A DNA stretch of 64,000 bases, taken from contig NZ_CP159837.1 of NCBI RefSeq assembly GCF_040564635.1, forward strand, positions 2,607,001 to 2,671,000. The letters run 5' to 3'. Position 1 is the stretch's first letter; each line of letters starts with the position of its first letter. Shown here one piece after another: positions 1 through 64,000 of the stretch. The stretch is from Planktothricoides raciborskii GIHE-MW2 (lineage in GTDB: Bacteria; Cyanobacteriota; Cyanobacteriia; Cyanobacteriales; Laspinemataceae). Under the pieces are notes generated by a model, which saw nothing but the letters and a program-made list of their open reading frames with translations, made no database searches and was not told the DNA's origin. The position numbers and the translations under genes are program-made.

Positions 1-290
1 AACCTGCGTTTTAACTGGATTCTAAAATTATAAATTTCTTCTTGCCAATGTAATTGATTATATTCTCGTTCAGACGGCCAGTATTCCAGCAATAATAAAT
101 GACGAATCACTTGTTCTAAAAGGCTGACCACAGCATTTTTCTTTTCCTTGCCCAAATCTTCCAACTCCTCAATTAAATTTTCCCAGTCTATTTCTTTGAA
201 TTGCTGATTTTTCAATAATTTAACGATTTCCTCTAGCCATTGAGAATCATCGATTTCATAGAGTTGTTTTAAATTCGTCAGAGTTATCAT
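1..290 (-). CDS. DUF29 family protein, partial (C-terminus beyond the left edge)
   Basis: The minus strand reads from an ATG at 288-290 to the edge without a stop, about 96 residues starting MITLTNLKQLYEIDDSQWLE. The pattern of a short N-terminus, then LIEELEDLGKEKKNAV and then RHLLLLEYW is that of the cyanobacterial DUF29 family, small proteins of unknown biochemical role that are often multicopy in filamentous cyanobacteria. The gene is cut by the window edge, so its length and C-terminus cannot be judged. A second, truncated copy of its N-terminus and upstream region lies at 4281-4445. The MNT nucleotidyltransferase gene lies upstream on the same strand. The family call is fairly firm; no function is claimed. 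Confidence 0.8.
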   Translation of the reverse strand, partial: MITLTNLKQLYEIDDSQWLEEIVKLLKNQQFKEIDWENLIEELEDLGKEKKNAVVSLLEQVIRHLLLLEYWPSEREYNQLHWQEEIYNFRIQLKRR

Positions 291-341
291 AACATTTATC
301 TCTTTGCCTAAAAATCTGCTTAATGCTGACCTATTGTATTA

Positions 342-371
342 GTAGGGTAGGCAAAATTTTGCCCACCCTAC
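342..371. repeat. 30-bp palindrome GTAGGGT-GGCAAAATTTTGCC-ACCCTAC, copy 1
   Basis: Near-perfect inverted repeat lying a few bases beyond the stop codon of the nucleotidyltransferase gene. The same palindrome is at 858-887 (3' of the Uma2 gene) and 4255-4284. Shorter relatives with a different centre are near 19299 and 50349. The position directly after stop codons suggests it works as a transcription stop or mRNA 3' hairpin, but it lacks a T-run and may simply be a dispersed REP-like element. Confidence 0.8.
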
Positions 372-376
372 GAAAT

Positions 377-757
377 TTATAAACTAGAATATATGCTGCA
401 TCTCGATTCATAAATCACCCGACTTTCCTTTAAAATTGCCTCGCGGCGAATCCAATTTTCATCCGCTTCCACCACCGACTTTTCCACTAAATCAACCTGT
501 CGCTGAAACAACTCTTCTAATTCTTGTTCTAAGCTGACAAAATCTAATAAGCTGAGGTGAACTTCTGAGGAAAAGGTAACGAGAACATCAATATCGCTAT
601 CTACACGAAAATCATCTCTTAATACCGATCCGAAAAGTCCTAACTCGACAATTCCTGCGCGATCGCAAAAACAGCCTAAAACTTCTGGAGTGATATTCAG
701 TCTGGCGTATAGAACTCGATTGGGAATCTCTAAAGTTAATTTTTCGGCATTGCTCAT
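377..757 (-). CDS. MNT-type nucleotidyltransferase, candidate MntA-like antitoxin
   Basis: 126 residues. A minimal nucleotidyltransferase signature is visible: G42-S43 in LFGSVLRDDF followed by SDIDVLV with the metal-binding pair Asp54/Asp56 (about residues 40-60). This is the pol-beta superfamily MNT fold. MNT proteins usually pair with a HEPN toxin, which they inactivate by AMP transfer, in two-gene HEPN-MNT modules. Here the neighbours are a DUF29 gene and an Uma2 gene and no HEPN-like ORF is adjacent, so it is either a solitary antitoxin-like protein or a relative with another job. The palindrome at 342-371 follows the stop. The fold is confident; the toxin-antitoxin role is inference. 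Confidence 0.8.
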   Translation of the reverse strand: MSNAEKLTLEIPNRVLYARLNITPEVLGCFCDRAGIVELGLFGSVLRDDFRVDSDIDVLVTFSSEVHLSLLDFVSLEQELEELFQRQVDLVEKSVVEADENWIRREAILKESRVIYESRCSIYSSL

Positions 758-857
758 AAAATTTACCCAAAAAATATTGCACTAATAATTAATATTTTAC
801 TCCTTTTTTCCCCAAGTTGCTATTGTATATCTATTTGACAATTTGTAATATTAATTA

Positions 858-887
858 GTAGGGTGGGCAAAATTTTGCCCACCCTAC
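858..887. repeat. 30-bp palindrome, copy 2, at the 3' end of the Uma2 gene
   Basis: Inverted repeat with centre CAAAATTTTG, ending two bases before the stop codon (890-892, read on the minus strand). It is nearly identical to 342-371 and 4255-4284. Placement again suggests an mRNA 3' hairpin. Confidence 0.8.
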
Positions 888-889
888 CA

Positions 890-1543
890 CTAAACTGCAC
901 TGGCTAAACCCTGTTGTAATACCGCCAAAACCTTGGCAATATCACCGGATAATAACGCGGCTGTATCTAACCATAAACCGGGGAAAACTTCAGAACAAAT
1001 TATCCCCGATGAGTTGGCTGAAAGTGGCAAATATTCCCCATCTTTTAAATAAAACCAATCTAATTCCCCATCATCAACGCGCCAGATAATATATTCTTGC
1101 ACGCCATTACGCCGATAAACGTGCAGTTTTTTATGGCGGTCAATAGATGCGGTAGACGCGGCAATTTCTACGATTAATTCCGGCGCACCGGCTACATAAT
1201 CATCGGCAGTAATTCGTGATAAACCGCCCTGTTCTATTCTTAATAAAGCGTCTGGTTGGGCTTCATTATCCATATCAAAAATTACCGTAGCATTATCCAG
1301 GACTTCTACCCCTGGGGTCATCGCTTCATAAGTGCCTAGCCAGGTCATAATGCGAGCATGGGGTTTGCCGTGACTTTTGGCGCGTAAGGGAGATGCCATA
1401 TATACAATTCCTTCAATTAATTCAGCTTTTTTTCCATCGGGCATGGCGTGATAACGCCGTTCAAATTCATAACGAGTCAGCCGATCGCCGTTTTCTAAAG
1501 GAGGCATCTTTACCGGAGGGGCAATGGGTTTAAATGTGGTCAT
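890..1543 (-). CDS. Uma2 family (DUF820) putative endonuclease
   Basis: 217 residues. The C-terminal two thirds show the PD-(D/E)XK-like pattern of the Uma2/DUF820 family: QPDALLRI (Asp), PELIVEIAAS (Glu), then DRHKKLHVYRRNGVQEYIIW (Lys and the following helix and strand). The N-terminal part carries GDRLTRYEFERRYHAMPDGKKAELIEG, typical of the family. These proteins are strongly expanded in cyanobacteria; nuclease activity is predicted from the fold and the biological role is not established. A second member lies at 54270-55007. It stands alone between the MNT gene and the STAND NTPase gene. Confidence 0.88.
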   Translation of the reverse strand: MTTFKPIAPPVKMPPLENGDRLTRYEFERRYHAMPDGKKAELIEGIVYMASPLRAKSHGKPHARIMTWLGTYEAMTPGVEVLDNATVIFDMDNEAQPDALLRIEQGGLSRITADDYVAGAPELIVEIAASTASIDRHKKLHVYRRNGVQEYIIWRVDDGELDWFYLKDGEYLPLSANSSGIICSEVFPGLWLDTAALLSGDIAKVLAVLQQGLASAV

Positions 1544-1603
1544 ATTTTATTCTCCTAATTTGTTTGTAGTTGATTATCATCGATCATACATATAATAAGT
1601 AGC

Positions 1604-1722
1604 TGAACATAATTAATTGCACTTTTCGTTCCCCGCCGATAGGCTTTGGATTCCCGCCTGCGCGGGAATGACAGTTTTTTTTGTCATGGGGTCTGTGGTT
1701 ATTTCTGCCCGTAAACTTATAA
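1604..1722. repeat. Dispersed repeat with GAACATAATTAATTGCAC head and CCCGCCT-GCGCGGGAATGAC hairpin
   Basis: About 119 bp: an AT-rich head, a GGATTCCCGC...GCGGGAATGACAG palindrome, then GGGGTCTGTGG and a tail ending CCCGTAAACTTAT. The copy at 50596-50717 shares head, palindrome and tail; five shorter copies of head plus palindrome occur in the tandem array at 61260-62100. It behaves like a non-autonomous (MITE-like) family, though I cannot define terminal repeats or target duplications here. Confidence 0.65.
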
Positions 1723-1741
1723 AAATTTGTATGGTTTTTAT

Positions 1742-3229
1742 TTAGATATTTTTATGGATATTTTTTAGATATTCCTTAATCACAGGTGATACGGTAAATA
1801 ATGTTAATTTATCTTGGGTAATCTTTTCAATTAATGAACGTCTGATCAACGATTGAATCCCCTGCAACAACTCAGTGGGTGACAGGGTTAAATTTTGTAA
1901 CAGTTCGGCAATCGTTACCGGGGTATTGATTTGGCTGAATTGAGAGATTACCTGTGTTTCTAATGGGGATAATCGTTGAAAATGCTGATTTAATTGAGCC
2001 ATCATTTCATCACCCAGAAACAGGGCATTATATTTTAAATAATCTTTGACTTGGCCATTAAATAATTCCTGAATCATTCGCGCCACGGTTTTTAACCAGT
2101 AAGGATTACCGCCATAGGCATTAATTAATTCTGGCCAGTTTTCCTCATCTAATAAATTGTGTTCTTGAAAAATTTCTCTGGCTGTTTCCCCAATTCCATT
2201 TAATAATAATATTTTAACGGGTGTATTGACCCCTGTTAAATCAATAATTTCTAAGGGGGATTCCCAACTGTTGAAGATTAAACAACTTTGGTGAGCAATT
2301 TCCCCGATATTTTTAAAAAAATTACTATAGTTAGTTAAATGACTGCGATAATTACCCGCCAACTTATTTTCTGCCAAGATGGACTGCACATGATCTAAGA
2401 TAATTAAACAGCGATACTCGCGCAAATATTCACAAAGGATTGAAAATAATTCTTCTATCTCTAAATCTAATAGGAAATTTTTCTCTGGGGTTTCCGGTAA
2501 TTGCAAAGTTAGATCGGAGGCATTGGCTAAAGATAAAATTAATTGTCTCAGCATTGTTGATAAGCTGGGAGCATGATGCAGATTTTTCCAAATAATATAA
2601 TCAAAGTTATTTTGGATTTTTCCCAGCAGATGACGGGATAATGTGGTTTTACCGATACCGCTGATTCCTAATATTCCCACTAATCGACTGTTTTCTGACA
2701 ATAGCCAATTCTCTAGGGTTGATATTTCATTAACTCTACCCCATATTTTGCCTCTAACTGGGGCTTCTCTTATATCTTGAATCGGTAAATTTTTGAGAGG
2801 ATTTTCTGATTGATTGTTCCCTGATTTCTGTCCATTGTCTGAATTTTTACTATTCTCTGATTGTTCACCCAGGGGAGATGAGGTGCGATCGCCACATAAA
2901 CTTAAGTTATTATTAATTTTATTAATGACTTTATTGGATTTATGAGAATTAGAAATTGTGGAAGAAACCGAAAATTGCCATCTCTCTAAAGCGGAACATA
3001 AATTAGATTTATTAATTTCTTCCCCAGCCAACTCTGATAATATTTTCCATAAATCTGAAGCGGTATCTCTCACATAACCTTCAGTATAAGCCATGTTTTC
3101 CGCAATATCAGTATATTTTTTCCCTTGCCAAACCCCTTGCAGAATAGTTTTTTGCAGATTATCTAAGTGTTTTCCCGTATGATGAAAAACCAAGCGATCG
3201 GCTATTTTTAAAACCTCTTGAATATCCAT
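1742..3229 (-). CDS. STAND-type (NB-ARC-like) NTPase with N-terminal helical regulatory domain
   Basis: 495 residues from the preferred ATG at 3227-3229 (MDIQEVLKIADRLVF). A longer reading to 3307 only adds codons made of the 10-bp repeat and is less likely. The N-terminus (first about 85 residues) resembles the helix-turn-helix-like domain found at the front of many cyanobacterial STAND proteins. After a low-complexity Asn/Ser linker comes a P-loop GISGIGKTT and a Walker B-like CLIILDHVQ, then winged-helix-like C-terminal helices (SPLETQVISQFSQINTPVTI). No WD40, TPR or effector domain follows, so it is short for the class. STAND NTPases act as stimulus-driven switches in signalling, death or defence; the specific role is unknown. 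Confidence 0.75.
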   Translation of the reverse strand: MDIQEVLKIADRLVFHHTGKHLDNLQKTILQGVWQGKKYTDIAENMAYTEGYVRDTASDLWKILSELAGEEINKSNLCSALERWQFSVSSTISNSHKSNKVINKINNNLSLCGDRTSSPLGEQSENSKNSDNGQKSGNNQSENPLKNLPIQDIREAPVRGKIWGRVNEISTLENWLLSENSRLVGILGISGIGKTTLSRHLLGKIQNNFDYIIWKNLHHAPSLSTMLRQLILSLANASDLTLQLPETPEKNFLLDLEIEELFSILCEYLREYRCLIILDHVQSILAENKLAGNYRSHLTNYSNFFKNIGEIAHQSCLIFNSWESPLEIIDLTGVNTPVKILLLNGIGETAREIFQEHNLLDEENWPELINAYGGNPYWLKTVARMIQELFNGQVKDYLKYNALFLGDEMMAQLNQHFQRLSPLETQVISQFSQINTPVTIAELLQNLTLSPTELLQGIQSLIRRSLIEKITQDKLTLFTVSPVIKEYLKNIHKNI

Positions 3230-3256
3230 ATATGCATAATCTTGATGGGGGTCAAA

Positions 3257-3414
3257 AAATCCGACTATATCCGACAATATCCGGCAATATCCGACAATAT
3301 CCGACAATTTCCGACATTAAATTACCAGCAATATCCGACAATATCCGACAATATCCGACAATATCCAACAATATCCGACAATATCCAACATTAAATTACC
3401 GACAATATCCGACT
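3257..3414. repeat. 10-bp tandem repeat (AATATCCGAC) upstream of the STAND NTPase
   Basis: About 13 units of AATATCCGAC and variants (AATATCCAAC, AATATCCGGC, AATTTCCGAC) in blocks separated by two copies of ATTAAATTACC. The exact 10-bp period puts every unit on roughly the same face of the helix. It lies just upstream of the likely STAND start (3229) and continues into the N-terminal extension of the longer reading frame. It may be a protein-binding array or simple slippage DNA; unit loss or gain would shift any upstream start out of frame. Confidence 0.9.
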
Positions 3415-3553
3415 GACAAAAATTTCCCCCTGGGAAATAATATCAATATTAGTTCTTACCATCACTTCCTTTCGGCTTTAGTCAGTTGAGAGATTTATGT
3501 TTTTGCCAATCGACAAAAGTTAAAGGCAATGTGTAAATATCGGAGGTAAATCA

Positions 3554-4030
3554 ATGAACAGAAAAGCAGTGATCTTATTGCTTGGTACTGTTTTGGCCGT
3601 GAGTGGGGCTGTTCTCAAAGGAGATCAAAACGCTAATGCCAATCTACCGGAAACCAGTGCGATCGAAGCCAATCATACAAGTATTAATCCACAATTAGAG
3701 AATTTTGACATTGTAGCACAGTATGGGGGTAGTCCCTGGGGTCAAGTCGCGAGTACCAAAACTTACAGGAATCCTGATACTGGACAAGTTCTTTGCTTCT
3801 ATTCATCAGGATTCTGGGCGCCATGTCCAGGTCAAGGGGACTACATCATTATACCTGAAAATGCTCAATGTCGTGGCAGTCAGGCTTATTCTCTTGAATA
3901 TGCGCGAAATATTTGTCCAGCGGCACAATGTGCGAGGGCGCAGATGGATGATTCTATGCACTCACTGGTGAACACTCTTTATGATCTACCGTCATCGAGT
4001 TCCACACCCCCTTGTGGTGGTTTACCATAA
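3554..4030 (+). CDS. Small secreted Cys-containing protein, unknown family
   Basis: 158 residues with a strong ribosome site GGAGG (3542-3546) 7-8 nt before the ATG. The N-terminus MNRKAVILLLGTVLAVSGAV is a typical signal peptide (charged start, hydrophobic core), with likely cleavage near residue 30 (NANA). The mature part holds six cysteines (in LCFYSS, APCPG, AQCRG, NICPA, AQCAR and PPCGG), enough for three disulfides, and ends in a short Pro/Ser-rich tail. I do not recognise the family. It stands alone, divergent from the STAND gene with the 10-bp tandem repeat between them. The coding call is well supported; the function is open. Confidence 0.75.
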   Translation: MNRKAVILLLGTVLAVSGAVLKGDQNANANLPETSAIEANHTSINPQLENFDIVAQYGGSPWGQVASTKTYRNPDTGQVLCFYSSGFWAPCPGQGDYIIIPENAQCRGSQAYSLEYARNICPAAQCARAQMDDSMHSLVNTLYDLPSSSSTPPCGGLP

Positions 4031-4254
4031 TTAACACATATTGGCGAATCAGGGTAGGGGAGGTTTTGCTATAAATTCCGATCTTAACAGTTCGCTGCGA
4101 TCGCGACTCCGCTAATTTTGGTAAGACTTAAAAGCCTAATTGTATATCGACGAATACATCGAATATACCTGGAATATACCTGTAGGGGCGTGATCTTGAC
4201 CGCAGATAATTTATCTGCCGGAATGCTTCCCTTGTACAATATTCTACGCTATGT

Positions 4255-4284
4255 GTAGGGTGGGCAAAATCTTGCCCACCCTAC
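4255..4284. repeat. 30-bp palindrome, copy 3, at the break of a DUF29 fragment
   Basis: Inverted repeat GTAGGGTGGGCAAAAT...ACCCTAC, the same family as 342-371 and 858-887. Its right end overlaps the point where the DUF29-like reading frame at 4281-4406 stops resembling DUF29, so the palindrome marks the truncation junction. Confidence 0.75.
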
Positions 4285-4406
4285 GAAGTTTCTCTTCTGG
4301 GAATTGCTGGTTTTTCAATCTGGTTTTTCAATAATTTAACGGTTTCCTCTAGCCATTGAGAATCATCGATTTCATGGAGTTGTTTTAAATTCGTTAGAGT
4401 TATCAT
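4281..4406 (-). pseudogene. Truncated DUF29 N-terminal fragment
   Basis: Reading from ATG 4404-4406 gives MITLTNLKQLHEIDDSQWLE and continues for about 29 residues almost identical to the gene at the left edge, then diverges and stops at 4281 within a palindromic repeat (41 codons in total). The roughly 40 bases upstream of the ATG also match the region upstream of the left-edge gene (CTTTGCCTAAAAAT). It is therefore a partial duplication of a DUF29 gene start, not a functional gene. Confidence 0.75.
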
Positions 4407-4478
4407 AACATTTGTCCCTTTGCCTAAAAATTGGCTGAATGCTTACCTTAACTCTTGATTTAGGATTGCTATATATGA

Positions 4479-6374
4479 TTAATTGGCACGCCAATGTTCG
4501 GTCAAACGCACGGGCAAAACTTGACCGGGCGCGATCGCAATTTCTTTGGGTGACGATAGTAAATTGGCCGCAATTCCCGCTGCTGCGCCGCCTAATAATG
4601 GACCCCCAGCTAAACCGCCAATGGCTGCACCACCGATCGCCCCCAGGGTAGACCAACTCAGCAGCCCATTTCGGGAAATTGCCATATCTCCGGCGATCGG
4701 GTTTGATTCGGCTTTGATGCTTACCATTTTACCATTAATCACGATTGATTCCAGTACAAAACGAATACCAGAGCGATCGCTTTTAAAAGTACCGATTGCC
4801 GGTGTTCCTACTGGGGCGATCGCATTGCCATTGCGGTCATAAACTTCCACATTTACCACCAAAACTTCCCGTCGAGAGGAACCGCTTTTAACGGTAAATC
4901 CTTCTGAACCGGGATAACTTAAAATAATCATCGTCCCAGCGGCTACTAATACATTCGGATCGGTGACAGGAATTTGCACCTCCGTGGGGTTGACATTATT
5001 CAGATCGTTCTGATTATTTGGCAGATTGGGTACATTAATCGCCGTCACAGAATCTACAGAATTTACAGAATTTACGGGAGGTTCTGCATTCGATCGCCTT
5101 GGCAAAGATTCGCCGAAAGTAATCACCTCATCTGATGGGGATGAATAAGCCATCAAAGATAAAGACTCATTAGTCGCAGAAACCGGGTTGCTTGACTCTA
5201 ATGATAAAGATTCATTCGGGGCGATCGCTTGCCATTCCGGTGTAGCCGGGACAGGGAGAATTACTGGTGTTTCTGCCACCGTCGAGTCAATGGAAGGAGT
5301 GACGGATGCAGAGGCTTCAACGCTGACCGATGGGCTTTCGGTCAGAGGGACTTGCTGCCATTCAGAATAGGGCGGCAAAGACTCCATTAATTCCATCTCT
5401 TCACGGGTCATCACACTGGAGTCCGTCACCGCAGGAGTTTTTGACGGTGATACAGGGATAGGGATCGAGGAGGTTTCGGTAGGGACAGGACATTCCGCGT
5501 TGCTACAGTCGCTTTGCCAGTCAGGGGGTGGCGGTGGTGGGACAAATATTTCTGTTGTCTCCGTTGTTCCCTTGGTTTCACTGACCGAAATACCGCCAGA
5601 GGGCATCCCATCCAAGCCAGGAACGTTGACCGTAACAGGGCGATCGCCCTGAGAATTACCTGGTGTGAGTGGTTGCGTCGGTAAGCCCACCTCGGAATTA
5701 ATCGGTACAGGATTTAGTGGCGTTAGGGGTCCTGTAGTCACCGGCAATGGCGGCATAATGATACTTTCCGGGCTGCTTTCTGGCTGGTTGCCCAGTTGGT
5801 TGCCCAGTTGGTTGCCTAGTATGGGGGATTGATGCCTAATATTGGCCTGCGGTGGCAGTTGGGGCAATGTCCCCCGACTCTCCACTCTGGGTAAGGCTTG
5901 TGACAAGGCAATTTGTGGACGTAAAACCCAGCGATTTCCTTGACCCAGGGGTTCCAGAGTGATTTGTCCTGGATGAATCGAAATGGCGGGATCGAGATCC
6001 ATGACAATTCGCGTTTCTCCGGGTTTAAACTCACTAATTCTAATGCTTTGCACTAAACCGGGGTAACTTTCTTGAGTAGGATTTCTGCCAAAGTTGCTAC
6101 GGGGAACATCGATGACGATTCGCGGCGGATCTGCAAGGATAAAATATTCTGGCTTTTCCTTGCTGGTAATTTGTAATTGATTGGTATAGGGGTCGTATTC
6201 CCACTGTCTGCCCTCGGCGGCGATCGCCACAGAATGTACTTGATTCAGGCTAACCGTTGAACTGAGTAGGCTGAGTAGACTGAGGATGCCCACATTGCCG
6301 AAGTTTGCAATATTGCCGAATGCGGGTGCAAATACAGTCAACCAAAATACCCGTGCTAATTTTGGTTTTTTCAT
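4479..6374 (-). CDS. AMIN domain-containing envelope protein
   Basis: 631 residues. The N-terminus MKKPKLARVFWLTVFAPAFG is a signal sequence or anchor. Residues about 55-155 (RQWEYDPYTNQLQI through PPRIVIDVPRSNF and TRIVMDLDPAISIHPGQ) match the AMIN domain, which targets proteins to peptidoglycan or pilus/secretin complexes. The middle (about 160-440) is a long Pro/Ser/Thr-rich, probably disordered linker. The C-terminal 170 residues contain a conserved-looking domain (IILSYPGSEGFTVKSGSSRREVLVVNV) and a Gly/Ala zipper stretch (GAIGGAAIGGLAGGPLLGG) that could enter a membrane, faintly reminiscent of VirB10/TrbI C-termini. A periplasmic, wall-bound role is likely. The LapA-like gene lies upstream on the same strand. 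Confidence 0.82.
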   Translation of the reverse strand: MKKPKLARVFWLTVFAPAFGNIANFGNVGILSLLSLLSSTVSLNQVHSVAIAAEGRQWEYDPYTNQLQITSKEKPEYFILADPPRIVIDVPRSNFGRNPTQESYPGLVQSIRISEFKPGETRIVMDLDPAISIHPGQITLEPLGQGNRWVLRPQIALSQALPRVESRGTLPQLPPQANIRHQSPILGNQLGNQLGNQPESSPESIIMPPLPVTTGPLTPLNPVPINSEVGLPTQPLTPGNSQGDRPVTVNVPGLDGMPSGGISVSETKGTTETTEIFVPPPPPPDWQSDCSNAECPVPTETSSIPIPVSPSKTPAVTDSSVMTREEMELMESLPPYSEWQQVPLTESPSVSVEASASVTPSIDSTVAETPVILPVPATPEWQAIAPNESLSLESSNPVSATNESLSLMAYSSPSDEVITFGESLPRRSNAEPPVNSVNSVDSVTAINVPNLPNNQNDLNNVNPTEVQIPVTDPNVLVAAGTMIILSYPGSEGFTVKSGSSRREVLVVNVEVYDRNGNAIAPVGTPAIGTFKSDRSGIRFVLESIVINGKMVSIKAESNPIAGDMAISRNGLLSWSTLGAIGGAAIGGLAGGPLLGGAAAGIAANLLSSPKEIAIAPGQVLPVRLTEHWRAN

Positions 6375-6498
6375 AGTGCCAGAAAAAAATTTTTAACCCT
6401 GACCAGGGGATAATCGATTATCCCCTAAGCGCTGACTCTTGACAACGAATCTTTTGCTTTCACCCTGATTTTATTTAGATGAGGATGAGATTTGTCGG

Positions 6499-6711
6499 TT
6501 ATTTATTATTCCAGATTAAAGGCGCGATCGCCCCAGCAATGGTGCCAATTGCCACAGAAAACGCCAGCACCACACCCACCGGCATTTGAATTGACTGTAA
6601 ACCTAAAAAAGATAACTGGACTGGGGTCGCATTTTGTACTGACAAAATCGCGATCGCTCCCACCCAAACCGCTAAAATTACGCAAATTAATATGGCAGGA
6701 ATTGGTTTCAT
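6499..6711 (-). CDS. LapA/DUF1049 family small membrane protein
   Basis: 70 residues beginning MKPIPAILICVILAVWVGAI. There are two hydrophobic segments (about 5-25 and 44-64) separated by VQNATPVQLSFLG, the sequence signature of the LapA/DUF1049 family. In Escherichia coli, LapA works with LapB in lipopolysaccharide assembly; the cyanobacterial homologues are not characterised. It lies between the AMIN protein (downstream, 124 bp gap) and the phosphomutase gene (upstream) on the same strand. The family call is good; the role is inferred only. Confidence 0.8.
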   Translation of the reverse strand: MKPIPAILICVILAVWVGAIAILSVQNATPVQLSFLGLQSIQMPVGVVLAFSVAIGTIAGAIAPLIWNNK

Positions 6712-6813
6712 TATTGCTCAAAAGGTTATTACATCAGATCGCCAACCCAGTTTCGTCGAAGTTACCGGGTTTCTTAGAGAAACCCGGTTTCTCACACCCG
6801 CGATCGCCCTCGG

Positions 6814-8241
6814 TTAAGCCAGCTTATCGATGCCCGATTGCATTTCGGCTTCGATAGAAGCTAATTTTTCCGCTGAATTAGTTTCAATATAAACCCGAAT
6901 CAGGGGTTCTGTCCCAGAAGGACGCAGCAAAATCCAGCCACCATCAGCCATATACAGCTTAATCCCGTCTTTCCGTCCCACTTCTTTAACATGAATTCCG
7001 GCTATTTCTGACGGAGGATTGTTCAGATAAGCATCTAAAACCGCTGCTTTGTGGGCTTCGGTTAAATGCATATCAAGGCGGTTATTGTACAAGGGGCCAT
7101 CGGCTTCTTTAATCGCTTCTTCAACCAATTGGCTAAGGGGTTTCCCTTCATAAGCGATCGCCTCTGCCACCAGCATATCGGCCAAAATCCCATCCTTTTC
7201 GGGAATATGTCCCAGAACACTTAAGCCCCCGGACTCTTCACCGCCAATCAGCACATCGGTTTCCCGCATTTTTTCGCCCACATACTTAAAGCCCACAGCG
7301 GTTTCATACAGTTCTAAACCGTACTTAGCCGCCAGGTTATCTAATAAGTGGGTCGTGGCTACAGTTCGGACAATTGCCCCACGTTTGCCCTTGTTTTTAA
7401 CCAAGTGACGGGCTAACAACAATAAAATCGTGTTGGGAGTGAGGACATTGCCTTTTTCGTCCACAATGCCAAAGCGATCGCTATCCCCGTCAGTGGCTAG
7501 ACCTAAATCCGCCCCACCGCTGGTGACAGACTCCACCAACTCTTGCAGTTGTTCTGGCTTGGGTTCGGGCATCCCGCCACCAAACAACACATCCCGCCAA
7601 GTGTGGAAACTTTCGGTTTCACAACCGCAGTAAGCTAAAACTTCATCTAAATAACCCCGTGAAGTTGAGTACAGGGCATCATACTTAACCTTAAGTTTCG
7701 CACTCCGCAGTCGATCCAGATCAATTTGGCTATAGAGAAACTTCAGATATTCGGGTTTGGGGTCAAAAGTGGAAATTTGCTCAGTTTTCTTGGTGGCTGG
7801 GGGTGCATCAGAAGCACCGGGAATATTGGCCACAATGGTATCAGTAATTTCTGGAGTCGCAGGGCCTGCGTAATCTGGGATATATTTAATGCCGCAATAG
7901 GGGGCCGGGTTGTGAGAAGCGGTAAACATCAAAGCCCCAGCGGACTTCAAATGTAAAGCATTGTAAGCAATTACCGGCGTCGGACAATCCCGGTCTACGA
8001 TTTTTACCGTCCAGCCCAAATCGGCCAAAATCTCAGCGGCAGTGTTGGCAAACTCATCAGCTAAGAAGCGGGGATCGTAGGCGACTAAAACAGGTCTGTC
8101 TTTGCTGTAAGCAGTTTCTAGATAACTGGCGATCGCCCGTGTCACCTTGCGTACATTGGCAAAAGTAAAATCTTTGGCGATCAGTCCTCGCCATCCATCC
8201 GTACCAAACTTAATTTCCTGTGATTCCGCTGCTGTACTCAT
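6814..8241 (-). CDS. Phosphoglucomutase/phosphomannomutase family protein
   Basis: 475 residues from the preferred ATG at 8239-8241 (MSTAAESQEIKFGTDGWRG); the frame stays open to 8349 but those codons do not resemble the family. All four active-site loops of the alpha-D-phosphohexomutase superfamily are present: phosphoserine loop TASHNP (Ser109), metal loop DGDSDRFG, sugar-binding loop GGEESGGL and phosphate loop RPSGTEP near the C-terminus. It interconverts hexose 1- and 6-phosphates in the cytoplasm, feeding glycogen and cell-envelope sugar nucleotides. Substrate preference (glucose or mannose) cannot be read from the sequence. Length fits the bacterial family. Confidence 0.93.
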   Translation of the reverse strand: MSTAAESQEIKFGTDGWRGLIAKDFTFANVRKVTRAIASYLETAYSKDRPVLVAYDPRFLADEFANTAAEILADLGWTVKIVDRDCPTPVIAYNALHLKSAGALMFTASHNPAPYCGIKYIPDYAGPATPEITDTIVANIPGASDAPPATKKTEQISTFDPKPEYLKFLYSQIDLDRLRSAKLKVKYDALYSTSRGYLDEVLAYCGCETESFHTWRDVLFGGGMPEPKPEQLQELVESVTSGGADLGLATDGDSDRFGIVDEKGNVLTPNTILLLLARHLVKNKGKRGAIVRTVATTHLLDNLAAKYGLELYETAVGFKYVGEKMRETDVLIGGEESGGLSVLGHIPEKDGILADMLVAEAIAYEGKPLSQLVEEAIKEADGPLYNNRLDMHLTEAHKAAVLDAYLNNPPSEIAGIHVKEVGRKDGIKLYMADGGWILLRPSGTEPLIRVYIETNSAEKLASIEAEMQSGIDKLA

Positions 8242-8814
8242 ATCAATCAGATTACTATTGTTGAAGCCTTCACCCCAATAGTACAAGCTAAGGCTACTCT
8301 TTGATCCTTGTGGCGATCGCTTGACTGCTCTTTCGGTCCCACCCCTCAAAGCCCCCCAAAAAGGCGATCGGGCTTAATCAACGGTTAATCGCTCATTTAC
8401 TTGGCCGAAAACGCGGCTCGATTCCTGAAAATTCCGCATAAATATTCCAGGGTATTGCTTTTAACAATTACCCTTTATTTTTAATAATAAATTAAGTAAT
8501 ATTTTTAATATTAAATCATAATTAAAAATATGTCAAAAAAATAATTTTTTTCAAAAAAAAATTATTTTTTTGATTTATTTGTGTTTAAATACACATTTTT
8601 TTAGATTGGTTAACCACAGACAAAATATGTAAAATGGACAAGAATGCTTTCATACCGATATCGATCCCCCCAACCCCGCTTTCCAAAGGGGGCTTTCGGG
8701 GCTTTCGGGGCTTTCGGGGCTTTCGGGGCTTTCGGGGCTTGGGAACGCAAGAAGTCTAATATATTTTAAGATCAGCTTAAAATCAACGATGCCTACAAGG
8801 ATTCACCAAAAAAT
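8242..8814. other. Divergent intergenic region with AT-rich block and 9-bp tandem repeat
   Basis: No gene seen. It separates the leftward phosphomutase gene and the rightward cobyrinate synthase gene. 8460-8620 is very AT-rich with long A/T runs. 8687-8739 is about six copies of GGGGCTTTC, directly before the region that should hold the cobyrinate synthase promoter. I could not pick a reliable -10/-35 pair. Confidence 0.7.
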
Positions 8815-10371
8815 ATGAGTTTAGTCATTGCCGGAGAACGCAGCGGCGTGGGCAAAACCACCATCACCCTAGCACTATTAGCGTATTTAAAGCGCCATTT
8901 AAAGCACCATTTAAAGCACCAATTACCGCACCAATTACCGCACCCAGAAATTACGGTGCAATCGTTTAAAGTCGGGCCTGATTATATTGACCCGATGTTT
9001 CATCACTATGTGACAGGTCGCCCTTGCCGCAATTTAGATCCGGTGCTGACTTCTGAGGACTATGTTCGGCAATGCTTTGCTCACCATATCCAGGGAGTAG
9101 AATTTGCCCTGGTCGAAGGGGTGATGGGATTGTTTGATGGGGTGCCGGGAAATGTAGTATTTCCAAATCAGGATTCAATTGGAGAAAAGAGGTTCGAGAA
9201 AAGAGGAAAGAGGAAAATTCTCTCTTCTCTTTCCTCTCTTCTCTTTTCTCCCGAAGTTTCTCCCGAAGACAGACCCCAGGATTTTGCTAGTACCGCGCAT
9301 ATCGCCCGCTTATTGGATTTGCCGGTGTTATTCGTGATTGATTGTAGTCGCTTGTCCGGTTCTGTGGCAGCGATCGCCCACGGTTATCGTTCCTGGGATC
9401 CGAGAATTAAGTTTGCTGGGTTAGTCCTCAACCGGGTGGGTAGCGATCGCCATTTAGAACTCCTCAAAGAAGCGATCGCGCTGCTAAACTTGCCAATTCT
9501 AGGAGTTTTCCGGCGTCAAGACCACATTACCATCCCAGATAGACATCTCGGTTTAGTTCCCACTGCGGAACTGCCCGAACTAGATCAAATCATCGATAAA
9601 TTAGCCGAAATTGCCGCCCAGAGTTTTGACTGGGAAAACTTACTGCCATTACTTAAAACTACTCCAGATTATCCCAATCAGCCTCAGAAAAATCAGATAA
9701 ATTTAATTCACAAAAAACTGGAAAAGTTGCCAGTAAAAATTGGCATTGCCCGTGATGCTACTTTCAGTTTTTACTATCAAGATAACTTAGATATTTTGGC
9801 ATCATTAGGGGCAGAATTAATCCCATTTAGTCCCCTAGAAAATAGTCAATTACCTCCGGGATTACAAGGACTTTATTTTGGTGGTGGCTTTCCCGAAATG
9901 TTCGCCCAACAACTCAGCGAAAATGTCACATTTCGTGAGGCAATCTTTCAAGCTATCCAATCAGGAATGCCCACCATCGCGGAATGTGGCGGTTTAATGT
10001 ATTTATCGAAATCCATCACTGATTTTCAAGGAAAATCTTGGCCAATGGTGGGCATCTTACCCAGTAGCACTATGATGGATCGCCACTTAACTCTAGGGTA
10101 TCGACGAGCGATCGCCCAAAAAAATACCCCTCTTTTAGCAGCGGGTGAGGTAATTTTTGGCCATGAATTTCATCGTTCCCGGCTGGTTTCTGAACCTGTT
10201 GCCCCCTTATTTAAAACTTGGCGGTTGAGTCAACAAGATACCGAATCCAGCCATGAAGGTTGCGCCGTAAATCAAAACCTTCATGCTTCATATATTCACT
10301 TACATTGGGGACATCGCCCAGAAATTGCCCAAAGATTTCTCAAATCTTGTCAAATCAAATCCGGTTCTTAA
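8815..10371 (+). CDS. cbiA: Cobyrinate a,c-diamide synthase (CobB/CbiA)
   Basis: 518 residues. The N-terminal P-loop domain has GERSGVGKTT (residues 7-16), KVGPDYIDPMFH and VEGVMGLFDG; the C-terminal class I glutamine amidotransferase-like domain has FGGGFPEMF and the catalytic Cys in AECGGLMYLS, ending ASYIHLHWGHRPEIAQRFL. It uses ATP and glutamine to amidate the a and c side chains of cobyrinate in cobalamin synthesis. Two oddities: residues about 24-42 are a 12-bp tandem repeat expansion (LKHHLKHQLPHQLPH), and residues about 117-156, between FDGVPGN and the conserved ASTAHIARLL, are an in-frame insertion encoded by a long purine/pyrimidine palindrome (9180-9253). The last four codons and the stop lie in a MITE-like repeat (10356-10513). 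Confidence 0.92.
   Translation: MSLVIAGERSGVGKTTITLALLAYLKRHLKHHLKHQLPHQLPHPEITVQSFKVGPDYIDPMFHHYVTGRPCRNLDPVLTSEDYVRQCFAHHIQGVEFALVEGVMGLFDGVPGNVVFPNQDSIGEKRFEKRGKRKILSSLSSLLFSPEVSPEDRPQDFASTAHIARLLDLPVLFVIDCSRLSGSVAAIAHGYRSWDPRIKFAGLVLNRVGSDRHLELLKEAIALLNLPILGVFRRQDHITIPDRHLGLVPTAELPELDQIIDKLAEIAAQSFDWENLLPLLKTTPDYPNQPQKNQINLIHKKLEKLPVKIGIARDATFSFYYQDNLDILASLGAELIPFSPLENSQLPPGLQGLYFGGGFPEMFAQQLSENVTFREAIFQAIQSGMPTIAECGGLMYLSKSITDFQGKSWPMVGILPSSTMMDRHLTLGYRRAIAQKNTPLLAAGEVIFGHEFHRSRLVSEPVAPLFKTWRLSQQDTESSHEGCAVNQNLHASYIHLHWGHRPEIAQRFLKSCQIKSGS
9180..9253. repeat. Imperfect palindrome inside cbiA (GGAGAAAAGAGG / CTCTTTTCTCC)
   Basis: A purine-rich arm (GGAGAAAAGAGG and GAAAAGAGGAAAGAGG) is followed by its pyrimidine-rich complement (CTCTTCTCTTTCCTCTC and CTCTTTTCTCC). 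It is in frame with cbiA and encodes the Lys/Arg-then-Ser/Leu insert FEKRGKRKILSSLSSLLFS, absent from the usual family layout. It looks like a repeat that landed in the gene and was tolerated. Confidence 0.8.
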
Positions 10372-10513
10372 AAACCAATTATAAAGCTAGATGTCATTCC
10401 CGCGAATGCGGGAATCCACAAGCGTTTTTGGGTTTACCCAACGCACATAGCGTCCCGTAGGAAATCGTAGGGGCGATTGGTGAATCGCCCCTACAGGAGA
10501 ACCGGATTTGGTA
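10356..10513. mobile_element. MITE-like element, copy A, overlapping the 3' end of cbiA
   Basis: Inverted ends CAAATCCGGTT (10356-10366) and AACCGGATTTG (10500-10510, followed by GTA). The interior carries TCATTCCCGCG-AATGCGGGAATCCACAAGCG and a TAGGGGCGATT hairpin. The same ends and the same interior TGTCATTCCCGCG...GGGAATCCACAAGCGTTTT occur in the copy at 12553-12669. The nonamer TCAAATCAA is found at both borders (10350-10358 and 10514-10522), a possible target duplication that partly overlaps the left end. No transposase gene is present, so it is non-autonomous. Confidence 0.65.
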
Positions 10514-10746
10514 TCAAATCAACCATCCCGACTAATCCCGACTTTTTTTGTCGGGTATTATTGACGACCTTTTTCCCATGTGTTACGGTGGTTTCTCAGA
10601 TAAGGGGAAAAAATACCAAAAGCAGTAGGGGCGACAGCATTCGCGCAGGCAAGCGTTGCTGAGAACCTGTCACCTCTGACGCGAATGCTTCGCCCCCAAC
10701 CGATAATATGCCGATATTTACCAGATATTGAAGCGAGGATAGTCCA

Positions 10747-12078
10747 ATGATTCAGGCCACCGTAACACACAACCATAGACCAGAAACCTTGAGCAGCGGC
10801 GCCGCTTTGGGTGCCACCTTTGACGCCCTCAAGTGTAAAGAATGTGGCGCTGAATATGAACCAAAGGCAATTCATGTGTGTGAATTCTGTTTTGGCCCAT
10901 TGGAAGTCAGCTATAACTATGAAGTCCTCCGCCAGCAAGTCAGTCGGGCAACCATTGAAGCGGGGCCTAACTCCATTTGGCGTTATCGTCCTTTGTTACC
11001 TGTGGCGACCGATAATGTGATTGATGTGGGAACTGGCATGACCCCACTCCTGAAAGCCAATCGTTTAGCCCGTCGTCTGGGGATTAAAAATCTTTATATT
11101 AAAAATGACGCGGTGAATATGCCCACCCTCAGCTTCAAAGATCGGGTGGTGTCCGTCGCTTTAAGCCGCGCCAGAGAACTGGGTTTTACTACGGTTTCTT
11201 GCGCCAGTACCGGCAACTTGGCTAACTCTACCGCCGCGATCGCAGCCCGGGCTGGATTAGACTGTTGCGTATTTATTCCCTCGGACTTAGAATCCGGTAA
11301 AGTTTTGGGCACCCTCATCTACAGCCCAACTCTGATGGCCGTTCATGGCAATTATGACCAAGTAAACCGCCTCTGTTCTGAAGTGGCTAACAGCTACGGC
11401 TGGGGTTTCGTCAATATTAATTTGCGTCCTTATTACTCTGAAGGTTCAAAAACCCTGGGTTATGAAGTCGCCGAACAACTGGGCTGGCAACTTCCCGACC
11501 ATATTGTTGCACCTTTGGCCTCTGGTTCTCTCTTCACCAAAATTTACAAAGGTTTCCAAGAATTTATTAAACTCGGTTTGGTGGATGACAAAGCGGTACG
11601 CTTCAGCGGCGCCCAAGCGGATGGCTGTTCGCCGATCGCCCAAGCTTTCCGGGAAAACCGCGATTTTATTACCCCAGTCAAACCCAACACCGTGGCCAAA
11701 TCCATCGCGATCGGCAACCCGGCAGATGGGGTCTATGCTTTGGACATTGCCCATCAAACCAACGGCAACATTGAATCCGTCAGCGATCCAGAAATCATCG
11801 AAGGGATTAAACTCCTGGCGGAAACCGAGGGCATCTTCACCGAAACTGCCGGAGGCACCACCGTTGCCGTCCTCAAGAAATTGGTCGAAGCGGGTAAAAT
11901 CGATCCGGACGAAACCACCGTTGTCTATATCACCGGCAATGGCTTGAAAACCCAGGAAGCGATCCAAGGTTACATCGGCGAACCCCTCACCATTGAGCCA
12001 AAACTGGAAAGTTTCGAGCGGGCCTTAGAACGTTCTCGGACCCTCGATCGCTTAGAATGGCAGCAAGTTCTGGTTTAA
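10747..12078 (+). CDS. thrC: Threonine synthase
   Basis: 443 residues. An N-terminal zinc ribbon (C30-x2-C33, C45-x2-C48) precedes a fold-type II PLP domain with the cofactor lysine in SFKDR (Lys131), the phosphate-binding STGNLANS and a C-terminal TGNGLKTQ. This is the long, zinc-ribbon ThrC type common in cyanobacteria. It converts O-phosphohomoserine to threonine and phosphate, the last step of threonine synthesis. The MoaD/ThiS-like gene follows 89 bp downstream in the same direction. Between the upstream cbiA gene and this start lie a MITE-like copy and a second inverted repeat (10626-10700, TAGGGGCGACAGCATTCGCG...CGAATGCTTCGCCCCCA). Confidence 0.95.
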   Translation: MIQATVTHNHRPETLSSGAALGATFDALKCKECGAEYEPKAIHVCEFCFGPLEVSYNYEVLRQQVSRATIEAGPNSIWRYRPLLPVATDNVIDVGTGMTPLLKANRLARRLGIKNLYIKNDAVNMPTLSFKDRVVSVALSRARELGFTTVSCASTGNLANSTAAIAARAGLDCCVFIPSDLESGKVLGTLIYSPTLMAVHGNYDQVNRLCSEVANSYGWGFVNINLRPYYSEGSKTLGYEVAEQLGWQLPDHIVAPLASGSLFTKIYKGFQEFIKLGLVDDKAVRFSGAQADGCSPIAQAFRENRDFITPVKPNTVAKSIAIGNPADGVYALDIAHQTNGNIESVSDPEIIEGIKLLAETEGIFTETAGGTTVAVLKKLVEAGKIDPDETTVVYITGNGLKTQEAIQGYIGEPLTIEPKLESFERALERSRTLDRLEWQQVLV

Positions 12079-12167
12079 TGTATGGTTAAGTGTTGGCTTT
12101 TGAGCATCAACGCCAATGGCCAACACGCAAAAGTCAACCATCCAACAACAGTCAACCACTACTAACA

Positions 12168-12443
12168 ATGTCTGTTAAAGTTTTAATCCCAACACCTCTA
12201 CAAAAATTTACCCAAAACCAAGCGGCGATCGAATGCTCGGGCAGCAATATTGCTGAGTTGATCGACGCTTTGGAAGCCGCTTGTCCGGGTATTAAAGAGC
12301 GTTTATGTGACGAAAAAGGTCAACCCCGTCGCTTTTTAAATTTCTATGTGAATAGTGAAGATATTCGGTTTTTGGAAGGCACTAAGACGGCCATCAAAGA
12401 TGGGGATGAAGTGAGCATCGTCCCAGCAGTAGCCGGTGGCTGA
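12168..12443 (+). CDS. MoaD/ThiS-like sulfur carrier protein
   Basis: 91 residues from ATG 12168 ([15 protein letters not shown]); the frame extends upstream to 12090 but only the shorter form matches the family. It is a ubiquitin-fold sulfur carrier ending in VAGG, whose C-terminal diglycine is adenylated and thiocarboxylated by an E1-like enzyme. The position 89 bp behind thrC and the CysO-like appearance suggest a link to sulfur or cysteine chemistry rather than strictly molybdopterin synthesis, but that is inference. A strong bidirectional terminator-like hairpin (12481-12518) follows. Confidence 0.88.
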
Positions 12444-12480
12444 TCTGATTAGCCTGTGATTTCACCATGAAAGTTAAATG

Positions 12481-12518
12481 AAAAAAAAGGACTTGGCTGT
12501 TGCCTTGTCCTTTTTTTT
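12481..12518. terminator. Bidirectional terminator-like hairpin, left border of the CRISPR-Cas locus
   Basis: A8-GGAC ... GTCC-T8 with an inner stem GGC-TGTT-GCC, 38 bp in all, giving a T-run on both strands. It follows the MoaD/ThiS gene and also faces the trailer end of the CRISPR array. An identical 38-bp copy is at 25851-25888, beyond the other end of the cas operon. Confidence 0.85.
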
Positions 12519-12529
12519 CGCTACTTTTT

Positions 12530-12685
12530 GTGCTCAACGCCTTACGGCATCATACCAAATCCGGTTGTTAAAACCCGTTTATCAGGTCAGATGTCATTCC
12601 CGCGAAGGCGGGAATCCACAAGCGTTTTAGGTAACGATCGTAGTCAGTATATGAGAACCGGATTTGGTATCAGAGGTAAGAGCAA
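12530..12685 (-). CRISPR. Outermost CRISPR repeat, split by a MITE-like element
   Basis: 12530-12552 equals the first 23 bases of the array repeat (plus-strand reading GTGCTCAACG...GGCATCA) and 12670-12685 equals its last 16 bases (TCAGAGGTAAGAGCAA). Together they make 39 bases, the 36-base repeat with TCA duplicated at the insertion point. The 117-bp element 12553-12669 sits between. This is the trailer-end (oldest) repeat. Confidence 0.9.
12553..12669. mobile_element. MITE-like element, copy B, inserted in a CRISPR repeat
   Basis: 117 bp with perfect 12-bp terminal inverted repeats TACCAAATCCGG / CCGGATTTGGTA, flanked by a 3-bp target duplication TCA that is certain because the uninterrupted repeat is known from the array. 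The interior has the TCATTCCCGCG...CGGGAATCCAC palindrome shared with copy A. No coding capacity. Confidence 0.88.
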
Positions 12686-12954
12686 CGAATTTACAGCGGT
12701 TTTCAGATTGCTGAACCACGGTAGGACCCGCGCATTCCGTAGGGGCGTCCTTGCGGAGCATAATCCGTCAGGCTTTATGGCCAGAAAGCCCGTACATTTA
12801 ATATTTTAAGCATTGTAGGGGCGAATGGCCATTCGCCCTGGTACGGGCGAATGGCCATTCGCCCCTACGGAATGCTTCGCCCCTACAGATGCTTTGTGGT
12901 TTACTCGCGGCAGATTTGCGCTATAAGTCAAACTCTAGGTTTCGGTTTGGTGGT
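12686..12954. other. Eroded trailer of the CRISPR array with inserted palindromic repeats
   Basis: 269 bp between the split repeat and the first intact repeat. About 35 bases after the split repeat could be its old spacer. Then come two copies of the hairpin GGGCGAATGGCCATTCGCCC (around 12815-12870) and an AGCATAATCC/GAATGCTTCGCCCC palindrome. No intact repeat is present, so at least one repeat may have been lost or overwritten. No gene seen. Confidence 0.65.
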
Positions 12955-15900
12955 GTGCTCAACGCCTTACGGCATCAGAGGTAAGAGCAAACAGAGGTAA
13001 AGGTATGGGTGTTGAATACAAGACAAGGTGCTCAACGCCTTACGGCATCAGAGGTAAGAGCAAAGCAGTAGAAAAATCATCTTTTGAAACATACAATAGT
13101 GCTCAACGCCTTACGGCATCAGAGGTAAGAGCAACTTTGCCCTGCTGTCTCGATTCGACGATCATCAATGTGCTCAACGCCTTACGGCATCAGAGGTAAG
13201 AGCAAAACCCAAACACTTCGCGGACTAAGCTTAGATGAAACTGTGCTCAACGCCTTACGGCATCAGAGGTAAGAGCAATCTTCGTCTTTGCATCGAGTTA
13301 ACTCCTCGAAAGGTGCTCAACGCCTTACGGCATCAGAGGTAAGAGCAACGCGAACCGTTGCGAAGGTGATCATTATGCAGCGATTAGTGCTCAACGCCTT
13401 ACGGCATCAGAGGTAAGAGCAAACAAGTGTCCTCCACCTTGGATTGGCGCTACGTTTACCCGTGCTCAACGCCTTACGGCATCAGAGGTAAGAGCAAAAA
13501 CCTAAACAGTGAAGAAACCATAAAGGCAATAAAGTGCTCAACGCCTTACGGCATCAGAGGTAAGAGCAATTTCGATCGACGGCTGAAAATGCCCAAGAAA
13601 AGAGTGCTCAACGCCTTACGGCATCAGAGGTAAGAGCAAATAAGAACAAGTAACCCGCACCTCAATAATTTCACCGTCGTGCTCAACGCCTTACGGCATC
13701 AGAGGTAAGAGCAAAAGAGTATAACGAAGCGCTGCAAAGAGGTAGCGCCGTGCTCAACGCCTTACGGCATCAGAGGTAAGAGCAACTAGACCATGACTGG
13801 GAAAATAATATTAAGGCACATTGTGCTCAACGCCTTACGGCATCAGAGGTAAGAGCAAAATAAAATATGGAATGATTCGCGCGGTTTTATCAGTGCTCAA
13901 CGCCTTACGGCATCAGAGGTAAGAGCAAGTCTGCAATGGGGATAGCGGTAAAAGCGACTACAGTGCTCAACGCCTTACGGCATCAGAGGTAAGAGCAAAA
14001 TCAACCAACTAACAACACTACCAGAACTTATAAGTGCTCAACGCCTTACGGCATCAGAGGTAAGAGCAATCTCAGCCGTGTAAGAGTGATAGACGTGAAC
14101 ATAGAGGTGCTCAACGCCTTACGGCATCAGAGGTAAGAGCAACTAAAGGAAAGTAGCAGTCCGTTATTTTTTTGATTAGTGCTCAACGCCTTACGGCATC
14201 AGAGGTAAGAGCAATGAATTTGACCAATGTCTCCACCTGAAACCAACCAATGTGCTCAACGCCTTACGGCATCAGAGGTAAGAGCAAAAGACAATTGCAA
14301 CGACTGAGACTGGGATATTAGGTGCTCAACGCCTTACGGCATCAGAGGTAAGAGCAATTTAATTGTTTGGGTTAATAATTCTTTTTGTAGTTTGTGCTCA
14401 ACGCCTTACGGCATCAGAGGTAAGAGCAAGCGACGGCATCAAAATATGAATCAATGTCAACTAGACGTGCTCAACGCCTTACGGCATCAGAGGTAAGAGC
14501 AATTCAAAGCCTGATGGTTTAGCGCTCAATTCAAATAGTGCTCAACGCCTTACGGCATCAGAGGTAAGAGCAAAATGTAGGTAAATAATATGCCAATCGG
14601 TATCGAATTGTGCTCAACGCCTTACGGCATCAGAGGTAAGAGCAATTGATTGATTGTTTGTGCTTTTTGGATAGAAGAAGGTGCTCAACGCCTTACGGCA
14701 TCAGAGGTAAGAGCAATTTATTGAAACTGTTACTCAATTTAGCAGTCGCCCAGTGCTCAACGCCTTACGGCATCAGAGGTAAGAGCAAAAGAAATGGGGG
14801 AGATGGCGAGTCTGCCATCCAGTGCTCAACGCCTTACGGCATCAGAGGTAAGAGCAATTGGGAAGCGCGAAATATGTGGTGACAATACCTGTGCTCAACG
14901 CCTTACGGCATCAGAGGTAAGAGCAATAGGGCAGCTTTATTCAAGCTTTCCCTCTGCTTTTCGTGCTCAACGCCTTACGGCATCAGAGGTAAGAGCAAGG
15001 TGTGCGGAAAGGATGGCTCACCCCCCAGTACAGTGCTCAACGCCTTACGGCATCAGAGGTAAGAGCAAGAAAACGATTTCCGAACCATCGTCGCGGTTTG
15101 CAGGTGCTCAACGCCTTACGGCATCAGAGGTAAGAGCAACAAAAATGCACAAATATCGCACGTCAAGTTTTCGTGCTCAACGCCTTACGGCATCAGAGGT
15201 AAGAGCAAAGTTATTTCAAAGTCTGGTTCGTCCCTGTCAAGAAAAGTGCTCAACGCCTTACGGCATCAGAGGTAAGAGCAAAAGCTTAATGACTGTCGCC
15301 GATTTTGTGTGGGTATGTGCTCAACGCCTTACGGCATCAGAGGTAAGAGCAAGTGACGCAAATATCAGGGCGCATTGAATTTAAATTACTGTGCTCAACG
15401 CCTTACGGCATCAGAGGTAAGAGCAAATGACAAAATTAAAGATTGATAATTAGGAATCTCGTGCTCAACGCCTTACGGCATCAGAGGTAAGAGCAAAATT
15501 AATTTTGGTGATTCGCCATTGCCGGTCAATCGTGCTCAACGCCTTACGGCATCAGAGGTAAGAGCAAAATACTCCAATCCAGTCGATGTTTTGGGCAATT
15601 TCCGTGCTCAACGCCTTACGGCATCAGAGGTAAGAGCAACCATCTGCCACCGCCATTACTGGCGTTCCTTCTGGTGCTCAACGCCTTACGGCATCAGAGG
15701 TAAGAGCAAGGGTAGATTCAAAAACGCACAGCAGGAAGTTTTTGAGTGCTCAACGCCTTACGGCATCAGAGGTAAGAGCAACGCTTGCTTTTTAATTCTC
15801 AAGAACGGTTCCATCTGTGCTCAACGCCTTACGGCATCAGAGGTAAGAGCAATGTATCAAAACCGTGTTTTGACAGCACTAATTTAGTGCTCAACGCCTT

Positions 15901-16065
15901 ACGGCATCAGAGGTAAGAGCAAAATATTTTAAATTTCTTGTTCCCAGCCAAAAAATCGTGCTCAACGCCTTACGGCATCAGAGGTAAGAGCAAAGTTCCA
16001 GCACTGCCGAAAGTTCTCTTCCGTCCATCGTGCTCAACGCCTTACGGCATCAGAGGTAAGAGCAA
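12955..16065 (-). CRISPR. CRISPR array, 44 repeats of 36 bp and 43 spacers of 33-39 bp
   Basis: Direct repeats start at 12955, 13028, 13099, 13170 and so on to 16030, with a 69-75 bp period; as read, all 44 are identical. On the plus strand the repeat starts GTGCTCAACG and ends GTAAGAGCAA. I assign transcription to the minus strand. There the repeat contains GATGCC-GUAA-GGCGUU, a six-pair stem closed by a GNRA loop, followed by a short 3' tail TTGAGCAC of the size of a type I crRNA 5' handle. The cas operon runs the same way into the array, and the decayed repeat (12530) is at the left, trailer end. All spacers look unique; none was matched to a target here. Confidence 0.98.
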
Positions 16066-16337
16066 GGCATCAACCAAAACCCTTAAACCAACTGCTTTGC
16101 CTTCCAATTTTACAAGCACCTGCCAAAAAAAGCAATCCTACTGGCCAAATCATCACAAAACTCAACGATTCTGGCAAACGAGCCAACCGGAAATCCCCAC
16201 AAATCATAGCTTTTCCCCTCTATCACAAAATTGCAAGCATCAAAGGGCAGGAAAAAAATCCTCAAATCCCTGCCCCTTGAGCATTTCCGACTTTAAATCA
16301 CCAGGTCATCCCTTCACAAGCAGCAATGCTTGCATCA
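16066..16337 (-). promoter_or_regulatory. CRISPR leader region between cas2 and the first repeat
   Basis: 272 bp without a gene. It lies upstream of the array in the inferred direction of transcription and adjacent to the newest repeat (16030-16065), where spacer integration is expected. It holds an inverted repeat AAGGGCAGG/CCTGCCCCTT (16243-16278) enclosing a T-run on the minus strand, possibly the end of the cas operon transcript. No -10 box was assigned with confidence. Confidence 0.7.
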
Positions 16338-16634
16338 TCATAAAATCCGAAAACATTCTGGTTGGTCTGGCCAAGCCCCCTCTCGATTATAGGCCGGAAT
16401 CCCTTGCACGCATTGGTTTGGCAGCCGAACCAGCAGCAAATCATCCTCTGCGGTCAAAATCTTCTCCAACTCCCAGCGCAACTTTTCCCGTTCTCGCTGA
16501 GACAGCCAACAACGGAAAATAGAATATTGCATCCGTTCCCCATATCCCTCCATCAGCTTATATGCTTTGCGCCAACGTTTGGGACAGCGAATATCGTAAC
16601 AAATTAGATACCAATGTTTACTTTCAGCCATCAT
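16338..16634 (-). CDS. cas2: CRISPR-associated endoribonuclease/adaptor Cas2
   Basis: 98 residues (97 if the second Met is used). The start HWYLICYDIRCPKRWRK contains the conserved first-strand Asp (Asp14), and KLMEGYGERMQYSIFRCWLS is the typical Cas2 ferredoxin-fold core. Cas2 dimers bridge Cas1 dimers in the spacer-integration complex. The start lies 6 bp after the cas4-cas1 stop, with GAGGTGG just before it, so translation is probably coupled. It is the last gene of the operon, facing the leader and array. Confidence 0.95.
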   Translation of the reverse strand: MMAESKHWYLICYDIRCPKRWRKAYKLMEGYGERMQYSIFRCWLSQREREKLRWELEKILTAEDDLLLVRLPNQCVQGIPAYNREGAWPDQPECFRIL

Positions 16635-16640
16635 CCCACC

Positions 16641-18323
16641 TCAACGCAACACTAAATGACCAAACAAACCACCCTCACCAGACCATTCTTTTTCCAGTAA
16701 GCGGACTTCCAACTCCAATAACCGCTGATAAGTTAAGGAATAACCCGTCACTGGATGTTTCCAACTTTCCTGCTTGCGACGTTCGTACAGTTCCACCAAC
16801 TTACGGCGCCCTGAGTCACTCAACCAAACTTGGCAACCGCGCACTTCAAAATCTGCCTGAATATCCCATTGACCCCGGTTCACCGAACCCAGCACCACTA
16901 AATCCACTAAGGGGATTCGGAAAATTTCCATCAAATCCAAAGCCAAGGGTGCTGCCTGAGAACGCGGTTGATGATAAAATCCCAACGCTGACTCTAACCC
17001 CACGGTTAAAATCGCACTCATCACATCTTTAAGCAGTAAGGCATAGCCAAAACTCAATAAACAGTTAAACCGATCTTTGGGAGGGCGACGGTTGCGTCCG
17101 GCAAAGTGCATCTCTGGGGGTACTTGGGCGGAAATCAAATTGGGCAGTGCGCCAAAATACAAGGCCGCCAAGTTTCCCTCTAACCCCAATAAGGAGGCCA
17201 AAGATTCTGCCCGAGGCACTTGTTTAAGGACTTTTTGCATCTGAGAAATTGCCTCAGTCAGATTTTCCGGTACGGGTTTGAGTCCCCGTTTGCCCCGCAT
17301 CAATAATTGGCGCTGTCCTTTACCCCGACAATTGACCAGTTTTTTAGCCAAATCTAAGCAAGTTTCTGAAGATGTGAGGGCGGCATATTGGCGGATGCGT
17401 CGTTGGACCGACCCCTGACGACTGTCAAAACTGCCCATATACCGACCGCCACCGGATATCCAATGAACTGTGATATCTTCTCCGGCACAAAAATGCAACG
17501 CTTGGGTGGAAATTTGGGAAAAACTATGGAGCACTACCTGAGATACTTGTTGCGCGGGAATTTTTTCTACCGGCTGACCTTGACGAGAAATTTTGATTTG
17601 TTCTCCAGTCCGTCCCACGGCGGTTCCCGGTTCCAGGATATGCAGCACTTGGCGGCGATCGTCTTCAGGGAATAAACGCACTGGTTCCCACTCTGGGTTA
17701 TGGGCTAGTCGCGCTTCTTCGGGCAAACAAACCGGCGCCAAAGAACAGCGAGTACAGAGGCGTTCGTTGCTGCACACGGGAGGACGCTGTGTGGACGATC
17801 GCAGCTTTTTGGCTTGTTGAATTGCGTCTTGGACTGCTGTTCGTCCCGCTTGATCCAGGGGGACACGAATCAGCACATTCTCCGCGTGGTATCGGATTCG
17901 CCCTTCTGACACGGCAATTCCCAGGGCAGACTCTAGCAAACAACAATAGGCCAAAATTTGCAGGCGATCGGACTCCCAAGCTTGGGGTTGTTTATTTTCA
18001 TCTCGCTGAGGGCGTCCTCGTTTATGTTCATAAGGAATAGTTTGACCGTCGCGAGTTCGCAAGGCATCCATTCGTCCGCGTAATCCTAATTCTTCACTTT
18101 CGAGAAATAAATCTTCCCATTCTTCTTCTTCTTCTTTTTCCAATTCCTCATGCAACCGACGACCGGCAAAAACTGCCGCATCTTGGGTATAGAGTTCTTC
18201 CACTTCTTCCAGATAAAAAAGACGCGGACAATAGGCCAAAGCGTGTAAAGCGGCAACCCGAATGGTGTGGGATTTGGTTAAATCAGATTGGCTTAATTCG
18301 AGATTATTAGGTAATTGCAACAT
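16641..18323 (-). CDS. cas4-cas1: Cas4-Cas1 fusion protein (CRISPR adaptation)
   Basis: 560 residues from ATG 18321-18323 (MLQLPNNLELSQSD); an upstream TTG reading to 18353 would run into a pseudo-repeat and is unlikely. The N-terminal about 220 residues form the Cas4 RecB-like nuclease: one Cys in YCPRLFYLE, the D...E-x-K core (GRMDALR, IPYEHKRG) and three Cys in CSNERLCTRCSLAPVC, the usual iron-sulfur ligands. The C-terminal about 340 residues form Cas1, with the metal-binding Glu in GLEGNLAALYF, His in GFYHQPRS and the acidic ALDLMEIFR. Cas4 trims and orients PAM-containing prespacers and Cas1 integrates them. Fusion of the two is typical of MYXAN and some other type I systems. A pseudo-repeat hairpin (18346-18381) lies 22 nt upstream. 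Confidence 0.95.
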   Translation of the reverse strand: MLQLPNNLELSQSDLTKSHTIRVAALHALAYCPRLFYLEEVEELYTQDAAVFAGRRLHEELEKEEEEEWEDLFLESEELGLRGRMDALRTRDGQTIPYEHKRGRPQRDENKQPQAWESDRLQILAYCCLLESALGIAVSEGRIRYHAENVLIRVPLDQAGRTAVQDAIQQAKKLRSSTQRPPVCSNERLCTRCSLAPVCLPEEARLAHNPEWEPVRLFPEDDRRQVLHILEPGTAVGRTGEQIKISRQGQPVEKIPAQQVSQVVLHSFSQISTQALHFCAGEDITVHWISGGGRYMGSFDSRQGSVQRRIRQYAALTSSETCLDLAKKLVNCRGKGQRQLLMRGKRGLKPVPENLTEAISQMQKVLKQVPRAESLASLLGLEGNLAALYFGALPNLISAQVPPEMHFAGRNRRPPKDRFNCLLSFGYALLLKDVMSAILTVGLESALGFYHQPRSQAAPLALDLMEIFRIPLVDLVVLGSVNRGQWDIQADFEVRGCQVWLSDSGRRKLVELYERRKQESWKHPVTGYSLTYQRLLELEVRLLEKEWSGEGGLFGHLVLR

Positions 18324-18345
18324 AAAGATACCGAATAGGTTAGAG

Positions 18346-18381
18346 GTTAACAACGCCTAACGGCATCAGCGGTAAATTCTA
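18346..18381 (-). promoter_or_regulatory. Solitary CRISPR pseudo-repeat in the cas4-cas1 leader
   Basis: 27 of 36 positions match the array repeat in the same orientation (core CAACGCCTAACGGCATCAG). On the minus strand the stem GATGCC/GGCGTT is fully kept and only the loop changes (GTTA instead of GTAA). It ends 22 nt before the likely cas4-cas1 start codon. No second repeat or spacer is adjacent. Likely a repeat-derived mRNA hairpin that Cas6 could bind; it may also be array debris. Confidence 0.8.
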
Positions 18382-18562
18382 GAGTTATTCAATGAGGAGA
18401 AACATGGTGCGTTACGGCGAAAAAGAAACCGGGTTTATATAACAATTTTGGTGGGATGACAGATATTTTCTAAAGAAACCCGGTTTCTGGCAGGCGATCG
18501 CTCAATATTTCTGGGGCAAACGCGCACCCTAATAAAAGATTAATTTAAGGTAAAACTTAAAT
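18382..18562. other. Short gap between cas5 and cas4-cas1 with dispersed repeats
   Basis: Contains ATGGTGCGTTACGGCG (around 18403, a half copy of the GGTGCGTTACGG family) and an AAGAAACCGGGTTT ... AAAGAAACCCGGTTTC inverted pair (around 18423-18488), the family that fills 25980-26510. No gene seen. Confidence 0.6.
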
Positions 18563-19198
18563 TTAATCAAAATCGATCGCTGTCCAAGCCATATCAGGGG
18601 GTTGGTAAATATTAGCCGGTTCTAAAATGTCATAGCGCCGCCAACGAGTTCCTTTTGAACCCACATGATCCACCCAATAAGGCAAAGTCAATAAACCATC
18701 TTCATTTTGCACTAACCAGCGCAAAGGTTCGGCAACTTCTCCTGACTTTACCGGAGTAATGGCATTGACTAAATCCCGGCTTTCTCCTAAACATAATCCC
18801 CCAAACCGATTCACCGTTGCGGGATTAATAAATGCTTGGTCTAAGCGGTTCGCTAAACTGGGTTTATTTGGCTCATTTCCCGTCGCCACCCACACCATAA
18901 ACCGAATATCTGTTAATAACTCTTGATAGTCGGGACGGGCGTTAGTCGGGTCATGGATATCCTGCTTTTTTACCCGGCGAAAAGTTCTAATTACTCTAGA
19001 GATTTGTGGTTCGGAAATGAGGGCGATCGCTAACTCACAACCACAATGTTGATAGCGGTCTATTTCTCCCACCATAGATAATAGCATTCCATACACCGTT
19101 GCTGGGGGTGGCACGGGATAAGTTTCCGCATATTCTCTCGCCCGTGACTGCCGAAAACAGGCGATCGGAACTTCAACTTTTAAAGTAATTGATTGCAT
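18563..19198 (-). CDS. cas5: CRISPR-associated protein Cas5 (DevS-like)
   Basis: 211 residues. The N-terminus ITLKVEVPIACFRQSRAREYAETYPVPPPATVYGML is the Cas5 RAMP signature: first beta strand, then the P-P-x-T-x-x-G-M-L stretch. A C-terminal Gly-containing stretch (RFGGLCLGESRDLVNAI) follows. Cas5 caps the 5' handle of the crRNA in the type I surveillance complex and contacts Cas8 and Cas7. The size and neighbours fit the DevS/Cmx5 group of MYXAN-type systems. It lies 133 bp downstream of cas7 and upstream of cas4-cas1 in the same operon. Confidence 0.9.
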   Translation of the reverse strand: MQSITLKVEVPIACFRQSRAREYAETYPVPPPATVYGMLLSMVGEIDRYQHCGCELAIALISEPQISRVIRTFRRVKKQDIHDPTNARPDYQELLTDIRFMVWVATGNEPNKPSLANRLDQAFINPATVNRFGGLCLGESRDLVNAITPVKSGEVAEPLRWLVQNEDGLLTLPYWVDHVGSKGTRWRRYDILEPANIYQPPDMAWTAIDFD

Positions 19199-19331
19199 AA
19201 CTTTTATTGTTGGTAAATTTTCTAATACAGCATTTTTCAGAACCTTTGCCCCTACAAGCCTGGATTTTAGGGGCTTTTGGCTTGGTAAAATTAATTAAGA
19301 AGTGGTGGGCAATGCCCACCCTACAGGAGAT

Positions 19332-20231
19332 TTATAACTGTAAATCTCTGGTAATTCTGGCTTGCAAATCAGTCACCGCTGCTTTCACCCCAGGAAATAA
19401 TTTAACCCCTAATTCATCTAACTTAGATCCGGTAGCAGTATGAGCGATCGCGCCCCCCACCCATAACTCTTTTGCCTCGATATCTCCTGCTTCAATGCGC
19501 CGCAATAAATCTGGGGCATAAATCGCCCCCTCATCATCTTCTTCAAAGCAATAAAGAAAACGCGGGGAAAAGTCATTTGTCCAACGCAACACAATACTAT
19601 CGGGAGAAAAATCATATAAAAATCGGGCATGATTTCCCCCCACTTCTCCAATAGAACTCAACCCATCTAAAGTCGGAATAATTCGCTCTTTAACTTTCAA
19701 TCGTTCCGGGGTCATAGCAAACCCATATTGATAGCGGGTGGCATGAACTTCTGTCCCATAAAGTGACGTTGACCCCTTCGCCCCACCCGTAGAATTAAAA
19801 GTAATATCTCCCGTATAAGGAATCATAGAAACAGCGCGAGTCACTTCCAAAACTCCTCGTTTTACGGTTGCGGTTCCTTTCGGGGGTTTTTTGCCTTTTT
19901 TTGGCGGATCCGATTCATCAACTTTTGCCCCTTCAGCCCGCATAAAGCCTAATACATCATCATCAATATAGAGTAACTCATCAAAATGATGACTTTGCCA
20001 ATCATAATCATTTTTCGCATCATGCCATTGCCGATTCACCTCAAAATCATATTCTGAATTTTGCCAAAAATATCGCAATGCCCAGCGAATTGCTTCTGCG
20101 GATACGGTGGTATGGACTTCTCCTTTCCACAGTAACTTTTGCAGAGTGGTAATATTGCCTTCATTCTCACCGCGATTGTTCGCTGCTGTACCATACACGG
20201 TCAAAATATTCCCAAACAAATGAAATGACAT
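19332..20231 (-). CDS. cas7: CRISPR-associated protein Cas7 (DevR-like backbone subunit)
   Basis: 299 residues from ATG 20229-20231 (MSFHLFGNILTVYGTAANNRGENEG), which has an AAAGGAAACGG ribosome site; a reading to 20261 is open but unsupported. N-terminal RAMP strand followed by the conserved NRGENEGN and LLWKGEVHTTVSAEAIRWALRY, the Cst2/DevR pattern. Cas7 polymerises along the crRNA spacer to form the backbone of the surveillance complex. A run of three 94-bp repeats separates it from cas8, so its translation or mRNA level may be set independently of cas8, as is common for this high-copy subunit. Confidence 0.92.
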   Translation of the reverse strand: MSFHLFGNILTVYGTAANNRGENEGNITTLQKLLWKGEVHTTVSAEAIRWALRYFWQNSEYDFEVNRQWHDAKNDYDWQSHHFDELLYIDDDVLGFMRAEGAKVDESDPPKKGKKPPKGTATVKRGVLEVTRAVSMIPYTGDITFNSTGGAKGSTSLYGTEVHATRYQYGFAMTPERLKVKERIIPTLDGLSSIGEVGGNHARFLYDFSPDSIVLRWTNDFSPRFLYCFEEDDEGAIYAPDLLRRIEAGDIEAKELWVGGAIAHTATGSKLDELGVKLFPGVKAAVTDLQARITRDLQL

Positions 20232-20383
20232 ATCCGTTTCCTTTTTTACAATGGTTAACAACTTGACCCTTGGTAGGGTGCGTTATGCGGCCAAAAATTT
20301 AAGCTTTTTTAGTTAATTGAATTTGCCGCCGTAACGCACCTTTATTTGATGAATTAAAGCCAATCAATGTTAATTGTTATGAG

Positions 20384-20640
20384 ATGGTGCGTTACGGCGG
20401 ATTCTGACATTTTTGGTGATTTTCACAGATTGTCGCCGCCTAACACACCCTACTAACGCCGCTTAATTAATTAGGACATGGTGCGTTACGGCGGATTCTG
20501 ACATTTTTGGTGATTTTCACAGATTGTCGCCGCCTAACACACCCTACCAAATCCTCTTAATTAATTAGGAGATGGTGCGTTACGGCGGATTCTGACATTT
20601 TTGGTGATTTTCACAGATTGTCGCCGCCTCACACACCCTA
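20384..20640. repeat. Three tandem 94-bp units with GGTGCGTTACGGCGG / CCGCCTAACACACC arms
   Basis: Unit starts at 20384, 20478 and 20572 (exact 94-bp period; the last unit is incomplete). Each unit contains arms GGTGCGTTACGGCGG and CCGCCTAACACACC around a 35-40 base loop, so each can fold as a long hairpin. Related single copies occur at 20271-20340, 36381-36410, 49038-49105, 49266-49330, 49360-49425, 54147-54222, 58136-58205 and 58327-58395. Here they sit within the cas operon, between cas8 and cas7. Confidence 0.9.
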
Positions 20641-20652
20641 CCTTAAATTAAT

Positions 20653-22233
20653 TTACAAATCTAAAATATCTGGCGGATCATATTCTGGGATATCTTCCTG
20701 ATTTTCATCGTTATCATTTTGCTGAAATATTTGCGGTCTCTTATAACTTGCTAATGCCAGCAAAGCCAAATCTCGAGTTTCCTTCCAATTAGCTTGTCCG
20801 GTCATCATGTCGATAAATTCATTCCAATGTTCTCGTAAAGTAGGAATGTTTCCTGCCCGTGCCCAAAATTTTACCATGAACTCTCGAAAACTTTCTGCAT
20901 TGCGACACCGAGTCAAACTGGTTCTAATTTTTACATTCTCTCGATTAATATTACTTTCGATTATTTTTTTTTCTTCAAGAGTCAGTTCATTATTTTTTTT
21001 ATCTTTGAACTTTCCTCTTGCTTTGCCATAAGTGAAATAAAGGCATTCGTGACAAGCTTGCACGAATAATCGTTTTGTTTCTGGTTTTAACTTTTGCACC
21101 ATTTTATATAGTCCCTCTCGTTCATAGGTTAATTTTTGGAATGACTCATTACTATTTACATAGTCGGATAAGCCTAAATACCAAGGCTGAGATTTTACCA
21201 AATTTTCGGTAATAATCTCTCTGGCAAAACTGCGAGCAATAAAACTGGTGTCATTTTTTCCCTTGACAATGCGATCGCGAAAATAACTCTGACAATCTTG
21301 ATAAACTTGGCAAATTTCGTCATCTGCTTTCACTAAATATAAATCAGTACGAGTTTTTTGCTGGGCAGACCAAGAAACCGTCCCTAATGTCACCACCTGA
21401 CAACTGGAAACCCCATAAGTTTCGGTAATATTTATCGTGGTTTCAGCGGTTAAAAACCTTAAACCCGCATCCCCCAATCCACAAGCATAAAAATCTTGAT
21501 ATCCTTGCAATCTTAACTTAGACTGTTGACGATATTTGGCATAGGTTTCTAAATCCCGAACTTCAGGAATTACCAAAGCATATTGGGCGCGTTTATCCCG
21601 TAATTGCGATCGCAGAATATAATAACAACAACCCACGCAAGCAAACAGCAAAACCAAAGCAAACTCTGGGGGTTCTTCAAAGCTAGTCTGCCCAGAAAAT
21701 GCCGTATGCCGTACCACCGCCCCAGGATTTAACCACCCTGGCACCTTTAGCGGTTCTTTTGATAAGTTTCCCTCTCGATCGCACAAATTTTTAGCAAATT
21801 CTTGATACACATAACCACTCAATGATTTATATTGTACCACCAGAGGGGGATGTTCTTCATCAAGTTGAAATGATTTTTGTTCATTGCCTAATTTTGTGTG
21901 AGTTTTATTGTGCTGTAAGAACGTGCCTAAAATTCCTTGGTGCAAAATCATCTGATTTTGAATATCCATTGTTTTGCTGTCCAAACCTCGCAGGCAAATC
22001 ACCCCATCTTTTAACTGAAATGACTCTTGCAATAACCAATTCATTACCTCTAAATCATTGCCGTTCCAAGATAAAATCACTCGACGGCGATCGCATTGCC
22101 AATCCAAGCCACCGGGACGATTTTCTACCTGAGTTTCTCTGCCCAATTGCCGTAAACTCATCCACAAACCCGCTAAACCTGCCCGGTGCAATAAAGTAAA
22201 ATTAGGATTGCCTAAATCTAATTCTATTTTCAT
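20653..22233 (-). CDS. cas8: CRISPR-associated large subunit Cas8 (Cas8a1/Csx13, MYXAN type)
   Basis: 526 residues. The start LDLGNPNFTLLHRAGLAGLWMSLRQL resembles the N-terminal region of the MYXAN-type Cas8a1/Csx13 (DevT) family; the rest has no simple motif. The identity rests on this start, the size and the position between cas3 and cas7. Cas8 recognises the PAM and recruits Cas3. The ATG overlaps the cas3 stop in an ATGA, so the two are translationally coupled. Whether the system is called I-A or I-B depends on the classification scheme; Dev-type is safer. The C-terminus is acidic (DNDENQEDIPEYDPPD). Confidence 0.85.
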   Translation of the reverse strand: MKIELDLGNPNFTLLHRAGLAGLWMSLRQLGRETQVENRPGGLDWQCDRRRVILSWNGNDLEVMNWLLQESFQLKDGVICLRGLDSKTMDIQNQMILHQGILGTFLQHNKTHTKLGNEQKSFQLDEEHPPLVVQYKSLSGYVYQEFAKNLCDREGNLSKEPLKVPGWLNPGAVVRHTAFSGQTSFEEPPEFALVLLFACVGCCYYILRSQLRDKRAQYALVIPEVRDLETYAKYRQQSKLRLQGYQDFYACGLGDAGLRFLTAETTINITETYGVSSCQVVTLGTVSWSAQQKTRTDLYLVKADDEICQVYQDCQSYFRDRIVKGKNDTSFIARSFAREIITENLVKSQPWYLGLSDYVNSNESFQKLTYEREGLYKMVQKLKPETKRLFVQACHECLYFTYGKARGKFKDKKNNELTLEEKKIIESNINRENVKIRTSLTRCRNAESFREFMVKFWARAGNIPTLREHWNEFIDMMTGQANWKETRDLALLALASYKRPQIFQQNDNDENQEDIPEYDPPDILDL

Positions 22234-24677
22234 GGTTCTTCTGCCCCCGTTGATTCACTGTAATTAATGACATCTTTTGGACAAACTGGATAAAATCCAA
22301 TTCGTCGCCAAGTTCTAAATTCGGACATAATTCGGATGGGAACTGACCAACGTTGTGCTTCTTTCATAAATGATTTATCCTTACGCTTATTTGCGGCATA
22401 TTTAATTTTGGCTATATCCTGTTCAAGTAATACGGTGATGGTATAACCAGCATCGCGCAAAAAATCTGAATGATTACACCAATGACCGTGTAACCATTTA
22501 GACTCTACGGGGGTTGGTTGGGTAGAGTCAAGGGTAGCAGCAACTTGGGCTAAATCAGCTTGAGAAATTGCTAAACCAGCCAAATTTTCCAGTAATTTTT
22601 TCCCTGTGGCAAGTTCTATTTTTTTATAAGGTTTTACATTTTCCCAATCATAAATAATGGCTGGGCAAATACCGCCGGACATTAGACGCACATTGTCAAT
22701 TTCATCAATGACAACATAGCGGTTGAGTCGTCCCAAGCGTTGAATTAAGGCAGCAGCAGGGGCGATCGCAGATATTAGTAAATCCGCACTTAAATCTAAA
22801 GACATCTCGCAAACTTGCGTGGTAATAGCCAAAACTGGAGAATCTCCTTTAAATGCCTCCACTACCTCTTTATGTCTTTCCAAACGCTCTTTATAGCGAT
22901 AGCGACTGTGATAAATCAGCGGTTGAATTGGCAAATTCGGCAAATGTTCAGTCAATTGTTTTTTTGCCTGACCATATAAATCAATACAACTTTGTACCGA
23001 GTTCGTCACCCAGAGAATTTTGGCTGCTTTTTGCGGGTTAGCCAAAGTTTCGATAACTCTTGGCCAAATTTGCGGCATTTCCTGAATTTTCTGGAGTTGA
23101 TACCGAGGAATCGTTTCTAAATTTTGCGGTCCCTCGATGATTTGGATTTCCTCCTGTAATTCATCCATAACTTGCTGAATAGCCGCTAATTGCCCCTCGG
23201 TAAAACTGGCACTCATTAATAAAATTGGTGCGCCGGTAAATGTCTGCAAAAATCGCAGCAATGCCCCAAATAGGCGATCGTCATAAGCGTGAACCTCATC
23301 AAACACAAAAGCTGATTGACAAATTGCTGGCCAAGAATACAAAGGTTTGCGGTTATTTTGAATTAGCCCCAATACAGAATCAACGGTACAAACGATTAAC
23401 TTGGCTTCCCATGCAGCGAATGCTGCCAGCCGAGAATTAATTCCCTCGGCATCATGTTCATTTGGTTCGTTCTCAGACTCGCGAGAAAATAATATTTCTT
23501 CTAAATCAATTTCTGCACGAGAATGCATTAACTGGGCTTCGATTTCCGTTTCAGCGGCATAATCTAAATAACCCTGAGATGCGGTGCCCGTGGTGGGATA
23601 GCCAAAAAATAATTTTCGCCCTATTGCCCATTTTTTACCCCAAGCATAAGCCGCCACAGTTTTACCCGTTCCACAGCCAGCTTTGACTAAAGTTACGCGG
23701 TTTTTGGTTGTGGCAATTTGTTGTTGAAAAGGACGCAGCATTTGTCCTTTTAGCCGTTGTTCTAATAACTGAGAAATCTCTGTTTCGGATAATACTAAGT
23801 CTAAAACTTGTGCGATCCAGTCTTTAATCTCATATCCCTTGGCAGGTAATGCAGAACCGGCTAAGTCAGCCGCCATCACCGTGGCTTTTACTGCGGCAAT
23901 AAATTTTTGTCTTTGCCAGTCTTTTTGCTCTTTTATAGATTCTTCAATATCAATAAATTCTCGCTTAAGTCTGGTTAGTTGTTCCTGAATTTGAGATTTT
24001 GTCCAAGTTTCCTCTGGCAATTTTGGTAACTCAGCAGGCAACCCTAACTGTTTACCCATTTTTAAAATAGTGCTAAAATCAGAATGGTGAGTATAAATTT
24101 CTAATTTTTCTCCTGTTCCCGGAATCAGTTCGGTAATACAGCCGTTTGGTTGCTTATATTTATTCAGACCAATTTTTAAATGATGTCCCATTGCTGCCCA
24201 AACCGCTGCAATTAAATCCGTATTGGGCGCTTTTTCTAACCATTGTCTAATGCTGGGAACGCCAAGGGCTAAAATTCCACTAATAATTTCATGGCGAATC
24301 ATTTGGCGATCGATATGTTCTTTACTTGATTTCTCTATTTTCTTTCTATATTGACGATTTTTTTCATCCAGTAATTTCGGATCGAGAGATTTCAAATAAA
24401 CCATTTCCTGAAAATGTTGATTGGCTTTGCCCCAGTCATGGAGATAAGCCCCCAACCGGACTGTATTGTGAAAATACTCTCGGTCTATTTCTGGTAAACC
24501 TAATTGATTCAGGATGGTTGCGCCTAACTTTTCTAATAACACATCAGCGGAATTCATCACCGCTTGAATATGTCCGGTATAAGTGGCGGCGCCTTTAGCC
24601 ATTGGATGTAAATCTTCCTCTTTTTTTGATAGAGGCAGAGATTTTGCTAATAGTCTTTTAAATTCTTTAGATTTCAT
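22230..24677 (-). CDS. cas3: CRISPR-associated helicase-nuclease Cas3 (HD domain N-terminal)
   Basis: 815 residues from ATG 24675-24677 (MKSKEFKRLLAKSLPLSKKEED); the open frame to 24740 only adds codons from a palindromic repeat. The HD nuclease domain has GHIQAVM, GAYLHDWGKANQHF (HD pair) and MGHHLK. The superfamily 2 helicase has the P-loop KAGCGTGKT, FDEVHAYDD (DEVH box), SASFTEG and a C-terminal QRLGRLNRY (motif VI). Cas3 is recruited by target-bound Cascade and degrades the DNA. All catalytic motifs are intact, so interference is expected to work. It is second in the operon after cas6 and overlaps cas8 by 4 bases. Confidence 0.95.
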   Translation of the reverse strand: MKSKEFKRLLAKSLPLSKKEEDLHPMAKGAATYTGHIQAVMNSADVLLEKLGATILNQLGLPEIDREYFHNTVRLGAYLHDWGKANQHFQEMVYLKSLDPKLLDEKNRQYRKKIEKSSKEHIDRQMIRHEIISGILALGVPSIRQWLEKAPNTDLIAAVWAAMGHHLKIGLNKYKQPNGCITELIPGTGEKLEIYTHHSDFSTILKMGKQLGLPAELPKLPEETWTKSQIQEQLTRLKREFIDIEESIKEQKDWQRQKFIAAVKATVMAADLAGSALPAKGYEIKDWIAQVLDLVLSETEISQLLEQRLKGQMLRPFQQQIATTKNRVTLVKAGCGTGKTVAAYAWGKKWAIGRKLFFGYPTTGTASQGYLDYAAETEIEAQLMHSRAEIDLEEILFSRESENEPNEHDAEGINSRLAAFAAWEAKLIVCTVDSVLGLIQNNRKPLYSWPAICQSAFVFDEVHAYDDRLFGALLRFLQTFTGAPILLMSASFTEGQLAAIQQVMDELQEEIQIIEGPQNLETIPRYQLQKIQEMPQIWPRVIETLANPQKAAKILWVTNSVQSCIDLYGQAKKQLTEHLPNLPIQPLIYHSRYRYKERLERHKEVVEAFKGDSPVLAITTQVCEMSLDLSADLLISAIAPAAALIQRLGRLNRYVVIDEIDNVRLMSGGICPAIIYDWENVKPYKKIELATGKKLLENLAGLAISQADLAQVAATLDSTQPTPVESKWLHGHWCNHSDFLRDAGYTITVLLEQDIAKIKYAANKRKDKSFMKEAQRWSVPIRIMSEFRTWRRIGFYPVCPKDVINYSESTGAEEP

Positions 24678-24718
24678 TAGAGAATAGGGAACGGGGAACT
24701 GGGAACTGGGAAGAGGAT

Positions 24719-24738
24719 GCATCCTATGCATAGGATGC
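24719..24738. promoter_or_regulatory. Perfect 20-bp palindrome GCATCCTATGCATAGGATGC
   Basis: A perfect dyad between cas6 and cas3, followed by one more half unit (ATAGGATGC to 24747). It is long enough for a dimeric regulator; it could also be an isolated palindromic repeat. It also makes up the extended N-terminus of the longer cas3 reading frame, which argues against that longer start. Confidence 0.7.
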
Positions 24739-24771
24739 ATAGGATGCTAATGAAAGAGGGAATATTTCCCA

Positions 24772-24801
24772 TGTAGGGGTCAAAGGCTGTTGACCCCTAC
24801 A
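24772..24801. terminator. Hairpin TGTAGGGGTCA / TGACCCCTACA over the cas6 stop codon
   Basis: An 11-bp perfect stem with an 8-nt loop; the cas6 stop codon (24797-24799) lies in one arm. No T-run follows, so it is more likely an mRNA stability or processing hairpin between cas6 and cas3 than a true terminator. Confidence 0.6.
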
Positions 24802-25450
24802 TATCAGAAGGGACAAAAATTCCTGCACCCATTTTTCGGCGACCCCCTAAACCGAATTGTTGCAATTTTAAAGAGTCTTCATTGCTTAAATTACTGATTT
24901 TGGTGGTAAAACCCACTATCTGATGCCGTTTAATTTTTATGGTTTTTCGACTAAATTTGCCGTCACGTTGTAAAGGGATAGAAACTTGACCGCTAATTTC
25001 CAAAGCATCAAGCTGACGTTGTGCAGCGGCTAAAAAAACATCGGGTTCACTATATCCTTTGAGCACCACAATTCGCGCTTTCAGGGTGGAGACGGGTCGC
25101 AAGAGGGAAACTGCCGGAATGCCAATGTCTACGGGATGAATGCCAATCCGAATTTTTTTACCTGCGATCGCATATACGAGGGGAATTTGACTCAGGGGGA
25201 CTCGAATCCGCAAATGAGATTGCTGGGTCAGCAAAATCTTGCCTGCGCGATCGGGAATTCCTGGAATAGTCAGAATTTGAAGCTGTTCTTGTTCGTGAAA
25301 AGCCTCGCATTGGTGAACCAAGGCAGCATAGAGTCCATATCCGTGATCCGCAGGAAGCGATCGCCCTCTCACCGGGAAACTCAGTTCCACGAAAGGCTCA
25401 ATTTCGCCTATTGCACTATAAAACATCGTATTTTTTGAAAAAAATGCCAT
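24797..25450 (-). CDS. cas6: CRISPR repeat endoribonuclease Cas6 (Cmx6-like)
   Basis: 217 residues from ATG 25448-25450 (MAFFSKNTMFYSAIGEIEPFVE), preceded by AGGAG. An upstream ATG at 25495 would add 15 residues encoded by a pseudo-repeat (MMPSGAEMNIRRHID), so I reject it. Two RAMP-like halves; a glycine-rich loop near the C-terminus (FGLGGRRKMGAGIF) is the Cas6 signature. His36 in PADHGYGLY is a candidate catalytic residue (inference). It fits the Cmx6 family of MYXAN systems by start, size and operon. It cuts at the repeat hairpin to make crRNAs. As first gene of the operon, its leader contains a two-pseudo-repeat mini-array. Confidence 0.9.
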   Translation of the reverse strand: MAFFSKNTMFYSAIGEIEPFVELSFPVRGRSLPADHGYGLYAALVHQCEAFHEQEQLQILTIPGIPDRAGKILLTQQSHLRIRVPLSQIPLVYAIAGKKIRIGIHPVDIGIPAVSLLRPVSTLKARIVVLKGYSEPDVFLAAAQRQLDALEISGQVSIPLQRDGKFSRKTIKIKRHQIVGFTTKISNLSNEDSLKLQQFGLGGRRKMGAGIFVPSDM

Positions 25451-25471
25451 ATCTATATGTCTCCTAATGTT

Positions 25472-25574
25472 CATCTCAGCGCCGGACGGCATCAAAGTGG
25501 ATTAACTCAGAGAAAGAATCAACATCCCAGAGGAGTGTTTAACGCCTGACGGCATCAGAGGTGATTAGGAGCAA
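25472..25574 (-). CRISPR. Pseudo-repeat mini-array in the cas operon leader
   Basis: Two degenerate copies of the array repeat in the array orientation: 25472-25507 (20 of 36 matches overall, 19 of 23 in the core) and 25535-25570 (27 of 36; GCAAC follows after a 5-nt insertion). Start-to-start distance is 63 bp, leaving a pseudo-spacer of about 27-35 nt. Both keep the stem (GATGCC/GGCGCT and GATGCC/GGCGTT) with loops GTCC and GTCA instead of GTAA. The proximal copy ends 21 nt before the likely cas6 start. Confidence 0.85.
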
Positions 25575-25646
25575 CCGAGGGCATGGTAAGCCTCAAGGCC
25601 GCAAAAACTTAAACTCGCTCCGAGTCTTGGTTATTGCACTTTAAAA

Positions 25647-25735
25647 TTGCTCAACGCTTTGTTACTCAACGCTTTGTTGCTCAACACTTTGGTTTTAAAG
25701 CTTGCGGAATTAGAGATTAAAGCATCAGAGGTGAT
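25647..25735 (-). CRISPR. Further decayed repeat with three 15-bp units
   Basis: 25647-25691 is three tandem 15-mers (TTGCTCAACGCTTTG and two variants), each resembling the first part of the array repeat. After about 30 unrelated bases, GCATCAGAGGTGAT (25722-25735) matches the second part. This looks like an old repeat whose first half was amplified and whose stem region was lost, upstream of the mini-array. Confidence 0.6.
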
Positions 25736-25850
25736 ATATGTTCGGGATTATAACACACATTCCGGCAGTTGGCGAAAAAATTTACCGGAGTTGGACTTAC
25801 CCACGGACTCTAAGGGTAAGGTGGGTAAAAGCCCACCCGCCCTACCTACT

Positions 25851-25888
25851 AAAAAAAAGGACTTGGCTGTTGCCTTGTCCTTTTTTTT
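25851..25888. terminator. Bidirectional terminator-like hairpin, right border of the CRISPR-Cas locus
   Basis: Identical over 38 bases to 12481-12518 (A8-GGAC ... GTCC-T8). It lies upstream of the cas operon, where no convergent gene ends nearby, so it would mainly insulate the cas promoter from transcription entering from the right. Confidence 0.85.
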
Positions 25889-26767
25889 ATCAGATTTTTC
25901 CCCGCATATATGTATTGACAAGGTTTCTAATTGCCAATACATAGTCAGTAATCTGAGGATGTATTCCCCTATTTTAGCCTCAGAAACCAGAAAAACCAGG
26001 TTTCTTCAAGAAACTGATTTCTTGGGTCTTGCCGTGGGGTGGCGAGAAACCGGGGCGAGAAACCGGGTTTCTCTGTAGGGGCGAATGGCCATTCGCCCCT
26101 ACTTGGTTGGTGGCAAAGGTAGTCTAAAGAAACCCGGTTTCTGGGTGAGGTGGCAAAGGTTGACGAGAGAAACCCGGTTTCTGGGGTCTCTGGTTTCTTG
26201 GGTCTTCCCGTGGGGTGTAGGGGCGAAGCATTCGGGCGACAATTTATGGAATAAACAGAAAACTTTTAATCCGAATGCTTCGCCCTGATTGGTGGCCGAG
26301 GTTGACGTTAATTACCCGGTTTCTGGGGTGCTGGTTTCAGGGGTCCTGCCGTGGGGTGGCGAGAAACCGGGGCAAGAAACCGGGTTTCTCTGTAGGGGCG
26401 AATGGCCATTCGCCCCTACTTGGTTGGTGGCAAAGGTAGTCTAAAGAAACCCGGTTTCTGGGTGGGGTGGCAAAGGCTGACTCCAGAAACCCGGTTTCTG
26501 GAGTCTTGCCGTGGGGTGGCGCTCTGTCGATCGCGTGTTAAGCTAGATCAGATTTGTGCAAAACCATCCCGATCGCAGTCTCCCAATTCGGCAATTGAAA
26601 TGCCATCGCCAAATTAGACCAGATTTTTCCCTGTGATTGGTGGTTTGATTAGTCGTTTTTTCCACAGGACTTAGGCATGACCTCGCCAAATGTCTGTCCT
26701 GAAACCCTTAAACCTGAATTCCTCAAAAAAACCCTGAATTATTTTTAAGTAGCCTGTCTATGTCAAT
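25889..26767. repeat. Repeat-packed intergenic region (AGAAACCCGGTTTCT family)
   Basis: No gene seen. 25980-26510 contains about a dozen copies of AGAAACC(C/G)GGTTTCT-type motifs in both orientations, interleaved with GTAGGGGCGAATGGCCATTCGCCCC hairpins (about 26077 and 26394). A block of roughly 100 bp is duplicated (about 26040-26160 and 26355-26470). Short open frames across it are spurious. The same motif family is at 6755-6795, 18423-18490, 36356-36370 and 46340-46490. Confidence 0.75.
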
Positions 26768-28177
26768 TTGTCCCCGCATCTGAGTTTTGTTGTGGCTAAA
26801 AAATCTGAGTCTGAATTATCACCACCGATTTTAAACGAGTTAGGCGATCGCGACTTAGGGATTTCTTCCCTCCTCAGAGATTTGCCTTTATATTCGTTTC
26901 AGGTAGAAATCAATACCCTCTGTTATCAAATTACGGAGATATTTGAGAAACATCCCCTCCTACCCGGAGCGATTTTAGTCGAAAATGGGGATTTTTTTGG
27001 CATGATTTCTCGCCAAAGATTATTAGAATATTTAATCCGACCGCGAGCGATCGATCTCTTTTTAAATGCCCCGGTGCAGTTAATCTACAGTTATGCCCGC
27101 ACTGACTTATTAATTTTGAGCGATACAACCTCTATTTTATCCGCAGCGCGTTTAGCCTTGCGGCGATCGCCTCAACTATTATCAGAACCCATTGTCGTCA
27201 AAATGCAATCCGGTGCCTACAACTTATTAAATATTAGTGAGTTAAATATTGCCTATTGGCAAATTCGCGGCATTGAAACGCAGTTACGGTTTGAAAACTT
27301 ACAAACCCTTATGATTCAAACGGAGAAAATGGCCAGTTTAGGTCGTTTAGTAGATGGCGTTGCCCATGAAATATTAGATCCCGTAGGTTTTATTTGGGGA
27401 AATTTAACTTATGTCACCGACTATACTCAAAGTTTAATTGAGTTGATGGGGGCTTATGAGCAATTCCTGCCCAATGTACCAGAAGAAATTGCCGCCCTCC
27501 AGGAAGAAATTGAATTCAATTTTTTAAAGCAGGATTTACCCAGAGCCTTAGATAGTATCAAAAATGGCGCCGAACGTTTAAAAAATATAGCTAGTAGCTT
27601 ACAAAATTTTTGCCATATGGATGAAGTTTATCCCAAACCGGCTGATTTGCACGCGGCCATTGATAGTGTGCTGTTACTACTGAAAAGTCGGTTAAGTGGA
27701 GAAGTAAAAATCGTCAAAAATTATGGTTACATACCTCCAGTTTCTTGCTATATCGGACAACTGAATCAAGTTTTTATCAATATTCTGGGTTATGCCATTG
27801 ATGGACTGATTAATCAAGAGGTGAATCAGAAATTCGATCAAGAATTTAGCGAAACCGACTATTTAAACCCGGTGCAAACCTTATCCAAGTCTCAGATTTA
27901 TATTACCACTACTATTATCTCTAGATCGGGGGAAATGCCGGATCGACTTGACGATCGCTGGGTGTCGATTAAAATTAAAGATAATGGAGCGGGGATGTCT
28001 TCCGAGAAGTTGGCGCAACTCTATGCTTCGTTTTCTGGCAATCATCGCCGCGTGGAAAAAGAAACCAGTTTATCCGTCTCTTATTGGATTATCACCGCCA
28101 AACATGGAGGGGAATTTCTGATGCGATCGCAGCCAGGAGAAGGCACGGAATTTGAAATTTTATTACGGGTTTATTAA
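26768..28177 (+). CDS. Histidine kinase-like protein with degenerate ATP-binding site
   Basis: Up to 469 residues; the in-frame start is a TTG at 26768 or a GTG at 26789-26794, since the nearby ATG (26760) is out of frame. Residues about 40-165 resemble a pair of CBS-like modules (GAILVENGDFFGMISRQRLLEYL). The dimerisation box MASLGRLVDGVAHEILDP keeps the phospho-acceptor His200. In the ATPase domain the N box reads NILGYAIDG where NLLSNAIDA is usual, and the G2 box (normally GTGLGL) reads ETSLSVS; the G1 region DNGAGM is intact. It may not autophosphorylate and could act as an adaptor or partner kinase. No response regulator is adjacent. Confidence 0.75.
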   Translation: MSPHLSFVVAKKSESELSPPILNELGDRDLGISSLLRDLPLYSFQVEINTLCYQITEIFEKHPLLPGAILVENGDFFGMISRQRLLEYLIRPRAIDLFLNAPVQLIYSYARTDLLILSDTTSILSAARLALRRSPQLLSEPIVVKMQSGAYNLLNISELNIAYWQIRGIETQLRFENLQTLMIQTEKMASLGRLVDGVAHEILDPVGFIWGNLTYVTDYTQSLIELMGAYEQFLPNVPEEIAALQEEIEFNFLKQDLPRALDSIKNGAERLKNIASSLQNFCHMDEVYPKPADLHAAIDSVLLLLKSRLSGEVKIVKNYGYIPPVSCYIGQLNQVFINILGYAIDGLINQEVNQKFDQEFSETDYLNPVQTLSKSQIYITTTIISRSGEMPDRLDDRWVSIKIKDNGAGMSSEKLAQLYASFSGNHRRVEKETSLSVSYWIITAKHGGEFLMRSQPGEGTEFEILLRVY

Positions 28178-28437
28178 TTTCCTGTGGTTAATCCGTTCAA
28201 ATTCGCCAATGTTTAGCCAATTTAATGACAATTGCAGGGAAGCTACAGATGCGATCGAAGGTCTCCAGGCATTTCTCGTTTTTCCATTCCGAGAAATACG
28301 CGGCCCCCATACATCCACAGCCCCCCTGCAATCTATAACAATGCCAATTGAATGGCAGTAAATTAGAAAAACATTTGATGCAGCAGGAAAGACAACCTAT
28401 CTCCGGGTTTTTATCCCAGAAAGGTAGCCAAACTCAA

Positions 28438-29265
28438 TTAAGCGTTGGGTTCAACCCGACCGTAAAACTGACCAATAATCTTCACTTTCACAGCATCTTT
28501 AGCGCCTAAGTCCGTATCAGAATCTTGTTCGCTGATAAAGATACCGGCAATTTCACCAGTGCGACCATCAACCTTGGCGATTTTCAAAGAAATTTCCCCA
28601 CTACCACCCAGGGCACGCTTGATATTGCTGCGGGCAATTTCTTCTTTATCTGCGGCTGCCGGAATTGCGACTGCATTATCGTAGCCGGTAGCTTCACCGC
28701 GACCCTTGGGATCCAAAAAGGCCGAAGAGCGATAAGAAGGAACAGAGAATTTGCCTTCAAAGTCGGTAGAAGTGTTAATAGTGTCTATTCCAGGCTGGCT
28801 GGTGGCCACGAGTTTTTTAATCGTGAACAGGAAAGGAACTTCCTCACCGCCGGGAAGCACCACCGTGGTTGGCTGAAAATCGATCCCATCCTCTTCATAG
28901 AAGGTGAGGCTGCGATCTTCGTTGATGCTCAACGGGCCGCTGATTTGGGTCAGACTGGTGGTGTAGCGAGTCAACAATTTACTGGGGACAAATTCAGACT
29001 CTTGTTTGCGCTTATTCGTTTCTTCCTCAACGAAGAATTCTTTGGGCTGTAAACACAAATCGGTGAGGATATATGACTGGTTAGGATCAAGAAAAATGGA
29101 ACCGCGAGCGGTTTCTGGTAACTCAGGACAATTATTGGCAAGTCCAGTATTGACAATATCTTCATAAGTCAGTTGATCCTTACTGACGGTCGGACCTTCA
29201 CTACAAGCAGTTAACACACCTAAACACAGTGCTAGAAGTGCAGCAATTACAGCGCGATACCTCAT
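28438..29265 (-). CDS. psbO: Photosystem II manganese-stabilising protein PsbO
   Basis: 275 residues from ATG 29263-29265 with GAGGT upstream. Signal peptide MRYRAVIAALLALCLGVLTACS, then the mature protein with LTYEDIVNTGLANNCPEL, LCLQPKEFFVEEE and ISGPLSI, all characteristic of PsbO. The conserved Cys pair (NNCPEL and TDLCLQP) would form its disulfide. The protein sits on the lumenal side of photosystem II and stabilises the manganese-calcium cluster. It is a single gene with a long upstream region; no operon partner. Confidence 0.97.
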   Translation of the reverse strand: MRYRAVIAALLALCLGVLTACSEGPTVSKDQLTYEDIVNTGLANNCPELPETARGSIFLDPNQSYILTDLCLQPKEFFVEEETNKRKQESEFVPSKLLTRYTTSLTQISGPLSINEDRSLTFYEEDGIDFQPTTVVLPGGEEVPFLFTIKKLVATSQPGIDTINTSTDFEGKFSVPSYRSSAFLDPKGRGEATGYDNAVAIPAAADKEEIARSNIKRALGGSGEISLKIAKVDGRTGEIAGIFISEQDSDTDLGAKDAVKVKIIGQFYGRVEPNA

Positions 29266-30089
29266 GTTCAACCTCAATCTCAAAAATATAACAATCTTAA
29301 CGGCACCCAGAAGGGCTTTTCAGAGAATTTTCCAGCTAAATGAACGCCCGCGAGCTATCCACAACCCTAGCGCCAGACAGAGAGCGCAGAGCCTTCCCGA
29401 ATGGATGAATCATCGGCCACCTTGTAGGGACAATTGTCACCAGAAAAGATGTCCTGATTTTTCTCGGAGCAGCGATCCCAGTTGAAAAGCTGCCCGGTTG
29501 CCCAGAGTGACTTAACTTTTATCGCTTTCAAGATTCCCTACAGCATTTTACCGAAAAACCGGCAACATTCTATCTGATGGAGTATCTTGTCTATTTTGAT
29601 TGTCTCAATTTACCACCGATCGTGAAAGTGATGAAATTTTAGAGACTGGGCAGTTTTCTCAAAGGCGATCGCGATTCCATTAATGCGCCGACGGCGATAT
29701 ACCCCGCTTAAGCTGTGTTATATTTGTTTGTGCTTTGTCTGATATATGTCACGACAATCGTAGGCATCTAGGAATCTAGGCATTTTTTTCCGGGATCAAC
29801 CCGGATTGTGACGGAAAATTTTGTTGAAGCAGGGTTTTTCAGGCGATCGCAGCCTGACCTGGGGACAACGAAAATCCATCATCGGACTTTGAGGATAATG
29901 GCTCACCGAACCTAAATAGAACCTAAATATATTTGGAGAGAATATTTGTAGAAAATATTTGTAGAGATATTTTTACCAGATTTTTCTGTGACTTTACGGT
30001 TCATGTGAACTGATTGAAATTAGCTATTTAAAACTTAGTGGTAATAGCTGAATTTGACAAAAAAATCAAGCTATAGGAGGATTTATATT
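29266..30089. other. Long divergent intergenic region upstream of psbO
   Basis: About 820 bp. It should contain the promoters of psbO (leftward) and of the small gene at 30090 (rightward). I see no gene, no clear tandem repeat and only the short duplication TCTAGGAATCTAGGCAT (around 29768). Several TATAAT-like motifs are present but none can be singled out. Confidence 0.6.
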
Positions 30090-30455
30090 ATGACTGATAT
30101 GGAGAAACTGCACTGGGAAAAGTTTAACCATAAGTGGGATAAAGTGGCCACAAGAATCAGAAAATTAGCCAAAGAAAATGCCGGAGATATTGAAGCAATA
30201 TTATCTCTTTTGCGCCTACTGGAAAATCTGCACAAAGAAATTAGAGATGGGGTTTTTCAAGAATGTTTACCAGAGAATCGTCAAGCTCTTTATAACTTAT
30301 TAAGAGACATAGAGAATGCCGGTGGATGGCCATATATATATCGAGGCAGCTTACAATCTCTGCTGGCTAAATTCTCAAAAGAAGAAGCCAATGAATTATT
30401 ATTGGAAGCTGGCCAAACGCCCTCTAATTTATTGGACAATAATGCGGAGAAATAG
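30090..30455 (+). CDS. Small helical protein of unknown function
   Basis: 121 residues from ATG 30090, chosen because a strong AGGAGG lies 8-10 nt upstream; the open frame to 30054 lacks such a site. The protein starts MTDMEKLHWEKFNHKWDKVAT and is rich in Glu, Lys and Leu with predicted helices throughout and no signal peptide or membrane segment. I do not recognise the family. It converges on the RTX gene with a perfect 16-bp hairpin between them. Confidence 0.65.
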   Translation: MTDMEKLHWEKFNHKWDKVATRIRKLAKENAGDIEAILSLLRLLENLHKEIRDGVFQECLPENRQALYNLLRDIENAGGWPYIYRGSLQSLLAKFSKEEANELLLEAGQTPSNLLDNNAEK

Positions 30456-30553
30456 TATTTGAATTTTCTTAGAACTGGGGTGGTTTATCCTCCCGAACCT
30501 ACCGATGATTATTACAGCATCATGTTCTGAAAAAATTCAGTCTAATTTTCAGT

Positions 30554-30588
30554 CAATTAGAGACGTTCAGATTGAACGTCTCTAATTG
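30554..30588. terminator. Perfect 16-bp stem hairpin between convergent genes
   Basis: CAATTAGAGACGTTCA and its exact complement around a 3-nt loop (GAT). It lies 99 nt after the stop of the small gene and 123 nt beyond the stop of the RTX gene. There is no T-run, so it may act as a transcript 3' end structure for both. Confidence 0.65.
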
Positions 30589-30710
30589 AAAATGCCAATG
30601 GCTAACAATCAAAGGTAAATCTTAGGTCAATATTTAGGTAAATATTATTTACCCGATTATTTCCCGGTAATTTATCCGCTAATTAAATTGGGAAAATTGG
30701 GAGATATATT

Positions 30711-31934
30711 CTAAACCGTCAAAGTCAAATCATAAGTTGTATCCCCTTCGACTCGTAAAACTCGGACATAGTAAACTCCCGCTGTTAAAGGATCTTCAAC
30801 TCTTTCGGCAAGGGTGCCAGTGTTCTCAGAAGATTTGCGAATATCAGCCTCTTCAATTATGCCATTACCGTCGTCTTGAATTAGTTGAATATCCGCATTG
30901 GCACTTAAGTTATTCATCACCGCTCTAAAAGTGGCATCGGATTCAAGTCTAAATCGATAGATATCGGCGATATTAGAATCACTCAGAGAACCATTGTCAA
31001 TGGTTAGAGTTCCGTTGAGAGTCCCCAAATCCTCAGCTTCAGTTAAATCGTTGATATCTTCTTGCTGATTAGTATTCCCGGTGTTCGTTGGGGTTTGAGT
31101 GTTATTCGTGCCACTACCACTGCTGGTCACGGGTTGACCATTAATGGTGAGAAAATCATTAACATCAATTACCCTGGAGGAAACTCCTTCGAGGATGGCA
31201 ATGACTTTTCCGGTGCTTTTTAAGGAGAAAACGGTACTTTCAACCAAGCTGTTATCTCGACTAATGGTGGTGGCAGATGCCCATGTGAGATCGTCAAAAC
31301 TAATATCGTTTTCATCAATCACCAGAAAATCTTCGGTATCGTCGTAGTCTGTGATTAAGGTTCGTCCCAGTGATTGCAAGACAAAGCGATCGCTCCCAGT
31401 CCCCCCGGTTAAAGTATCGTTCCCTCTGTCCCCCCAAAGAAAGTCATCACCAAATCCACCAATCAAGATGTCATCCCCTTGACCTCCGCGCAAAGTATCT
31501 GAACCATCACCCCCAAGAATTTCATCATTCCCTTGGTTGCCATTGACAAAATCATCGCCAATATCCCCATATAGGGTGTCATCTCCTTCTCCCCCGGATA
31601 GATTATCACTGCCATTGCCACCCCGGAGGATGTCATCACCATCTAGACCAAACAGAAAATCGTCTCCCGCATTCCCTTGGAGTAAATCATTCCCTAAATC
31701 ACCAAACAAGGTGTCATTTCCGTCGTCCCCAAATAAGGTGTCATCGTCTCTACCCCCGTAGAGGAGATCGTTTCCTTCGCCCCCAAACAGCAAATCATTG
31801 CCTCGGTTGCCATTAAGCAGATCATCCCCTAAGAGTCCTCTGAGGGTATCATTTCCATCCAGGCCCTGAATCGTATTCGCTAGGTTCGTGCCGATAATTT
31901 CGTTAGGGTCGAGATTACCAAGAATCGTTGTCAT
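30711..31934 (-). CDS. RTX-repeat calcium-binding protein with PPC-like C-terminal domain
   Basis: 407 residues. Residues about 20-185 are nonapeptide repeats of the GGxGxDxLxG kind (GNDTLFGDDGNDTLFGD and similar), which bind calcium in a beta-roll. Residues about 185-265 form a typical post-RTX module (SLGRTLITDYDDTEDFLVID). The last about 115 residues (EDLGTLNGTLTIDNGSLSDSN...YYVRVLRVEGDTTYDLTLTV) resemble the bacterial pre-peptidase C-terminal (PPC) domain. There is no N-terminal signal peptide, which fits export by a type I (TolC-dependent) system recognising the C-terminus; no transporter gene is in the window. No catalytic domain is present, so it is probably a surface or matrix protein. 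Confidence 0.88.
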   Translation of the reverse strand: MTTILGNLDPNEIIGTNLANTIQGLDGNDTLRGLLGDDLLNGNRGNDLLFGGEGNDLLYGGRDDDTLFGDDGNDTLFGDLGNDLLQGNAGDDFLFGLDGDDILRGGNGSDNLSGGEGDDTLYGDIGDDFVNGNQGNDEILGGDGSDTLRGGQGDDILIGGFGDDFLWGDRGNDTLTGGTGSDRFVLQSLGRTLITDYDDTEDFLVIDENDISFDDLTWASATTISRDNSLVESTVFSLKSTGKVIAILEGVSSRVIDVNDFLTINGQPVTSSGSGTNNTQTPTNTGNTNQQEDINDLTEAEDLGTLNGTLTIDNGSLSDSNIADIYRFRLESDATFRAVMNNLSANADIQLIQDDGNGIIEEADIRKSSENTGTLAERVEDPLTAGVYYVRVLRVEGDTTYDLTLTV

Positions 31935-32188
31935 AGATCAAAAATTTCTCCAAATATTAATAATGACTTTTAGGTGACAGACTCAACCACAATCCTCCAG
32001 ATCGGGTGAGTCTCGGTGTTTCACTCATCTTCTTACTCATCCTAGACCAAGATTCACAATCATTTATTTTTTGCCAGACTGAGGCATAATCCCCATATTT
32101 AGTGTCAAATTCAGGCTGATAGAATAAATAACCTGACAAATGGAGTGCCGGGAGTCATTCCTCAGTGCGGGGGTATAATTGATAAATT

Positions 32189-32223
32189 ATAAAACGCCAC
32201 TTGAAACAGCAGTGGCGTTTTAT
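32189..32223. terminator. Hairpin ATAAAACGCCACT / AGTGGCGTTTTAT
   Basis: An 11-13 bp stem with the loop TGAAACAGC, rich in A on one side and T on the other, so it can stop transcripts in both directions. It lies 9 bases beyond the stop of the gene at 32232-32495 (minus strand). Confidence 0.8.
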
Positions 32224-32231
32224 GGTTAATC

Positions 32232-32495
32232 CTAATCAGACAATTCCTTCAGCAATTCCGAGTAAATCATCGCAGCCACCTTTCGCATAGTTGCACCACG
32301 AGCGGCATAAAGTGCTTTTCCGTTGAGTTTTTGCAAGGATCCATCAGGCAGTAGCAGGTAAGCACGGTTCAGCCAATACTCAAGAATTCGGTGAACGGTT
32401 GGTGTTTCAACAAACTTTTTGTTGAATTTGCCATTCTCTTTGAGTGACATTTCAAACTTGTTATTGATGTACAGCCACATTATCGATCGCGCCAT
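32232..32495 (-). CDS. Small hypothetical protein next to the tail-fibre-like gene
   Basis: Up to 87 residues (MARSIMWLYINNKFEMSLKE); the start could also be the internal Met at 32448-32450 (72 residues). It is basic with helices (YWLNRAYLLLPDGSLQKLNGKALYAARGATMRKVAAMIYSELL) and no known domain. A strong terminator follows immediately, which supports a real gene. It overlaps the antisense open frame at 32419-32694. It borders the phage-like region but its role is unknown. Confidence 0.5.
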   Translation of the reverse strand: MARSIMWLYINNKFEMSLKENGKFNKKFVETPTVHRILEYWLNRAYLLLPDGSLQKLNGKALYAARGATMRKVAAMIYSELLKELSD

Positions 32496-32694
32496 TCCTG
32501 ACCCTTTTGCCTTGGACTTTGAATTGACAGTAGCGCCTCTTAGAAAATATTTAGAAAATATTTATGCTTTTGTTACTCCAAGTTTAAAAGTCCATCCCGT
32601 TGGTTCACGAGGAAACAAGGAATTGCGAATGACTCCGAATCCTGAAATGATTGAGCACGCAAATGCACTGGGAATTAGATACTTTGTTAGATAA
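32419..32694 (+). CDS. Doubtful open frame upstream of the tail-fibre-like gene
   Basis: 91 codons; the first 26 overlap the minus-strand gene antisense. The last part (HPVGSRGNKELRMTPNPEMI through LGIRYFVR) looks protein-like and the stop lies 33 bp before the tail-fibre-like start. It may be the 3' remnant of a larger phage gene. No family recognised and no ribosome site. Confidence 0.25.
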   Translation: MLNLPFSLSDISNLLLMYSHIIDRAIPDPFALDFELTVAPLRKYLENIYAFVTPSLKVHPVGSRGNKELRMTPNPEMIEHANALGIRYFVR

Positions 32695-32727
32695 TTAATT
32701 GTCAGTAAACCAGAAAATAAGGGTTTT

Positions 32728-34224
32728 ATGGGCGGACTTATAACACCCAATGAAATTGAATCAAATCTTTCCTCTAATCGTTTATACCATAATTATTTTA
32801 CTGCTTCTACTGTACCTAAAAATTCTGATAAAAGATGGCAATTTAAAATCCCTAGAAAAATAATAGGGTGTCGGGGATTTGTTTTTTTAGTTGGATGTTC
32901 TATTAATTCCGCCCCAAACCATTGGCGTCTTGGTTGTACGGTCCAGTATGCCTCTTACTCAAGTCCAGAATCCACGAAAATTTTAGACCCTGATGCAATT
33001 AATTTAATTAGGGTTGAAGAGCGAAAACAATGCATATTGAATTCATACACCCTCTGTATTTGGCCAGACTTAAATGCTCAACAAACTTGTCTAATTATTG
33101 ATTTTACTCATTGGTTGATGGACGCGACAATTGAGATTTTCTGGTACAACGTAGAGTATGAGACAAATTTTTTTAGCAAGCTCCGAGAATCCTTAACCGG
33201 AATTTTCGGAGATGCAGCCTACCTTGATAACAATTTGGGTGAATACATTAACTCAAGAGTTCAAATAAGCCTTGCAGATCATGTTGTCAACGAAAATGCC
33301 CACAATCAATATTTAAAGTCTGACGACGCATCGCAAATTTACTTAAAACTTTCAGACTTTGACGTGGCGATCGCTGACTCAAACGCTTTAAGCATTGCGC
33401 TAGACCCTTATTTGCTGAAATCTCAAGCTAACTTAACGTTTGTCCCGAAAGAGACTTTCGAGCAAGAAAGGACATTTACCGATGAGGCAGTTCAGGAAGC
33501 AAAAGACATAGCTGCCGCTGACCTTGCATCTCACGTGGCGGCAAGCAATCCCCATAATATTTCCCCAGAAGCGATCAGGGCTCTCGAAGAAGGGTTTAGA
33601 AGTCATAACCACGAGGAAAGGTACGCAGCCATAGAACACTCACACGATGAAATTAATCCGCAAGGGAATTTACAGGTCAATTCTCTAACTCTTAGTCAGC
33701 CTTTGGGGATTTTAGGTGGCGGCACTGGGGCGAGTACCGCTGCCGCCGCATCGCATACTCACACGGGCGCTCAAATTTCTGGGAATATCCCTGGAAATGC
33801 TGCCAATATTACTGGGATAGCTGCGATCGCGAATGGCGGCACCGGGGCAAGTACCGTATCAGCGGCACGAACTAATTTACAAGTAGGAATAAGTGAAATT
33901 TCTGTTACTTTTAATACAGGATGGGATAATTATAGTTCATCCTGGTTTTTACAAGTTAATAAGTTTTCGAGTTTAGTTGTTATAAGAGGATTAGTAATTA
34001 GAACTTCTGGAACTAATAATACTATTTTAGTATTACCCTCAAGTTGTCGTCCCAGCAGTAATATAATGTCAATGTGTTGGGGGTATTACGATTACACTTA
34101 TTATCCCTGTCGAGTAGATTTTTACCCTAATGGCAATGTAGCCTTGATATATGCCACCGGAACAATTCCCTCATTAATTACCTGGATTCAAATTAACGCT
34201 ACTTTTGTCACAGCTAATCCTTAA
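32728..34224 (+). CDS. Phage tail-fibre-like protein (orphan)
   Basis: 498 residues. Residues about 195-225 and 255-315 contain short sequences typical of tail fibres (DHVVNENAHNQYLKSDDAS, HVAASNPHNISPEAIRALEEG, HNHEERYAAIEHSHDE). Residues about 325-385 carry the Gly/Thr/Ala repeats LGGGTGASTAAAASHTHTGA and IANGGTGASTVSAARTNLQV found in many tail fibres and tail-collar proteins. The C-terminal about 110 residues are beta-rich and end QINATFVTANP, like a receptor-binding tip. No other tail, capsid, lysis or integrase gene is nearby, so it is a prophage relic or part of a contractile injection-type particle encoded elsewhere. The DNA is lower in GC than its neighbours but already has two GCGATCGC sites. 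Confidence 0.7.
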   Translation: MGGLITPNEIESNLSSNRLYHNYFTASTVPKNSDKRWQFKIPRKIIGCRGFVFLVGCSINSAPNHWRLGCTVQYASYSSPESTKILDPDAINLIRVEERKQCILNSYTLCIWPDLNAQQTCLIIDFTHWLMDATIEIFWYNVEYETNFFSKLRESLTGIFGDAAYLDNNLGEYINSRVQISLADHVVNENAHNQYLKSDDASQIYLKLSDFDVAIADSNALSIALDPYLLKSQANLTFVPKETFEQERTFTDEAVQEAKDIAAADLASHVAASNPHNISPEAIRALEEGFRSHNHEERYAAIEHSHDEINPQGNLQVNSLTLSQPLGILGGGTGASTAAAASHTHTGAQISGNIPGNAANITGIAAIANGGTGASTVSAARTNLQVGISEISVTFNTGWDNYSSSWFLQVNKFSSLVVIRGLVIRTSGTNNTILVLPSSCRPSSNIMSMCWGYYDYTYYPCRVDFYPNGNVALIYATGTIPSLITWIQINATFVTANP

Positions 34225-34271
34225 ACCAAATGGATCCTATTTTTGTTGGTTAGGGATTCCTATCCCATTAA

Positions 34272-34439
34272 GGTTCCTTGCAATTTGGCGGCGGCCATTT
34301 CCGCTTGGCAAAGCGCTGCCCAACAGTTTGAGCCAGAGGGCGATATGCTGGTCGGGCGGCACTAAGTTTTCACTATATGTCCTTGGGGTATCAAGAACTA
34401 GGACAGCCGGATTCTACCGTTAAAGCCACAGGACTGTAA
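34272..34439 (+). pseudogene. Frameshifted 3' remnant, possibly of a TPR-type gene
   Basis: One frame reads NLAAAISAWQSAAQQFEPEG and stops; the next frame continues SFHYMSLGYQELGQPDSTVK to a stop at 34437-34439. Joined by a single frameshift near 34361 they resemble the last helices of a TPR protein. The 5' part is absent. It directly follows the tail-fibre-like gene. This is pattern recognition only. Confidence 0.35.
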
Positions 34440-34643
34440 CCACCGTCTCCTTGGCGATTAACCCAGGCGATTAACCCAGGCGATTAAACGATCAAGACAG
34501 CCCGGGCAACAAAACCCTTAGCTGTCTTGATGATTAACTGTATGGGTACTGCAAAATTTTTAGCTGACTGTTGAATTTTGATTAACCCGCAGTGGTCTGT
34601 TGAATCACTATCGATCTTCCTCGCTTGGAATTCTCGGATGCCC

Positions 34644-35378
34644 CTATCCAACTTGTGCATTTGGAGTCGCTGGATTGCTATTGGGTAGTTCCAAACAATA
34701 GCCAGCGCCGTACACAGTCTTAATATAGCGAGGATGGCGAGGATCTTTCTCCAGCTTGGTTCTCAAATGGCGGACATGAACCCGGATGGTTTCAATATCA
34801 TCATCGGGGTCGTAGCCCCACACTTCTTTGAGAATTTCACTGGGAGAGACGGTTTGACCATGCCGTTGTAAGAGGCAATGTAGCAGTTCAAACTCCAAGT
34901 GAGTCAGCTTAACGGTTTTGCTAAACCAGATAGCTTCAAATCTTTCGGGAACTAAGGTTAATGGGCCGTAACTCAGGATTTCAGCGTGTTTGGCTGCTTC
35001 TGGGATGCGATCGGTTCTTCGCAACAGTGCCCGAACCCTGGCCAACAGTTCTTCTACTTCAAAGGGTTTAGTTAAGTAGTCATCAGCACCCGCATTGAAG
35101 CCTTCCACTTTATCCTGAGTTTGACCTAAAGCCGTCAACATTAACACGGGAATATTTCCTGTACGTTCATCTCGGCGGAGACGTTGACATACAGTAAATC
35201 CATCGACCCTAGGTAGCATCAGATCGAGAACGATCAAGTCTGGCATAATCTGGAGAGCTAACGCTTGTCCCTTGATGCCATCTTCCGCTTGATCGACTTC
35301 ATATCCTGCCATCTCTAGGTTGACAGCCACTAATTCTGAGATTGCCTGGTCATCGTCGATGACAAGTATCCGAGCCAT
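34644..35378 (-). CDS. rpaA: OmpR-family response regulator RpaA
   Basis: 244 residues from ATG 35376-35378 ([20 protein letters not shown]); an open frame to 35465 is not supported by the family. The receiver domain has the acidic pocket D8-D10, phospho-acceptor Asp52 in LDLMLP, and Lys104. The C-terminal winged helix contains [18 protein letters not shown] and [15 protein letters not shown]. Several stretches ([41 protein letters not shown]) are those I know from RpaA rather than RpaB. RpaA is phosphorylated by SasA under KaiABC control and drives circadian and light-dependent transcription. It is a single gene here. Confidence 0.9.
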
Positions 35379-35689
35379 GATTAAACGGTTTTCACTCTTG
35401 TGTTTGTATTGGTTCATTAAGAACCTGTTGCAGAACCTAAAGATTCCTGTACAAATTATAAGCACGAATCCTTAAATGTTTCCAAAATTCTTGTCATGGA
35501 TATTGTGATGGACTGCCTTTGTGTTGCTAGGTCCTGGAGTGATTTAGGTGGAGATTTTTTCCTTGTGTCTTGTCTTGGACAGAGAAATACTTGCGATTTT
35601 AGGATGGTTGGATGATTTATGTTCGCTGCCCTCTGCCGAAGCAATCCCGAATGGCTTCGGGGCGATCGCAATTCCATTAATTCAAGAAA
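35379..35689. other. Intergenic region upstream of rpaA
   Basis: About 310 bp between mobA (upstream, same strand) and rpaA. No gene or repeat that I can support; the rpaA promoter should be here. The A/T-rich segment 35440-35480 contains candidate -10 motifs but none is convincing. Confidence 0.5.
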
Positions 35690-36331
35690 TCATAACTTTT
35701 GCCCGATGTTGTGGCGGAAATTTTCCGCGATATCGGTCTGGTCTTTGGCCAAGTCTTCCGGTTTATTACAATTTTTTAACATAAGGCGGGCGGCTCGATC
35801 TACGGGAATTGAACTGACGGGAATTTGTTTGAGCCAACCTTGAAGCGATCGCCCCCCAGCTTGAATAAATACCTCTAAGGCTTTCTCCGCTTCTTTGCGG
35901 TAAAATCCACACATCGGTTCCCATCTTTCTGCCGACTGGGGAACCAAAGCTAAAATTTCCGGCGGTAGAGTCGATAGTTTTTGACTCCACTGGTGCAGGA
36001 TACCACTGTCTAATTGGGGCATATCGCAAGCCAGCAGCAAAATCCACTCCGCCTCGATTTGAGCAAATCCTTGGGATAAGGCAATTAACGGGCCATTGCC
36101 CGGACTAGATTCTAGCAGCCATTGAACATCTCCGGTAATTGAGCCTTGATAGAGATCGGGCCTGGGAGTGAGGATATAAACCGATGACAGTAAAGGCAAC
36201 TGGCGAATCGCCCCGACAACCCGTTGTAACATTGGTTGACCATCCCACAGGATTAAGGCTTTGTCTCGTCCCATGCGAGAACTCTTGCCCCCAGCGAGGA
36301 CAAGGGCGACCAGAAAAGGAGTAGTTGTCAT
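35690..36331 (-). CDS. mobA: Molybdenum cofactor guanylyltransferase MobA
   Basis: 213 residues. The nucleotidyltransferase signature LAGGKSSRMGRDKAL (about residues 12-27) and LLLACDMPQLD (metal-binding Asp) with ESSPGNGPLIAL are typical of MobA. It transfers GMP from GTP to molybdopterin to make the guanine dinucleotide cofactor for DMSO-reductase-type enzymes such as cyanobacterial nitrate reductase. It is slightly longer than Escherichia coli MobA. It stands alone; no other molybdopterin gene is adjacent (the MoaD/ThiS-like gene is 23 kb away). Confidence 0.9.
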   Translation of the reverse strand: MTTTPFLVALVLAGGKSSRMGRDKALILWDGQPMLQRVVGAIRQLPLLSSVYILTPRPDLYQGSITGDVQWLLESSPGNGPLIALSQGFAQIEAEWILLLACDMPQLDSGILHQWSQKLSTLPPEILALVPQSAERWEPMCGFYRKEAEKALEVFIQAGGRSLQGWLKQIPVSSIPVDRAARLMLKNCNKPEDLAKDQTDIAENFRHNIGQKL

Positions 36332-36643
36332 TTTTTTGTTTCAGGAACAGTACACAGAAACCCGGTTTCTGATTCCCTCAAGTTAATTGCCAGCCTAACA
36401 CACCCTACACCCTCAGTTTACTATTACGATGTATTTAAACTTAATTACTATTACGATGTATTTAAAACCAATAACTAATTAGCAATTGCCGAGCGATCGC
36501 TATCCAAAAATAAAATAACCCCCAATCCGTTGCCAAGCCCCATCCGTTGCCAATCCGTTGCCAAGCCCCATCCGTTGCCAATCCGTTGCCAAGCGCTCCT
36601 GGGATAAAATAAATGTTTGAATCAACCAAAGAATCATCTAATA
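36332..36643. other. Intergenic region with direct repeats upstream of the rhodanese gene
   Basis: Contains a CAGAAACCCGGTTTCTG palindrome (36356-36372), half of a GGTGCGTTACGG-type repeat (GCCAGCCTAACACACC, about 36389), two copies of ATTACTATTACGATGTATTT (about 36419 and 36446) and three to four copies of CCGTTGCCAAGCCCCAT or CCGTTGCCAAT (36529-36596). No gene seen. Confidence 0.65.
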
Positions 36644-37477
36644 ATGGACAATAGTTTTATTGTTTCGGCGCAATGGCTTTCGGAGCATTTGGCAGATAGT
36701 GCCAAAGAAAATATTGAACTCGCGATCGCCGACTGTCGGTTTTCTCTGGCAGATCCCAACCTGGGGGAGCAACAATACCAAGCGGGTCATATTCCCGGCG
36801 CTCATTATCTCAGCCTCGATCGCGACTTAGCCTCAGCGGTACAGCAACATGGGGGACGGCATCCTCTACCCAATCCGGATCAACTCGCAGCCAAACTATC
36901 CAGCATAGGGGTGACATCCCAAAAAACCCTGGTAGTGGCCTATGATGATTCGCGATTTGCCTTTGCCTCTCGTTTGTGGTGGCTGTTGCGCTACATGGGA
37001 CATGACCGGGTGGTGGTATTAGACGGCGGCTGGAAAGGCTGGCAAGCAGGGGGCTATCCCGTCAGTCAAGCAGTTCCGACAGTGACACCGGGCAACTTTA
37101 TTCCCCAGCTAAAGCCGGAAATGGTGGTGGATATCGACACCGTAAAAGCCCGCAAAGATTTACCAGAAGTCGCCTTGGTGGATTCCCGGGAGCGCGATCG
37201 CTATCTAGGCAAAGTCGAACCCATCGATCCCATTGCCGGACATATTCCTGGTGCGGTCAACTACTGCTGGCAAGATGTCACCGACCCTGAAGCCAAAGCC
37301 AAACCCGCCTCGGAACAACGGCAACGCTGGACTGAAATCGAAGCCGCCAAAGAAATCATCGTCTACTGTGGTTCTGGGGTAACGGCTTGCGTCAACCTTT
37401 TATCTTTAGAAATGGCTGGCATTGCCGACGCTAAACTCTACGTCGGTAGCTGGAGTGATTGGTGCTCTTATTTATAG
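36644..37477 (+). CDS. sseA: Two-domain rhodanese-type sulfurtransferase
   Basis: 277 residues from ATG 36644. Two tandem rhodanese domains: the first ends near residue 140 and lacks the catalytic Cys; the second carries the active-site loop VYCGSGVTA with Cys242. The CGSGVTA loop is usual for 3-mercaptopyruvate sulfurtransferase-like enzymes, thiosulfate sulfurtransferases having a different loop charge. It moves a sulfane sulfur from mercaptopyruvate or thiosulfate to a thiol acceptor or cyanide in the cytoplasm. The TAG stop is the first triplet of an 11-bp tandem repeat array, and a terminator follows at 37597-37621. Confidence 0.9.
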   Translation: MDNSFIVSAQWLSEHLADSAKENIELAIADCRFSLADPNLGEQQYQAGHIPGAHYLSLDRDLASAVQQHGGRHPLPNPDQLAAKLSSIGVTSQKTLVVAYDDSRFAFASRLWWLLRYMGHDRVVVLDGGWKGWQAGGYPVSQAVPTVTPGNFIPQLKPEMVVDIDTVKARKDLPEVALVDSRERDRYLGKVEPIDPIAGHIPGAVNYCWQDVTDPEAKAKPASEQRQRWTEIEAAKEIIVYCGSGVTACVNLLSLEMAGIADAKLYVGSWSDWCSYL

Positions 37478-37569
37478 TCACTTGATAGTCACTTGATAGT
37501 CACTTGATAGTCACTTGATAGTCACTTGATAGTCACTTGATAGTCACTTGATAGTCACTTGATAGTCAC
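37475..37569. repeat. 11-bp tandem repeat (TAGTCACTTGA), about 8.6 copies
   Basis: Eight full units start at 37475 and a partial ninth ends near 37569. The first unit supplies the stop codon of the rhodanese gene. Each unit carries TAG and TGA, so any change in copy number keeps the stop. Confidence 0.95.
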
Positions 37570-37596
37570 GACTTAAAACCCGTGGCTATCAGAAGT

Positions 37597-37621
37597 AAAC
37601 CCGCGTAAATGCGGGTTTTTT
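37597..37621 (+). terminator. Rho-independent terminator of the rhodanese gene
   Basis: AACCCGC - GTAAAT - GCGGGTT followed by a T-run, located 120 bases after the stop codon beyond the 11-bp tandem repeats. Confidence 0.88.
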
Positions 37622-37667
37622 AGCTCCCCTGCCTCCCACAAGAATACGAGAAGCCCCCCAAACCCCT

Positions 37668-37994
37668 CTAATTCTCCTGACTCGGATATTCACTCAGGAG
37701 ACTGGCTAACAATTGGGTACTTTTATATTCACTGAGAAAAGATTGGGGAAAATTAGGAATTGCTCGGCGACACCGTTGAATAATTTGAGTAACCACCGTG
37801 CGATCGCCATTCCACTCTAACTTAGCTTTTGCGGCTAAAATATGCTTAATATCTGAAAATACTCTAACCAAACTAAAATAATCCTGACCCACCAAGACCG
37901 CAGGGTAACGTTCATCAGACCCAGGCAAACGAATATGGCAGGTTTGATACTTATTTCTAGATAATAAAATTTGGCTATTTTGAAATCTAGCCAT
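37668..37994 (-). CDS. Hypothetical protein, small
   Basis: 108 residues beginning MARFQNSQILLSRNKYQTCHIRL. It is basic, with an N-terminal beta-rich part (ILLSRNKYQTCHIRLPGSDERYPAVLVGQDYFSLVRVF) and helices after (DIKHILAAKAKLEW, VVTQIIQRCRRAI). No known domain, signal or membrane segment. Codon use and the presence of a companion small gene 45 bp upstream on the same strand (38040-38210) suggest a two-gene unit. Function unknown. Confidence 0.65.
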   Translation of the reverse strand: MARFQNSQILLSRNKYQTCHIRLPGSDERYPAVLVGQDYFSLVRVFSDIKHILAAKAKLEWNGDRTVVTQIIQRCRRAIPNFPQSFLSEYKSTQLLASLLSEYPSQEN

Positions 37995-38039
37995 CTCTGT
38001 ATTTTTAGGAAACTGACCTGCCTCTGATAGAATTCGTGA

Positions 38040-38210
38040 TTATGTACCCAAGGACTCAGAATAACCAGGAGAGAAATGGTTTGCTGTCACATTTTTTCCG
38101 GTTTTGTCTGATTGTTGTTTAGCTTGTTGTTCGAGTTGCTGGGCGATCCTTAATATTTCTCTCGCTTTTTGTCTGAGTTGTCGGGCTAAGTCAACGGAGT
38201 TGTCATACAT
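38040..38210 (-). CDS. Very small coiled-coil protein (56 residues)
   Basis: ATG at 38208-38210, stop TAA at 38040-38042. The protein starts MYDNSVDLARQLRQKAREIL and continues RIAQQLEQQAKQQ, a heptad-like, highly charged helix, then a short disordered tail ending SESLGT. A GAAGGAA sequence lies about 12 nt upstream of the start. It is on the same strand as, and 45 bp upstream of, the 108-residue gene, so the two may be co-transcribed. No family recognised. Confidence 0.5.
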   Translation of the reverse strand: MYDNSVDLARQLRQKAREILRIAQQLEQQAKQQSDKTGKNVTANHFSPGYSESLGT

Positions 38211-38633
38211 CCCATTTGCGTTCCTTCTGGTTTATACCGTGAAAAAGAGGATTATTGTTAATTTTTGTAAAAAAATCAGCAATTGACTGAGAAAGTCTCA
38301 GGATAATATTGTAGGCCAAATTTTGCCAATCATCGGTTAATCGGCAAATACGGCATTCATTGGCTATTACCTAGGGTTTCCGGAGTTGAATCGATCTATT
38401 GTAGGATGAGGCGATCGCCAAAGCAATTTTTTGGCCGGACAACCACCGAGATTCAAACAACTTAACCACAAAATTTTCTGGAAATTGGTTGTTAACCAGA
38501 TATTATAGATAATGAGTTCGGATTAACTCGTAGTCGCTGTTGATAGATTGCTTAAATCTACAATTTCAACTGCTGTTGAACATTTATTGAACCTTTGTTG
38601 AACCTTAAATAGTTTCTTATCGGTAAGCATATT
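38211..38633. other. Divergent intergenic region before the ten-PAS kinase
   Basis: About 420 bp; no gene or tandem repeat I can support. It should contain promoters for the small minus-strand pair and for the large kinase. TTGTTGAACC-type direct repeats (38572-38605) are short and probably incidental. Confidence 0.5.
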
Positions 38634-41600
38634 ATGGCTAATGACCAGAGCAACTATAAATATAAATCCGCGAAAAATCAGCCAAAAAAAGCGCATATGG
38701 GGAAAGAAATGGCCAACTTAGCCGCCTTAACAGCCGAATTTAATCAGCGATACGATCATCTGCCTTTTCCTTGCTTTCTCTTGGATCGATTTGGCAATAT
38801 TATTGCCGTGAATTCGGCGGAAATTTATCAACTAGGCTACACGGTTGAAGAGTTAAAGCAGACGGATATTTTTTCTTTAATATATTGGCCTAACTTTTCT
38901 AAAAAAAATCAGTTAATTAATTGGCTAAATTATAATATAAAACAACATAATATACAAGATACAATAGCAAAAAATTATGAATTAAACCAGTACGTAAAGC
39001 CAGATTGCTTAGGTCAAATTTGCTCAAAAAATAACCAGTGCTTCTGGTTTAAAATAATTCCCGTTGTTATCCAGTTGGGAGACAATGAATCTGACAAAGA
39101 ATCTTACAAATGTTTGATTTGCCAAGATGTGACTAACTTTCATCTAGAGCATCAATCTCATGCGATTTTTTTGGATGAATTGATGCAAATGACTCAAGAT
39201 GTAATTTTATATTTGGATGCCGAAGGCAAGATTCGCCGATTTAGTCAGACATTTCTGGAATTATCCGGCTATGAAGCGAAGGATTTACAGGAAAAAAGTA
39301 TCTTAACGGTCTTAGACACCGGGAATAATTTTCAGGAATTAGGGGATTGGCAATGGTATCAAAGTCTTTTTACCAAAGAGGAAACATTAGTTAATGGCAC
39401 CACGGAGCATTCCACCGCTAAGTTTATTCACTCGATTATCTGTAAAAATGGCTCAAAAGTCGAGATATTTTGGACGATTCATGGTGTAAAAAATTCCGCT
39501 ACAGTTCCTTGGGAGTGGATTTGGTTTGGTCAAACAGTTTTTAACTATATTCCAGAAGTATCCGCTACTCTCACCCAAGCCGATCAAAAAATATCAGTAA
39601 AACCTAGTTTAGAAAATTTCGCCGATGCGGTGGCGGTATTTGATAAAAACTACCGATATATTTATATCAACTCAGCGATGAAAGAAGCGCTAAATTTAGA
39701 GAATAAACAAGTAATCGGCAAAACCAATAAAGAGCTAAATATCCCCGAAAAATTGAAGAAGTTCTGGGAAGACAACTTAGCGGCAGTTGTGCAAACGGGG
39801 AAAACCGTTGAAGATAAATTCTTGTTTCCCCTGGAACAACCTAAGTCAGGAGAAGCTAGAAAATTACAGAAAAATAAATCACAGAAAAATAAATTTGTGC
39901 ATCAATGGTATGAAGTTTGCTGGTTGCCTTTATGGGGTTCTACTAACTCAGTGGATTGGATTTTTACCATTGCTCGGAAAATTAGCCATCCGCTTGCCGA
40001 TCGCCCGGTGGGGGAATTGGCGGAAAATTCCTTATCTGAATATGCTCAGAAAACCATTGAGTCACATATTCAGATATACTTTGAAAATCTCGATTGGTTA
40101 ATCAGAAACGCCGAAGATGTGAATCTAGATATTTCCAAGAAAAATTTAATTATTTCTTGGGAAATTTTAAATAAAGAAATCAAAAAAGAGGTGGCTAATA
40201 AACACCGCCTAGAGAAAGCATTGCAAGAGAACCAAGAACGATTAAATTTGATAATTAATACGAATGCTGATGGATTGATGATTTTAGATAAAGTGGGTAA
40301 TATATTGTTTATTAATACAGCAGGAGCGGCGATTTTTGGGCGGCCTAAAAAAGATTTAATCGGCAAATGGTTAGGGCGACCAATTATTACCCATGAAATC
40401 ACGGAGTTAGAAATTTTATTGCCGAATCTGCAAGTGGCGATCGCCCAAATGCAGGTGGTAGAAATTCCCTGGACTCAGGTGGAAACTTATACTCAAAATT
40501 GTTTAATCGAACCCATGACTGGGGAGGAAAAAAGTAGCTTAAAAGTTGGCCAAGAGCAAGACAAAAGAGATAGTATTGCCTATTTAAGTTCTTTGCGAGA
40601 TGTCACCGAGCAAAAACAAGCATTCGATCGCCTATTGTGGATGCAACAAGCGATTGAAAGTGCTTCGGATGCGATCGCGATCGCGAACCGAACCGGAGAA
40701 GTGGTGTATCAAAATCCTGCCTTTGGTCAGCTATTTGAATATAAAGATTGCCAGGAAATTAATCAGTTAAATCCATCGCCAGATATTGAGGTATTTACCT
40801 CAAGCAATTATCCTAAATTTTTATCAAATATTTTACGGCACAGTCCCTTAATTTCTCCCCTTTTTACTGACAAAAAGCTGGCGGAAGAAGTGCTGAAATG
40901 CGTGAGAAATGGTCAGTCTTGGCAAGGGGAAGTGACAATGCAGTCGCAGACCGGGAAAGTGATGCAGATTGCCCTGAAAGCGGATACTATTGAAAATTAC
41001 CCCGGTCATATTATTGGCTTAATTTGTACTTATACGAATGTCACCGAACGCCGCAAAGCAGAAGAGATGTTGCGAATATCCTGGGCGCAAAATCAAGCGA
41101 TGTTCGAGACTATTCCAGATATGTTATGTCGCATGAGTAAAGATGGAACTTATCTGGAATGTAGCGAAAATAGCGCCACGAAGTTTTATCATAATTTATC
41201 GGATTATATTGGCAAAAATTGCCAGGAAATTCTGCCTTATTTTTTAGCGAAAGAACAAATGGCAGCGATCGCTAAAGCCTTGGAAACTAAAAAAGTTCAA
41301 GTGTTTGAATATCAGCTAGTTTTGCCGGGAGAAAATGGCGAAAACAGTCTCTATGATTATGAAGCTAGAGTGGCGGCAATTGACGACCATGAAGTCTTAA
41401 CAATGGTAAGGGATGTCAGCGACAAAGCGGAAGTCCAGCGATCGCTCAAAGAGTCGGAAGAACGCTATCGCACTCTCACGGAAACATCCCAAGATATGAT
41501 TTTTATTTTTAATCGGGATACATCGATTAATTATGTGAATACCTTTGCCGCTCATAAATTAGGCAGCGATCCAGAAAAATTAATCGGCAAATCGGTGCAA

Positions 41601-43676
41601 GAAATTTTTCCCCGTCCTTTAGCGGCGGAACTTGCCAATAAAATTTACCAAGTTTTGCGATCAAAAACCCAGATTACCTTAGAAGAAAAACTGGATCTTA
41701 AATGTCAACCCATATGGCTGCATTTTTCTTTAGTTCCCCTACGCAATGAGGCGGGAATTCTCACCGCAGTTTTGGCGGTGGCTCGCAATATTACAGAACG
41801 GATCCAAGGAGAAGCCGCCCTCAAAGAAAGCCAGGAAAAATTGCGCCAAAGCGAACAACAATTGATTCGGACTTTAGCCACAGCCCCCATTGGTATTGCC
41901 ACCTGCGATCTCAATGGCGACTTTAAGAGCGTGAATCCGGCGTTATGTGAGATGTTGGGCTATTTTGCTTTGGATTTAAGAAAAATGTCGTTGGGGGATC
42001 TGGTTCCCGAGTGCGATCGCTCCCGGTTTCAAACTTGGATCAACATATTCTCAGAAAGCAATCTGTCTCAGTCGCAAAAAGAATATACTTTGATTCGCAA
42101 AGATGGCAGCGAAATCATCGCCACGATTCGAGTTGCCCTAGTTAGAGATCCACAGGAGAAAGCCCTTCAGTTGGTGGCGACTATTGAAGATATTACCGAA
42201 CGCAAGCGATCGCAGGAACAGTTACTCCTTTTAAGTAAAGCGGTGGAAAGTGCCTCAGATGCGATCGCGATTACGGACTGTCATGGGCGATCCACTTATC
42301 ACAATCCAGCATTTATCCAATTATTTGGCTTCTCTGCTGCGGAACTAGCCACCGTCGGTGGGCTGCCCATCCTCTATCGAGATCCGGATATCGCCCTGGA
42401 AGTCTTTAGTACCATCTTCCAAGAAGGTTCTTGGCAAGGGGAAGTAGAAATGTTGAGCTATCGGGGGATTGTCCGACAAATTTTTCTCCGCACCGATGCC
42501 ATTCAAGATGCTACGGGAGAAATCATCGCCTTTTTGGGGATTTACCGGGATATCACCGATCGCAAACAGGCGATTGATGCTTTAGCGGAAAGCGAGGAAC
42601 GCTTCCGCACTCTGGCGGATACTGCCCCGGTCTTGATTTGGTTAGCCGACCCTTATGGCAACTATACCTTTTTTAATCAGACTTGGTTGCAGTTCACCGG
42701 ACGCACCCTCGAACAAGAACAAGGTCAAGGTTGGATGAACCAGATGCATCCAGAGGATTTTGACCATTGTTTACAGGAATATCTCAGGGCGATCGAGCAG
42801 GAGGAGGCCTTTCGACTCTTGTATCGCTTGCGCCGAAGTGATGGGGAATACCGATGGCTGCTGAATACGGGAGTGGCCCGGAAAACTCCCGCTGGAAATT
42901 TGGCCGGTTATATTGGTTGCTGCATTGATATCAGCGATCGCAAAGAATTAGAAGAAAAATTAGCCGAACGAGCGAAACAGCTAGAACAGTCCAACGCGGA
43001 ACTCGAACAGTTTGCTTATGTCGCCTCTCACGATTTACAGGAACCCTTGCGGACGATCGCCAGCTATACTCAACTCTTGGCCAAACGCTATGAAGGAAAA
43101 TTAGACGAAAAAGCTGACAAGTATATTCATTATGTGGTTGATGGCGCTCAACGAATGCAGACTTTAATCGATGATTTGCTAAAATATTCGCGAGTCAGTA
43201 CCCGGCGCCAAGAATTTCAGCCCGTCAACTGCCAAGAAATTTTTGAACAGGCGATCGCACATCTGAAAGTCGCTATTCGGCAAGCCTCGGCGGAAATATT
43301 TATCGACCCTAGCTGTCCATGTTTGCCCACAGTCTTAGGGGATGAAACCCAACTCATCCAACTATTTCAGAACTTAATCAGCAACGCCATTAAATACCGA
43401 CAACCAGAAGTTAGACCCATAATTAAAATTGCGGCAAAGCCTTGGCAAAATCATTGGTTATTTGCGATCGAAGATAATGGAATTGGCATTGATCCCCAAA
43501 ACAATGAGCGGATATTCTTAATTTTTCAGCGCTTACATACTCGCAATGAATATCCCGGAACTGGGATTGGTCTGGCGGTTTGTCACAAGATTGTGGAACG
43601 GCACCAAGGTCGCATTTGGGTTGAATCCCAACTCGGTCAAGGTTCCACATTTTATTTTACATTGCCTCAAATCTAG
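38634..43676 (+). CDS. Sensor histidine kinase with about ten PAS domains
   Basis: 1680 residues, no membrane segment, so cytoplasmic. PAS-type modules start near residues 40, 180, 325, 535, 670, 815, 945, 1080, 1205 and 1320, several followed by PAC-like ends (DVTERRKAEEM, NITERIQGEA, DITERKRSQE, DITDRKQAID, DISDRKELEE). The transmitter has an H box ASHDLQEPLRTI, N box NLISNAIKYR, G1 DNGIGID and G2 GTGIGLAV, all intact, resembling the kinase end of cyanobacterial phytochrome-like proteins. No GAF chromophore site is seen. Two PAS modules (near 670 and 1205) share the phrase ESASDAIAI and may be an internal duplication. It probably integrates several small-molecule or redox signals. The next gene is a REC-kinase protein 709 bp downstream. 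Confidence 0.9.
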   Translation: MANDQSNYKYKSAKNQPKKAHMGKEMANLAALTAEFNQRYDHLPFPCFLLDRFGNIIAVNSAEIYQLGYTVEELKQTDIFSLIYWPNFSKKNQLINWLNYNIKQHNIQDTIAKNYELNQYVKPDCLGQICSKNNQCFWFKIIPVVIQLGDNESDKESYKCLICQDVTNFHLEHQSHAIFLDELMQMTQDVILYLDAEGKIRRFSQTFLELSGYEAKDLQEKSILTVLDTGNNFQELGDWQWYQSLFTKEETLVNGTTEHSTAKFIHSIICKNGSKVEIFWTIHGVKNSATVPWEWIWFGQTVFNYIPEVSATLTQADQKISVKPSLENFADAVAVFDKNYRYIYINSAMKEALNLENKQVIGKTNKELNIPEKLKKFWEDNLAAVVQTGKTVEDKFLFPLEQPKSGEARKLQKNKSQKNKFVHQWYEVCWLPLWGSTNSVDWIFTIARKISHPLADRPVGELAENSLSEYAQKTIESHIQIYFENLDWLIRNAEDVNLDISKKNLIISWEILNKEIKKEVANKHRLEKALQENQERLNLIINTNADGLMILDKVGNILFINTAGAAIFGRPKKDLIGKWLGRPIITHEITELEILLPNLQVAIAQMQVVEIPWTQVETYTQNCLIEPMTGEEKSSLKVGQEQDKRDSIAYLSSLRDVTEQKQAFDRLLWMQQAIESASDAIAIANRTGEVVYQNPAFGQLFEYKDCQEINQLNPSPDIEVFTSSNYPKFLSNILRHSPLISPLFTDKKLAEEVLKCVRNGQSWQGEVTMQSQTGKVMQIALKADTIENYPGHIIGLICTYTNVTERRKAEEMLRISWAQNQAMFETIPDMLCRMSKDGTYLECSENSATKFYHNLSDYIGKNCQEILPYFLAKEQMAAIAKALETKKVQVFEYQLVLPGENGENSLYDYEARVAAIDDHEVLTMVRDVSDKAEVQRSLKESEERYRTLTETSQDMIFIFNRDTSINYVNTFAAHKLGSDPEKLIGKSVQEIFPRPLAAELANKIYQVLRSKTQITLEEKLDLKCQPIWLHFSLVPLRNEAGILTAVLAVARNITERIQGEAALKESQEKLRQSEQQLIRTLATAPIGIATCDLNGDFKSVNPALCEMLGYFALDLRKMSLGDLVPECDRSRFQTWINIFSESNLSQSQKEYTLIRKDGSEIIATIRVALVRDPQEKALQLVATIEDITERKRSQEQLLLLSKAVESASDAIAITDCHGRSTYHNPAFIQLFGFSAAELATVGGLPILYRDPDIALEVFSTIFQEGSWQGEVEMLSYRGIVRQIFLRTDAIQDATGEIIAFLGIYRDITDRKQAIDALAESEERFRTLADTAPVLIWLADPYGNYTFFNQTWLQFTGRTLEQEQGQGWMNQMHPEDFDHCLQEYLRAIEQEEAFRLLYRLRRSDGEYRWLLNTGVARKTPAGNLAGYIGCCIDISDRKELEEKLAERAKQLEQSNAELEQFAYVASHDLQEPLRTIASYTQLLAKRYEGKLDEKADKYIHYVVDGAQRMQTLIDDLLKYSRVSTRRQEFQPVNCQEIFEQAIAHLKVAIRQASAEIFIDPSCPCLPTVLGDETQLIQLFQNLISNAIKYRQPEVRPIIKIAAKPWQNHWLFAIEDNGIGIDPQNNERIFLIFQRLHTRNEYPGTGIGLAVCHKIVERHQGRIWVESQLGQGSTFYFTLPQI

Positions 43677-44385
43677 TCATTAGTCATTAAAATGATATAA
43701 ATAAAGCTCCACTGATTTCCCAAGCTTAACCCAGGAAAATCTAACTTAATTTAATCTGGTTTACGCTCGGTTTTGCCATCTCTTGAACCCGATGATGGCT
43801 GATGCTGATATCCTTGAGTAATGTGATTGGCATAATATGATTGACAATTACATCAGTAGAAAAAACATGATTAATGGCAATCCACCAATCCAAAAAACTG
43901 TGGCGCCAAAGCCGCAAATTCTTAATAATATTTTAATTATTAGAGCGGCAGAAATTCCTCAAGAGTTATTTATTTGCCTGATAAATACTAAATGTCATGG
44001 TTTTTTGTCAAAAGTTAGTGGCTAGAATGAACATACCATAATGGGGTGGCGATCGCCACACTCTCCTTCATCGCTGATTAAAAGGGTCAGCCAAATCTTC
44101 GGTGACAACTAAAAAAATATTGGATATAATAAAATTATTCAAGTTATTCAAGTAAAATTGGCGAATACCAGGTGCTTCCAGTCTTTTTACTCAATTGGAG
44201 GATTTATAGAAAAATAACTTTTTATATAAATGGTCTAGATAAACATAGCTTATGATTTGATTGGAGATTCAAGCAACTGACAAAAATGTCTATTCATCCT
44301 TAATTAATTCAACAATAATTAGGAAATTGTCCAATAAGAAAAATCAAACCACTAAAAAAATTGAAAAATATTCATAAAATTGGCC
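43677..44385. other. Intergenic region between two kinase genes
   Basis: About 710 bp, AT-rich toward the right end. A 62-codon open frame (43837-44025) has no ribosome site or recognisable sequence and is probably chance. No tandem repeats or terminator that I can support; the promoter of the downstream kinase gene is likely in 44200-44380. Confidence 0.5.
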
Positions 44386-46308
44386 ATGAACAAAAAAATT
44401 ATCAATCTTTTATTAGTCGAAGATAACTTAGCGGATGCGGATCTGATTGAAGAACTCTTGGCAGATGCCCAGTTATCCAGATATAAAATTACCGCCGTTG
44501 AACGCTTATCTGAGGCGATCGCTCACCTAAAATCAGAACCGTTTGATGTCATTTTATTAGACTTATCATTACCGGATAGTCACGGTCTGGAAACCTTAGA
44601 AAAGGTCGTGTTAGCGGCGAAATCTTTGCCCGTGTTAGTGCTGACCGGATTAACCGATCGCGAACTAGCCGTACAAGCGGTGCGTGAAGGGGCACAAGAT
44701 TATTTAGTTAAGGGTAAATTTGACTGTGATTTGCTGTCGCGAGCGATTAGCTATGCAGTAGAACGTAAGCAAACATTAGAAGAACTGCGTCGCAGTGAAG
44801 AACGCTATCATAAGTTGGCTTCTGAACTGGATTTGCAAGTGCAAGAACGTACCGCGCAATTGCAAAAATCCCTAGAAGTTGAAGCTATGCTAAAACGCAT
44901 TACCGATAAAGTGCGGGATAGCTTAGATCCCAATCAAATTATCGAAACAGCGGTGCGAGAATTAGCCCAGGTGATTGGGGTAAACCTGACTCAAGTATCT
45001 CTTTATGATCCTAAAAGTCAAACTTTTAAGATTTCCTATCAGGCAACGGGTCAAGCCAGCGGAAAAAATCAAAATTTTTCGGCATATGTACCAGAAAAAG
45101 CCGAGTTATATCGTCAGTTTTTTCCCTTGAATTTCCAGTCTATGCCTCAACTTTACCAACAATTAATGAAGGGAGAATGTTTCCAATTTTCCGAGATCAC
45201 CGAATATCCTAACCAAGAATCAGAAACGATTCTGGCTTGTCCCCTGCAAAATGTATTGACCAACAAAAAAAATTCTGAAAAGCGGGAAAATCAACCCAAT
45301 ATTTCCACAAAAAACTCTTTAAATCAACAGGATGAGAGAGTAATTTTAGGTTATCTTTGGTTAAGAAATGATGCGGATTATGAATTTAAGGATCTTGAGG
45401 TGAGACTGGTGCAGCAAGTGGCGGCACAATGCGCGATCGCCCTGCGGCAAGCCCAACTTTATCAAGCATCCCTAACCCAGGTGAAAGAACTGGAAAGATT
45501 GCATCAGCTTAAAGACGATTTTTTGAGTACGGTGTGTCACGAACTACGCACGCCAATGGCTAATATTAAAATGGCTTTGGATATGCTGGATATGTTCACT
45601 TCACAGCAAAATTCTTTGGCATTGTCTGGCAGCATTACGGGAAATTCTCTGAATAGGGAAGAGCGATCTTCCACCTTAACCAATATCAACACCGCCTCAG
45701 CATCAGAAAAAATTACCGCTTATTTACAAATGGCACAAGTAGAGTGCGATCGCGAAATCAAACTGATTAACGATCTATTAGATTTACAGCGTCTAGATGC
45801 AGAAATAGACACCCTCGATGGCATCCCCATTCAACTGCAAAATTGGCTGCCCCATGTTATTGAAGTATTTCAATACCGCATTGCGAAATCTGAACATATT
45901 CTAGAAGTCGCGATCGATCCAGAGTTACCCCCGTTAGTGACCGATCCCACTGCCTTGGGACGGATCATTTCCGAAATGCTAAATAATGCCTGCAAATACA
46001 CTCCGGCAAATCCCGGTGAAGTGATTCGCCTCAGTGCCACTTGTAGGCAAAATAATCAGCAAAATAAATTTTATCTATCCGTCAGTAATTCCGGCGTAGA
46101 AATACCCGAATCAGAACTGGTGCATATCTTTGAAAAATTTTATCGAATTCCTTCTCCCGATCCTTGGAAACAAGGGGGAACGGGTTTAGGTTTAGCCCTA
46201 GTGAAAAAGCTAGTCTCTTATCTGGGCGGTTCAATTTCCGTCCATAGTGGCAATGGTCAAACCACCTTTACCCTAGAATTTTCACAGCATGATCAATGCG
46301 GGGAATAA
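44386..46308 (+). CDS. Hybrid protein: receiver domain, GAF domain, histidine kinase
   Basis: 640 residues from ATG 44386 (MNKKIINLLLVEDNLADADL); a TTG two codons upstream is the only longer alternative. Receiver domain about 1-125 with phospho-acceptor Asp59 in LLDLSLPD and Lys in YLVKGKF. Then a coiled coil, a GAF domain (about 160-355, VSLYDPKSQTFKISYQ...EVRLVQQVAAQCAIALRQAQL), then HisKA with STVCHELRTPMANIKM and an ATPase domain with N box MLNNACKYTP, a weakened G1 (SNSGVEIP instead of D-x-G-x-G) and intact G2 GGTGLGLAL. A receiver ahead of a kinase suggests it is switched on by an upstream kinase; the ten-PAS kinase is the obvious neighbour candidate (inference). Confidence 0.88.
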   Translation: MNKKIINLLLVEDNLADADLIEELLADAQLSRYKITAVERLSEAIAHLKSEPFDVILLDLSLPDSHGLETLEKVVLAAKSLPVLVLTGLTDRELAVQAVREGAQDYLVKGKFDCDLLSRAISYAVERKQTLEELRRSEERYHKLASELDLQVQERTAQLQKSLEVEAMLKRITDKVRDSLDPNQIIETAVRELAQVIGVNLTQVSLYDPKSQTFKISYQATGQASGKNQNFSAYVPEKAELYRQFFPLNFQSMPQLYQQLMKGECFQFSEITEYPNQESETILACPLQNVLTNKKNSEKRENQPNISTKNSLNQQDERVILGYLWLRNDADYEFKDLEVRLVQQVAAQCAIALRQAQLYQASLTQVKELERLHQLKDDFLSTVCHELRTPMANIKMALDMLDMFTSQQNSLALSGSITGNSLNREERSSTLTNINTASASEKITAYLQMAQVECDREIKLINDLLDLQRLDAEIDTLDGIPIQLQNWLPHVIEVFQYRIAKSEHILEVAIDPELPPLVTDPTALGRIISEMLNNACKYTPANPGEVIRLSATCRQNNQQNKFYLSVSNSGVEIPESELVHIFEKFYRIPSPDPWKQGGTGLGLALVKKLVSYLGGSISVHSGNGQTTFTLEFSQHDQCGE

Positions 46309-46338
46309 TAAAGAAATTTTTACAGTTTTTCTTAAATC

Positions 46339-46490
46339 AGAAACCGGGTTTCTTTTTTGCATCCCACAGATAACTCCTGATATTCACAAAAGAAACCCGG
46401 TTTCTTTGCCCCAACAGCAGAAACCGGGTTTCTTTCTCGCATTTCACAGATAACTCTTGATATTCACAAAAGAAACCCGGTTTCTTTGAT
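46339..46490. repeat. Cluster of AGAAACCGGGTTTCT palindromes
   Basis: Two almost identical 90-bp units, each with CAGAAACCGGGTTTCTTT, the phrase ACAGATAACTC(C/T)TGATATTCAC and AAGAAACCCGGTTTCTTTG, between two convergent genes. Same family as 25980-26510. Confidence 0.8.
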
Positions 46491-46553
46491 GCTTGGGAAA
46501 AAGCGATCGCCCCAAACCCCCGTAAAAAGGGGGGATTTTTAGAATTTTGCCAT

Positions 46554-48323
46554 TTATTGTTTACTAATTGTCCAAAATGGGGTTCTTTGGGTGGGTTCTA
46601 GGATGACATTTTGGAGATTTTTTTGGGCAAAGATATATGCTTTTCCTTGCCAAAGTGGGATAAATGGGATGTCTTGGGCGAGGATTTGTTGGATTTCGCT
46701 GAAGATTTGTTGCCGTTTTTCGGGGTTTTGTTCTTGACGTTGTTGGGCAATGAGTTCATTGACCCGATCGCTGTAATAAAACGAGCCCCAAAGTTGACTT
46801 TCTCCCGATTCACAGCCGGTGGTGGCTGACCCTTTGCTGCAAGATAAAAAGGGTTGAATGTAGTTATCTGGATCTAAAAAGTCTGGACTCCAATCGAGGA
46901 TGAACATCGGATATACTCCTTTGTCCAAATTGTTGTAAGCGGTAGCAGATTCTACGCTTTTCAGTTCAATGGCGATCGCGCCACCTAATTCCTGTTCGGC
47001 AAAAGCTTTGATCGTCATTGCCACATCGCCATTACTTTTCAGATTTGACCGATACCAAATTTCTAATTTCAGAGGATTTTGGGCAGAATATCCCGCTTTT
47101 TCTAAGGCTGCTTTTACTTTGGCAATGTCCCCATCCCCATATTTTTCTTGAAAAACCGGCTGATAAAATTCCGTTAGGGTGGTGGGAATTAAGCTGTAAA
47201 GCGGTTCTATTTGGCCGCGAAATACTCGATTTTGAAATAGTGGCCGGTTAATTAAAGAAGCGATCGCTTGTCTGACTTCTAGTTTAGCTAATGACGCATT
47301 TTTCTGATTCATGGTTAACACATAAATCCCATTGCTGCGACCAGAAATTACCTGCCAACCTTTACTCGCGGCTTGGGATTCTAAGTTAGCAATTTGATCT
47401 AAGTCTAAAGTGCCGTAAGTCAGGTCGATCGCCCCGGTAAGAAAAGCGTTGTAAACATTGGCTGTACTAGAAAACTGCTGAATATCAACCCCTTGATTAA
47501 CGGGTTTTTCGCCCCAATAATCTGGATTAGCTTCTAATTTAATCGAATCGGTTCCATAGCTGGCTAATTTATAGGGTCCAGTGCCAATAAAACTGTCTGA
47601 TTTAAATTTACCTTGGCCAATTTCATAAGCCTGGGGCGATACCGCACAAAGTCCGGGAAATGTTAACAAAGCAGTAAAGGCCGCAAAGGGTTTTTTCAAG
47701 GTAATCGTAAGCTCATTTTCCCCCGTGGCTGCAACGGATTCCATGATTCCTGATAATAAAGAACTGGGCGATCCGCCATTTTCCGCAAAGCGTCGCAGGG
47801 AAAAGGCCATTGCTTCAGCGTTGAAGGCTGTACCGTCGTGGAATTTGACCCCTTGGCGAATGGGAATGGTGTAAGTTTTCCCGTCTGGGCTAATTTTCGG
47901 CAGTTCGGTGGCTAGTTGGGGGATAATTTCTGTGGTGCCGGTTTTGTAGGTGTAAAGCCGATCGCCCATATTATATAGGAAGGTTCCAGAGGCAATTTCA
48001 TAGGCATCCGCTGGATCTATGGTGCGAAGTTTCTCCGTGGTGCCGATGGTAATGCGATTGGGGTCAGTGGTGCGGCTTTGTGGTTGGGGTTGACCGCAGC
48101 TAACCACCAGGAAACAGCAGATCGAGAATAGTCCGATAAATTTTAGCCACTTTAGCCCCTTTAGCCCCTTTAGCCAAAAGTGCGATTCGCTTTCGCGTCC
48201 GCCCTTGCGGAATCGCAGCGCCCCCCGTAAGGCTTTTCGGGGAATTTCGATTAAGGGAAATAGTATTTTTTGGTACATAAGGTTTCGAGTTAACCAACCC
48301 GGATTTTTGGGTTCAAACAACAT
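46554..48323 (-). CDS. ABC transporter substrate-binding lipoprotein, family 5 (peptide/nickel type)
   Basis: 589 residues as an open frame. The lipobox FLVVSCG and the following PNRITIGTTEKLRTIDPADAYE place the mature start near residue 76; GKTYTIPIRQGVKFHDGTAFNAEAMAFSLRRF and DILDWSPDFLDPDNY-type motifs (here FILDWSPDFLDPDNYI) are typical of family 5 extracellular binding proteins, which deliver oligopeptides or similar ligands to an ABC importer. No permease or ATPase genes are adjacent. The stretch before the lipobox is unusually long: residues about 27-62 are encoded by a palindromic repeat (CGATTCGCTTTCGCG... and TTTAGCCCC tandem units), so the true start could be internal (for example Met16) or the signal region was altered by an insertion. 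Confidence 0.85.
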   Translation of the reverse strand: MLFEPKNPGWLTRNLMYQKILFPLIEIPRKALRGALRFRKGGRESESHFWLKGLKGLKWLKFIGLFSICCFLVVSCGQPQPQSRTTDPNRITIGTTEKLRTIDPADAYEIASGTFLYNMGDRLYTYKTGTTEIIPQLATELPKISPDGKTYTIPIRQGVKFHDGTAFNAEAMAFSLRRFAENGGSPSSLLSGIMESVAATGENELTITLKKPFAAFTALLTFPGLCAVSPQAYEIGQGKFKSDSFIGTGPYKLASYGTDSIKLEANPDYWGEKPVNQGVDIQQFSSTANVYNAFLTGAIDLTYGTLDLDQIANLESQAASKGWQVISGRSNGIYVLTMNQKNASLAKLEVRQAIASLINRPLFQNRVFRGQIEPLYSLIPTTLTEFYQPVFQEKYGDGDIAKVKAALEKAGYSAQNPLKLEIWYRSNLKSNGDVAMTIKAFAEQELGGAIAIELKSVESATAYNNLDKGVYPMFILDWSPDFLDPDNYIQPFLSCSKGSATTGCESGESQLWGSFYYSDRVNELIAQQRQEQNPEKRQQIFSEIQQILAQDIPFIPLWQGKAYIFAQKNLQNVILEPTQRTPFWTISKQ

Positions 48324-48514
48324 TTTGGTTTGTGCTAAGTTTAATTCTAAAGTCGAAATCTTACGATATTGCCTAAGTTTTTGGCATATTGCACAAAATA
48401 ATTGATAATTGACAATTAAACAAAATTATCAATCACCAATCACAAATTATCAATTATCAATTATCAATTATCAATTACTGCCAACCAACAAACAACAAAC
48501 AACAAGTAACAATT

Positions 48515-48991
48515 ATGAAACGTCGTTCTTTTTTAGGCTGGATGGGAGTAGGTGCGATCGCGAGTTCTTTGCCCGTAGCGATCGCCGCTTGTTCACAAGC
48601 TTCTGAGTCTGGATCCACGGACAATCCACCAACGACTAACACCGCTGCACCTCCAGCCCCAGAAACCGTGGCCACCGCTGATGAGTTTGTGGCAGTGGGG
48701 TCAGTGGCGGAATTGGATCAAAAAGGTTTCTTATTGAATAAGGTTGCGGACACCGAGGTGATTGTGGTCCGTAACCCACAAAGCACCGCAACTTTAGTCG
48801 CCCTGAATGCTTTATGTACTCACAAAGGTTGCAAAGTGGAATGGAAAGGTGAGGCTTCTGAGTTTTCTTGTCCTTGCCACGGGGCTAAATTTGCTTTAGA
48901 TGGCGAAGTGACTAATGCGCCTGCGACTGAACCATTAGCCACTTATTCAGCCAAAATTGAAGGGACTCAGGTTTTGGTTAGCGTTGGGTAA
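48515..48991 (+). CDS. Rieske [2Fe-2S] protein with Tat/lipoprotein-type signal
   Basis: 158 residues. The N-terminus MKRRSFLGWMGVGAIASSLP has a twin-arginine motif and the signal ends at a lipobox-like AIAACS. After a Pro/Thr/Ala linker comes a Rieske domain with ligands Cys101-His103 (CTHKGC) and Cys119-His122 (CPCHGA), plus Cys106 and Cys121 in the positions of the stabilising disulfide. It is shorter than the cytochrome b6f Rieske protein (no transmembrane helix beyond the signal) and belongs to the small soluble or lipid-anchored type. It probably passes electrons outside the cytoplasm; its partner is unknown. ATCAATT-type microsatellite DNA (48425-48475) precedes it. Confidence 0.9.
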   Translation: MKRRSFLGWMGVGAIASSLPVAIAACSQASESGSTDNPPTTNTAAPPAPETVATADEFVAVGSVAELDQKGFLLNKVADTEVIVVRNPQSTATLVALNALCTHKGCKVEWKGEASEFSCPCHGAKFALDGEVTNAPATEPLATYSAKIEGTQVLVSVG

Positions 48992-49441
48992 TTTTGGGTA
49001 ATTTTGGCTAATTTTGGGTATGAATTGCCCGCCTGTGGTGCGTTACGGCTGGAATAGAGGTTGATTGTTTTTTCTCAAGTTACTTGCCAGCCTAACACAC
49101 CCTACACCCTACACCCTGGGGAGAAGTGAAAAGTCGTAGGGGCGAATGGCCATTCGCCCGTACAAGTGAAAAGCTATGCCTAAATATCACTATTCACTAT
49201 TCACTATTCACTATTCACTATTCACTATTCACTCTTCCCTACACCCTACACCCTACACCCTCCGTATGGTGCGTTACGGCTGGAATAGAGGTTAATTGTT
49301 TATGTCAAAGTTAATCGCCAGCCTAACACACCCTACACCCTACACCCTACACCCTCCGTATGGTGCGTTACGGCTGGAATAGAGGTTAATTGTTTATGTC
49401 AAAGTTAATCGCCAGCCTAACACACCCTACATTTTGCTACT
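48992..49441. repeat. Repeat-filled intergenic region, three GGTGCGTTACGGCTGG units
   Basis: No gene seen. Units with GGTGCGTTACGGCTGGAATAG ... GCCAGCCTAACACACCCTAC lie at about 49037-49106, 49266-49336 and 49360-49430 (the last two almost identical). Between them are a GGGCGAATGGCCATTCGCCC hairpin (49141-49160), about six ATTCACT units (49193-49232) and runs of CTACACC. Confidence 0.85.
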
Positions 49442-50215
49442 TCAACCAAACACCACTGGACGACATTGGCTTAAGGTTTGATGCAAGTTGACTACATGAC
49501 CGATAACCACGATCGCTGGGGAAGTAAACCCGGTAGCTTCGACTTGCTGCGCGATCGCCCCTAATGTGCCGATCAGTTCTTCTTGTTCGGGACGGGTGGC
49601 CCAACGAACCAGGGCCACGGGAGTTTCTGGACTTAAACCCGCTGCGGTTAATTCACTGACGATATGGGGCAGGTTGTGAACTCCCATATAAACGACAATG
49701 GTTTCCGAACCGTGGGCGATCGCCTGCCAATTCACTTCCGGGCGATATTTCCCTGCTGCCTCGTGACCCGTGACAAAAGTAACAGAAGAACTATAATCTC
49801 GATGAGTTAAAGGAATGCCCGCATAAGCTGGGGCGGCAATTCCTGCGGTGACTCCGGGGACGACTTCCACCGAAACACCTGCTGCTAACAAATCTTGCAT
49901 TTCTTCGCCCCCACGACCAAACACAAAAGGATCGCCGCCTTTGAGTCGAACCACAATGGCGTGTTCATGGGCTTTTTCTATCAGCAATTGCGTAATTTCT
50001 TGCTGATCCATTGTATGAAATCCCCGCCGTTTGCCTGCATGAATTTGTTCGGCATTGGGATTAATCATGGCCAAAATTTGCGGGCTAACCAGGGCATCAT
50101 AAACCACCACATCCGCACATTCTAAAAGGGTTTTCCCTTTGATTGTGAATAAGCCCGGATCTCCGGGACCTGCGCCCACTAAGTGTACTTTACCCAAGCA
50201 TTGATTCTCATTCAT
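49442..50215 (-). CDS. cobA: Uroporphyrinogen-III C-methyltransferase (SUMT, CobA type)
   Basis: 257 residues. The tetrapyrrole methylase signature is complete: VHLVGAGPGDPGLFTIKG near the N-terminus, VVYDALVS, VRLKGGDPFVFGRGGEE, and VPGVTAGIAAPAYAGIPLTHRD. There is no CysG-type dehydrogenase domain, so this is the single-function SUMT. It uses two S-adenosylmethionine to make precorrin-2, the branch point to siroheme and cobalamin; the cobyrinate synthase gene at 8815 belongs to the cobalamin branch. It is a single gene flanked by repeat-rich DNA. Confidence 0.94.
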   Translation of the reverse strand: MNENQCLGKVHLVGAGPGDPGLFTIKGKTLLECADVVVYDALVSPQILAMINPNAEQIHAGKRRGFHTMDQQEITQLLIEKAHEHAIVVRLKGGDPFVFGRGGEEMQDLLAAGVSVEVVPGVTAGIAAPAYAGIPLTHRDYSSSVTFVTGHEAAGKYRPEVNWQAIAHGSETIVVYMGVHNLPHIVSELTAAGLSPETPVALVRWATRPEQEELIGTLGAIAQQVEATGFTSPAIVVIGHVVNLHQTLSQCRPVVFG

Positions 50216-51053
50216 AGTATTTCTGAGGTTATTCTGGATTCCTTGATGACGTTGTATGCAGTATTTTAAGGGTCAATAATGCTTAGAGATAATTGCATTT
50301 ATTATCGGTATTTTTATCTAATTCAGGACTTAGGCAGCTAATCTATATGTAGGGTGGGCATTGCCCACCATATATATAGTGATTAAATTCTAGATTTGCG
50401 TAATTCCTATAATTTTAACCAATAAAAAACAATAGTTAAGCATAAGTATTGACTGGCAATTAGATTAATGTGACCTAAGTTAACGTGAGGATTACTATCA
50501 TTAAACATTCAAATTTATAGGGATATGTTAGATTAAAATAAGAAGTAAAAATAAAAATAATCGCTGGAAAATTTGAAGATTATAAAATAATTAGGTGAAC
50601 ATAATTAATTGCACTTTTCGTTCCCCACCGTAAATCCTTGGATTCCCGCCTTCGCGGGAATGACAGCTTTTCTTCTCATGGGGTCTGTGGTGCATTTATT
50701 TCTGCCCGTAAACTTATTAGCTAAAGTAGTAGCTAAAAGATTACAATTAAAGCCAATTAATAATGCTTTAGTTTACGGCATTGCTCTAGTAATTTCGTAT
50801 ATTTAGTTACACTCGATCAGAAAACATGATTATAATGCATTGATTTTATTCTATGTTTGCATAAAAGTGCAGCATTATACTTGACAAAATCACTTTTTTT
50901 GTGCTTTTGATGACTTTTTGGGCAAAGAGTCATCAAAGGCGCCCTTGAGCAGCGCCTTTGAACGAAAGGTTTTTTCGGTGCGTTACGCTTCGCTAACGCA
51001 CCCTACAATTTGTCCGGTTTTTTCGGTGCTACGAATCAAGTTTTTTCGGTGCG
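50216..51053. other. Intergenic region with dispersed repeats
   Basis: About 840 bp. A GGTGGGCATTGCCCACC palindrome is near 50351, a copy of the GAACATAATTAATTGCAC repeat is at 50596-50717, and GGTGCGTTACG-type fragments lie at 50979-51060 directly behind the next gene. The open frame 50609-50806 runs through the repeat and is rejected. No gene seen. Confidence 0.65.
50596..50717. repeat. Dispersed GAACATAATTAATTGCAC repeat, second long copy
   Basis: Matches 1604-1722 in head, the TTCCCGCCTTCGCGGGAATGAC palindrome and the tail with GGGGTCTGTGG and TCTGCCCGTAAACTTAT. The two long copies share about 110 bases with small indels. Confidence 0.75.
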
Positions 51054-52769
51054 TTACGGCGTTTGCCTAACTACAACTTGTAAGGTTCGCAGACGATTGA
51101 GGGCAGCGGCTAATTCCAGGGGGCGAAATAGGGCTAAGTCCCCTTGGGGGTTGGGGGCTAAAATATCTAAGCCTTGGGTCTGAATATCGACCATGACCGC
51201 ATTGAGGATTTCTGGGAGGGTTTTTTTGCCATTGATATAGTGCTGTTTGGCGTAAACCATTGCTAAGGCGATCGCCCGCAGTTGATCTCTGCTGACAATT
51301 TGTTCCACTGCCCCTAGGTCAATATCTTCGGTGCCAAAAGCCACCTCATCCACATCCCGAACTTTTAACCGGACATCCCGCTTACCCCGACTGGGATCGA
51401 GACTATTTGGGATAGGAATGCGGGGGGTAATTTGGCCAAACTGTTTGCCCCCTTCCGACTGACGACCTGTGGCGATTTCTTGGGCGACCAGTCGGGCTTT
51501 TTCCGTGACATCATCGCTTATGTAATTATCCATTGCCACTACGGTATCCGCTACATCAAAATAGTCGCCACTGCCCCCCATGACCAGAATGGTGGAAACT
51601 CCATGACCTTTGAGGAGTTGCTGGACTTTATCGATAAATGGGGTAATCGGTTCTTTGTCTTTGCTGATTAACGACTGCATCCGGCGATCGCGAATCATAA
51701 AGTTTGTGGCGGAGGTATCTTCATCGAGGAGTAATAGTTTTGTCCCCGCTTCCAGGGCTTCCATAATATTGGCCGCTTGGGAGGTACTGCCCGATGCATT
51801 GGTGGTGGAAAATTCTTTGGTGGATTGCCCTTGGGGTAGTTGATTAATAAAGGGGGAAATGTCCACACCGCATACTCCCCGACCATCTTCTGCCCGGATT
51901 TTCACGGCGGTGCGATCGGTGACGATTAATTCCCGACCATCCCCAGGGAGATGGTTATAAACCCCTAGTTCGATCGCCCGTAATAAGGTTGACTTGCCAT
52001 GATATCCCCCACCAACAATTAAGGTGACACCTTGGGGAATACCCATTCCGGTGACTTTGCCCCGGTTGGGACAGTTAAACTCTACCCGCAACGTGGGGGG
52101 CGTTTTAAAGGGGATGGCATCCGGTAAAGGGCGATCGTCTACGCCACTGCGTCGGGCAAGGCAAGCCCCATCAGGGATAAAGGCAACTAAGCCCCGGCTA
52201 GATAATTGCGATCGCAGCCAGTCCGCATCTTCGACGGTTTCTACTTGTTCTCGGATGGTTTCCGCATTCAATTTTGCATAAATTAAGGCGTTTTGCACGA
52301 TATGAGGGATATCCTCACAGAGAATTTCTGCCGCTTGACGCCCCAAAATGGTTCTACCTCTGGCGGGCAGTCCCACCACAAACCGCAGTTCTATCCATTC
52401 AGGGGAGATTAAACAGGAGGTGCGATCGAGCACTTCTTGCCCCAACCGGGCTAGGGAAATTTGGCCACTTTTACCACTGCCGCGATGCATTGACATTTTT
52501 TGGGCCCAACGAGCAAATTCGCGGGTCAGGTAATCTCGCAGGGCAACTTCTCGACTCTTACTTTGATACAGTTCGGGGGGAAAACCAGCGATATCCTGAC
52601 TCACCTGTACCCGTAACTTACTGGGCGCCGCAAACGGATCTCCCTGAACATAATCTATATGTAGAGTAAAATCGGGAAACTCATATCGACCTTGAATATC
52701 TTTGTAAGCTTTATAGTTGCGATTATCAAGTTTAAGTAATTGCTGGTAGAGGCTTTGATAGTTGTCCAT
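51054..52769 (-). CDS. ABC-class ATPase domain protein (predicted ATPase of the ABC class)
   Basis: 571 residues. The N-terminal half (NYKAYKDIQGRYEFPDFTLHIDYVQGDPFAAPSKLRV) and the central P-loop GGGYHGKST, the signature-like SGSTSQAAN and Walker B LLLLDEDTSA with ATNFMIRD are those of the family annotated as predicted ATPase of the ABC class. It is a soluble protein without transporter domains. Its biochemical role in bacteria is not established; a trypanosome relative is linked to RNA editing complexes. The last 16 bases of the gene overlap a GGTGCGTTACGGCG repeat. It diverges from the alpha/beta hydrolase gene. Confidence 0.88.
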   Translation of the reverse strand: MDNYQSLYQQLLKLDNRNYKAYKDIQGRYEFPDFTLHIDYVQGDPFAAPSKLRVQVSQDIAGFPPELYQSKSREVALRDYLTREFARWAQKMSMHRGSGKSGQISLARLGQEVLDRTSCLISPEWIELRFVVGLPARGRTILGRQAAEILCEDIPHIVQNALIYAKLNAETIREQVETVEDADWLRSQLSSRGLVAFIPDGACLARRSGVDDRPLPDAIPFKTPPTLRVEFNCPNRGKVTGMGIPQGVTLIVGGGYHGKSTLLRAIELGVYNHLPGDGRELIVTDRTAVKIRAEDGRGVCGVDISPFINQLPQGQSTKEFSTTNASGSTSQAANIMEALEAGTKLLLLDEDTSATNFMIRDRRMQSLISKDKEPITPFIDKVQQLLKGHGVSTILVMGGSGDYFDVADTVVAMDNYISDDVTEKARLVAQEIATGRQSEGGKQFGQITPRIPIPNSLDPSRGKRDVRLKVRDVDEVAFGTEDIDLGAVEQIVSRDQLRAIALAMVYAKQHYINGKKTLPEILNAVMVDIQTQGLDILAPNPQGDLALFRPLELAAALNRLRTLQVVVRQTP

Positions 52770-52968
52770 TTTCCAAGACTGAAAAAATCACTGCTGTCTA
52801 TTCTATGAGAGCATATTCGTTTTGCAGAGAAAAGAACCAACAACAAAGAACCAACAACCAACAACAAAGAACAAAATTGCCGATTTTGTTACAAAATGTT
52901 AAGGATACTAGGCTCAACCTAGTGCAAATTACAATTGTTTTCCTTTTCAAAATTACCTTTTACCGCTA

Positions 52969-53883
52969 ATGACCGTCACTGCTGAGACTGAAATTAATCT
53001 TTTAAACTTACCGGCGAAAACCTGGACTTGGCGCGGTTGGGATATTTGCTATCAACAGATGGGGTCGTCCGGCCCTGGGGTAGTCTTAGTCCACGGATTC
53101 GGCGCCTCCTGGGGACATTGGCGGAAAAATATCCCCGCCCTGGCAAGTCACTGCCGAGTGTATGCCATTGATTTGATTGGTTTTGGGGGTTCGGCTAAAC
53201 CCACTCCAGGAGTGGAAATTGCTTATACCTTTGAAACTTGGGCCGATCAAATTGCGGATTTTTGCCGGGAAGTCGTTGGTGGTTCGGCCTTTCTGGTGGG
53301 GAATTCTATCGGTTGTGTGGCCGTAATGCAAGCGGCAGTATCCCATCCCGAAATTGCCCGGAAAGTGGCTTTACTCAATTGTTCCTTGCGGTTACTCCAT
53401 GACCGAAAACGGGCGGAAATGCCTTGGTATCGCCGCGTTGGGGCTCCCATTGCCCAAAAAATTCTCAATGTTAAATGGGTGGCGCAGTTATTTTTTCGGC
53501 AGCTTGCGACCAGGGAAACAGTGCGAAAAGTTCTCCGGCAGGCTTATAAGCGATCGGAAGCTGTCACCGATGAACTGATCGATCTGTTGATGAAACCTGC
53601 GGCTGACCCTGGGGCGGTGGATGTGTTTGTGGCTTTTACTAGCTATTCCCAAGGCCCATTACCAGAAGATTTATTGCCAATTTTGCCTTGTCCCGCGTTG
53701 GTAATTTGGGGGATTGATGACCCTTGGGAACCGATCGCATTAGGAAAGCAGTTTGTTAAGTTCCGTACCGTAGAAAAGTTTATTGCCTTGGCAGGGGTAG
53801 GTCATTGTCCTCAAGATGAGGCCCCGGAATTGGTTAATCCCATTTTGCAAGAATGGATTTTACATAGTTCTCTTAGTCAGTAG
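52969..53883 (+). CDS. Alpha/beta fold hydrolase
   Basis: 304 residues. The family features are visible in order: oxyanion loop VLVHGFGASWGHW (residues about 39-51), nucleophile elbow GNSIGC with Ser113, acid in WGIDDPWEP (Asp250 or 251) and His279 in GVGHCPQDE. No signal peptide. The helical cap (PWYRRVGAPIAQKILNVKWV) resembles that of chloroplast/cyanobacterial epoxide-hydrolase-like or pheophytinase-like proteins, but the substrate cannot be told. Two tandem repeats and a terminator follow. Confidence 0.9.
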   Translation: MTVTAETEINLLNLPAKTWTWRGWDICYQQMGSSGPGVVLVHGFGASWGHWRKNIPALASHCRVYAIDLIGFGGSAKPTPGVEIAYTFETWADQIADFCREVVGGSAFLVGNSIGCVAVMQAAVSHPEIARKVALLNCSLRLLHDRKRAEMPWYRRVGAPIAQKILNVKWVAQLFFRQLATRETVRKVLRQAYKRSEAVTDELIDLLMKPAADPGAVDVFVAFTSYSQGPLPEDLLPILPCPALVIWGIDDPWEPIALGKQFVKFRTVEKFIALAGVGHCPQDEAPELVNPILQEWILHSSLSQ

Positions 53884-53924
53884 ATTGATTGTAGACATTC
53901 AGAATAGACAGCACTTGTCAGAGT

Positions 53925-54047
53925 TATGAAGTACAAAAAAACCCTGTCATTCCCGCGCAGGCGGGAATCCAGAAAACCTCTGTAGTTATGAAGTACAAAA
54001 AAACCCTGTCATTCCCGCGCAGGCGGGAATCCACAAAACCTCTGTAA
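53925..54047. repeat. 61-bp tandem duplication with TTCCCGCG-CAGGCGGGAA palindrome
   Basis: Two copies of GTTATGAAGTACAAAAAAACC followed by CTGTCATTCCCGCGCAGG and CGGGAATCCA...AACCTCTGTA, directly downstream of the hydrolase gene. Member of the CATTCCCGC palindrome family. Confidence 0.85.
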
Positions 54048-54076
54048 TCCCGATAATAACCGCTATATTCTTTTTC

Positions 54077-54110
54077 AACCGATCGCGTTTTATCTGCGAT
54101 CGGTTTTTTT
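54077..54110. terminator. Terminator AACCGATCGC / GCGATCGGTT followed by T-run
   Basis: A 10-bp perfect stem, 9-nt loop and seven T. The stem contains the HIP1-like core CGATCG. It lies about 190 bases after the hydrolase stop and beyond the tandem duplication. Confidence 0.85.
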
Positions 54111-54146
54111 GATTCATGGAAATTTAAATTATACCAAGTAGTCAGG

Positions 54147-54222
54147 TAGGGTGCGTTAGGCGGTCAGAAACCAATTGATAATCAACAAGAATTATAGGTA
54201 TTTGACCGCCGTAACGCACCTG
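54147..54222. repeat. GGGTGCGTTAGGCGGTC / GACCGCCGTAACGCACC hairpin
   Basis: One copy of the GGTGCGTTACGG palindrome family with complementary arms around a 40-base loop, just 3' of the Uma2 gene (stop at 54270). Confidence 0.8.
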
Positions 54223-54269
54223 ATTATTTACGTCAAAGAGGAATGAGGAATATAGAACAAATAGACAAA

Positions 54270-55007
54270 CTAAGCGGGAGAATTACTATCAGGATCGATT
54301 CCGGCTTCTCGGAGTAGCTGTCCTAACCGTTTAGCCCGTTCGATCGCCATCTCCTTTTCCTGACGTTCTTGTTGCAGTTGTTCCTCAGCAATAGCTGCCC
54401 GATTTTCGGCGGCAACTAACTGTTGTTGAACTTGGATATAATCCGCAAAAGGTTGACCATCTGGACGATATAATATTAATGTATCTGATGTAAGTTCAAA
54501 GCGAATTCCCAGACGCGGGGAAACCCAGCCATTAATTTCATCAATCACATCCAGCCATTCTTCAGAACGCAGCCATCCAGTTAAATGGTTGCTGTCTGGG
54601 TCATAGAGATAATATTCTTCTACCCCATAGCGGTTGTAAAAGAATAATTTGCGGTTCATTTCTTTGGCCGTATTGCCCGGAGACAAAATTTCAAATACCA
54701 CTTGAGGGCTGATATTATTGTCTTTCCACTGCTGATAAGAACCACGGTCTTTTTTCTCTACTCCAAAAACTATCATTACATCGGGGGCTTGGCGTAGTTT
54801 ATTATTCCCTTCTACCGGATACCAAAGTAAGTCTCCGGCCACAAAAACATCAGGGCGATCGGCAAATAACCAGGCTAAATTATACTGAATTACTGTCAGC
54901 CAACGAAATTGAATGGTATTATCGGCGATCGGTTGTCCGTCACTATCAGGATAAATGATTTCCGCATCGGTTTGGGTATCGGTTTGGGGCTGTAATTGTG
55001 TGACCAT
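54270..55007 (-). CDS. Uma2 family (DUF820) putative endonuclease with coiled-coil tail
   Basis: 245 residues from ATG 55005-55007 (MVTQLQPQTDTQTD), preceded by GGTAGG; a TTG five codons upstream is less likely. Core PD-(D/E)XK-like motifs: QAPDVMIVFG, PQVVFEILSPGN and KEMNRKLFFYNRYGVEEYYLYD. The C-terminal about 55 residues are a charged coiled coil (AAIAEEQLQQERQEKEMAIERAKR), frequent in this cyanobacterial subgroup. Nuclease activity is predicted only. Confidence 0.88.
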   Translation of the reverse strand: MVTQLQPQTDTQTDAEIIYPDSDGQPIADNTIQFRWLTVIQYNLAWLFADRPDVFVAGDLLWYPVEGNNKLRQAPDVMIVFGVEKKDRGSYQQWKDNNISPQVVFEILSPGNTAKEMNRKLFFYNRYGVEEYYLYDPDSNHLTGWLRSEEWLDVIDEINGWVSPRLGIRFELTSDTLILYRPDGQPFADYIQVQQQLVAAENRAAIAEEQLQQERQEKEMAIERAKRLGQLLREAGIDPDSNSPA

Positions 55008-55290
55008 ATTATTACCTACCAAATTTTCACCATAAATTATTTTTTACCATATATTAATCATTTTAGCTATTTTTTTATTTTTTTGTTAAAATTTATTAAA
55101 AGTTTAGATTAACAATAAGATTTGTTTTAATGTAACATAAAAACAAAAAATGTAAAAAAATCACCGCATAAACCTAGATACACGGTGATATTTCATCATT
55201 TTTATTTTACGCCGGATATTTATAGTACACAGATAACTGTGTAATGTTATAATGTAATGTTAACTAAACCAAGTATTTTTTAGATTACCC
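55008..55290. other. AT-rich divergent intergenic region upstream of the kinase gene
   Basis: About 280 bp with long A/T runs (55030-55170). The sequence TATAATGTAATGTTAAC just before the kinase start (about 55248-55264) contains a plausible -10 box TATAAT 36 bases upstream of the ATG. No other feature. Confidence 0.5.
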
Positions 55291-56586
55291 ATGATTGGAC
55301 ACTTATTAGATGATCGCTATCAAATCACCCAAGAATTAGCCCAAGGTGGTTTTGGCAAAACCTATCTTGCCCAAGATACTAAGCTACCGGGACATCCTAA
55401 TTGTTTGGTTAAGCAACTTTATCCCCAAAAAGGAGATCCAGCGTCTTTACAAAAGGCTTTTGAATTGTTTGAAAGGGAGGCAAAAGCTTTACAAAATTTG
55501 GGTCAAAAGTGCGATCGCATTCCTAGGTTATTAGCGTATTTACAGGACAATGGCGAATTTTATCTGGTTCAAGACTATATTCAGGGACATACTTTGTTAC
55601 ATAAACTATTGCCCGGTCAGCCTTGGCAGGAAGACAAAGTAATTCAACTGTTAATCGATATTCTGGAACCCCTGGAAGTTGTGCATCAACACAAGGTAAT
55701 TCATCGGGATATTAACCCCAATAATATTATGCTCCGAACGGTAGATAGTCGCTTATTTTTGATTGACTTTGGGGCTGTTAAAGAAGTGGTGACTCAGGTG
55801 AGTAATCCCACGAGTGTCATTTATACTCCTGGTTATGCCCCACCGGAACAATTAATCGGAAAACCAGAGTTAAGCAGTGATATTTATGCGGTGGGAATTA
55901 TTGCTATTCAAGCTTTAACGGGGATTAGTTACTCAGAATTAAAGCAATTACCAACCGATAGCAATAATGAATTAGTCTGGCAAAATCAGGCAAAATTTAG
56001 CCCAGCTTTGGGTTATATTTTAGAGAAGATGGTGCGGTTTAATCATCAAGAACGCTATGCCACAGCCAAGGAAGCATTAACGGCAGTAAAAGCTTTACTA
56101 GAACCAGCAATAACAACGCAACCATCACCACCGCCCCCACCCCCACCAAAACGCCCTTGGGGATTAATTTTATTGGGGATATTGGGCATATCAGTAGGAG
56201 TTGGGGCAGGGTTATTTTTAATTATGAATAAATCCGGGCAAAAATTACCGTTAAATGGGGTAGCAATTGAGGGCAGTTTGACTGAAGGCGATCGCACTTA
56301 CATGGACTTAGCCCAAAACATCAATACCTATGCAGACTATTACTTGATTGCCGGGAAACAAGGGCAAACCGTCACCATTGAAATGACCAGCAATCAAATC
56401 GACCCTTATCTGGTATTGCGCGATCGCCAGGGCAAAGAATTAGCCTTCAATGATGATATTTCTACCCAAGATTCTACCGCCAAAATTGAGATAACTTTAC
56501 CGGAAGATGGGAATTATACGGTAATTGCGCGATCGGCTGAATCCGGCGAATCTGGAAATTACCGGATCTCGGCTGTAGGTGACTAA
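55291..56586 (+). CDS. Membrane-anchored Ser/Thr protein kinase with extracytoplasmic PPC-like domain
   Basis: 431 residues. Kinase domain 1-275: glycine loop AQGGFGKTY (17-25), Lys41, catalytic loop HRDINPNN (138-145) and DFG (159-161), then GYAPPEQ. The catalytic-loop Lys of HRDxKxxN is replaced by Asn142, a substitution sometimes seen in this cyanobacterial group. A Pro-rich segment leads to one transmembrane helix (WGLILLGILGISVGVGAGLF, about 290-310), and about residues 325-430 form a PPC-like beta domain (ADYYLIAGKQGQTVTIEM...GNYTVIARSAESGESGNY). The layout suggests a signalling kinase sensing something outside the membrane. Three 78-bp hairpin repeats follow the gene. Confidence 0.9.
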   Translation: MIGHLLDDRYQITQELAQGGFGKTYLAQDTKLPGHPNCLVKQLYPQKGDPASLQKAFELFEREAKALQNLGQKCDRIPRLLAYLQDNGEFYLVQDYIQGHTLLHKLLPGQPWQEDKVIQLLIDILEPLEVVHQHKVIHRDINPNNIMLRTVDSRLFLIDFGAVKEVVTQVSNPTSVIYTPGYAPPEQLIGKPELSSDIYAVGIIAIQALTGISYSELKQLPTDSNNELVWQNQAKFSPALGYILEKMVRFNHQERYATAKEALTAVKALLEPAITTQPSPPPPPPPKRPWGLILLGILGISVGVGAGLFLIMNKSGQKLPLNGVAIEGSLTEGDRTYMDLAQNINTYADYYLIAGKQGQTVTIEMTSNQIDPYLVLRDRQGKELAFNDDISTQDSTAKIEITLPEDGNYTVIARSAESGESGNYRISAVGD

Positions 56587-56620
56587 TAGCAATTTGTAAG
56601 GGCAATGTTTTTCCGTACCC

Positions 56621-56854
56621 CTGTAGGGGCGAAGCATGACCGCAGTAGATTTCTGCTTTTCAGCGATAACCTATATACGGTCATGCTTCGCCCTAACCCT
56701 GTAGGGGCAAAGCATGACCGCAGTAGATTTCTGCTTTTCAGCGATAACCTATATACGGTCATGCTTCGCCCTAACCCTGTAGGGGCAAAGCATGACCGCA
56801 GTAGATTTCTGCTTTTCAGCGATAACCTATATACGGTCATGCTTCGCCCTTTAA
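56621..56854. repeat. Three tandem 78-bp hairpin units (CAAAGCATGACCG / CGGTCATGCTTCG)
   Basis: Units start at 56621, 56699 and 56777. Each has arms GGGGC(G/A)AAGCATGACCG and CGGTCATGCTTCGCCC. Because 78 is a multiple of three, both strands stay open and give repetitive false ORFs. Confidence 0.95.
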
Positions 56855-56920
56855 TCCCCCGGCGGATATTAAGTCTTGATTCAGTAGCTAAAATAGTACA
56901 AGCATTTAGCAGGACTCCCT

Positions 56921-57478
56921 ATGAATATCAAACTTTTGGGAACAGTATCTATCGCCAGTTTGCTGGTCGCTTCCTGTAGCAAACCAACCACTTCTAGTCA
57001 ATACACCGCCCAAGAGACAAAATCCGATACCGGGACGGAGTTTATCTGTCGCGAAGGCTATGACCAAACGGCGGACAAGCGGTTGCCCACCACTTATGCC
57101 TTTACCGGAGGGCAAAAACGGGCAATTATTCGCTGGTCAACGGAATACTTTAGCGGGTCAGATTGGGATCCAAAATCTCGTTGCGATGAAGTTTCTCCTC
57201 GCTTCCAGACAGCTTACGAGAACGGAACTCTAAACTTTATTACCAACGGGACGTGGAATAATCAACCGGCTGTTTGTACGGCATTGCAAGATGGTGGGCC
57301 ATGCGCGGATTTATTGATCACAATGCGACCTTCCGATGATTCTCGGCAATTTGCCACAGAGTTGGGGGAAGTTCTCAAGGGTCGGTCTACGGGGCCAATG
57401 CGTCATAGTTCGGGAAATTCGCAAGTTTATATCCAGGTTGATATTGAGGAGTTTATCCGCAATGCCCCGGTTGAGTAA
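56921..57478 (+). CDS. COP23 domain lipoprotein
   Basis: 185 residues with a lipoprotein signal (MNIKLLGTVSIASLLVASCS). The mature domain has the COP23 pattern: FICREGYD, LPTTYAF, AIIRWSTEYFSGSDW, RCDEVSPRFQTAY, GTLNFITNGTWN, PAVCTAL, PCADLLITMRP. COP23 was first described as a membrane-associated, circadian-oscillating protein in a Synechococcus strain; its function is not known. Four conserved Cys are present in the mature part. The start codon is preceded by AGCAGGACTCCCT, a weak ribosome site. Confidence 0.85.
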   Translation: MNIKLLGTVSIASLLVASCSKPTTSSQYTAQETKSDTGTEFICREGYDQTADKRLPTTYAFTGGQKRAIIRWSTEYFSGSDWDPKSRCDEVSPRFQTAYENGTLNFITNGTWNNQPAVCTALQDGGPCADLLITMRPSDDSRQFATELGEVLKGRSTGPMRHSSGNSQVYIQVDIEEFIRNAPVE

Positions 57479-57483
57479 CCAGT

Positions 57484-57660
57484 TCGGTCATTCCCGCGTT
57501 ATACACAATTTTTCTCTGTCATTCCCGCGAATGCGGGAATCCACTTTTTTTACCACTTTCGACACAGAGGACACGAAGATATACGCCATTCTCTGTCATT
57601 CCCGCGAATGCGGGAATCCATTTTTTTACCACTTTCGACACAGAGGACACGAAGATAATT
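57484..57660. repeat. CATTCCCGC palindromes and duplicated ACCACTTTCGACACAGAGG unit
   Basis: CTGTCATTCCCGCGAATGCGGGAATCCA is followed by TTTTACCACTTTCGACACAGAGGACACGAAGATA; the composite occurs twice (about 57516-57586 and 57591-57658), and again around 58236-58305. No gene. Confidence 0.8.
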
Positions 57661-57778
57661 GTTAGTTTATCCGTTGCCAACCATCAACCCATCCGTTGCC
57701 AACCCCCATCCCATCCGCTGCCAACCCCCAACCCAGCACACACATATATATACACACATATATATAGAGGAAACCACG

Positions 57779-58042
57779 ATGAATCAATCTATTCAGATTG
57801 CCTTACCGGAAGAAACTATTCAACTGATAGATCGGTTTACGCCAATCAGCGAAAGTTCTGAAGCAATTCTCAGTCATCGTAGTCAGTTAATTAACGAAGC
57901 GGTCAAATCTTATATTGCCCAAAAACAAAAAGAAATTCTGAGACAACAGTTAAAAGAGGGGGCAATTCAGCGAAGTGAACGCGACCTCAATTTAGCCGAA
58001 GACTATTTTCATCTGGAGGAAGAAGCTTGGCAGAATCTGTAG
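57779..58042 (+). CDS. MazE/CopG-like antitoxin without a visible toxin partner
   Basis: 87 residues from ATG 57779 with AGAGGAAACC upstream; the longer reading (57659) is repeat DNA. An N-terminal ribbon-helix-helix-like part (IQIALPEETIQLIDRFTP, HRSQLINEAVKSYIAQ) is followed by the C-terminal RSERDLNLAEDYFHLEEEAW, which in related cyanobacterial antitoxins wraps a MazF/PemK-type RNase toxin. Here the following 450 bp are palindromic repeats and no toxin gene is seen. Either the toxin was lost to repeat invasion or the protein acts alone. Confidence 0.8.
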   Translation: MNQSIQIALPEETIQLIDRFTPISESSEAILSHRSQLINEAVKSYIAQKQKEILRQQLKEGAIQRSERDLNLAEDYFHLEEEAWQNL

Positions 58043-58494
58043 GGGCACAAGTAGGGGCGCAAGCATTGCGCCCCTACGGATTTACCACAAAGGCACAAAG
58101 GACACGAAGATAATTGTTAGTTTATCTGTTGTGTGTGGTGCGTTACGGCTGGAATAAAGGTTATTTGTTTTTTCCCTAAGTTATTTGCCAGCCTAACACA
58201 CCCTACGTCATTCTCTGTCATTCCCGCGTTTTTCTCTGTCATTCCCGCGAATGCGGGAATCCACTTTTTTTTACCACTTTCGACACAGAGGACACGAAGA
58301 TAATTGTTAGTTTATCTGTTGTGTGTGGTGCGTTACGGCTGGAATAAAGGTTATTTGTTTTTGCCTTAAGTTATTTGCCAGCCTAACACACCCTACGTCT
58401 ACGTCTACTACGTCTACGCCTGCCAACTCTTAAGCCCCCCTTTTTAAGGGGGGTTGGGGGGATCTACCAACATACACATATATATATACAGATC
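58043..58494. repeat. Repeat-filled region where a toxin gene would be expected
   Basis: Starts with GTAGGGGC-type hairpins (58040-58078), then two copies of a composite made of ACACGAAGATAATTGTTAGTTTATCTG, GGTGCGTTACGGCTGGAATAAAGG ... GCCAGCCTAACACACCCTACG (58106-58208 and 58295-58400), with a CATTCCCGC palindrome between them. No gene seen. Confidence 0.8.
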
Positions 58495-61206
58495 ATGCAT
58501 CGCCATTCTTTATCCCTAATTACATCCCTAACTAGCTTGGGCTTATGGCTAATTCCCGCATCAGCCCTATATCTCGGTGGTTGTTCCTCCCCAACCGCAA
58601 CAGTGACTAATCAGGTTTATACCCCGGAACAGCTACAACAAATCGCCCGTTCCATCGCCGTGAAGGTGTTGAGTGGCGATAACCGAGGGTCGGGAACCTT
58701 GATTAGTCGCCAAGGAGATGGCCAAAATCAGGTCTATACGGTGTTGACCAATAGCCATGTAGTCACCCCCGGACAGCCCTACCGCATTGAAACCCCGGAT
58801 GGGCAAGTTTATCCGGCAGAGTTGAAGGGTGGGGAGTTGGTGGAGAATTTTGCCGGGAAAGATGCGGCTTTGTTGGAGTTTCGCAGTAGCAACGACTACC
58901 CGGTGGCAACTCAGACCGGGAATAGTCCCACGGTGGGGGATAAGGTGTTGGCGGCTGGGTTTCCTTATGATGGGGATGGGCTGGTTTTTGCCCCAGGGAC
59001 CGTGGAGTTATTGTCGGATCCGGCTTTGCAGGGGGGATATCAAGTTGGCTATAGCAGCGAAATTCAGCAGGGGATGAGTGGTGGCCCGGTGTTGAATAGT
59101 CAAGGTGAGTTGGTGGCAATTAATGGCATGGCCGCTTTTCCCATTTTGCAGCAGGCATATACTTATATGGACGGTTCCCGGCCCGATGATGGCTTGCGGC
59201 AACAGATGAATCGCTTGAGTTGGGGGGTTCCGGTGGCAATGTTAGTTCCTCCCAACTCCAATACCGGACAAAATCGCCCTCTGACTGGGTTAGCGGCAGA
59301 GGTGGATGAGATAGCAGCTAAAATTACCGTCCGCATTGAAGCGGAAACAGGCAATGGGTCGGGAGTGATTGTTGCCCAAAAGAAAAATTTATTATCTGGA
59401 AATACCTATTATGTCGCTACTGCCACTCATGTGGTGGAAAACAAAGCCAAGTATGAAGTAGTGACACCAGACGGAAAACGCTATCCCGTGAACTATGGCA
59501 AAGTGAAGCGATTTCCGGGAGTAGACTTGGCAGTGTTGCAGTTTAGCAGCCGAGAAACCTACCCCGTAGCAACTCTGGCTGAGTATAAGTTAGGAGTGGA
59601 AGAAAGGCAGTTTGTATTTCTCTCAGGATGGCCCGGAGTGAAACCGGGCAGCCCCTTTCAGCGAGAATTTACTGCGGGAAGGGCTTTCAGTGAGGCTGGA
59701 GGGTCGGTTAAAGTTCAAAGTGCTTCGTCTCTAGTCGAAGGTTACGAGTTGGTGTACACCAATTTGAGTAAAAAAGGTATGAGTGGTGGACCGGTATTGG
59801 ACACCCAGGGGCGAGTGATTGGGATTAATGCGGCTGTCGAGGGAAATATGTTGGGCTATAGCTTGGGAGTACCCATTAGAACTCTGGTGGGTTTGGCTTC
59901 TCAAGCAGGGATTGAATCAGAATGGTTGAAGGTAGAAACTGTTCCGCCACGGGAATTAACTGAACAAGAAACGATAGATTCTGTTATCGTTACCGTATTG
60001 ACTCTGGAAAAACCTTCTTCAACTGGAACTTATGGAGATTGGGTAAATTATGGCAACCAGTTGTGGCGAGTGGGTTTCAATGAACTAGCAATTGAGGCAT
60101 TTGACCAAGCGACTAAAATTAAGCCGAAGTCATATCCCGCTTGGTATGGAAAAGGGTTAGCCCTGAAAGGGGACGAAAAATACCGAGAAGCTATTGCCGC
60201 TTTCGATCAAGTTATTCAAATTCAATCTAATATCTCCGAAGCATGGCGAGAACGGGGAGAAGCTTTTGCCCGGTTAAAGGACTATCCTCAAGCCCTGGCA
60301 TCTATTGATGCAGCCATTAAGCATAGTCGGCAACCGGATTTTAAGCTTTCTGGGCTGCGCGGCGATTGGCTGAGTGAATTAAAACGCTATCCAGAAGCAG
60401 TTGATGCCTACAGTGAAGCGATAAAAATTAAACCTCATTTGTTTGCCTACTACAACCGGGGAAATGCCTGGAGTAACCGAGAAAACTATGAAAAAGCGAT
60501 CGCTGACTACACCCAAGCCATCAACCTTGACCCTGAACTTGCCGCAGCCTACAGCAACCGGGGACTTGCCTGGAGAAACCTCAAAGACTATCAAAAAGCG
60601 ATCACCGACTATACCCAAGCCATCAACCTTGACCCAAAACTTGCCGCAGCCTACAGCAACCGAGGAATTGCCTGGGCTGACCTAAAAGATTATGAAAAAG
60701 CGATCGCTGACTACACCCAAGCCATCAACCTTGACCCTAAAGATGCCGCAGCCTACTACAACCGGGGAATTGCCTGGAGTGACCTAAAAGATTATGAAAA
60801 AGCGATCGCTGACTACACCCAAGCCATCAACCTTGACCCTGAACTTGCCGAAGCCTACAACGGTCGGGGAATTGCCTGGGCTAACCTAAAAGAGTATCAA
60901 AAAGCGATCGCCGACTTCAACCAAGCCATTAACCTTGACCCTAAAGATGCCGAAGCCTACTACAATCGGGGACTTGCCTGGGCTAACCTAAAAGAGTATG
61001 AAAAAGCGATCGCTGACTTCACCCAAGCCATCAACCTTGACCCCAAACTTGCCGCAGCCTACGGCAACCGGGGAATTGCCTATATTTATTTAGGAGATAA
61101 AGAAACAGCGATTGAAGATACGAAAAAAGCTGAACAGCTATTTTGTCAGCAAGGTAGTCCTAAATGTGAGTCAGTGCGAGATTTTCTCAAACAGCTTGGC
61201 GAATAG
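58495..61206 (+). CDS. Lipoprotein with two trypsin-like serine protease domains and TPR repeats
   Basis: 903 residues. The signal ends in a lipobox (ALYLGGCSS). Protease domain 1 (about 45-260): His in NSHVV, Asp in GKDAALLEF, Ser in GMSGGPV. Protease domain 2 (about 265-480): His in ATHVVE, Asp in GVDLAVLQF, Ser in GMSGGPVLD. Both triads look complete. From about residue 515 to the end are roughly eleven TPR units; the last seven are nearly identical 34-residue (102-bp) copies of the AYxNRGxAWxNLKDYEKAIAD type. It should sit on the outer face of a membrane and may cut or guard proteins bound through the TPRs. Tandem DNA copies invite changes in TPR number. Confidence 0.92.
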   Translation: MHRHSLSLITSLTSLGLWLIPASALYLGGCSSPTATVTNQVYTPEQLQQIARSIAVKVLSGDNRGSGTLISRQGDGQNQVYTVLTNSHVVTPGQPYRIETPDGQVYPAELKGGELVENFAGKDAALLEFRSSNDYPVATQTGNSPTVGDKVLAAGFPYDGDGLVFAPGTVELLSDPALQGGYQVGYSSEIQQGMSGGPVLNSQGELVAINGMAAFPILQQAYTYMDGSRPDDGLRQQMNRLSWGVPVAMLVPPNSNTGQNRPLTGLAAEVDEIAAKITVRIEAETGNGSGVIVAQKKNLLSGNTYYVATATHVVENKAKYEVVTPDGKRYPVNYGKVKRFPGVDLAVLQFSSRETYPVATLAEYKLGVEERQFVFLSGWPGVKPGSPFQREFTAGRAFSEAGGSVKVQSASSLVEGYELVYTNLSKKGMSGGPVLDTQGRVIGINAAVEGNMLGYSLGVPIRTLVGLASQAGIESEWLKVETVPPRELTEQETIDSVIVTVLTLEKPSSTGTYGDWVNYGNQLWRVGFNELAIEAFDQATKIKPKSYPAWYGKGLALKGDEKYREAIAAFDQVIQIQSNISEAWRERGEAFARLKDYPQALASIDAAIKHSRQPDFKLSGLRGDWLSELKRYPEAVDAYSEAIKIKPHLFAYYNRGNAWSNRENYEKAIADYTQAINLDPELAAAYSNRGLAWRNLKDYQKAITDYTQAINLDPKLAAAYSNRGIAWADLKDYEKAIADYTQAINLDPKDAAAYYNRGIAWSDLKDYEKAIADYTQAINLDPELAEAYNGRGIAWANLKEYQKAIADFNQAINLDPKDAEAYYNRGLAWANLKEYEKAIADFTQAINLDPKLAAAYGNRGIAYIYLGDKETAIEDTKKAEQLFCQQGSPKCESVRDFLKQLGE

Positions 61207-61259
61207 TTTGGGGTGAACCTTTGTGTCTCTTTGTGTCTTTGTGGTTCAATTCTCTATTT

Positions 61260-62100
61260 TTTTTACCACAGAACTCTGTCGGACATGGGGATAAATAGGT
61301 GAACATAATTAATTGCACTTTTCGTTCTCCACCGATAGGCTTTGGATTCCCGCCTTCGCGGGAATGACAGTTTTTCTAATGAACCTTTGTGTTCTTTGTG
61401 TCTTTGTGGTTCAATTCTCTATTATTTTTTACCACAAAGGCACAGAGGACACGAAGATGGAAATAGGTGAACATAATTAATTGCACTTTTCGTTCTCCAC
61501 CGATAGGCTTTGGATTCCCGCCTTCGCGGGAATGACAGTTTTTCTAATGAACCTTTGTGTTCTTTGTGTCTTTGTGGTTCAATTCTCTATTTTTTTTTAC
61601 CACAGAACTCTGTCGGACATGGGGATAAATAGGTGAACATAATTAATTGCACTTTTCGTTCTCCACCGATAGGCTTTGGATTCCCGCCTTCGCGGGAATG
61701 ACAGTTTTTCTAATGAACCTTTGTGTTCTTTATGTCTTTGTGGTTCAATTCTCTATTTTTTTTACCACAAAGGCACAGAGGACACGAAGGAAGAAATAGG
61801 TGAACATAATTAATTGCACTTTTCGTTCTCCACCGATAGGCTTTGGATTCCCGCCTTCGCGGGAATGACAGTTTTTCTAATGAACCTTTGTGTTCTTTGT
61901 GTCTTTGTGGTTCAATTCTCTATTTTTTTTACCACAAAGGCACAGAGGACACGAAGGAAGAAATAGGTGAACATAATTAATTGCACTTTTCGTTCTCCAC
62001 CGATAGGCTTTGGATTCCCGCCTTCGCGGGAATGACAGTTTTTCTAATGAACCTTTGTGTTCTTTGTGTCTTTGTGGTTCAATTCTCTATTTTTTTACCA
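61260..62100. repeat. Five tandem units of about 167 bp
   Basis: The marker GAACATAATT recurs at 61301, 61469, 61635, 61802 and 61969 (168, 166, 167, 167 bp apart). Each unit contains TTGCACTTTTCGTTCTCCACCG, the GATTCCCGCC-TTCG-CGGGAATGAC palindrome, GAACCTTTGTGTTCTTTGTG and an inverted partner ACCACAAAGGCACAGAGGACACGAAG or, in two units, ACCACAGAACTCTGTCGGAC. No gene. It lies between the protease gene and the ruvB stop, which converge. Confidence 0.95.
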
Positions 62101-62165
62101 CAAATGCATAAAATAAACACAGATATAAGCAGAATAAATAAACCAAATTTTTGCCAATGATTCTG

Positions 62166-63410
62166 TTAAATATTCAGAGATAATTGTTGTTCATTGTTGG
62201 GGTGATGATAACCTAAATGTTGCCATGCGGCAGGGGTGGCAATGCGACCGCGATGGGTGCGATTAAGATAGCCAATTTGTAATAGATAGGGTTCGTAAAC
62301 TTCTTCAATGGTTTGGGCATCTTCCCCCGTGGCAGCCGCTAGAGTATTTAAGCCCACTGGCCCGCCATTAAAGTTAGAAATCATTACCGTTAATAAGAGG
62401 CGATCGCTCCAATCGAGTCCACGAGGATCGACATTAAAAAGTTCCAAGGCTTCTTGGGCTAATTCGGCTGTAATAGTAGGGGCTTTTTTCACTTGCACAT
62501 AATCGCGAACTCGTTTAAGCAATCGATTAGCAATGCGCGGGGTGCCACGGGAACGGCGGGCTATTTCGATCGCCCCTGTTTCGGTGACGGGAATATTCAG
62601 AATATTGGCCGTTCTTAATACTACTAAAGTCAGTTCATCTACTTCATAAAATCGCAGCCGTTGAATCAGACCAAAGCGATCGCGCAACGGTGAAGTTAAA
62701 TTACCCACCTTGGTCGTTGCCCCCACCAAAGTAAAGGGTTTTAAAGGAATACTGCGAGTTTTGGCACTTTGACCTTTACCAATCGTAATATCTACCCGAA
62801 AATCCTCCATTGCCGGATAGAGAATTTCTTCACTCATGCGAGTTAAGCGGTGAATTTCATCAATAAACAGCACATCTCCGGGTTGCAAATTCACCAACAA
62901 ACCGACAATATCTCGCGGACGTTCCAAAGCTGGGGCACTGGTAATTTTACAAGTAACTCCCATTTCTGAAGCGAGAATCATCGCCATTGTAGTTTTGCCC
63001 AAACCGGGCGGGCCATAAAGTAGCAAATGATCCAAAGGTTCCTGGCGGGATTTTGCTGCTTGAATCGCAATATCCATCACTTCTTTCAGGTCTTTTTGGC
63101 CAATATAGTCGTGTAAGCTTTGCGGTCTGATCGTTTCATCTTGGGAAATATTTTTTCGATCTTCCGGGGTTTCTTCGGCAAGTAAAAGCGAAGTATTCTC
63201 GGACACATCTCCTGGGCTAAACGGGGACATTTTTGGAGTAAATGCTTCCCCCCTACTGGATTCTTCTTTTGTCGGTGGTTCGACTGCTTTTGATGAGGCT
63301 TTGGATGAGGCTTTTGATTTGGGCTGCTTTGACGGTGCTGAGTTTGATGGGGCTTGATTTGGCTTGGGTTCAGGTTCGCCAGAGGGTTGTTTGGAAGAAA
63401 TAATTGCCAT
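62166..63410 (-). CDS. ruvB: Holliday junction branch migration ATPase RuvB
   Basis: 414 residues from ATG 63408-63410 ([18 protein letters not shown]); a TTG/other reading to 63440 is not needed. The first about 90 residues are a low-complexity Pro/Ser/Lys extension ([13 protein letters not shown]), then the RuvB core: [16 protein letters not shown], Walker [10 protein letters not shown], Walker [10 protein letters not shown], sensor 1 [21 protein letters not shown], and C-terminal winged helix with [13 protein letters not shown]. With RuvA it drives branch migration of Holliday junctions. N-terminal extensions of this kind are frequent in cyanobacterial RuvB. Confidence 0.96.
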
Positions 63411-63591
63411 AAATTTCAGGTAAATCAGAGTCAGAAGCAAGATAATATCGATTTATTGTTAAGATTTGTGATTAATTGTTGTCCTTTGTCCTTTGTCCTT
63501 TGTTCTTTGTCCTTTGTCCTGGGAAACAATAAGAAATAACCAATCGCAAATGACCAATGAACAATGACAGTGAATTAATAGTGGAGTGCTG

Positions 63592-64000
63592 ATGACAGTA
63601 AAGCTGAGTGATTCGATTTCCGATGATGTGACGTTTGAGCAGGCGATCGCCTTAACCCAATCCTTGCTTTCCCATATGGAACAAGGGCATATCCCAGAAT
63701 CAGATATCTTGGCCACGATGCAAAAGCTGGTCAGCACTCTGGCCGGAGCACGGGGTTTTTTTGTATCTTATCTCACGGACGATCGCCCCTTTGCGGATCT
63801 GCCTACTGAAGCGACCCTAGCAGCCTTGACCACTTCTCCAGAGATTGTATCTGAATTATTGGTGAAAAATTTGGCCATGTCTTCGGCAATGGTGCTGACC
63901 CACCGTCGTCGAGATGATGAAACGATGGCAAAACAGTCAGAACGAGTCCGGGAAAGATCCAGTCAGTTAATCACATCTTTGGGCTTACCGGAATTTTCTC
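63592..64000 (+). CDS. Unknown protein, partial (cut by the right edge)
   Basis: ATG at 63592 with GTGGAG 8-10 nt upstream; the frame is open to the edge (136 codons). The protein begins MTVKLSDSISDDVTFEQAIA and has GARGFFVSYLTDDRPFADLP, then helices (LVKNLAMSSAMVLTHRR). It looks like a conserved cyanobacterial protein, but I do not recognise the family and the C-terminus is missing. It diverges from ruvB. Confidence 0.7.
   Translation, partial: MTVKLSDSISDDVTFEQAIALTQSLLSHMEQGHIPESDILATMQKLVSTLAGARGFFVSYLTDDRPFADLPTEATLAALTTSPEIVSELLVKNLAMSSAMVLTHRRRDDETMAKQSERVRERSSQLITSLGLPEFS

Follow-up and report, generated by a model that had tools for sequence, protein, structure and literature searches.

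The question raised by this locus is why degenerate copies of a CRISPR repeat stand in the leaders of cas genes, outside the array from which they derive, and whether they take part in controlling those genes. The window, the 64,000-nucleotide stretch of Planktothricoides raciborskii GIHE-MW2 DNA analysed here, carries a type I-MYXAN system with profile matches to cmx6, cas8a1/cmx1, cmx5 and MYXAN Cas1 all above the curated cut-offs. All features given below lie on the minus strand, running from cas6 (cmx6; 24797-25450; TIGR02807, 234.9 bits) through cas3 (22230-24740; TIGR01587 and TIGR01596), cas8a1 (cmx1/csx13; 20653-22233; TIGR03485 and TIGR03486), cas7 of the DevR family (19332-20231; TIGR02585 and TIGR01875, 'DevR family CRISPR-associated autoregulator'), cas5 (cmx5/DevS; 18563-19198; TIGR02586) and a cas4-cas1 fusion (16641-18323; TIGR03983, 580.3 bits, and TIGR00372) to cas2 (16338-16634; TIGR01573) and an array of 44 identical 36-nt repeats found by repeat scan (12955-16065).

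Repeat copies in the cas leaders

The preliminary description had placed two repeat-derived hairpins in array orientation before start codons, and both were located as claimed: GATGCC-GTCC-GGCGCT (25472-25507) ends 21 nt before the cas6 ATG (25450), and the solitary GATGCC-GTTA-GGCGTT (18346-18381) ends 22 nt before that of cas4-cas1 (18323). Such copies are not due to chance, with the 16-nt repeat core at up to three mismatches occurring at 48 sites in the window against 0.26 expected, 45 of them in the array (counting a split last repeat) and three in the two cas leaders. Across the 7.2 Mb genome GATGCCGTNNGGCGTT has six non-array sites at up to one mismatch, three of which fall within these cas6 and cas4-cas1 leaders. 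While the presence of the copies stands, their folding strength does not, the hairpin nearest cas6 folding at shuffle level (z -0.16) and that before cas4-cas1 only slightly better than shuffles (z -1.0). Conservation of the cas6-leader hairpin is likewise partial in that it recurs in L022, a locus of the same species, with no counterpart at a score of at least 22 in the same-family loci L023 and L024.

The probable guide unit upstream of cas6

The leader of cas6 also contains a CreR-type unit, psiR1-psiS-psiR2 (25733-25535), which is absent from the preliminary description. Recognised by a handle motif common to psiR1 of other loci, psiR1 (25647-25733) is a very degenerate repeat with a possible stem GATGCTTT/AAAGCGTT, 15-nt tandem copies and a 3′ end formed by the handle-like AAAGCGTTGAGCAA; a 101-nt psiR1 stretch folds at shuffle level (z -0.29). 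psiR2 (25535-25574) is a well-preserved ectopic repeat that carries a 4-nt insertion and the loop GTCA, identified by repeat scan and matching Rfam CRISPR-DR33 below the gathering score, and the stretch 25531-25574 folds at z -2.2 against shuffles (array repeat, z -3.1). Between them lies the guide segment psiS (25575-25646), the first 15 nt of which (25632-25646) match sequence at the start of cas6 (100 shuffles, p = 0.01). The gap between psiR1 and psiR2 is 72 nt rather than about 30, so that the form of the mature RNA is uncertain. A hairpin with a T-rich tail inside psiS (25611-25627), one of two matches in a terminator-like scan (one on each strand; mean 0.6), may mark the 3′ end of a CreR RNA, and no similar tail was seen by eye in L024. 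Just 5′ of psiR1, a consensus scan returned a promoter-like site (25747-25775; TCGCCA, 17 nt, TATAAT with TG), which is weak since this single match compares with a shuffle mean of 0.9.

The target of the guide (25409-25426), located by guide matching, consists of an ATG (25424-25426) and the adjoining TTTTATAGTGCAATA (25409-25423), with 14 of 15 bases paired and the sole mismatch at position 6. It begins 24 nt inside the cas6 ORF and is the only site in the genome at up to one mismatch.

Guide-target matching was extended to 81 cyanobacterial loci, the survey covering the 27 in which a handle motif preceding cas6 or cas8 could be tested (32 handles; 54 loci had no testable motif), with scoring blind to both PAM and position. 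A significant target (p ≤ 0.02) was obtained for 21 of the 32 handles, and ATG precedes all 21 targets. By comparison, 299 random guides placed in cas6 regions as decoys (50 shuffles each) gave 17 at p ≤ 0.02, three of these having ATG (5/299 overall). Mismatches at positions 1-18 of the 21 significant targets numbered 0, 0, 0, 1, 1, 13, 0, 0, 4, 1, 2, 13, 1, 1, 1, 4, 6 and 15, concentrating at positions 6 and 12, and pairing stops near 17. In type I Cascade pairing positions 6 and 12 are free. Neither the PAM nor a 6-nt periodicity of pairing was built into the scoring, yet both emerged from it. ATG is among the preferred PAMs of the B-type (dev, MxI-B) arrays of M. xanthus, a sister system, although in the phage-database set of the same paper TTG (21%) exceeds ATG (17%), as given in its partial text (PMC11237760).

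The target lies 93-224 nt past the handle, gene-ward, in 18 of the 21 significant cases and upstream of it in three (L024, L056 and L060). Among the 11 non-significant handles, three reached p 0.03 (L034 with TTG, L049 and L084 with ATG), L077 had ATG at p 0.22 and seven had neither target nor ATG. Grouped by eye, the guides that retain ATG-flanked matches to the cas leader of their own locus fall into about 17 different sequences, their independence being limited by kinship (L022 comes from the species analysed here, and the same guide is found in L023 and L024). A scan of 28 myxococcal loci showed the CreR-type guide design in four of eight dev-type loci, placed between a devI-like ORF and cas6 and aimed at the devI-like start.

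Because the cas6 leader carries such a unit, the main control of cas6 is best explained by guide-directed Cascade acting at the cas6 start. We infer that psiR1-psiS-psiR2 is transcribed and cut at the repeat hairpins to give a crRNA-like RNA of CreR type, the 5′ part of which is predicted to be TTGAGCAA-TTTTAAAGTGC. Loaded into the cell's own Cascade, this RNA would be guided to ATG-TTTTATAGTGCAATA, where seed-side pairing over about 15 nt (15-17 nt in relatives), short of full-length pairing, would permit binding and a roadblock, such that abundant free Cascade would damp cas transcription. The preliminary proposal is thus supported in part: the repeat-derived elements point to self-control of the cas genes, but not to Cas6 alone as the main control of cas6.

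Solitary hairpins and competing explanations

Judged by sequence, the element before cas4-cas1 differs in kind from the cas6-leader unit in being solitary and without a detectable guide; indeed no guide function or target was detected for the solitary hairpins, 18346-18381 included. At p < 0.01 solitary hairpins occur in 16 of 57 cas4-cas1 leaders and 6 of 70 cas7 leaders, recurring in several genera and mostly 22-75 nt before these genes, and reverse-strand matches were absent from the cas4-cas1 (0/57), cas7 and cas6 leaders alike. Distance to the start in the 16 cas4-cas1 leaders is 27-75 nt in 11, 133 nt in one and 175-194 nt in four, a range of 27-194 nt that contradicts the equal spacing first proposed. 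The expectation that hairpin and stem would be kept across relatives was borne out in the cas4-cas1 and cas7 leaders: most inner pairs survive across the 38 solitary elements, with loss of the handle (pair 4 is GC in 26, GU in seven and AU in four), although detection by repeat similarity favours kept stems and the assignment of a few elements is doubtful. The cas4-cas1 hairpin core of the window agrees with that of L023 and L024 at 16/16 positions, with flanks at 0.36-0.65 identity (shuffled flanks, 0.49). The anticipated co-variation of the stem with the local repeat did not emerge, and in L064 a hairpin copy 599 nt before cas6 has CGCC/GGCG against CTCC/GGAG in the array.

The cas4-cas1 hairpin, and perhaps also the one nearest cas6, would most likely serve as a guideless site at which Cas6 recognises or cleaves the mRNA. 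Recognition of the former by Cas6 is plausible, and Cas6 bound there may process the polycistronic message or tune its translation; the hairpins before cas7 and cas4-cas1 could in this way make Cas6 a regulator of its own operon mRNA. We consider it probable that the operon holds two repeat-derived controls, a CreR-type guide in the cas6 leader and a guideless hairpin before cas4-cas1.

The closest competitor is the original suggestion that Cas6, or a Cas6-crRNA complex, binds both leader hairpins and directly sets cas6 and cas4-cas1 expression with no guide, which we rate somewhat below an even chance. The confinement of hairpins near cas4-cas1, cas7 and cas6 starts to the sense strand and the retention of the inner stem with loss of the handle agree with it, as does the binding and cleavage by Cas6f of a solitary phage Racr repeat (PMC10651486, in part). 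The repeats of the cas6 leader are nevertheless better accounted for by a guide whose target is unique and flanked by a PAM, and the hairpin nearest cas6 is the weakly folding one that L023 and L024 lack.

Cas1-Cas2 read repeat DNA, and with an element directly before cas4-cas1 the solitary hairpins might be DNA operators by which Cas4-Cas1-Cas2 autorepress the adaptation genes. This seems unlikely given that all the cas4-cas1 matches are in sense orientation, albeit an operator that is nearly palindromic could stand in either orientation, that U-G stem pairs are retained which pair in the sense RNA only, and that alike hairpins precede cas7.

Slightly more doubtful still is an RNA that is not a cas regulator at all but an antitoxin of CreA type, belonging to a CreTA/CrePA addiction module. 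CreA is built in the same way (PMC9458426, partial text), and the Myxococcus guides target the start of a devI-like ORF, devI being a sporulation inhibitor according to an extract of PMC8730458. Against this, the sole target in the window is the cas6 start itself, and the ORF check, which covered the 15 sense-strand targets and set aside eight on the minus strand, placed three in the cas6 frame and 11 at ATGs opening at most 28 codons, with only L060 opening 58. That the leader repeats are functionless relics of decayed or inserted arrays is very improbable, since, even if arrays can stand upstream of cas4-cas1 (as in L028) and ectopic repeats are generally degenerate (PMC9458426, in part), the many distinct guides retain their ATG-flanked matches, the cas4-cas1 core outlasts its flanks and matches are confined to one strand.

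The dev operon and known systems

The M. xanthus dev operon shares the cas gene order of the window, including a DevR-family Cas7 (PMC8616872, PMC8730458 and PMC11237760, each in part), with the difference that the guide in four of the eight Myxococcus dev-type loci, among which DK1622 is not singled out by name, aims at the devI-like start and that of the window at cas6. In the available text of the review PMC8616872 the mechanism of DevTRS negative autoregulation is reported as unknown, with no matching spacer known, and DevTRS feedback is said not to require Cas3 and Cas6 activity, which counts against the explanation favoured here. A broader reading would give I-MYXAN systems two layers of self-control, a CreR-type guide against their own cas transcription and hairpins read by Cas6, most of them 20-75 nt ahead of cas7, cas4-cas1 and sometimes cas6, through which the mRNA is cut or tuned; in dev the guide would pair with the devI start, using its start codon as PAM. 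We give this reading, with its extension to DevTRS autoregulation, an even chance; it would give a concrete, testable account of how dev, a developmental switch in Myxococcus run by Cas proteins, negatively regulates itself.

In type II systems tracr-L of Streptococcus pyogenes and scaRNA of Francisella novicida likewise use a partially matching RNA for self- or gene repression, differing in that they act with Cas9 (PMC8616872 and PMC8730458, partial texts). Racr RNA anti-CRISPRs resemble the window elements as solitary repeat hairpins without spacer that are expected to engage Cas6, but are virus- or plasmid-encoded inhibitors outside cas gene leaders, at least in the extract of PMC10651486; the window elements, standing in cas leaders on a 7.2 Mb contig, are not Racr. 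CreTA/CrePA modules share one or two psiR with a psiS, a promoter-proximal partial target and repression by Cascade, the last predicted for the window (PMC9458426 and PMC12737573, in part). With no toxin gene under a target that lies in cas6, and no other site at up to one mismatch, this identity is unlikely for the window, while the Myxococcus devI case is functionally CreTA/CrePA-like yet located within a cas operon leader.

The closest relative is CreR (Liu et al., 2023, via PMC13131331, PMC12737573 and PMC12948488, each in part), a cas-regulating crRNA-like RNA with degenerate repeats, a spacer-like segment partly matching a cas promoter region and autorepression guided by Cascade, the last a prediction for the window unit. 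Ectopic degenerate repeats adjoining cas genes, a handle with a partly matching spacer-like segment and a PAM at the target are all found in the window, which differs in its very degenerate psiR1, in a gap of 72 nt and in having its target within the start of the cas6 ORF. I-MYXAN loci may already fall under CreR, because PMC13131331 names types I-B, I-E and V-A and PMC12737573 describes it as widespread in type I, as far as these partial texts go; among the literature matches listed, most subscription papers lying outside them, neither an I-MYXAN CreR or dev guide nor hairpins in cas7 and cas4-cas1 leaders were described. If correct, the present reading would extend CreR-type self-control to I-MYXAN systems in Cyanobacteria and Myxococcota, set apart from known CreR by this system type, these phyla and ATG-flanked targets.

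The cas6 leader in the window

A type I-MYXAN CRISPR-Cas operon lies on the minus strand of the window with the gene order cas6, cas3, cas8a1, cas7 (DevR family), cas5 (DevS family), a cas4-cas1 fusion and cas2, followed downstream by a CRISPR array of 44 identical repeats TTGCTCTTACCTCTGATGCCGTAAGGCGTTGAGCAC. The repeat copies that the preliminary description had placed in the leaders of cas6 (25472-25507) and cas4-cas1 (18346-18381), 21 and 22 nt before the likely start codons, are present at these coordinates and distances. They are not chance occurrences, as the window holds 48 core matches where 0.26 would be expected. Genome-wide (7.2 Mb) there are six non-array matches, three of which sit in the cas6 and cas4-cas1 leaders. 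A third and better kept copy, absent from the preliminary description, was found at 25535-25574 and upstream of it a far more degenerate one (25647-25733) with the handle-like GCGTTGAGCAA at its end.

The segment directly after this handle, TTTTAAAGTGCAATA, matches the cas6 start region at 14 of 15 positions (25409-25426; ATG-TTTTATAGTGCAATA), the sole mismatch being at position 6, and the ATG-TTTTATAGTGCAATA site is unique in the genome at one mismatch or fewer. Judged by its sequence, the cas6 leader carries a CreR-type unit, that is a crRNA-like regulator made up of a degenerate first repeat (psiR1), a guide (psiS, from 25646) and a second repeat (psiR2, 25535-25574), and the predicted small RNA would have the 5′ part TTGAGCAA followed by TTTTAAAGTGC. 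The 25535 repeat was also tried as a guide repeat, with the following segment having no local target (p 0.69) and 12 two-mismatch sites genome-wide, none inside the window.

Other repeated sequences were seen in and around the locus. The last array repeat (12530-12690) is split by a MITE-like insert of approximately 100 bp with inverted ends (ACCAAATCCGG ... CCGGATTTGGT), while 94-bp tandem units with a common GGTGCGTTACGGC-type motif occur at 20370-20642 and 49237-49431, one set being located between cas8 and cas7. Within psiR1, positions 25650-25691 hold 15-nt copies in tandem, with handle-like GTTGAGCAA/GTTGAGTAA at their ends.

Guides and targets in cyanobacterial loci

Eighty further cyanobacterial I-MYXAN loci (L022-L101, L022 being from the species of the window) were fetched and handle motifs sought upstream of cas6 or cas8, the fetched set leaving aside partial or weak genome places, including four above the cut-off (G183, G290, G179, G113), and also G059 and G076. 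Scoring used neither PAM nor position weights, the cas6-side test was run without L069, L070, L073 and L074 because an array occupies that place, and loci were grouped by family labels and Cas6 identity. In 27 of the 81 loci 32 handles were tested, 21 of them giving p≤0.02, and in all 21 significant cases an ATG precedes the target. Among 299 decoy guides taken from cas6 regions (50 shuffles each) 17 reached p≤0.02, with an ATG at 3 of these 17 targets and at 5 of the 299 overall. The 21 significant genomes span 13 family labels and about 17 clearly different guides, as grouped by eye.

Mismatches over positions 1-18 of the 21 significant guides number 0,0,0,1,1,13,0,0,4,1,2,13,1,1,1,4,6,15, such that mismatches are free at positions 6 and 12 and pairing ends near position 17. 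Type I Cascade follows an every-sixth-base rule, which the free mismatches at 6 and 12 match. Position 9 is also often mismatched (4/21 in cyanobacteria, 4/4 in the Myxococcus loci considered below), perhaps avoiding Cas3 activation.

Eighteen of the 21 targets are found on the gene side of the handle, at a distance of 93-224 nt, with the best target upstream of the handle in L024, L056 and L060. In L024, which also has a cas6-start target, the best match is a second target copy inside psiR1, in L056 it likewise falls within psiR1, and in L060 it lies 397 nt upstream of its own handle and may be false. The target copies within psiR1 bear an ATG and precede the start of the guide by 35 nt in L024 and 42 nt in L056, suggesting that CreR in these loci may also repress its own transcript. 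Of the 11 non-significant handles, those of L034, L049 and L084 reached p 0.03 (TTG, ATG and ATG respectively) and that of L077 p 0.22 with an ATG; the remaining seven have no ATG, and several of them, the 25535 copy in the window among these, represent the second repeat of their unit. Upstream of cas6 or cas8 in seven loci (L046, L051, L052, L053, L091, L092, L095) psiR2 is flanked by a long inverted repeat made up of the guide and its minus-strand target, some of these targets lying, by eye, just before a -10-like box.

A phage search with the spacers of the window gave a single weak match, in the segment splitting the last repeat, and for this reason the published Myxococcus PAM was used. 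In the accessible text of that study, myxobacterial B-type arrays (MxI-B, the system of the dev sporulation operon, and III-B) have ATG as the commonest PAM in IMG/VR (36.8%, TTG 13.2%), while in a phage set TTG (21%) stands above ATG and ACG (17% each); the degenerate form is given as WTB and the MxI-B interference plasmid was built with ATG (PMC11237760). These preferences provide outside support for ATG as the PAM.

Solitary hairpins before cas4-cas1 and cas7

Apart from the CreR units, lone repeat hairpins precede some cas genes. Repeat matches were sought in 250-nt leaders and counted when they outscored shuffled repeats (n = 300) at p<0.01. Forward matches were found in 16/57 cas4-cas1, 6/70 cas7 and 17/81 cas6 leaders (several of the last being CreR repeats), with none in reverse, while cas5 leaders gave 0/56 forward and 1 reverse, cas8 0/56 and 3, and cas3 2/71 and 5, such that a handful of matches represents the noise level. 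The preliminary description took equal spacing to the start codon as evidence, and this has to be abandoned as the distances vary: before cas4-cas1 they are 27-75 nt in 11/16, 133 nt in one and 175-194 nt in four, these four loci having a Cas6 36-40% identical to that of the window, and before cas7 they are 22-41 nt in 7/9 leaders at p<0.02. A second CRISPR array was seen upstream of cas4-cas1 in L028.

In 38 elements classed as solitary, counted without L022 and including a few doubtful ones (the piece labelled W000 6277 belongs to psiR1, and L034 10070 is within an ORF), most retain the four inner pairs (U-G 32; fourth pair GC 26, GU 7, AU 4; C-G 35; C-G 36). Loss of the second outer pair is frequent and the loop is variable, with a GNRA loop in 7/38 compared to 47/53 array repeats. 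If, as we infer, Cas6 cuts after GGCG leaving the 8-nt handle UUGAGCAC, solitary hairpins keep the recognised part and have lost the features required solely in a crRNA. The cas4-cas1 leaders of the window and of L023 and L024, from the same family, have 16/16 core bases in common with flanks 0.36-0.65 identical, and over all 153 leader pairs mean identity is 0.72 in the core versus 0.54 and 0.51 in the flanks (shuffled flanks 0.49). As the elements were found by likeness to the repeat, part of this stem conservation follows from the way they were selected, the paired GC-to-AU changes and the strand bias being less exposed to this effect. In L064 the array repeat has the stem CTCC/GGAG, yet a copy of the hairpin located 599 nt ahead of cas6 retains CGCC/GGCG, and a similar hairpin precedes cas4-cas1 by eye only (p 0.26).

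As single-repeat guides, 39 leader elements gave p 0.02 only in L049, L055 and L059, all CreR psiR1, and p 0.10 or more in the others. For the cas4-cas1 hairpin of the window the following segment gave p 0.80, with six two-mismatch sites genome-wide, one being the element itself. Through this hairpin Cas6 would be able to cleave or mask the operon mRNA ahead of the adaptation genes.

The dev operon and known CreR systems

The dev operon of Myxococcus xanthus belongs to MxI-B, a system that has Cas8a1 together with fused Cas4-Cas1, as described in the accessible text of PMC11237760, and MxI-B is here equated with I-MYXAN. Myxococcaceae were reached by a high-GC Cas1 motif scan of contigs, giving Myxococcus sp. 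CA023 (L145), and by a family search with cas6_cmx6 in 24/96 genomes, from which G480, G478 and two minor places were left aside. Of 28 myxococcal loci scanned, eight with the full operon in CA023 order were aligned (L160, L163-L167, L169, L170). A small ORF, labelled devI-like after the sporulation inhibitor gene on position, size and common first residues, is present in four (L163, 43 aa; L165, 51; L169, 44; L170, 53), the L163 protein being unlike the other three from residue 11 onwards.

In these four loci the handle GTGTTGAGCAA lies 91-137 nt before cas6, with a hairpin recognised by eye ahead of it, whose sequence varies between loci, and the guide TTGGTGYYKGYYCAGGT behind it, with a second repeat after the guide in L163, L165 and L170 and none found in L169. 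The target is the start of the devI-like ORF, directly after its ATG (p=0.01 each), with mismatches in the first 18 positions at 6, 9 and 18 (L163), 9 (L165), 6 and 9 (L169) and 9, 12 and 18 (L170), and the exact target pattern occurs once per genome in all four. Eight handles were tested across the 28 loci, the four significant ones all having an ATG. The other four aligned loci have neither target nor handle motif, this leader segment being absent from the alignment.

The portions available of one review state that the Cas proteins DevTRS negatively autoregulate dev by an unknown mechanism, matching CRISPR spacers being apparently absent (PMC8616872). A guide unit aimed at the devI-like start makes DevTRS autoregulation testable. 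Against a guide-based mechanism stands the statement, in the same portions, that Cas3 and Cas6 activity is dispensable for this autoregulation (PMC8616872). Guide processing may come from the adjacent III-B system, the repeats of III-B and MxI-B being almost identical in the text available (PMC11237760). The accessible part of PMC8730458 mentions a separate antisense RNA that acts on devI.

CreR in I-MYXAN, the dev link and lone repeat hairpins ahead of cas7 or cas4-cas1 were not found among the literature matches listed, most subscription papers lying outside the search. CreR as a kind is already known, and as a review, in its available text, calls CreR widespread in type I (PMC12737573) the I-MYXAN form may already be in print. 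In the window CreR would load onto spare Cascade and park it at the cas6 start, the partial pairing of guide and target confining Cascade to blocking, and more array crRNA or an anti-CRISPR would pull Cascade off and raise cas expression. Such diversion of Cascade raising cas expression is described for CreR in the accessible text of that review (PMC12737573).
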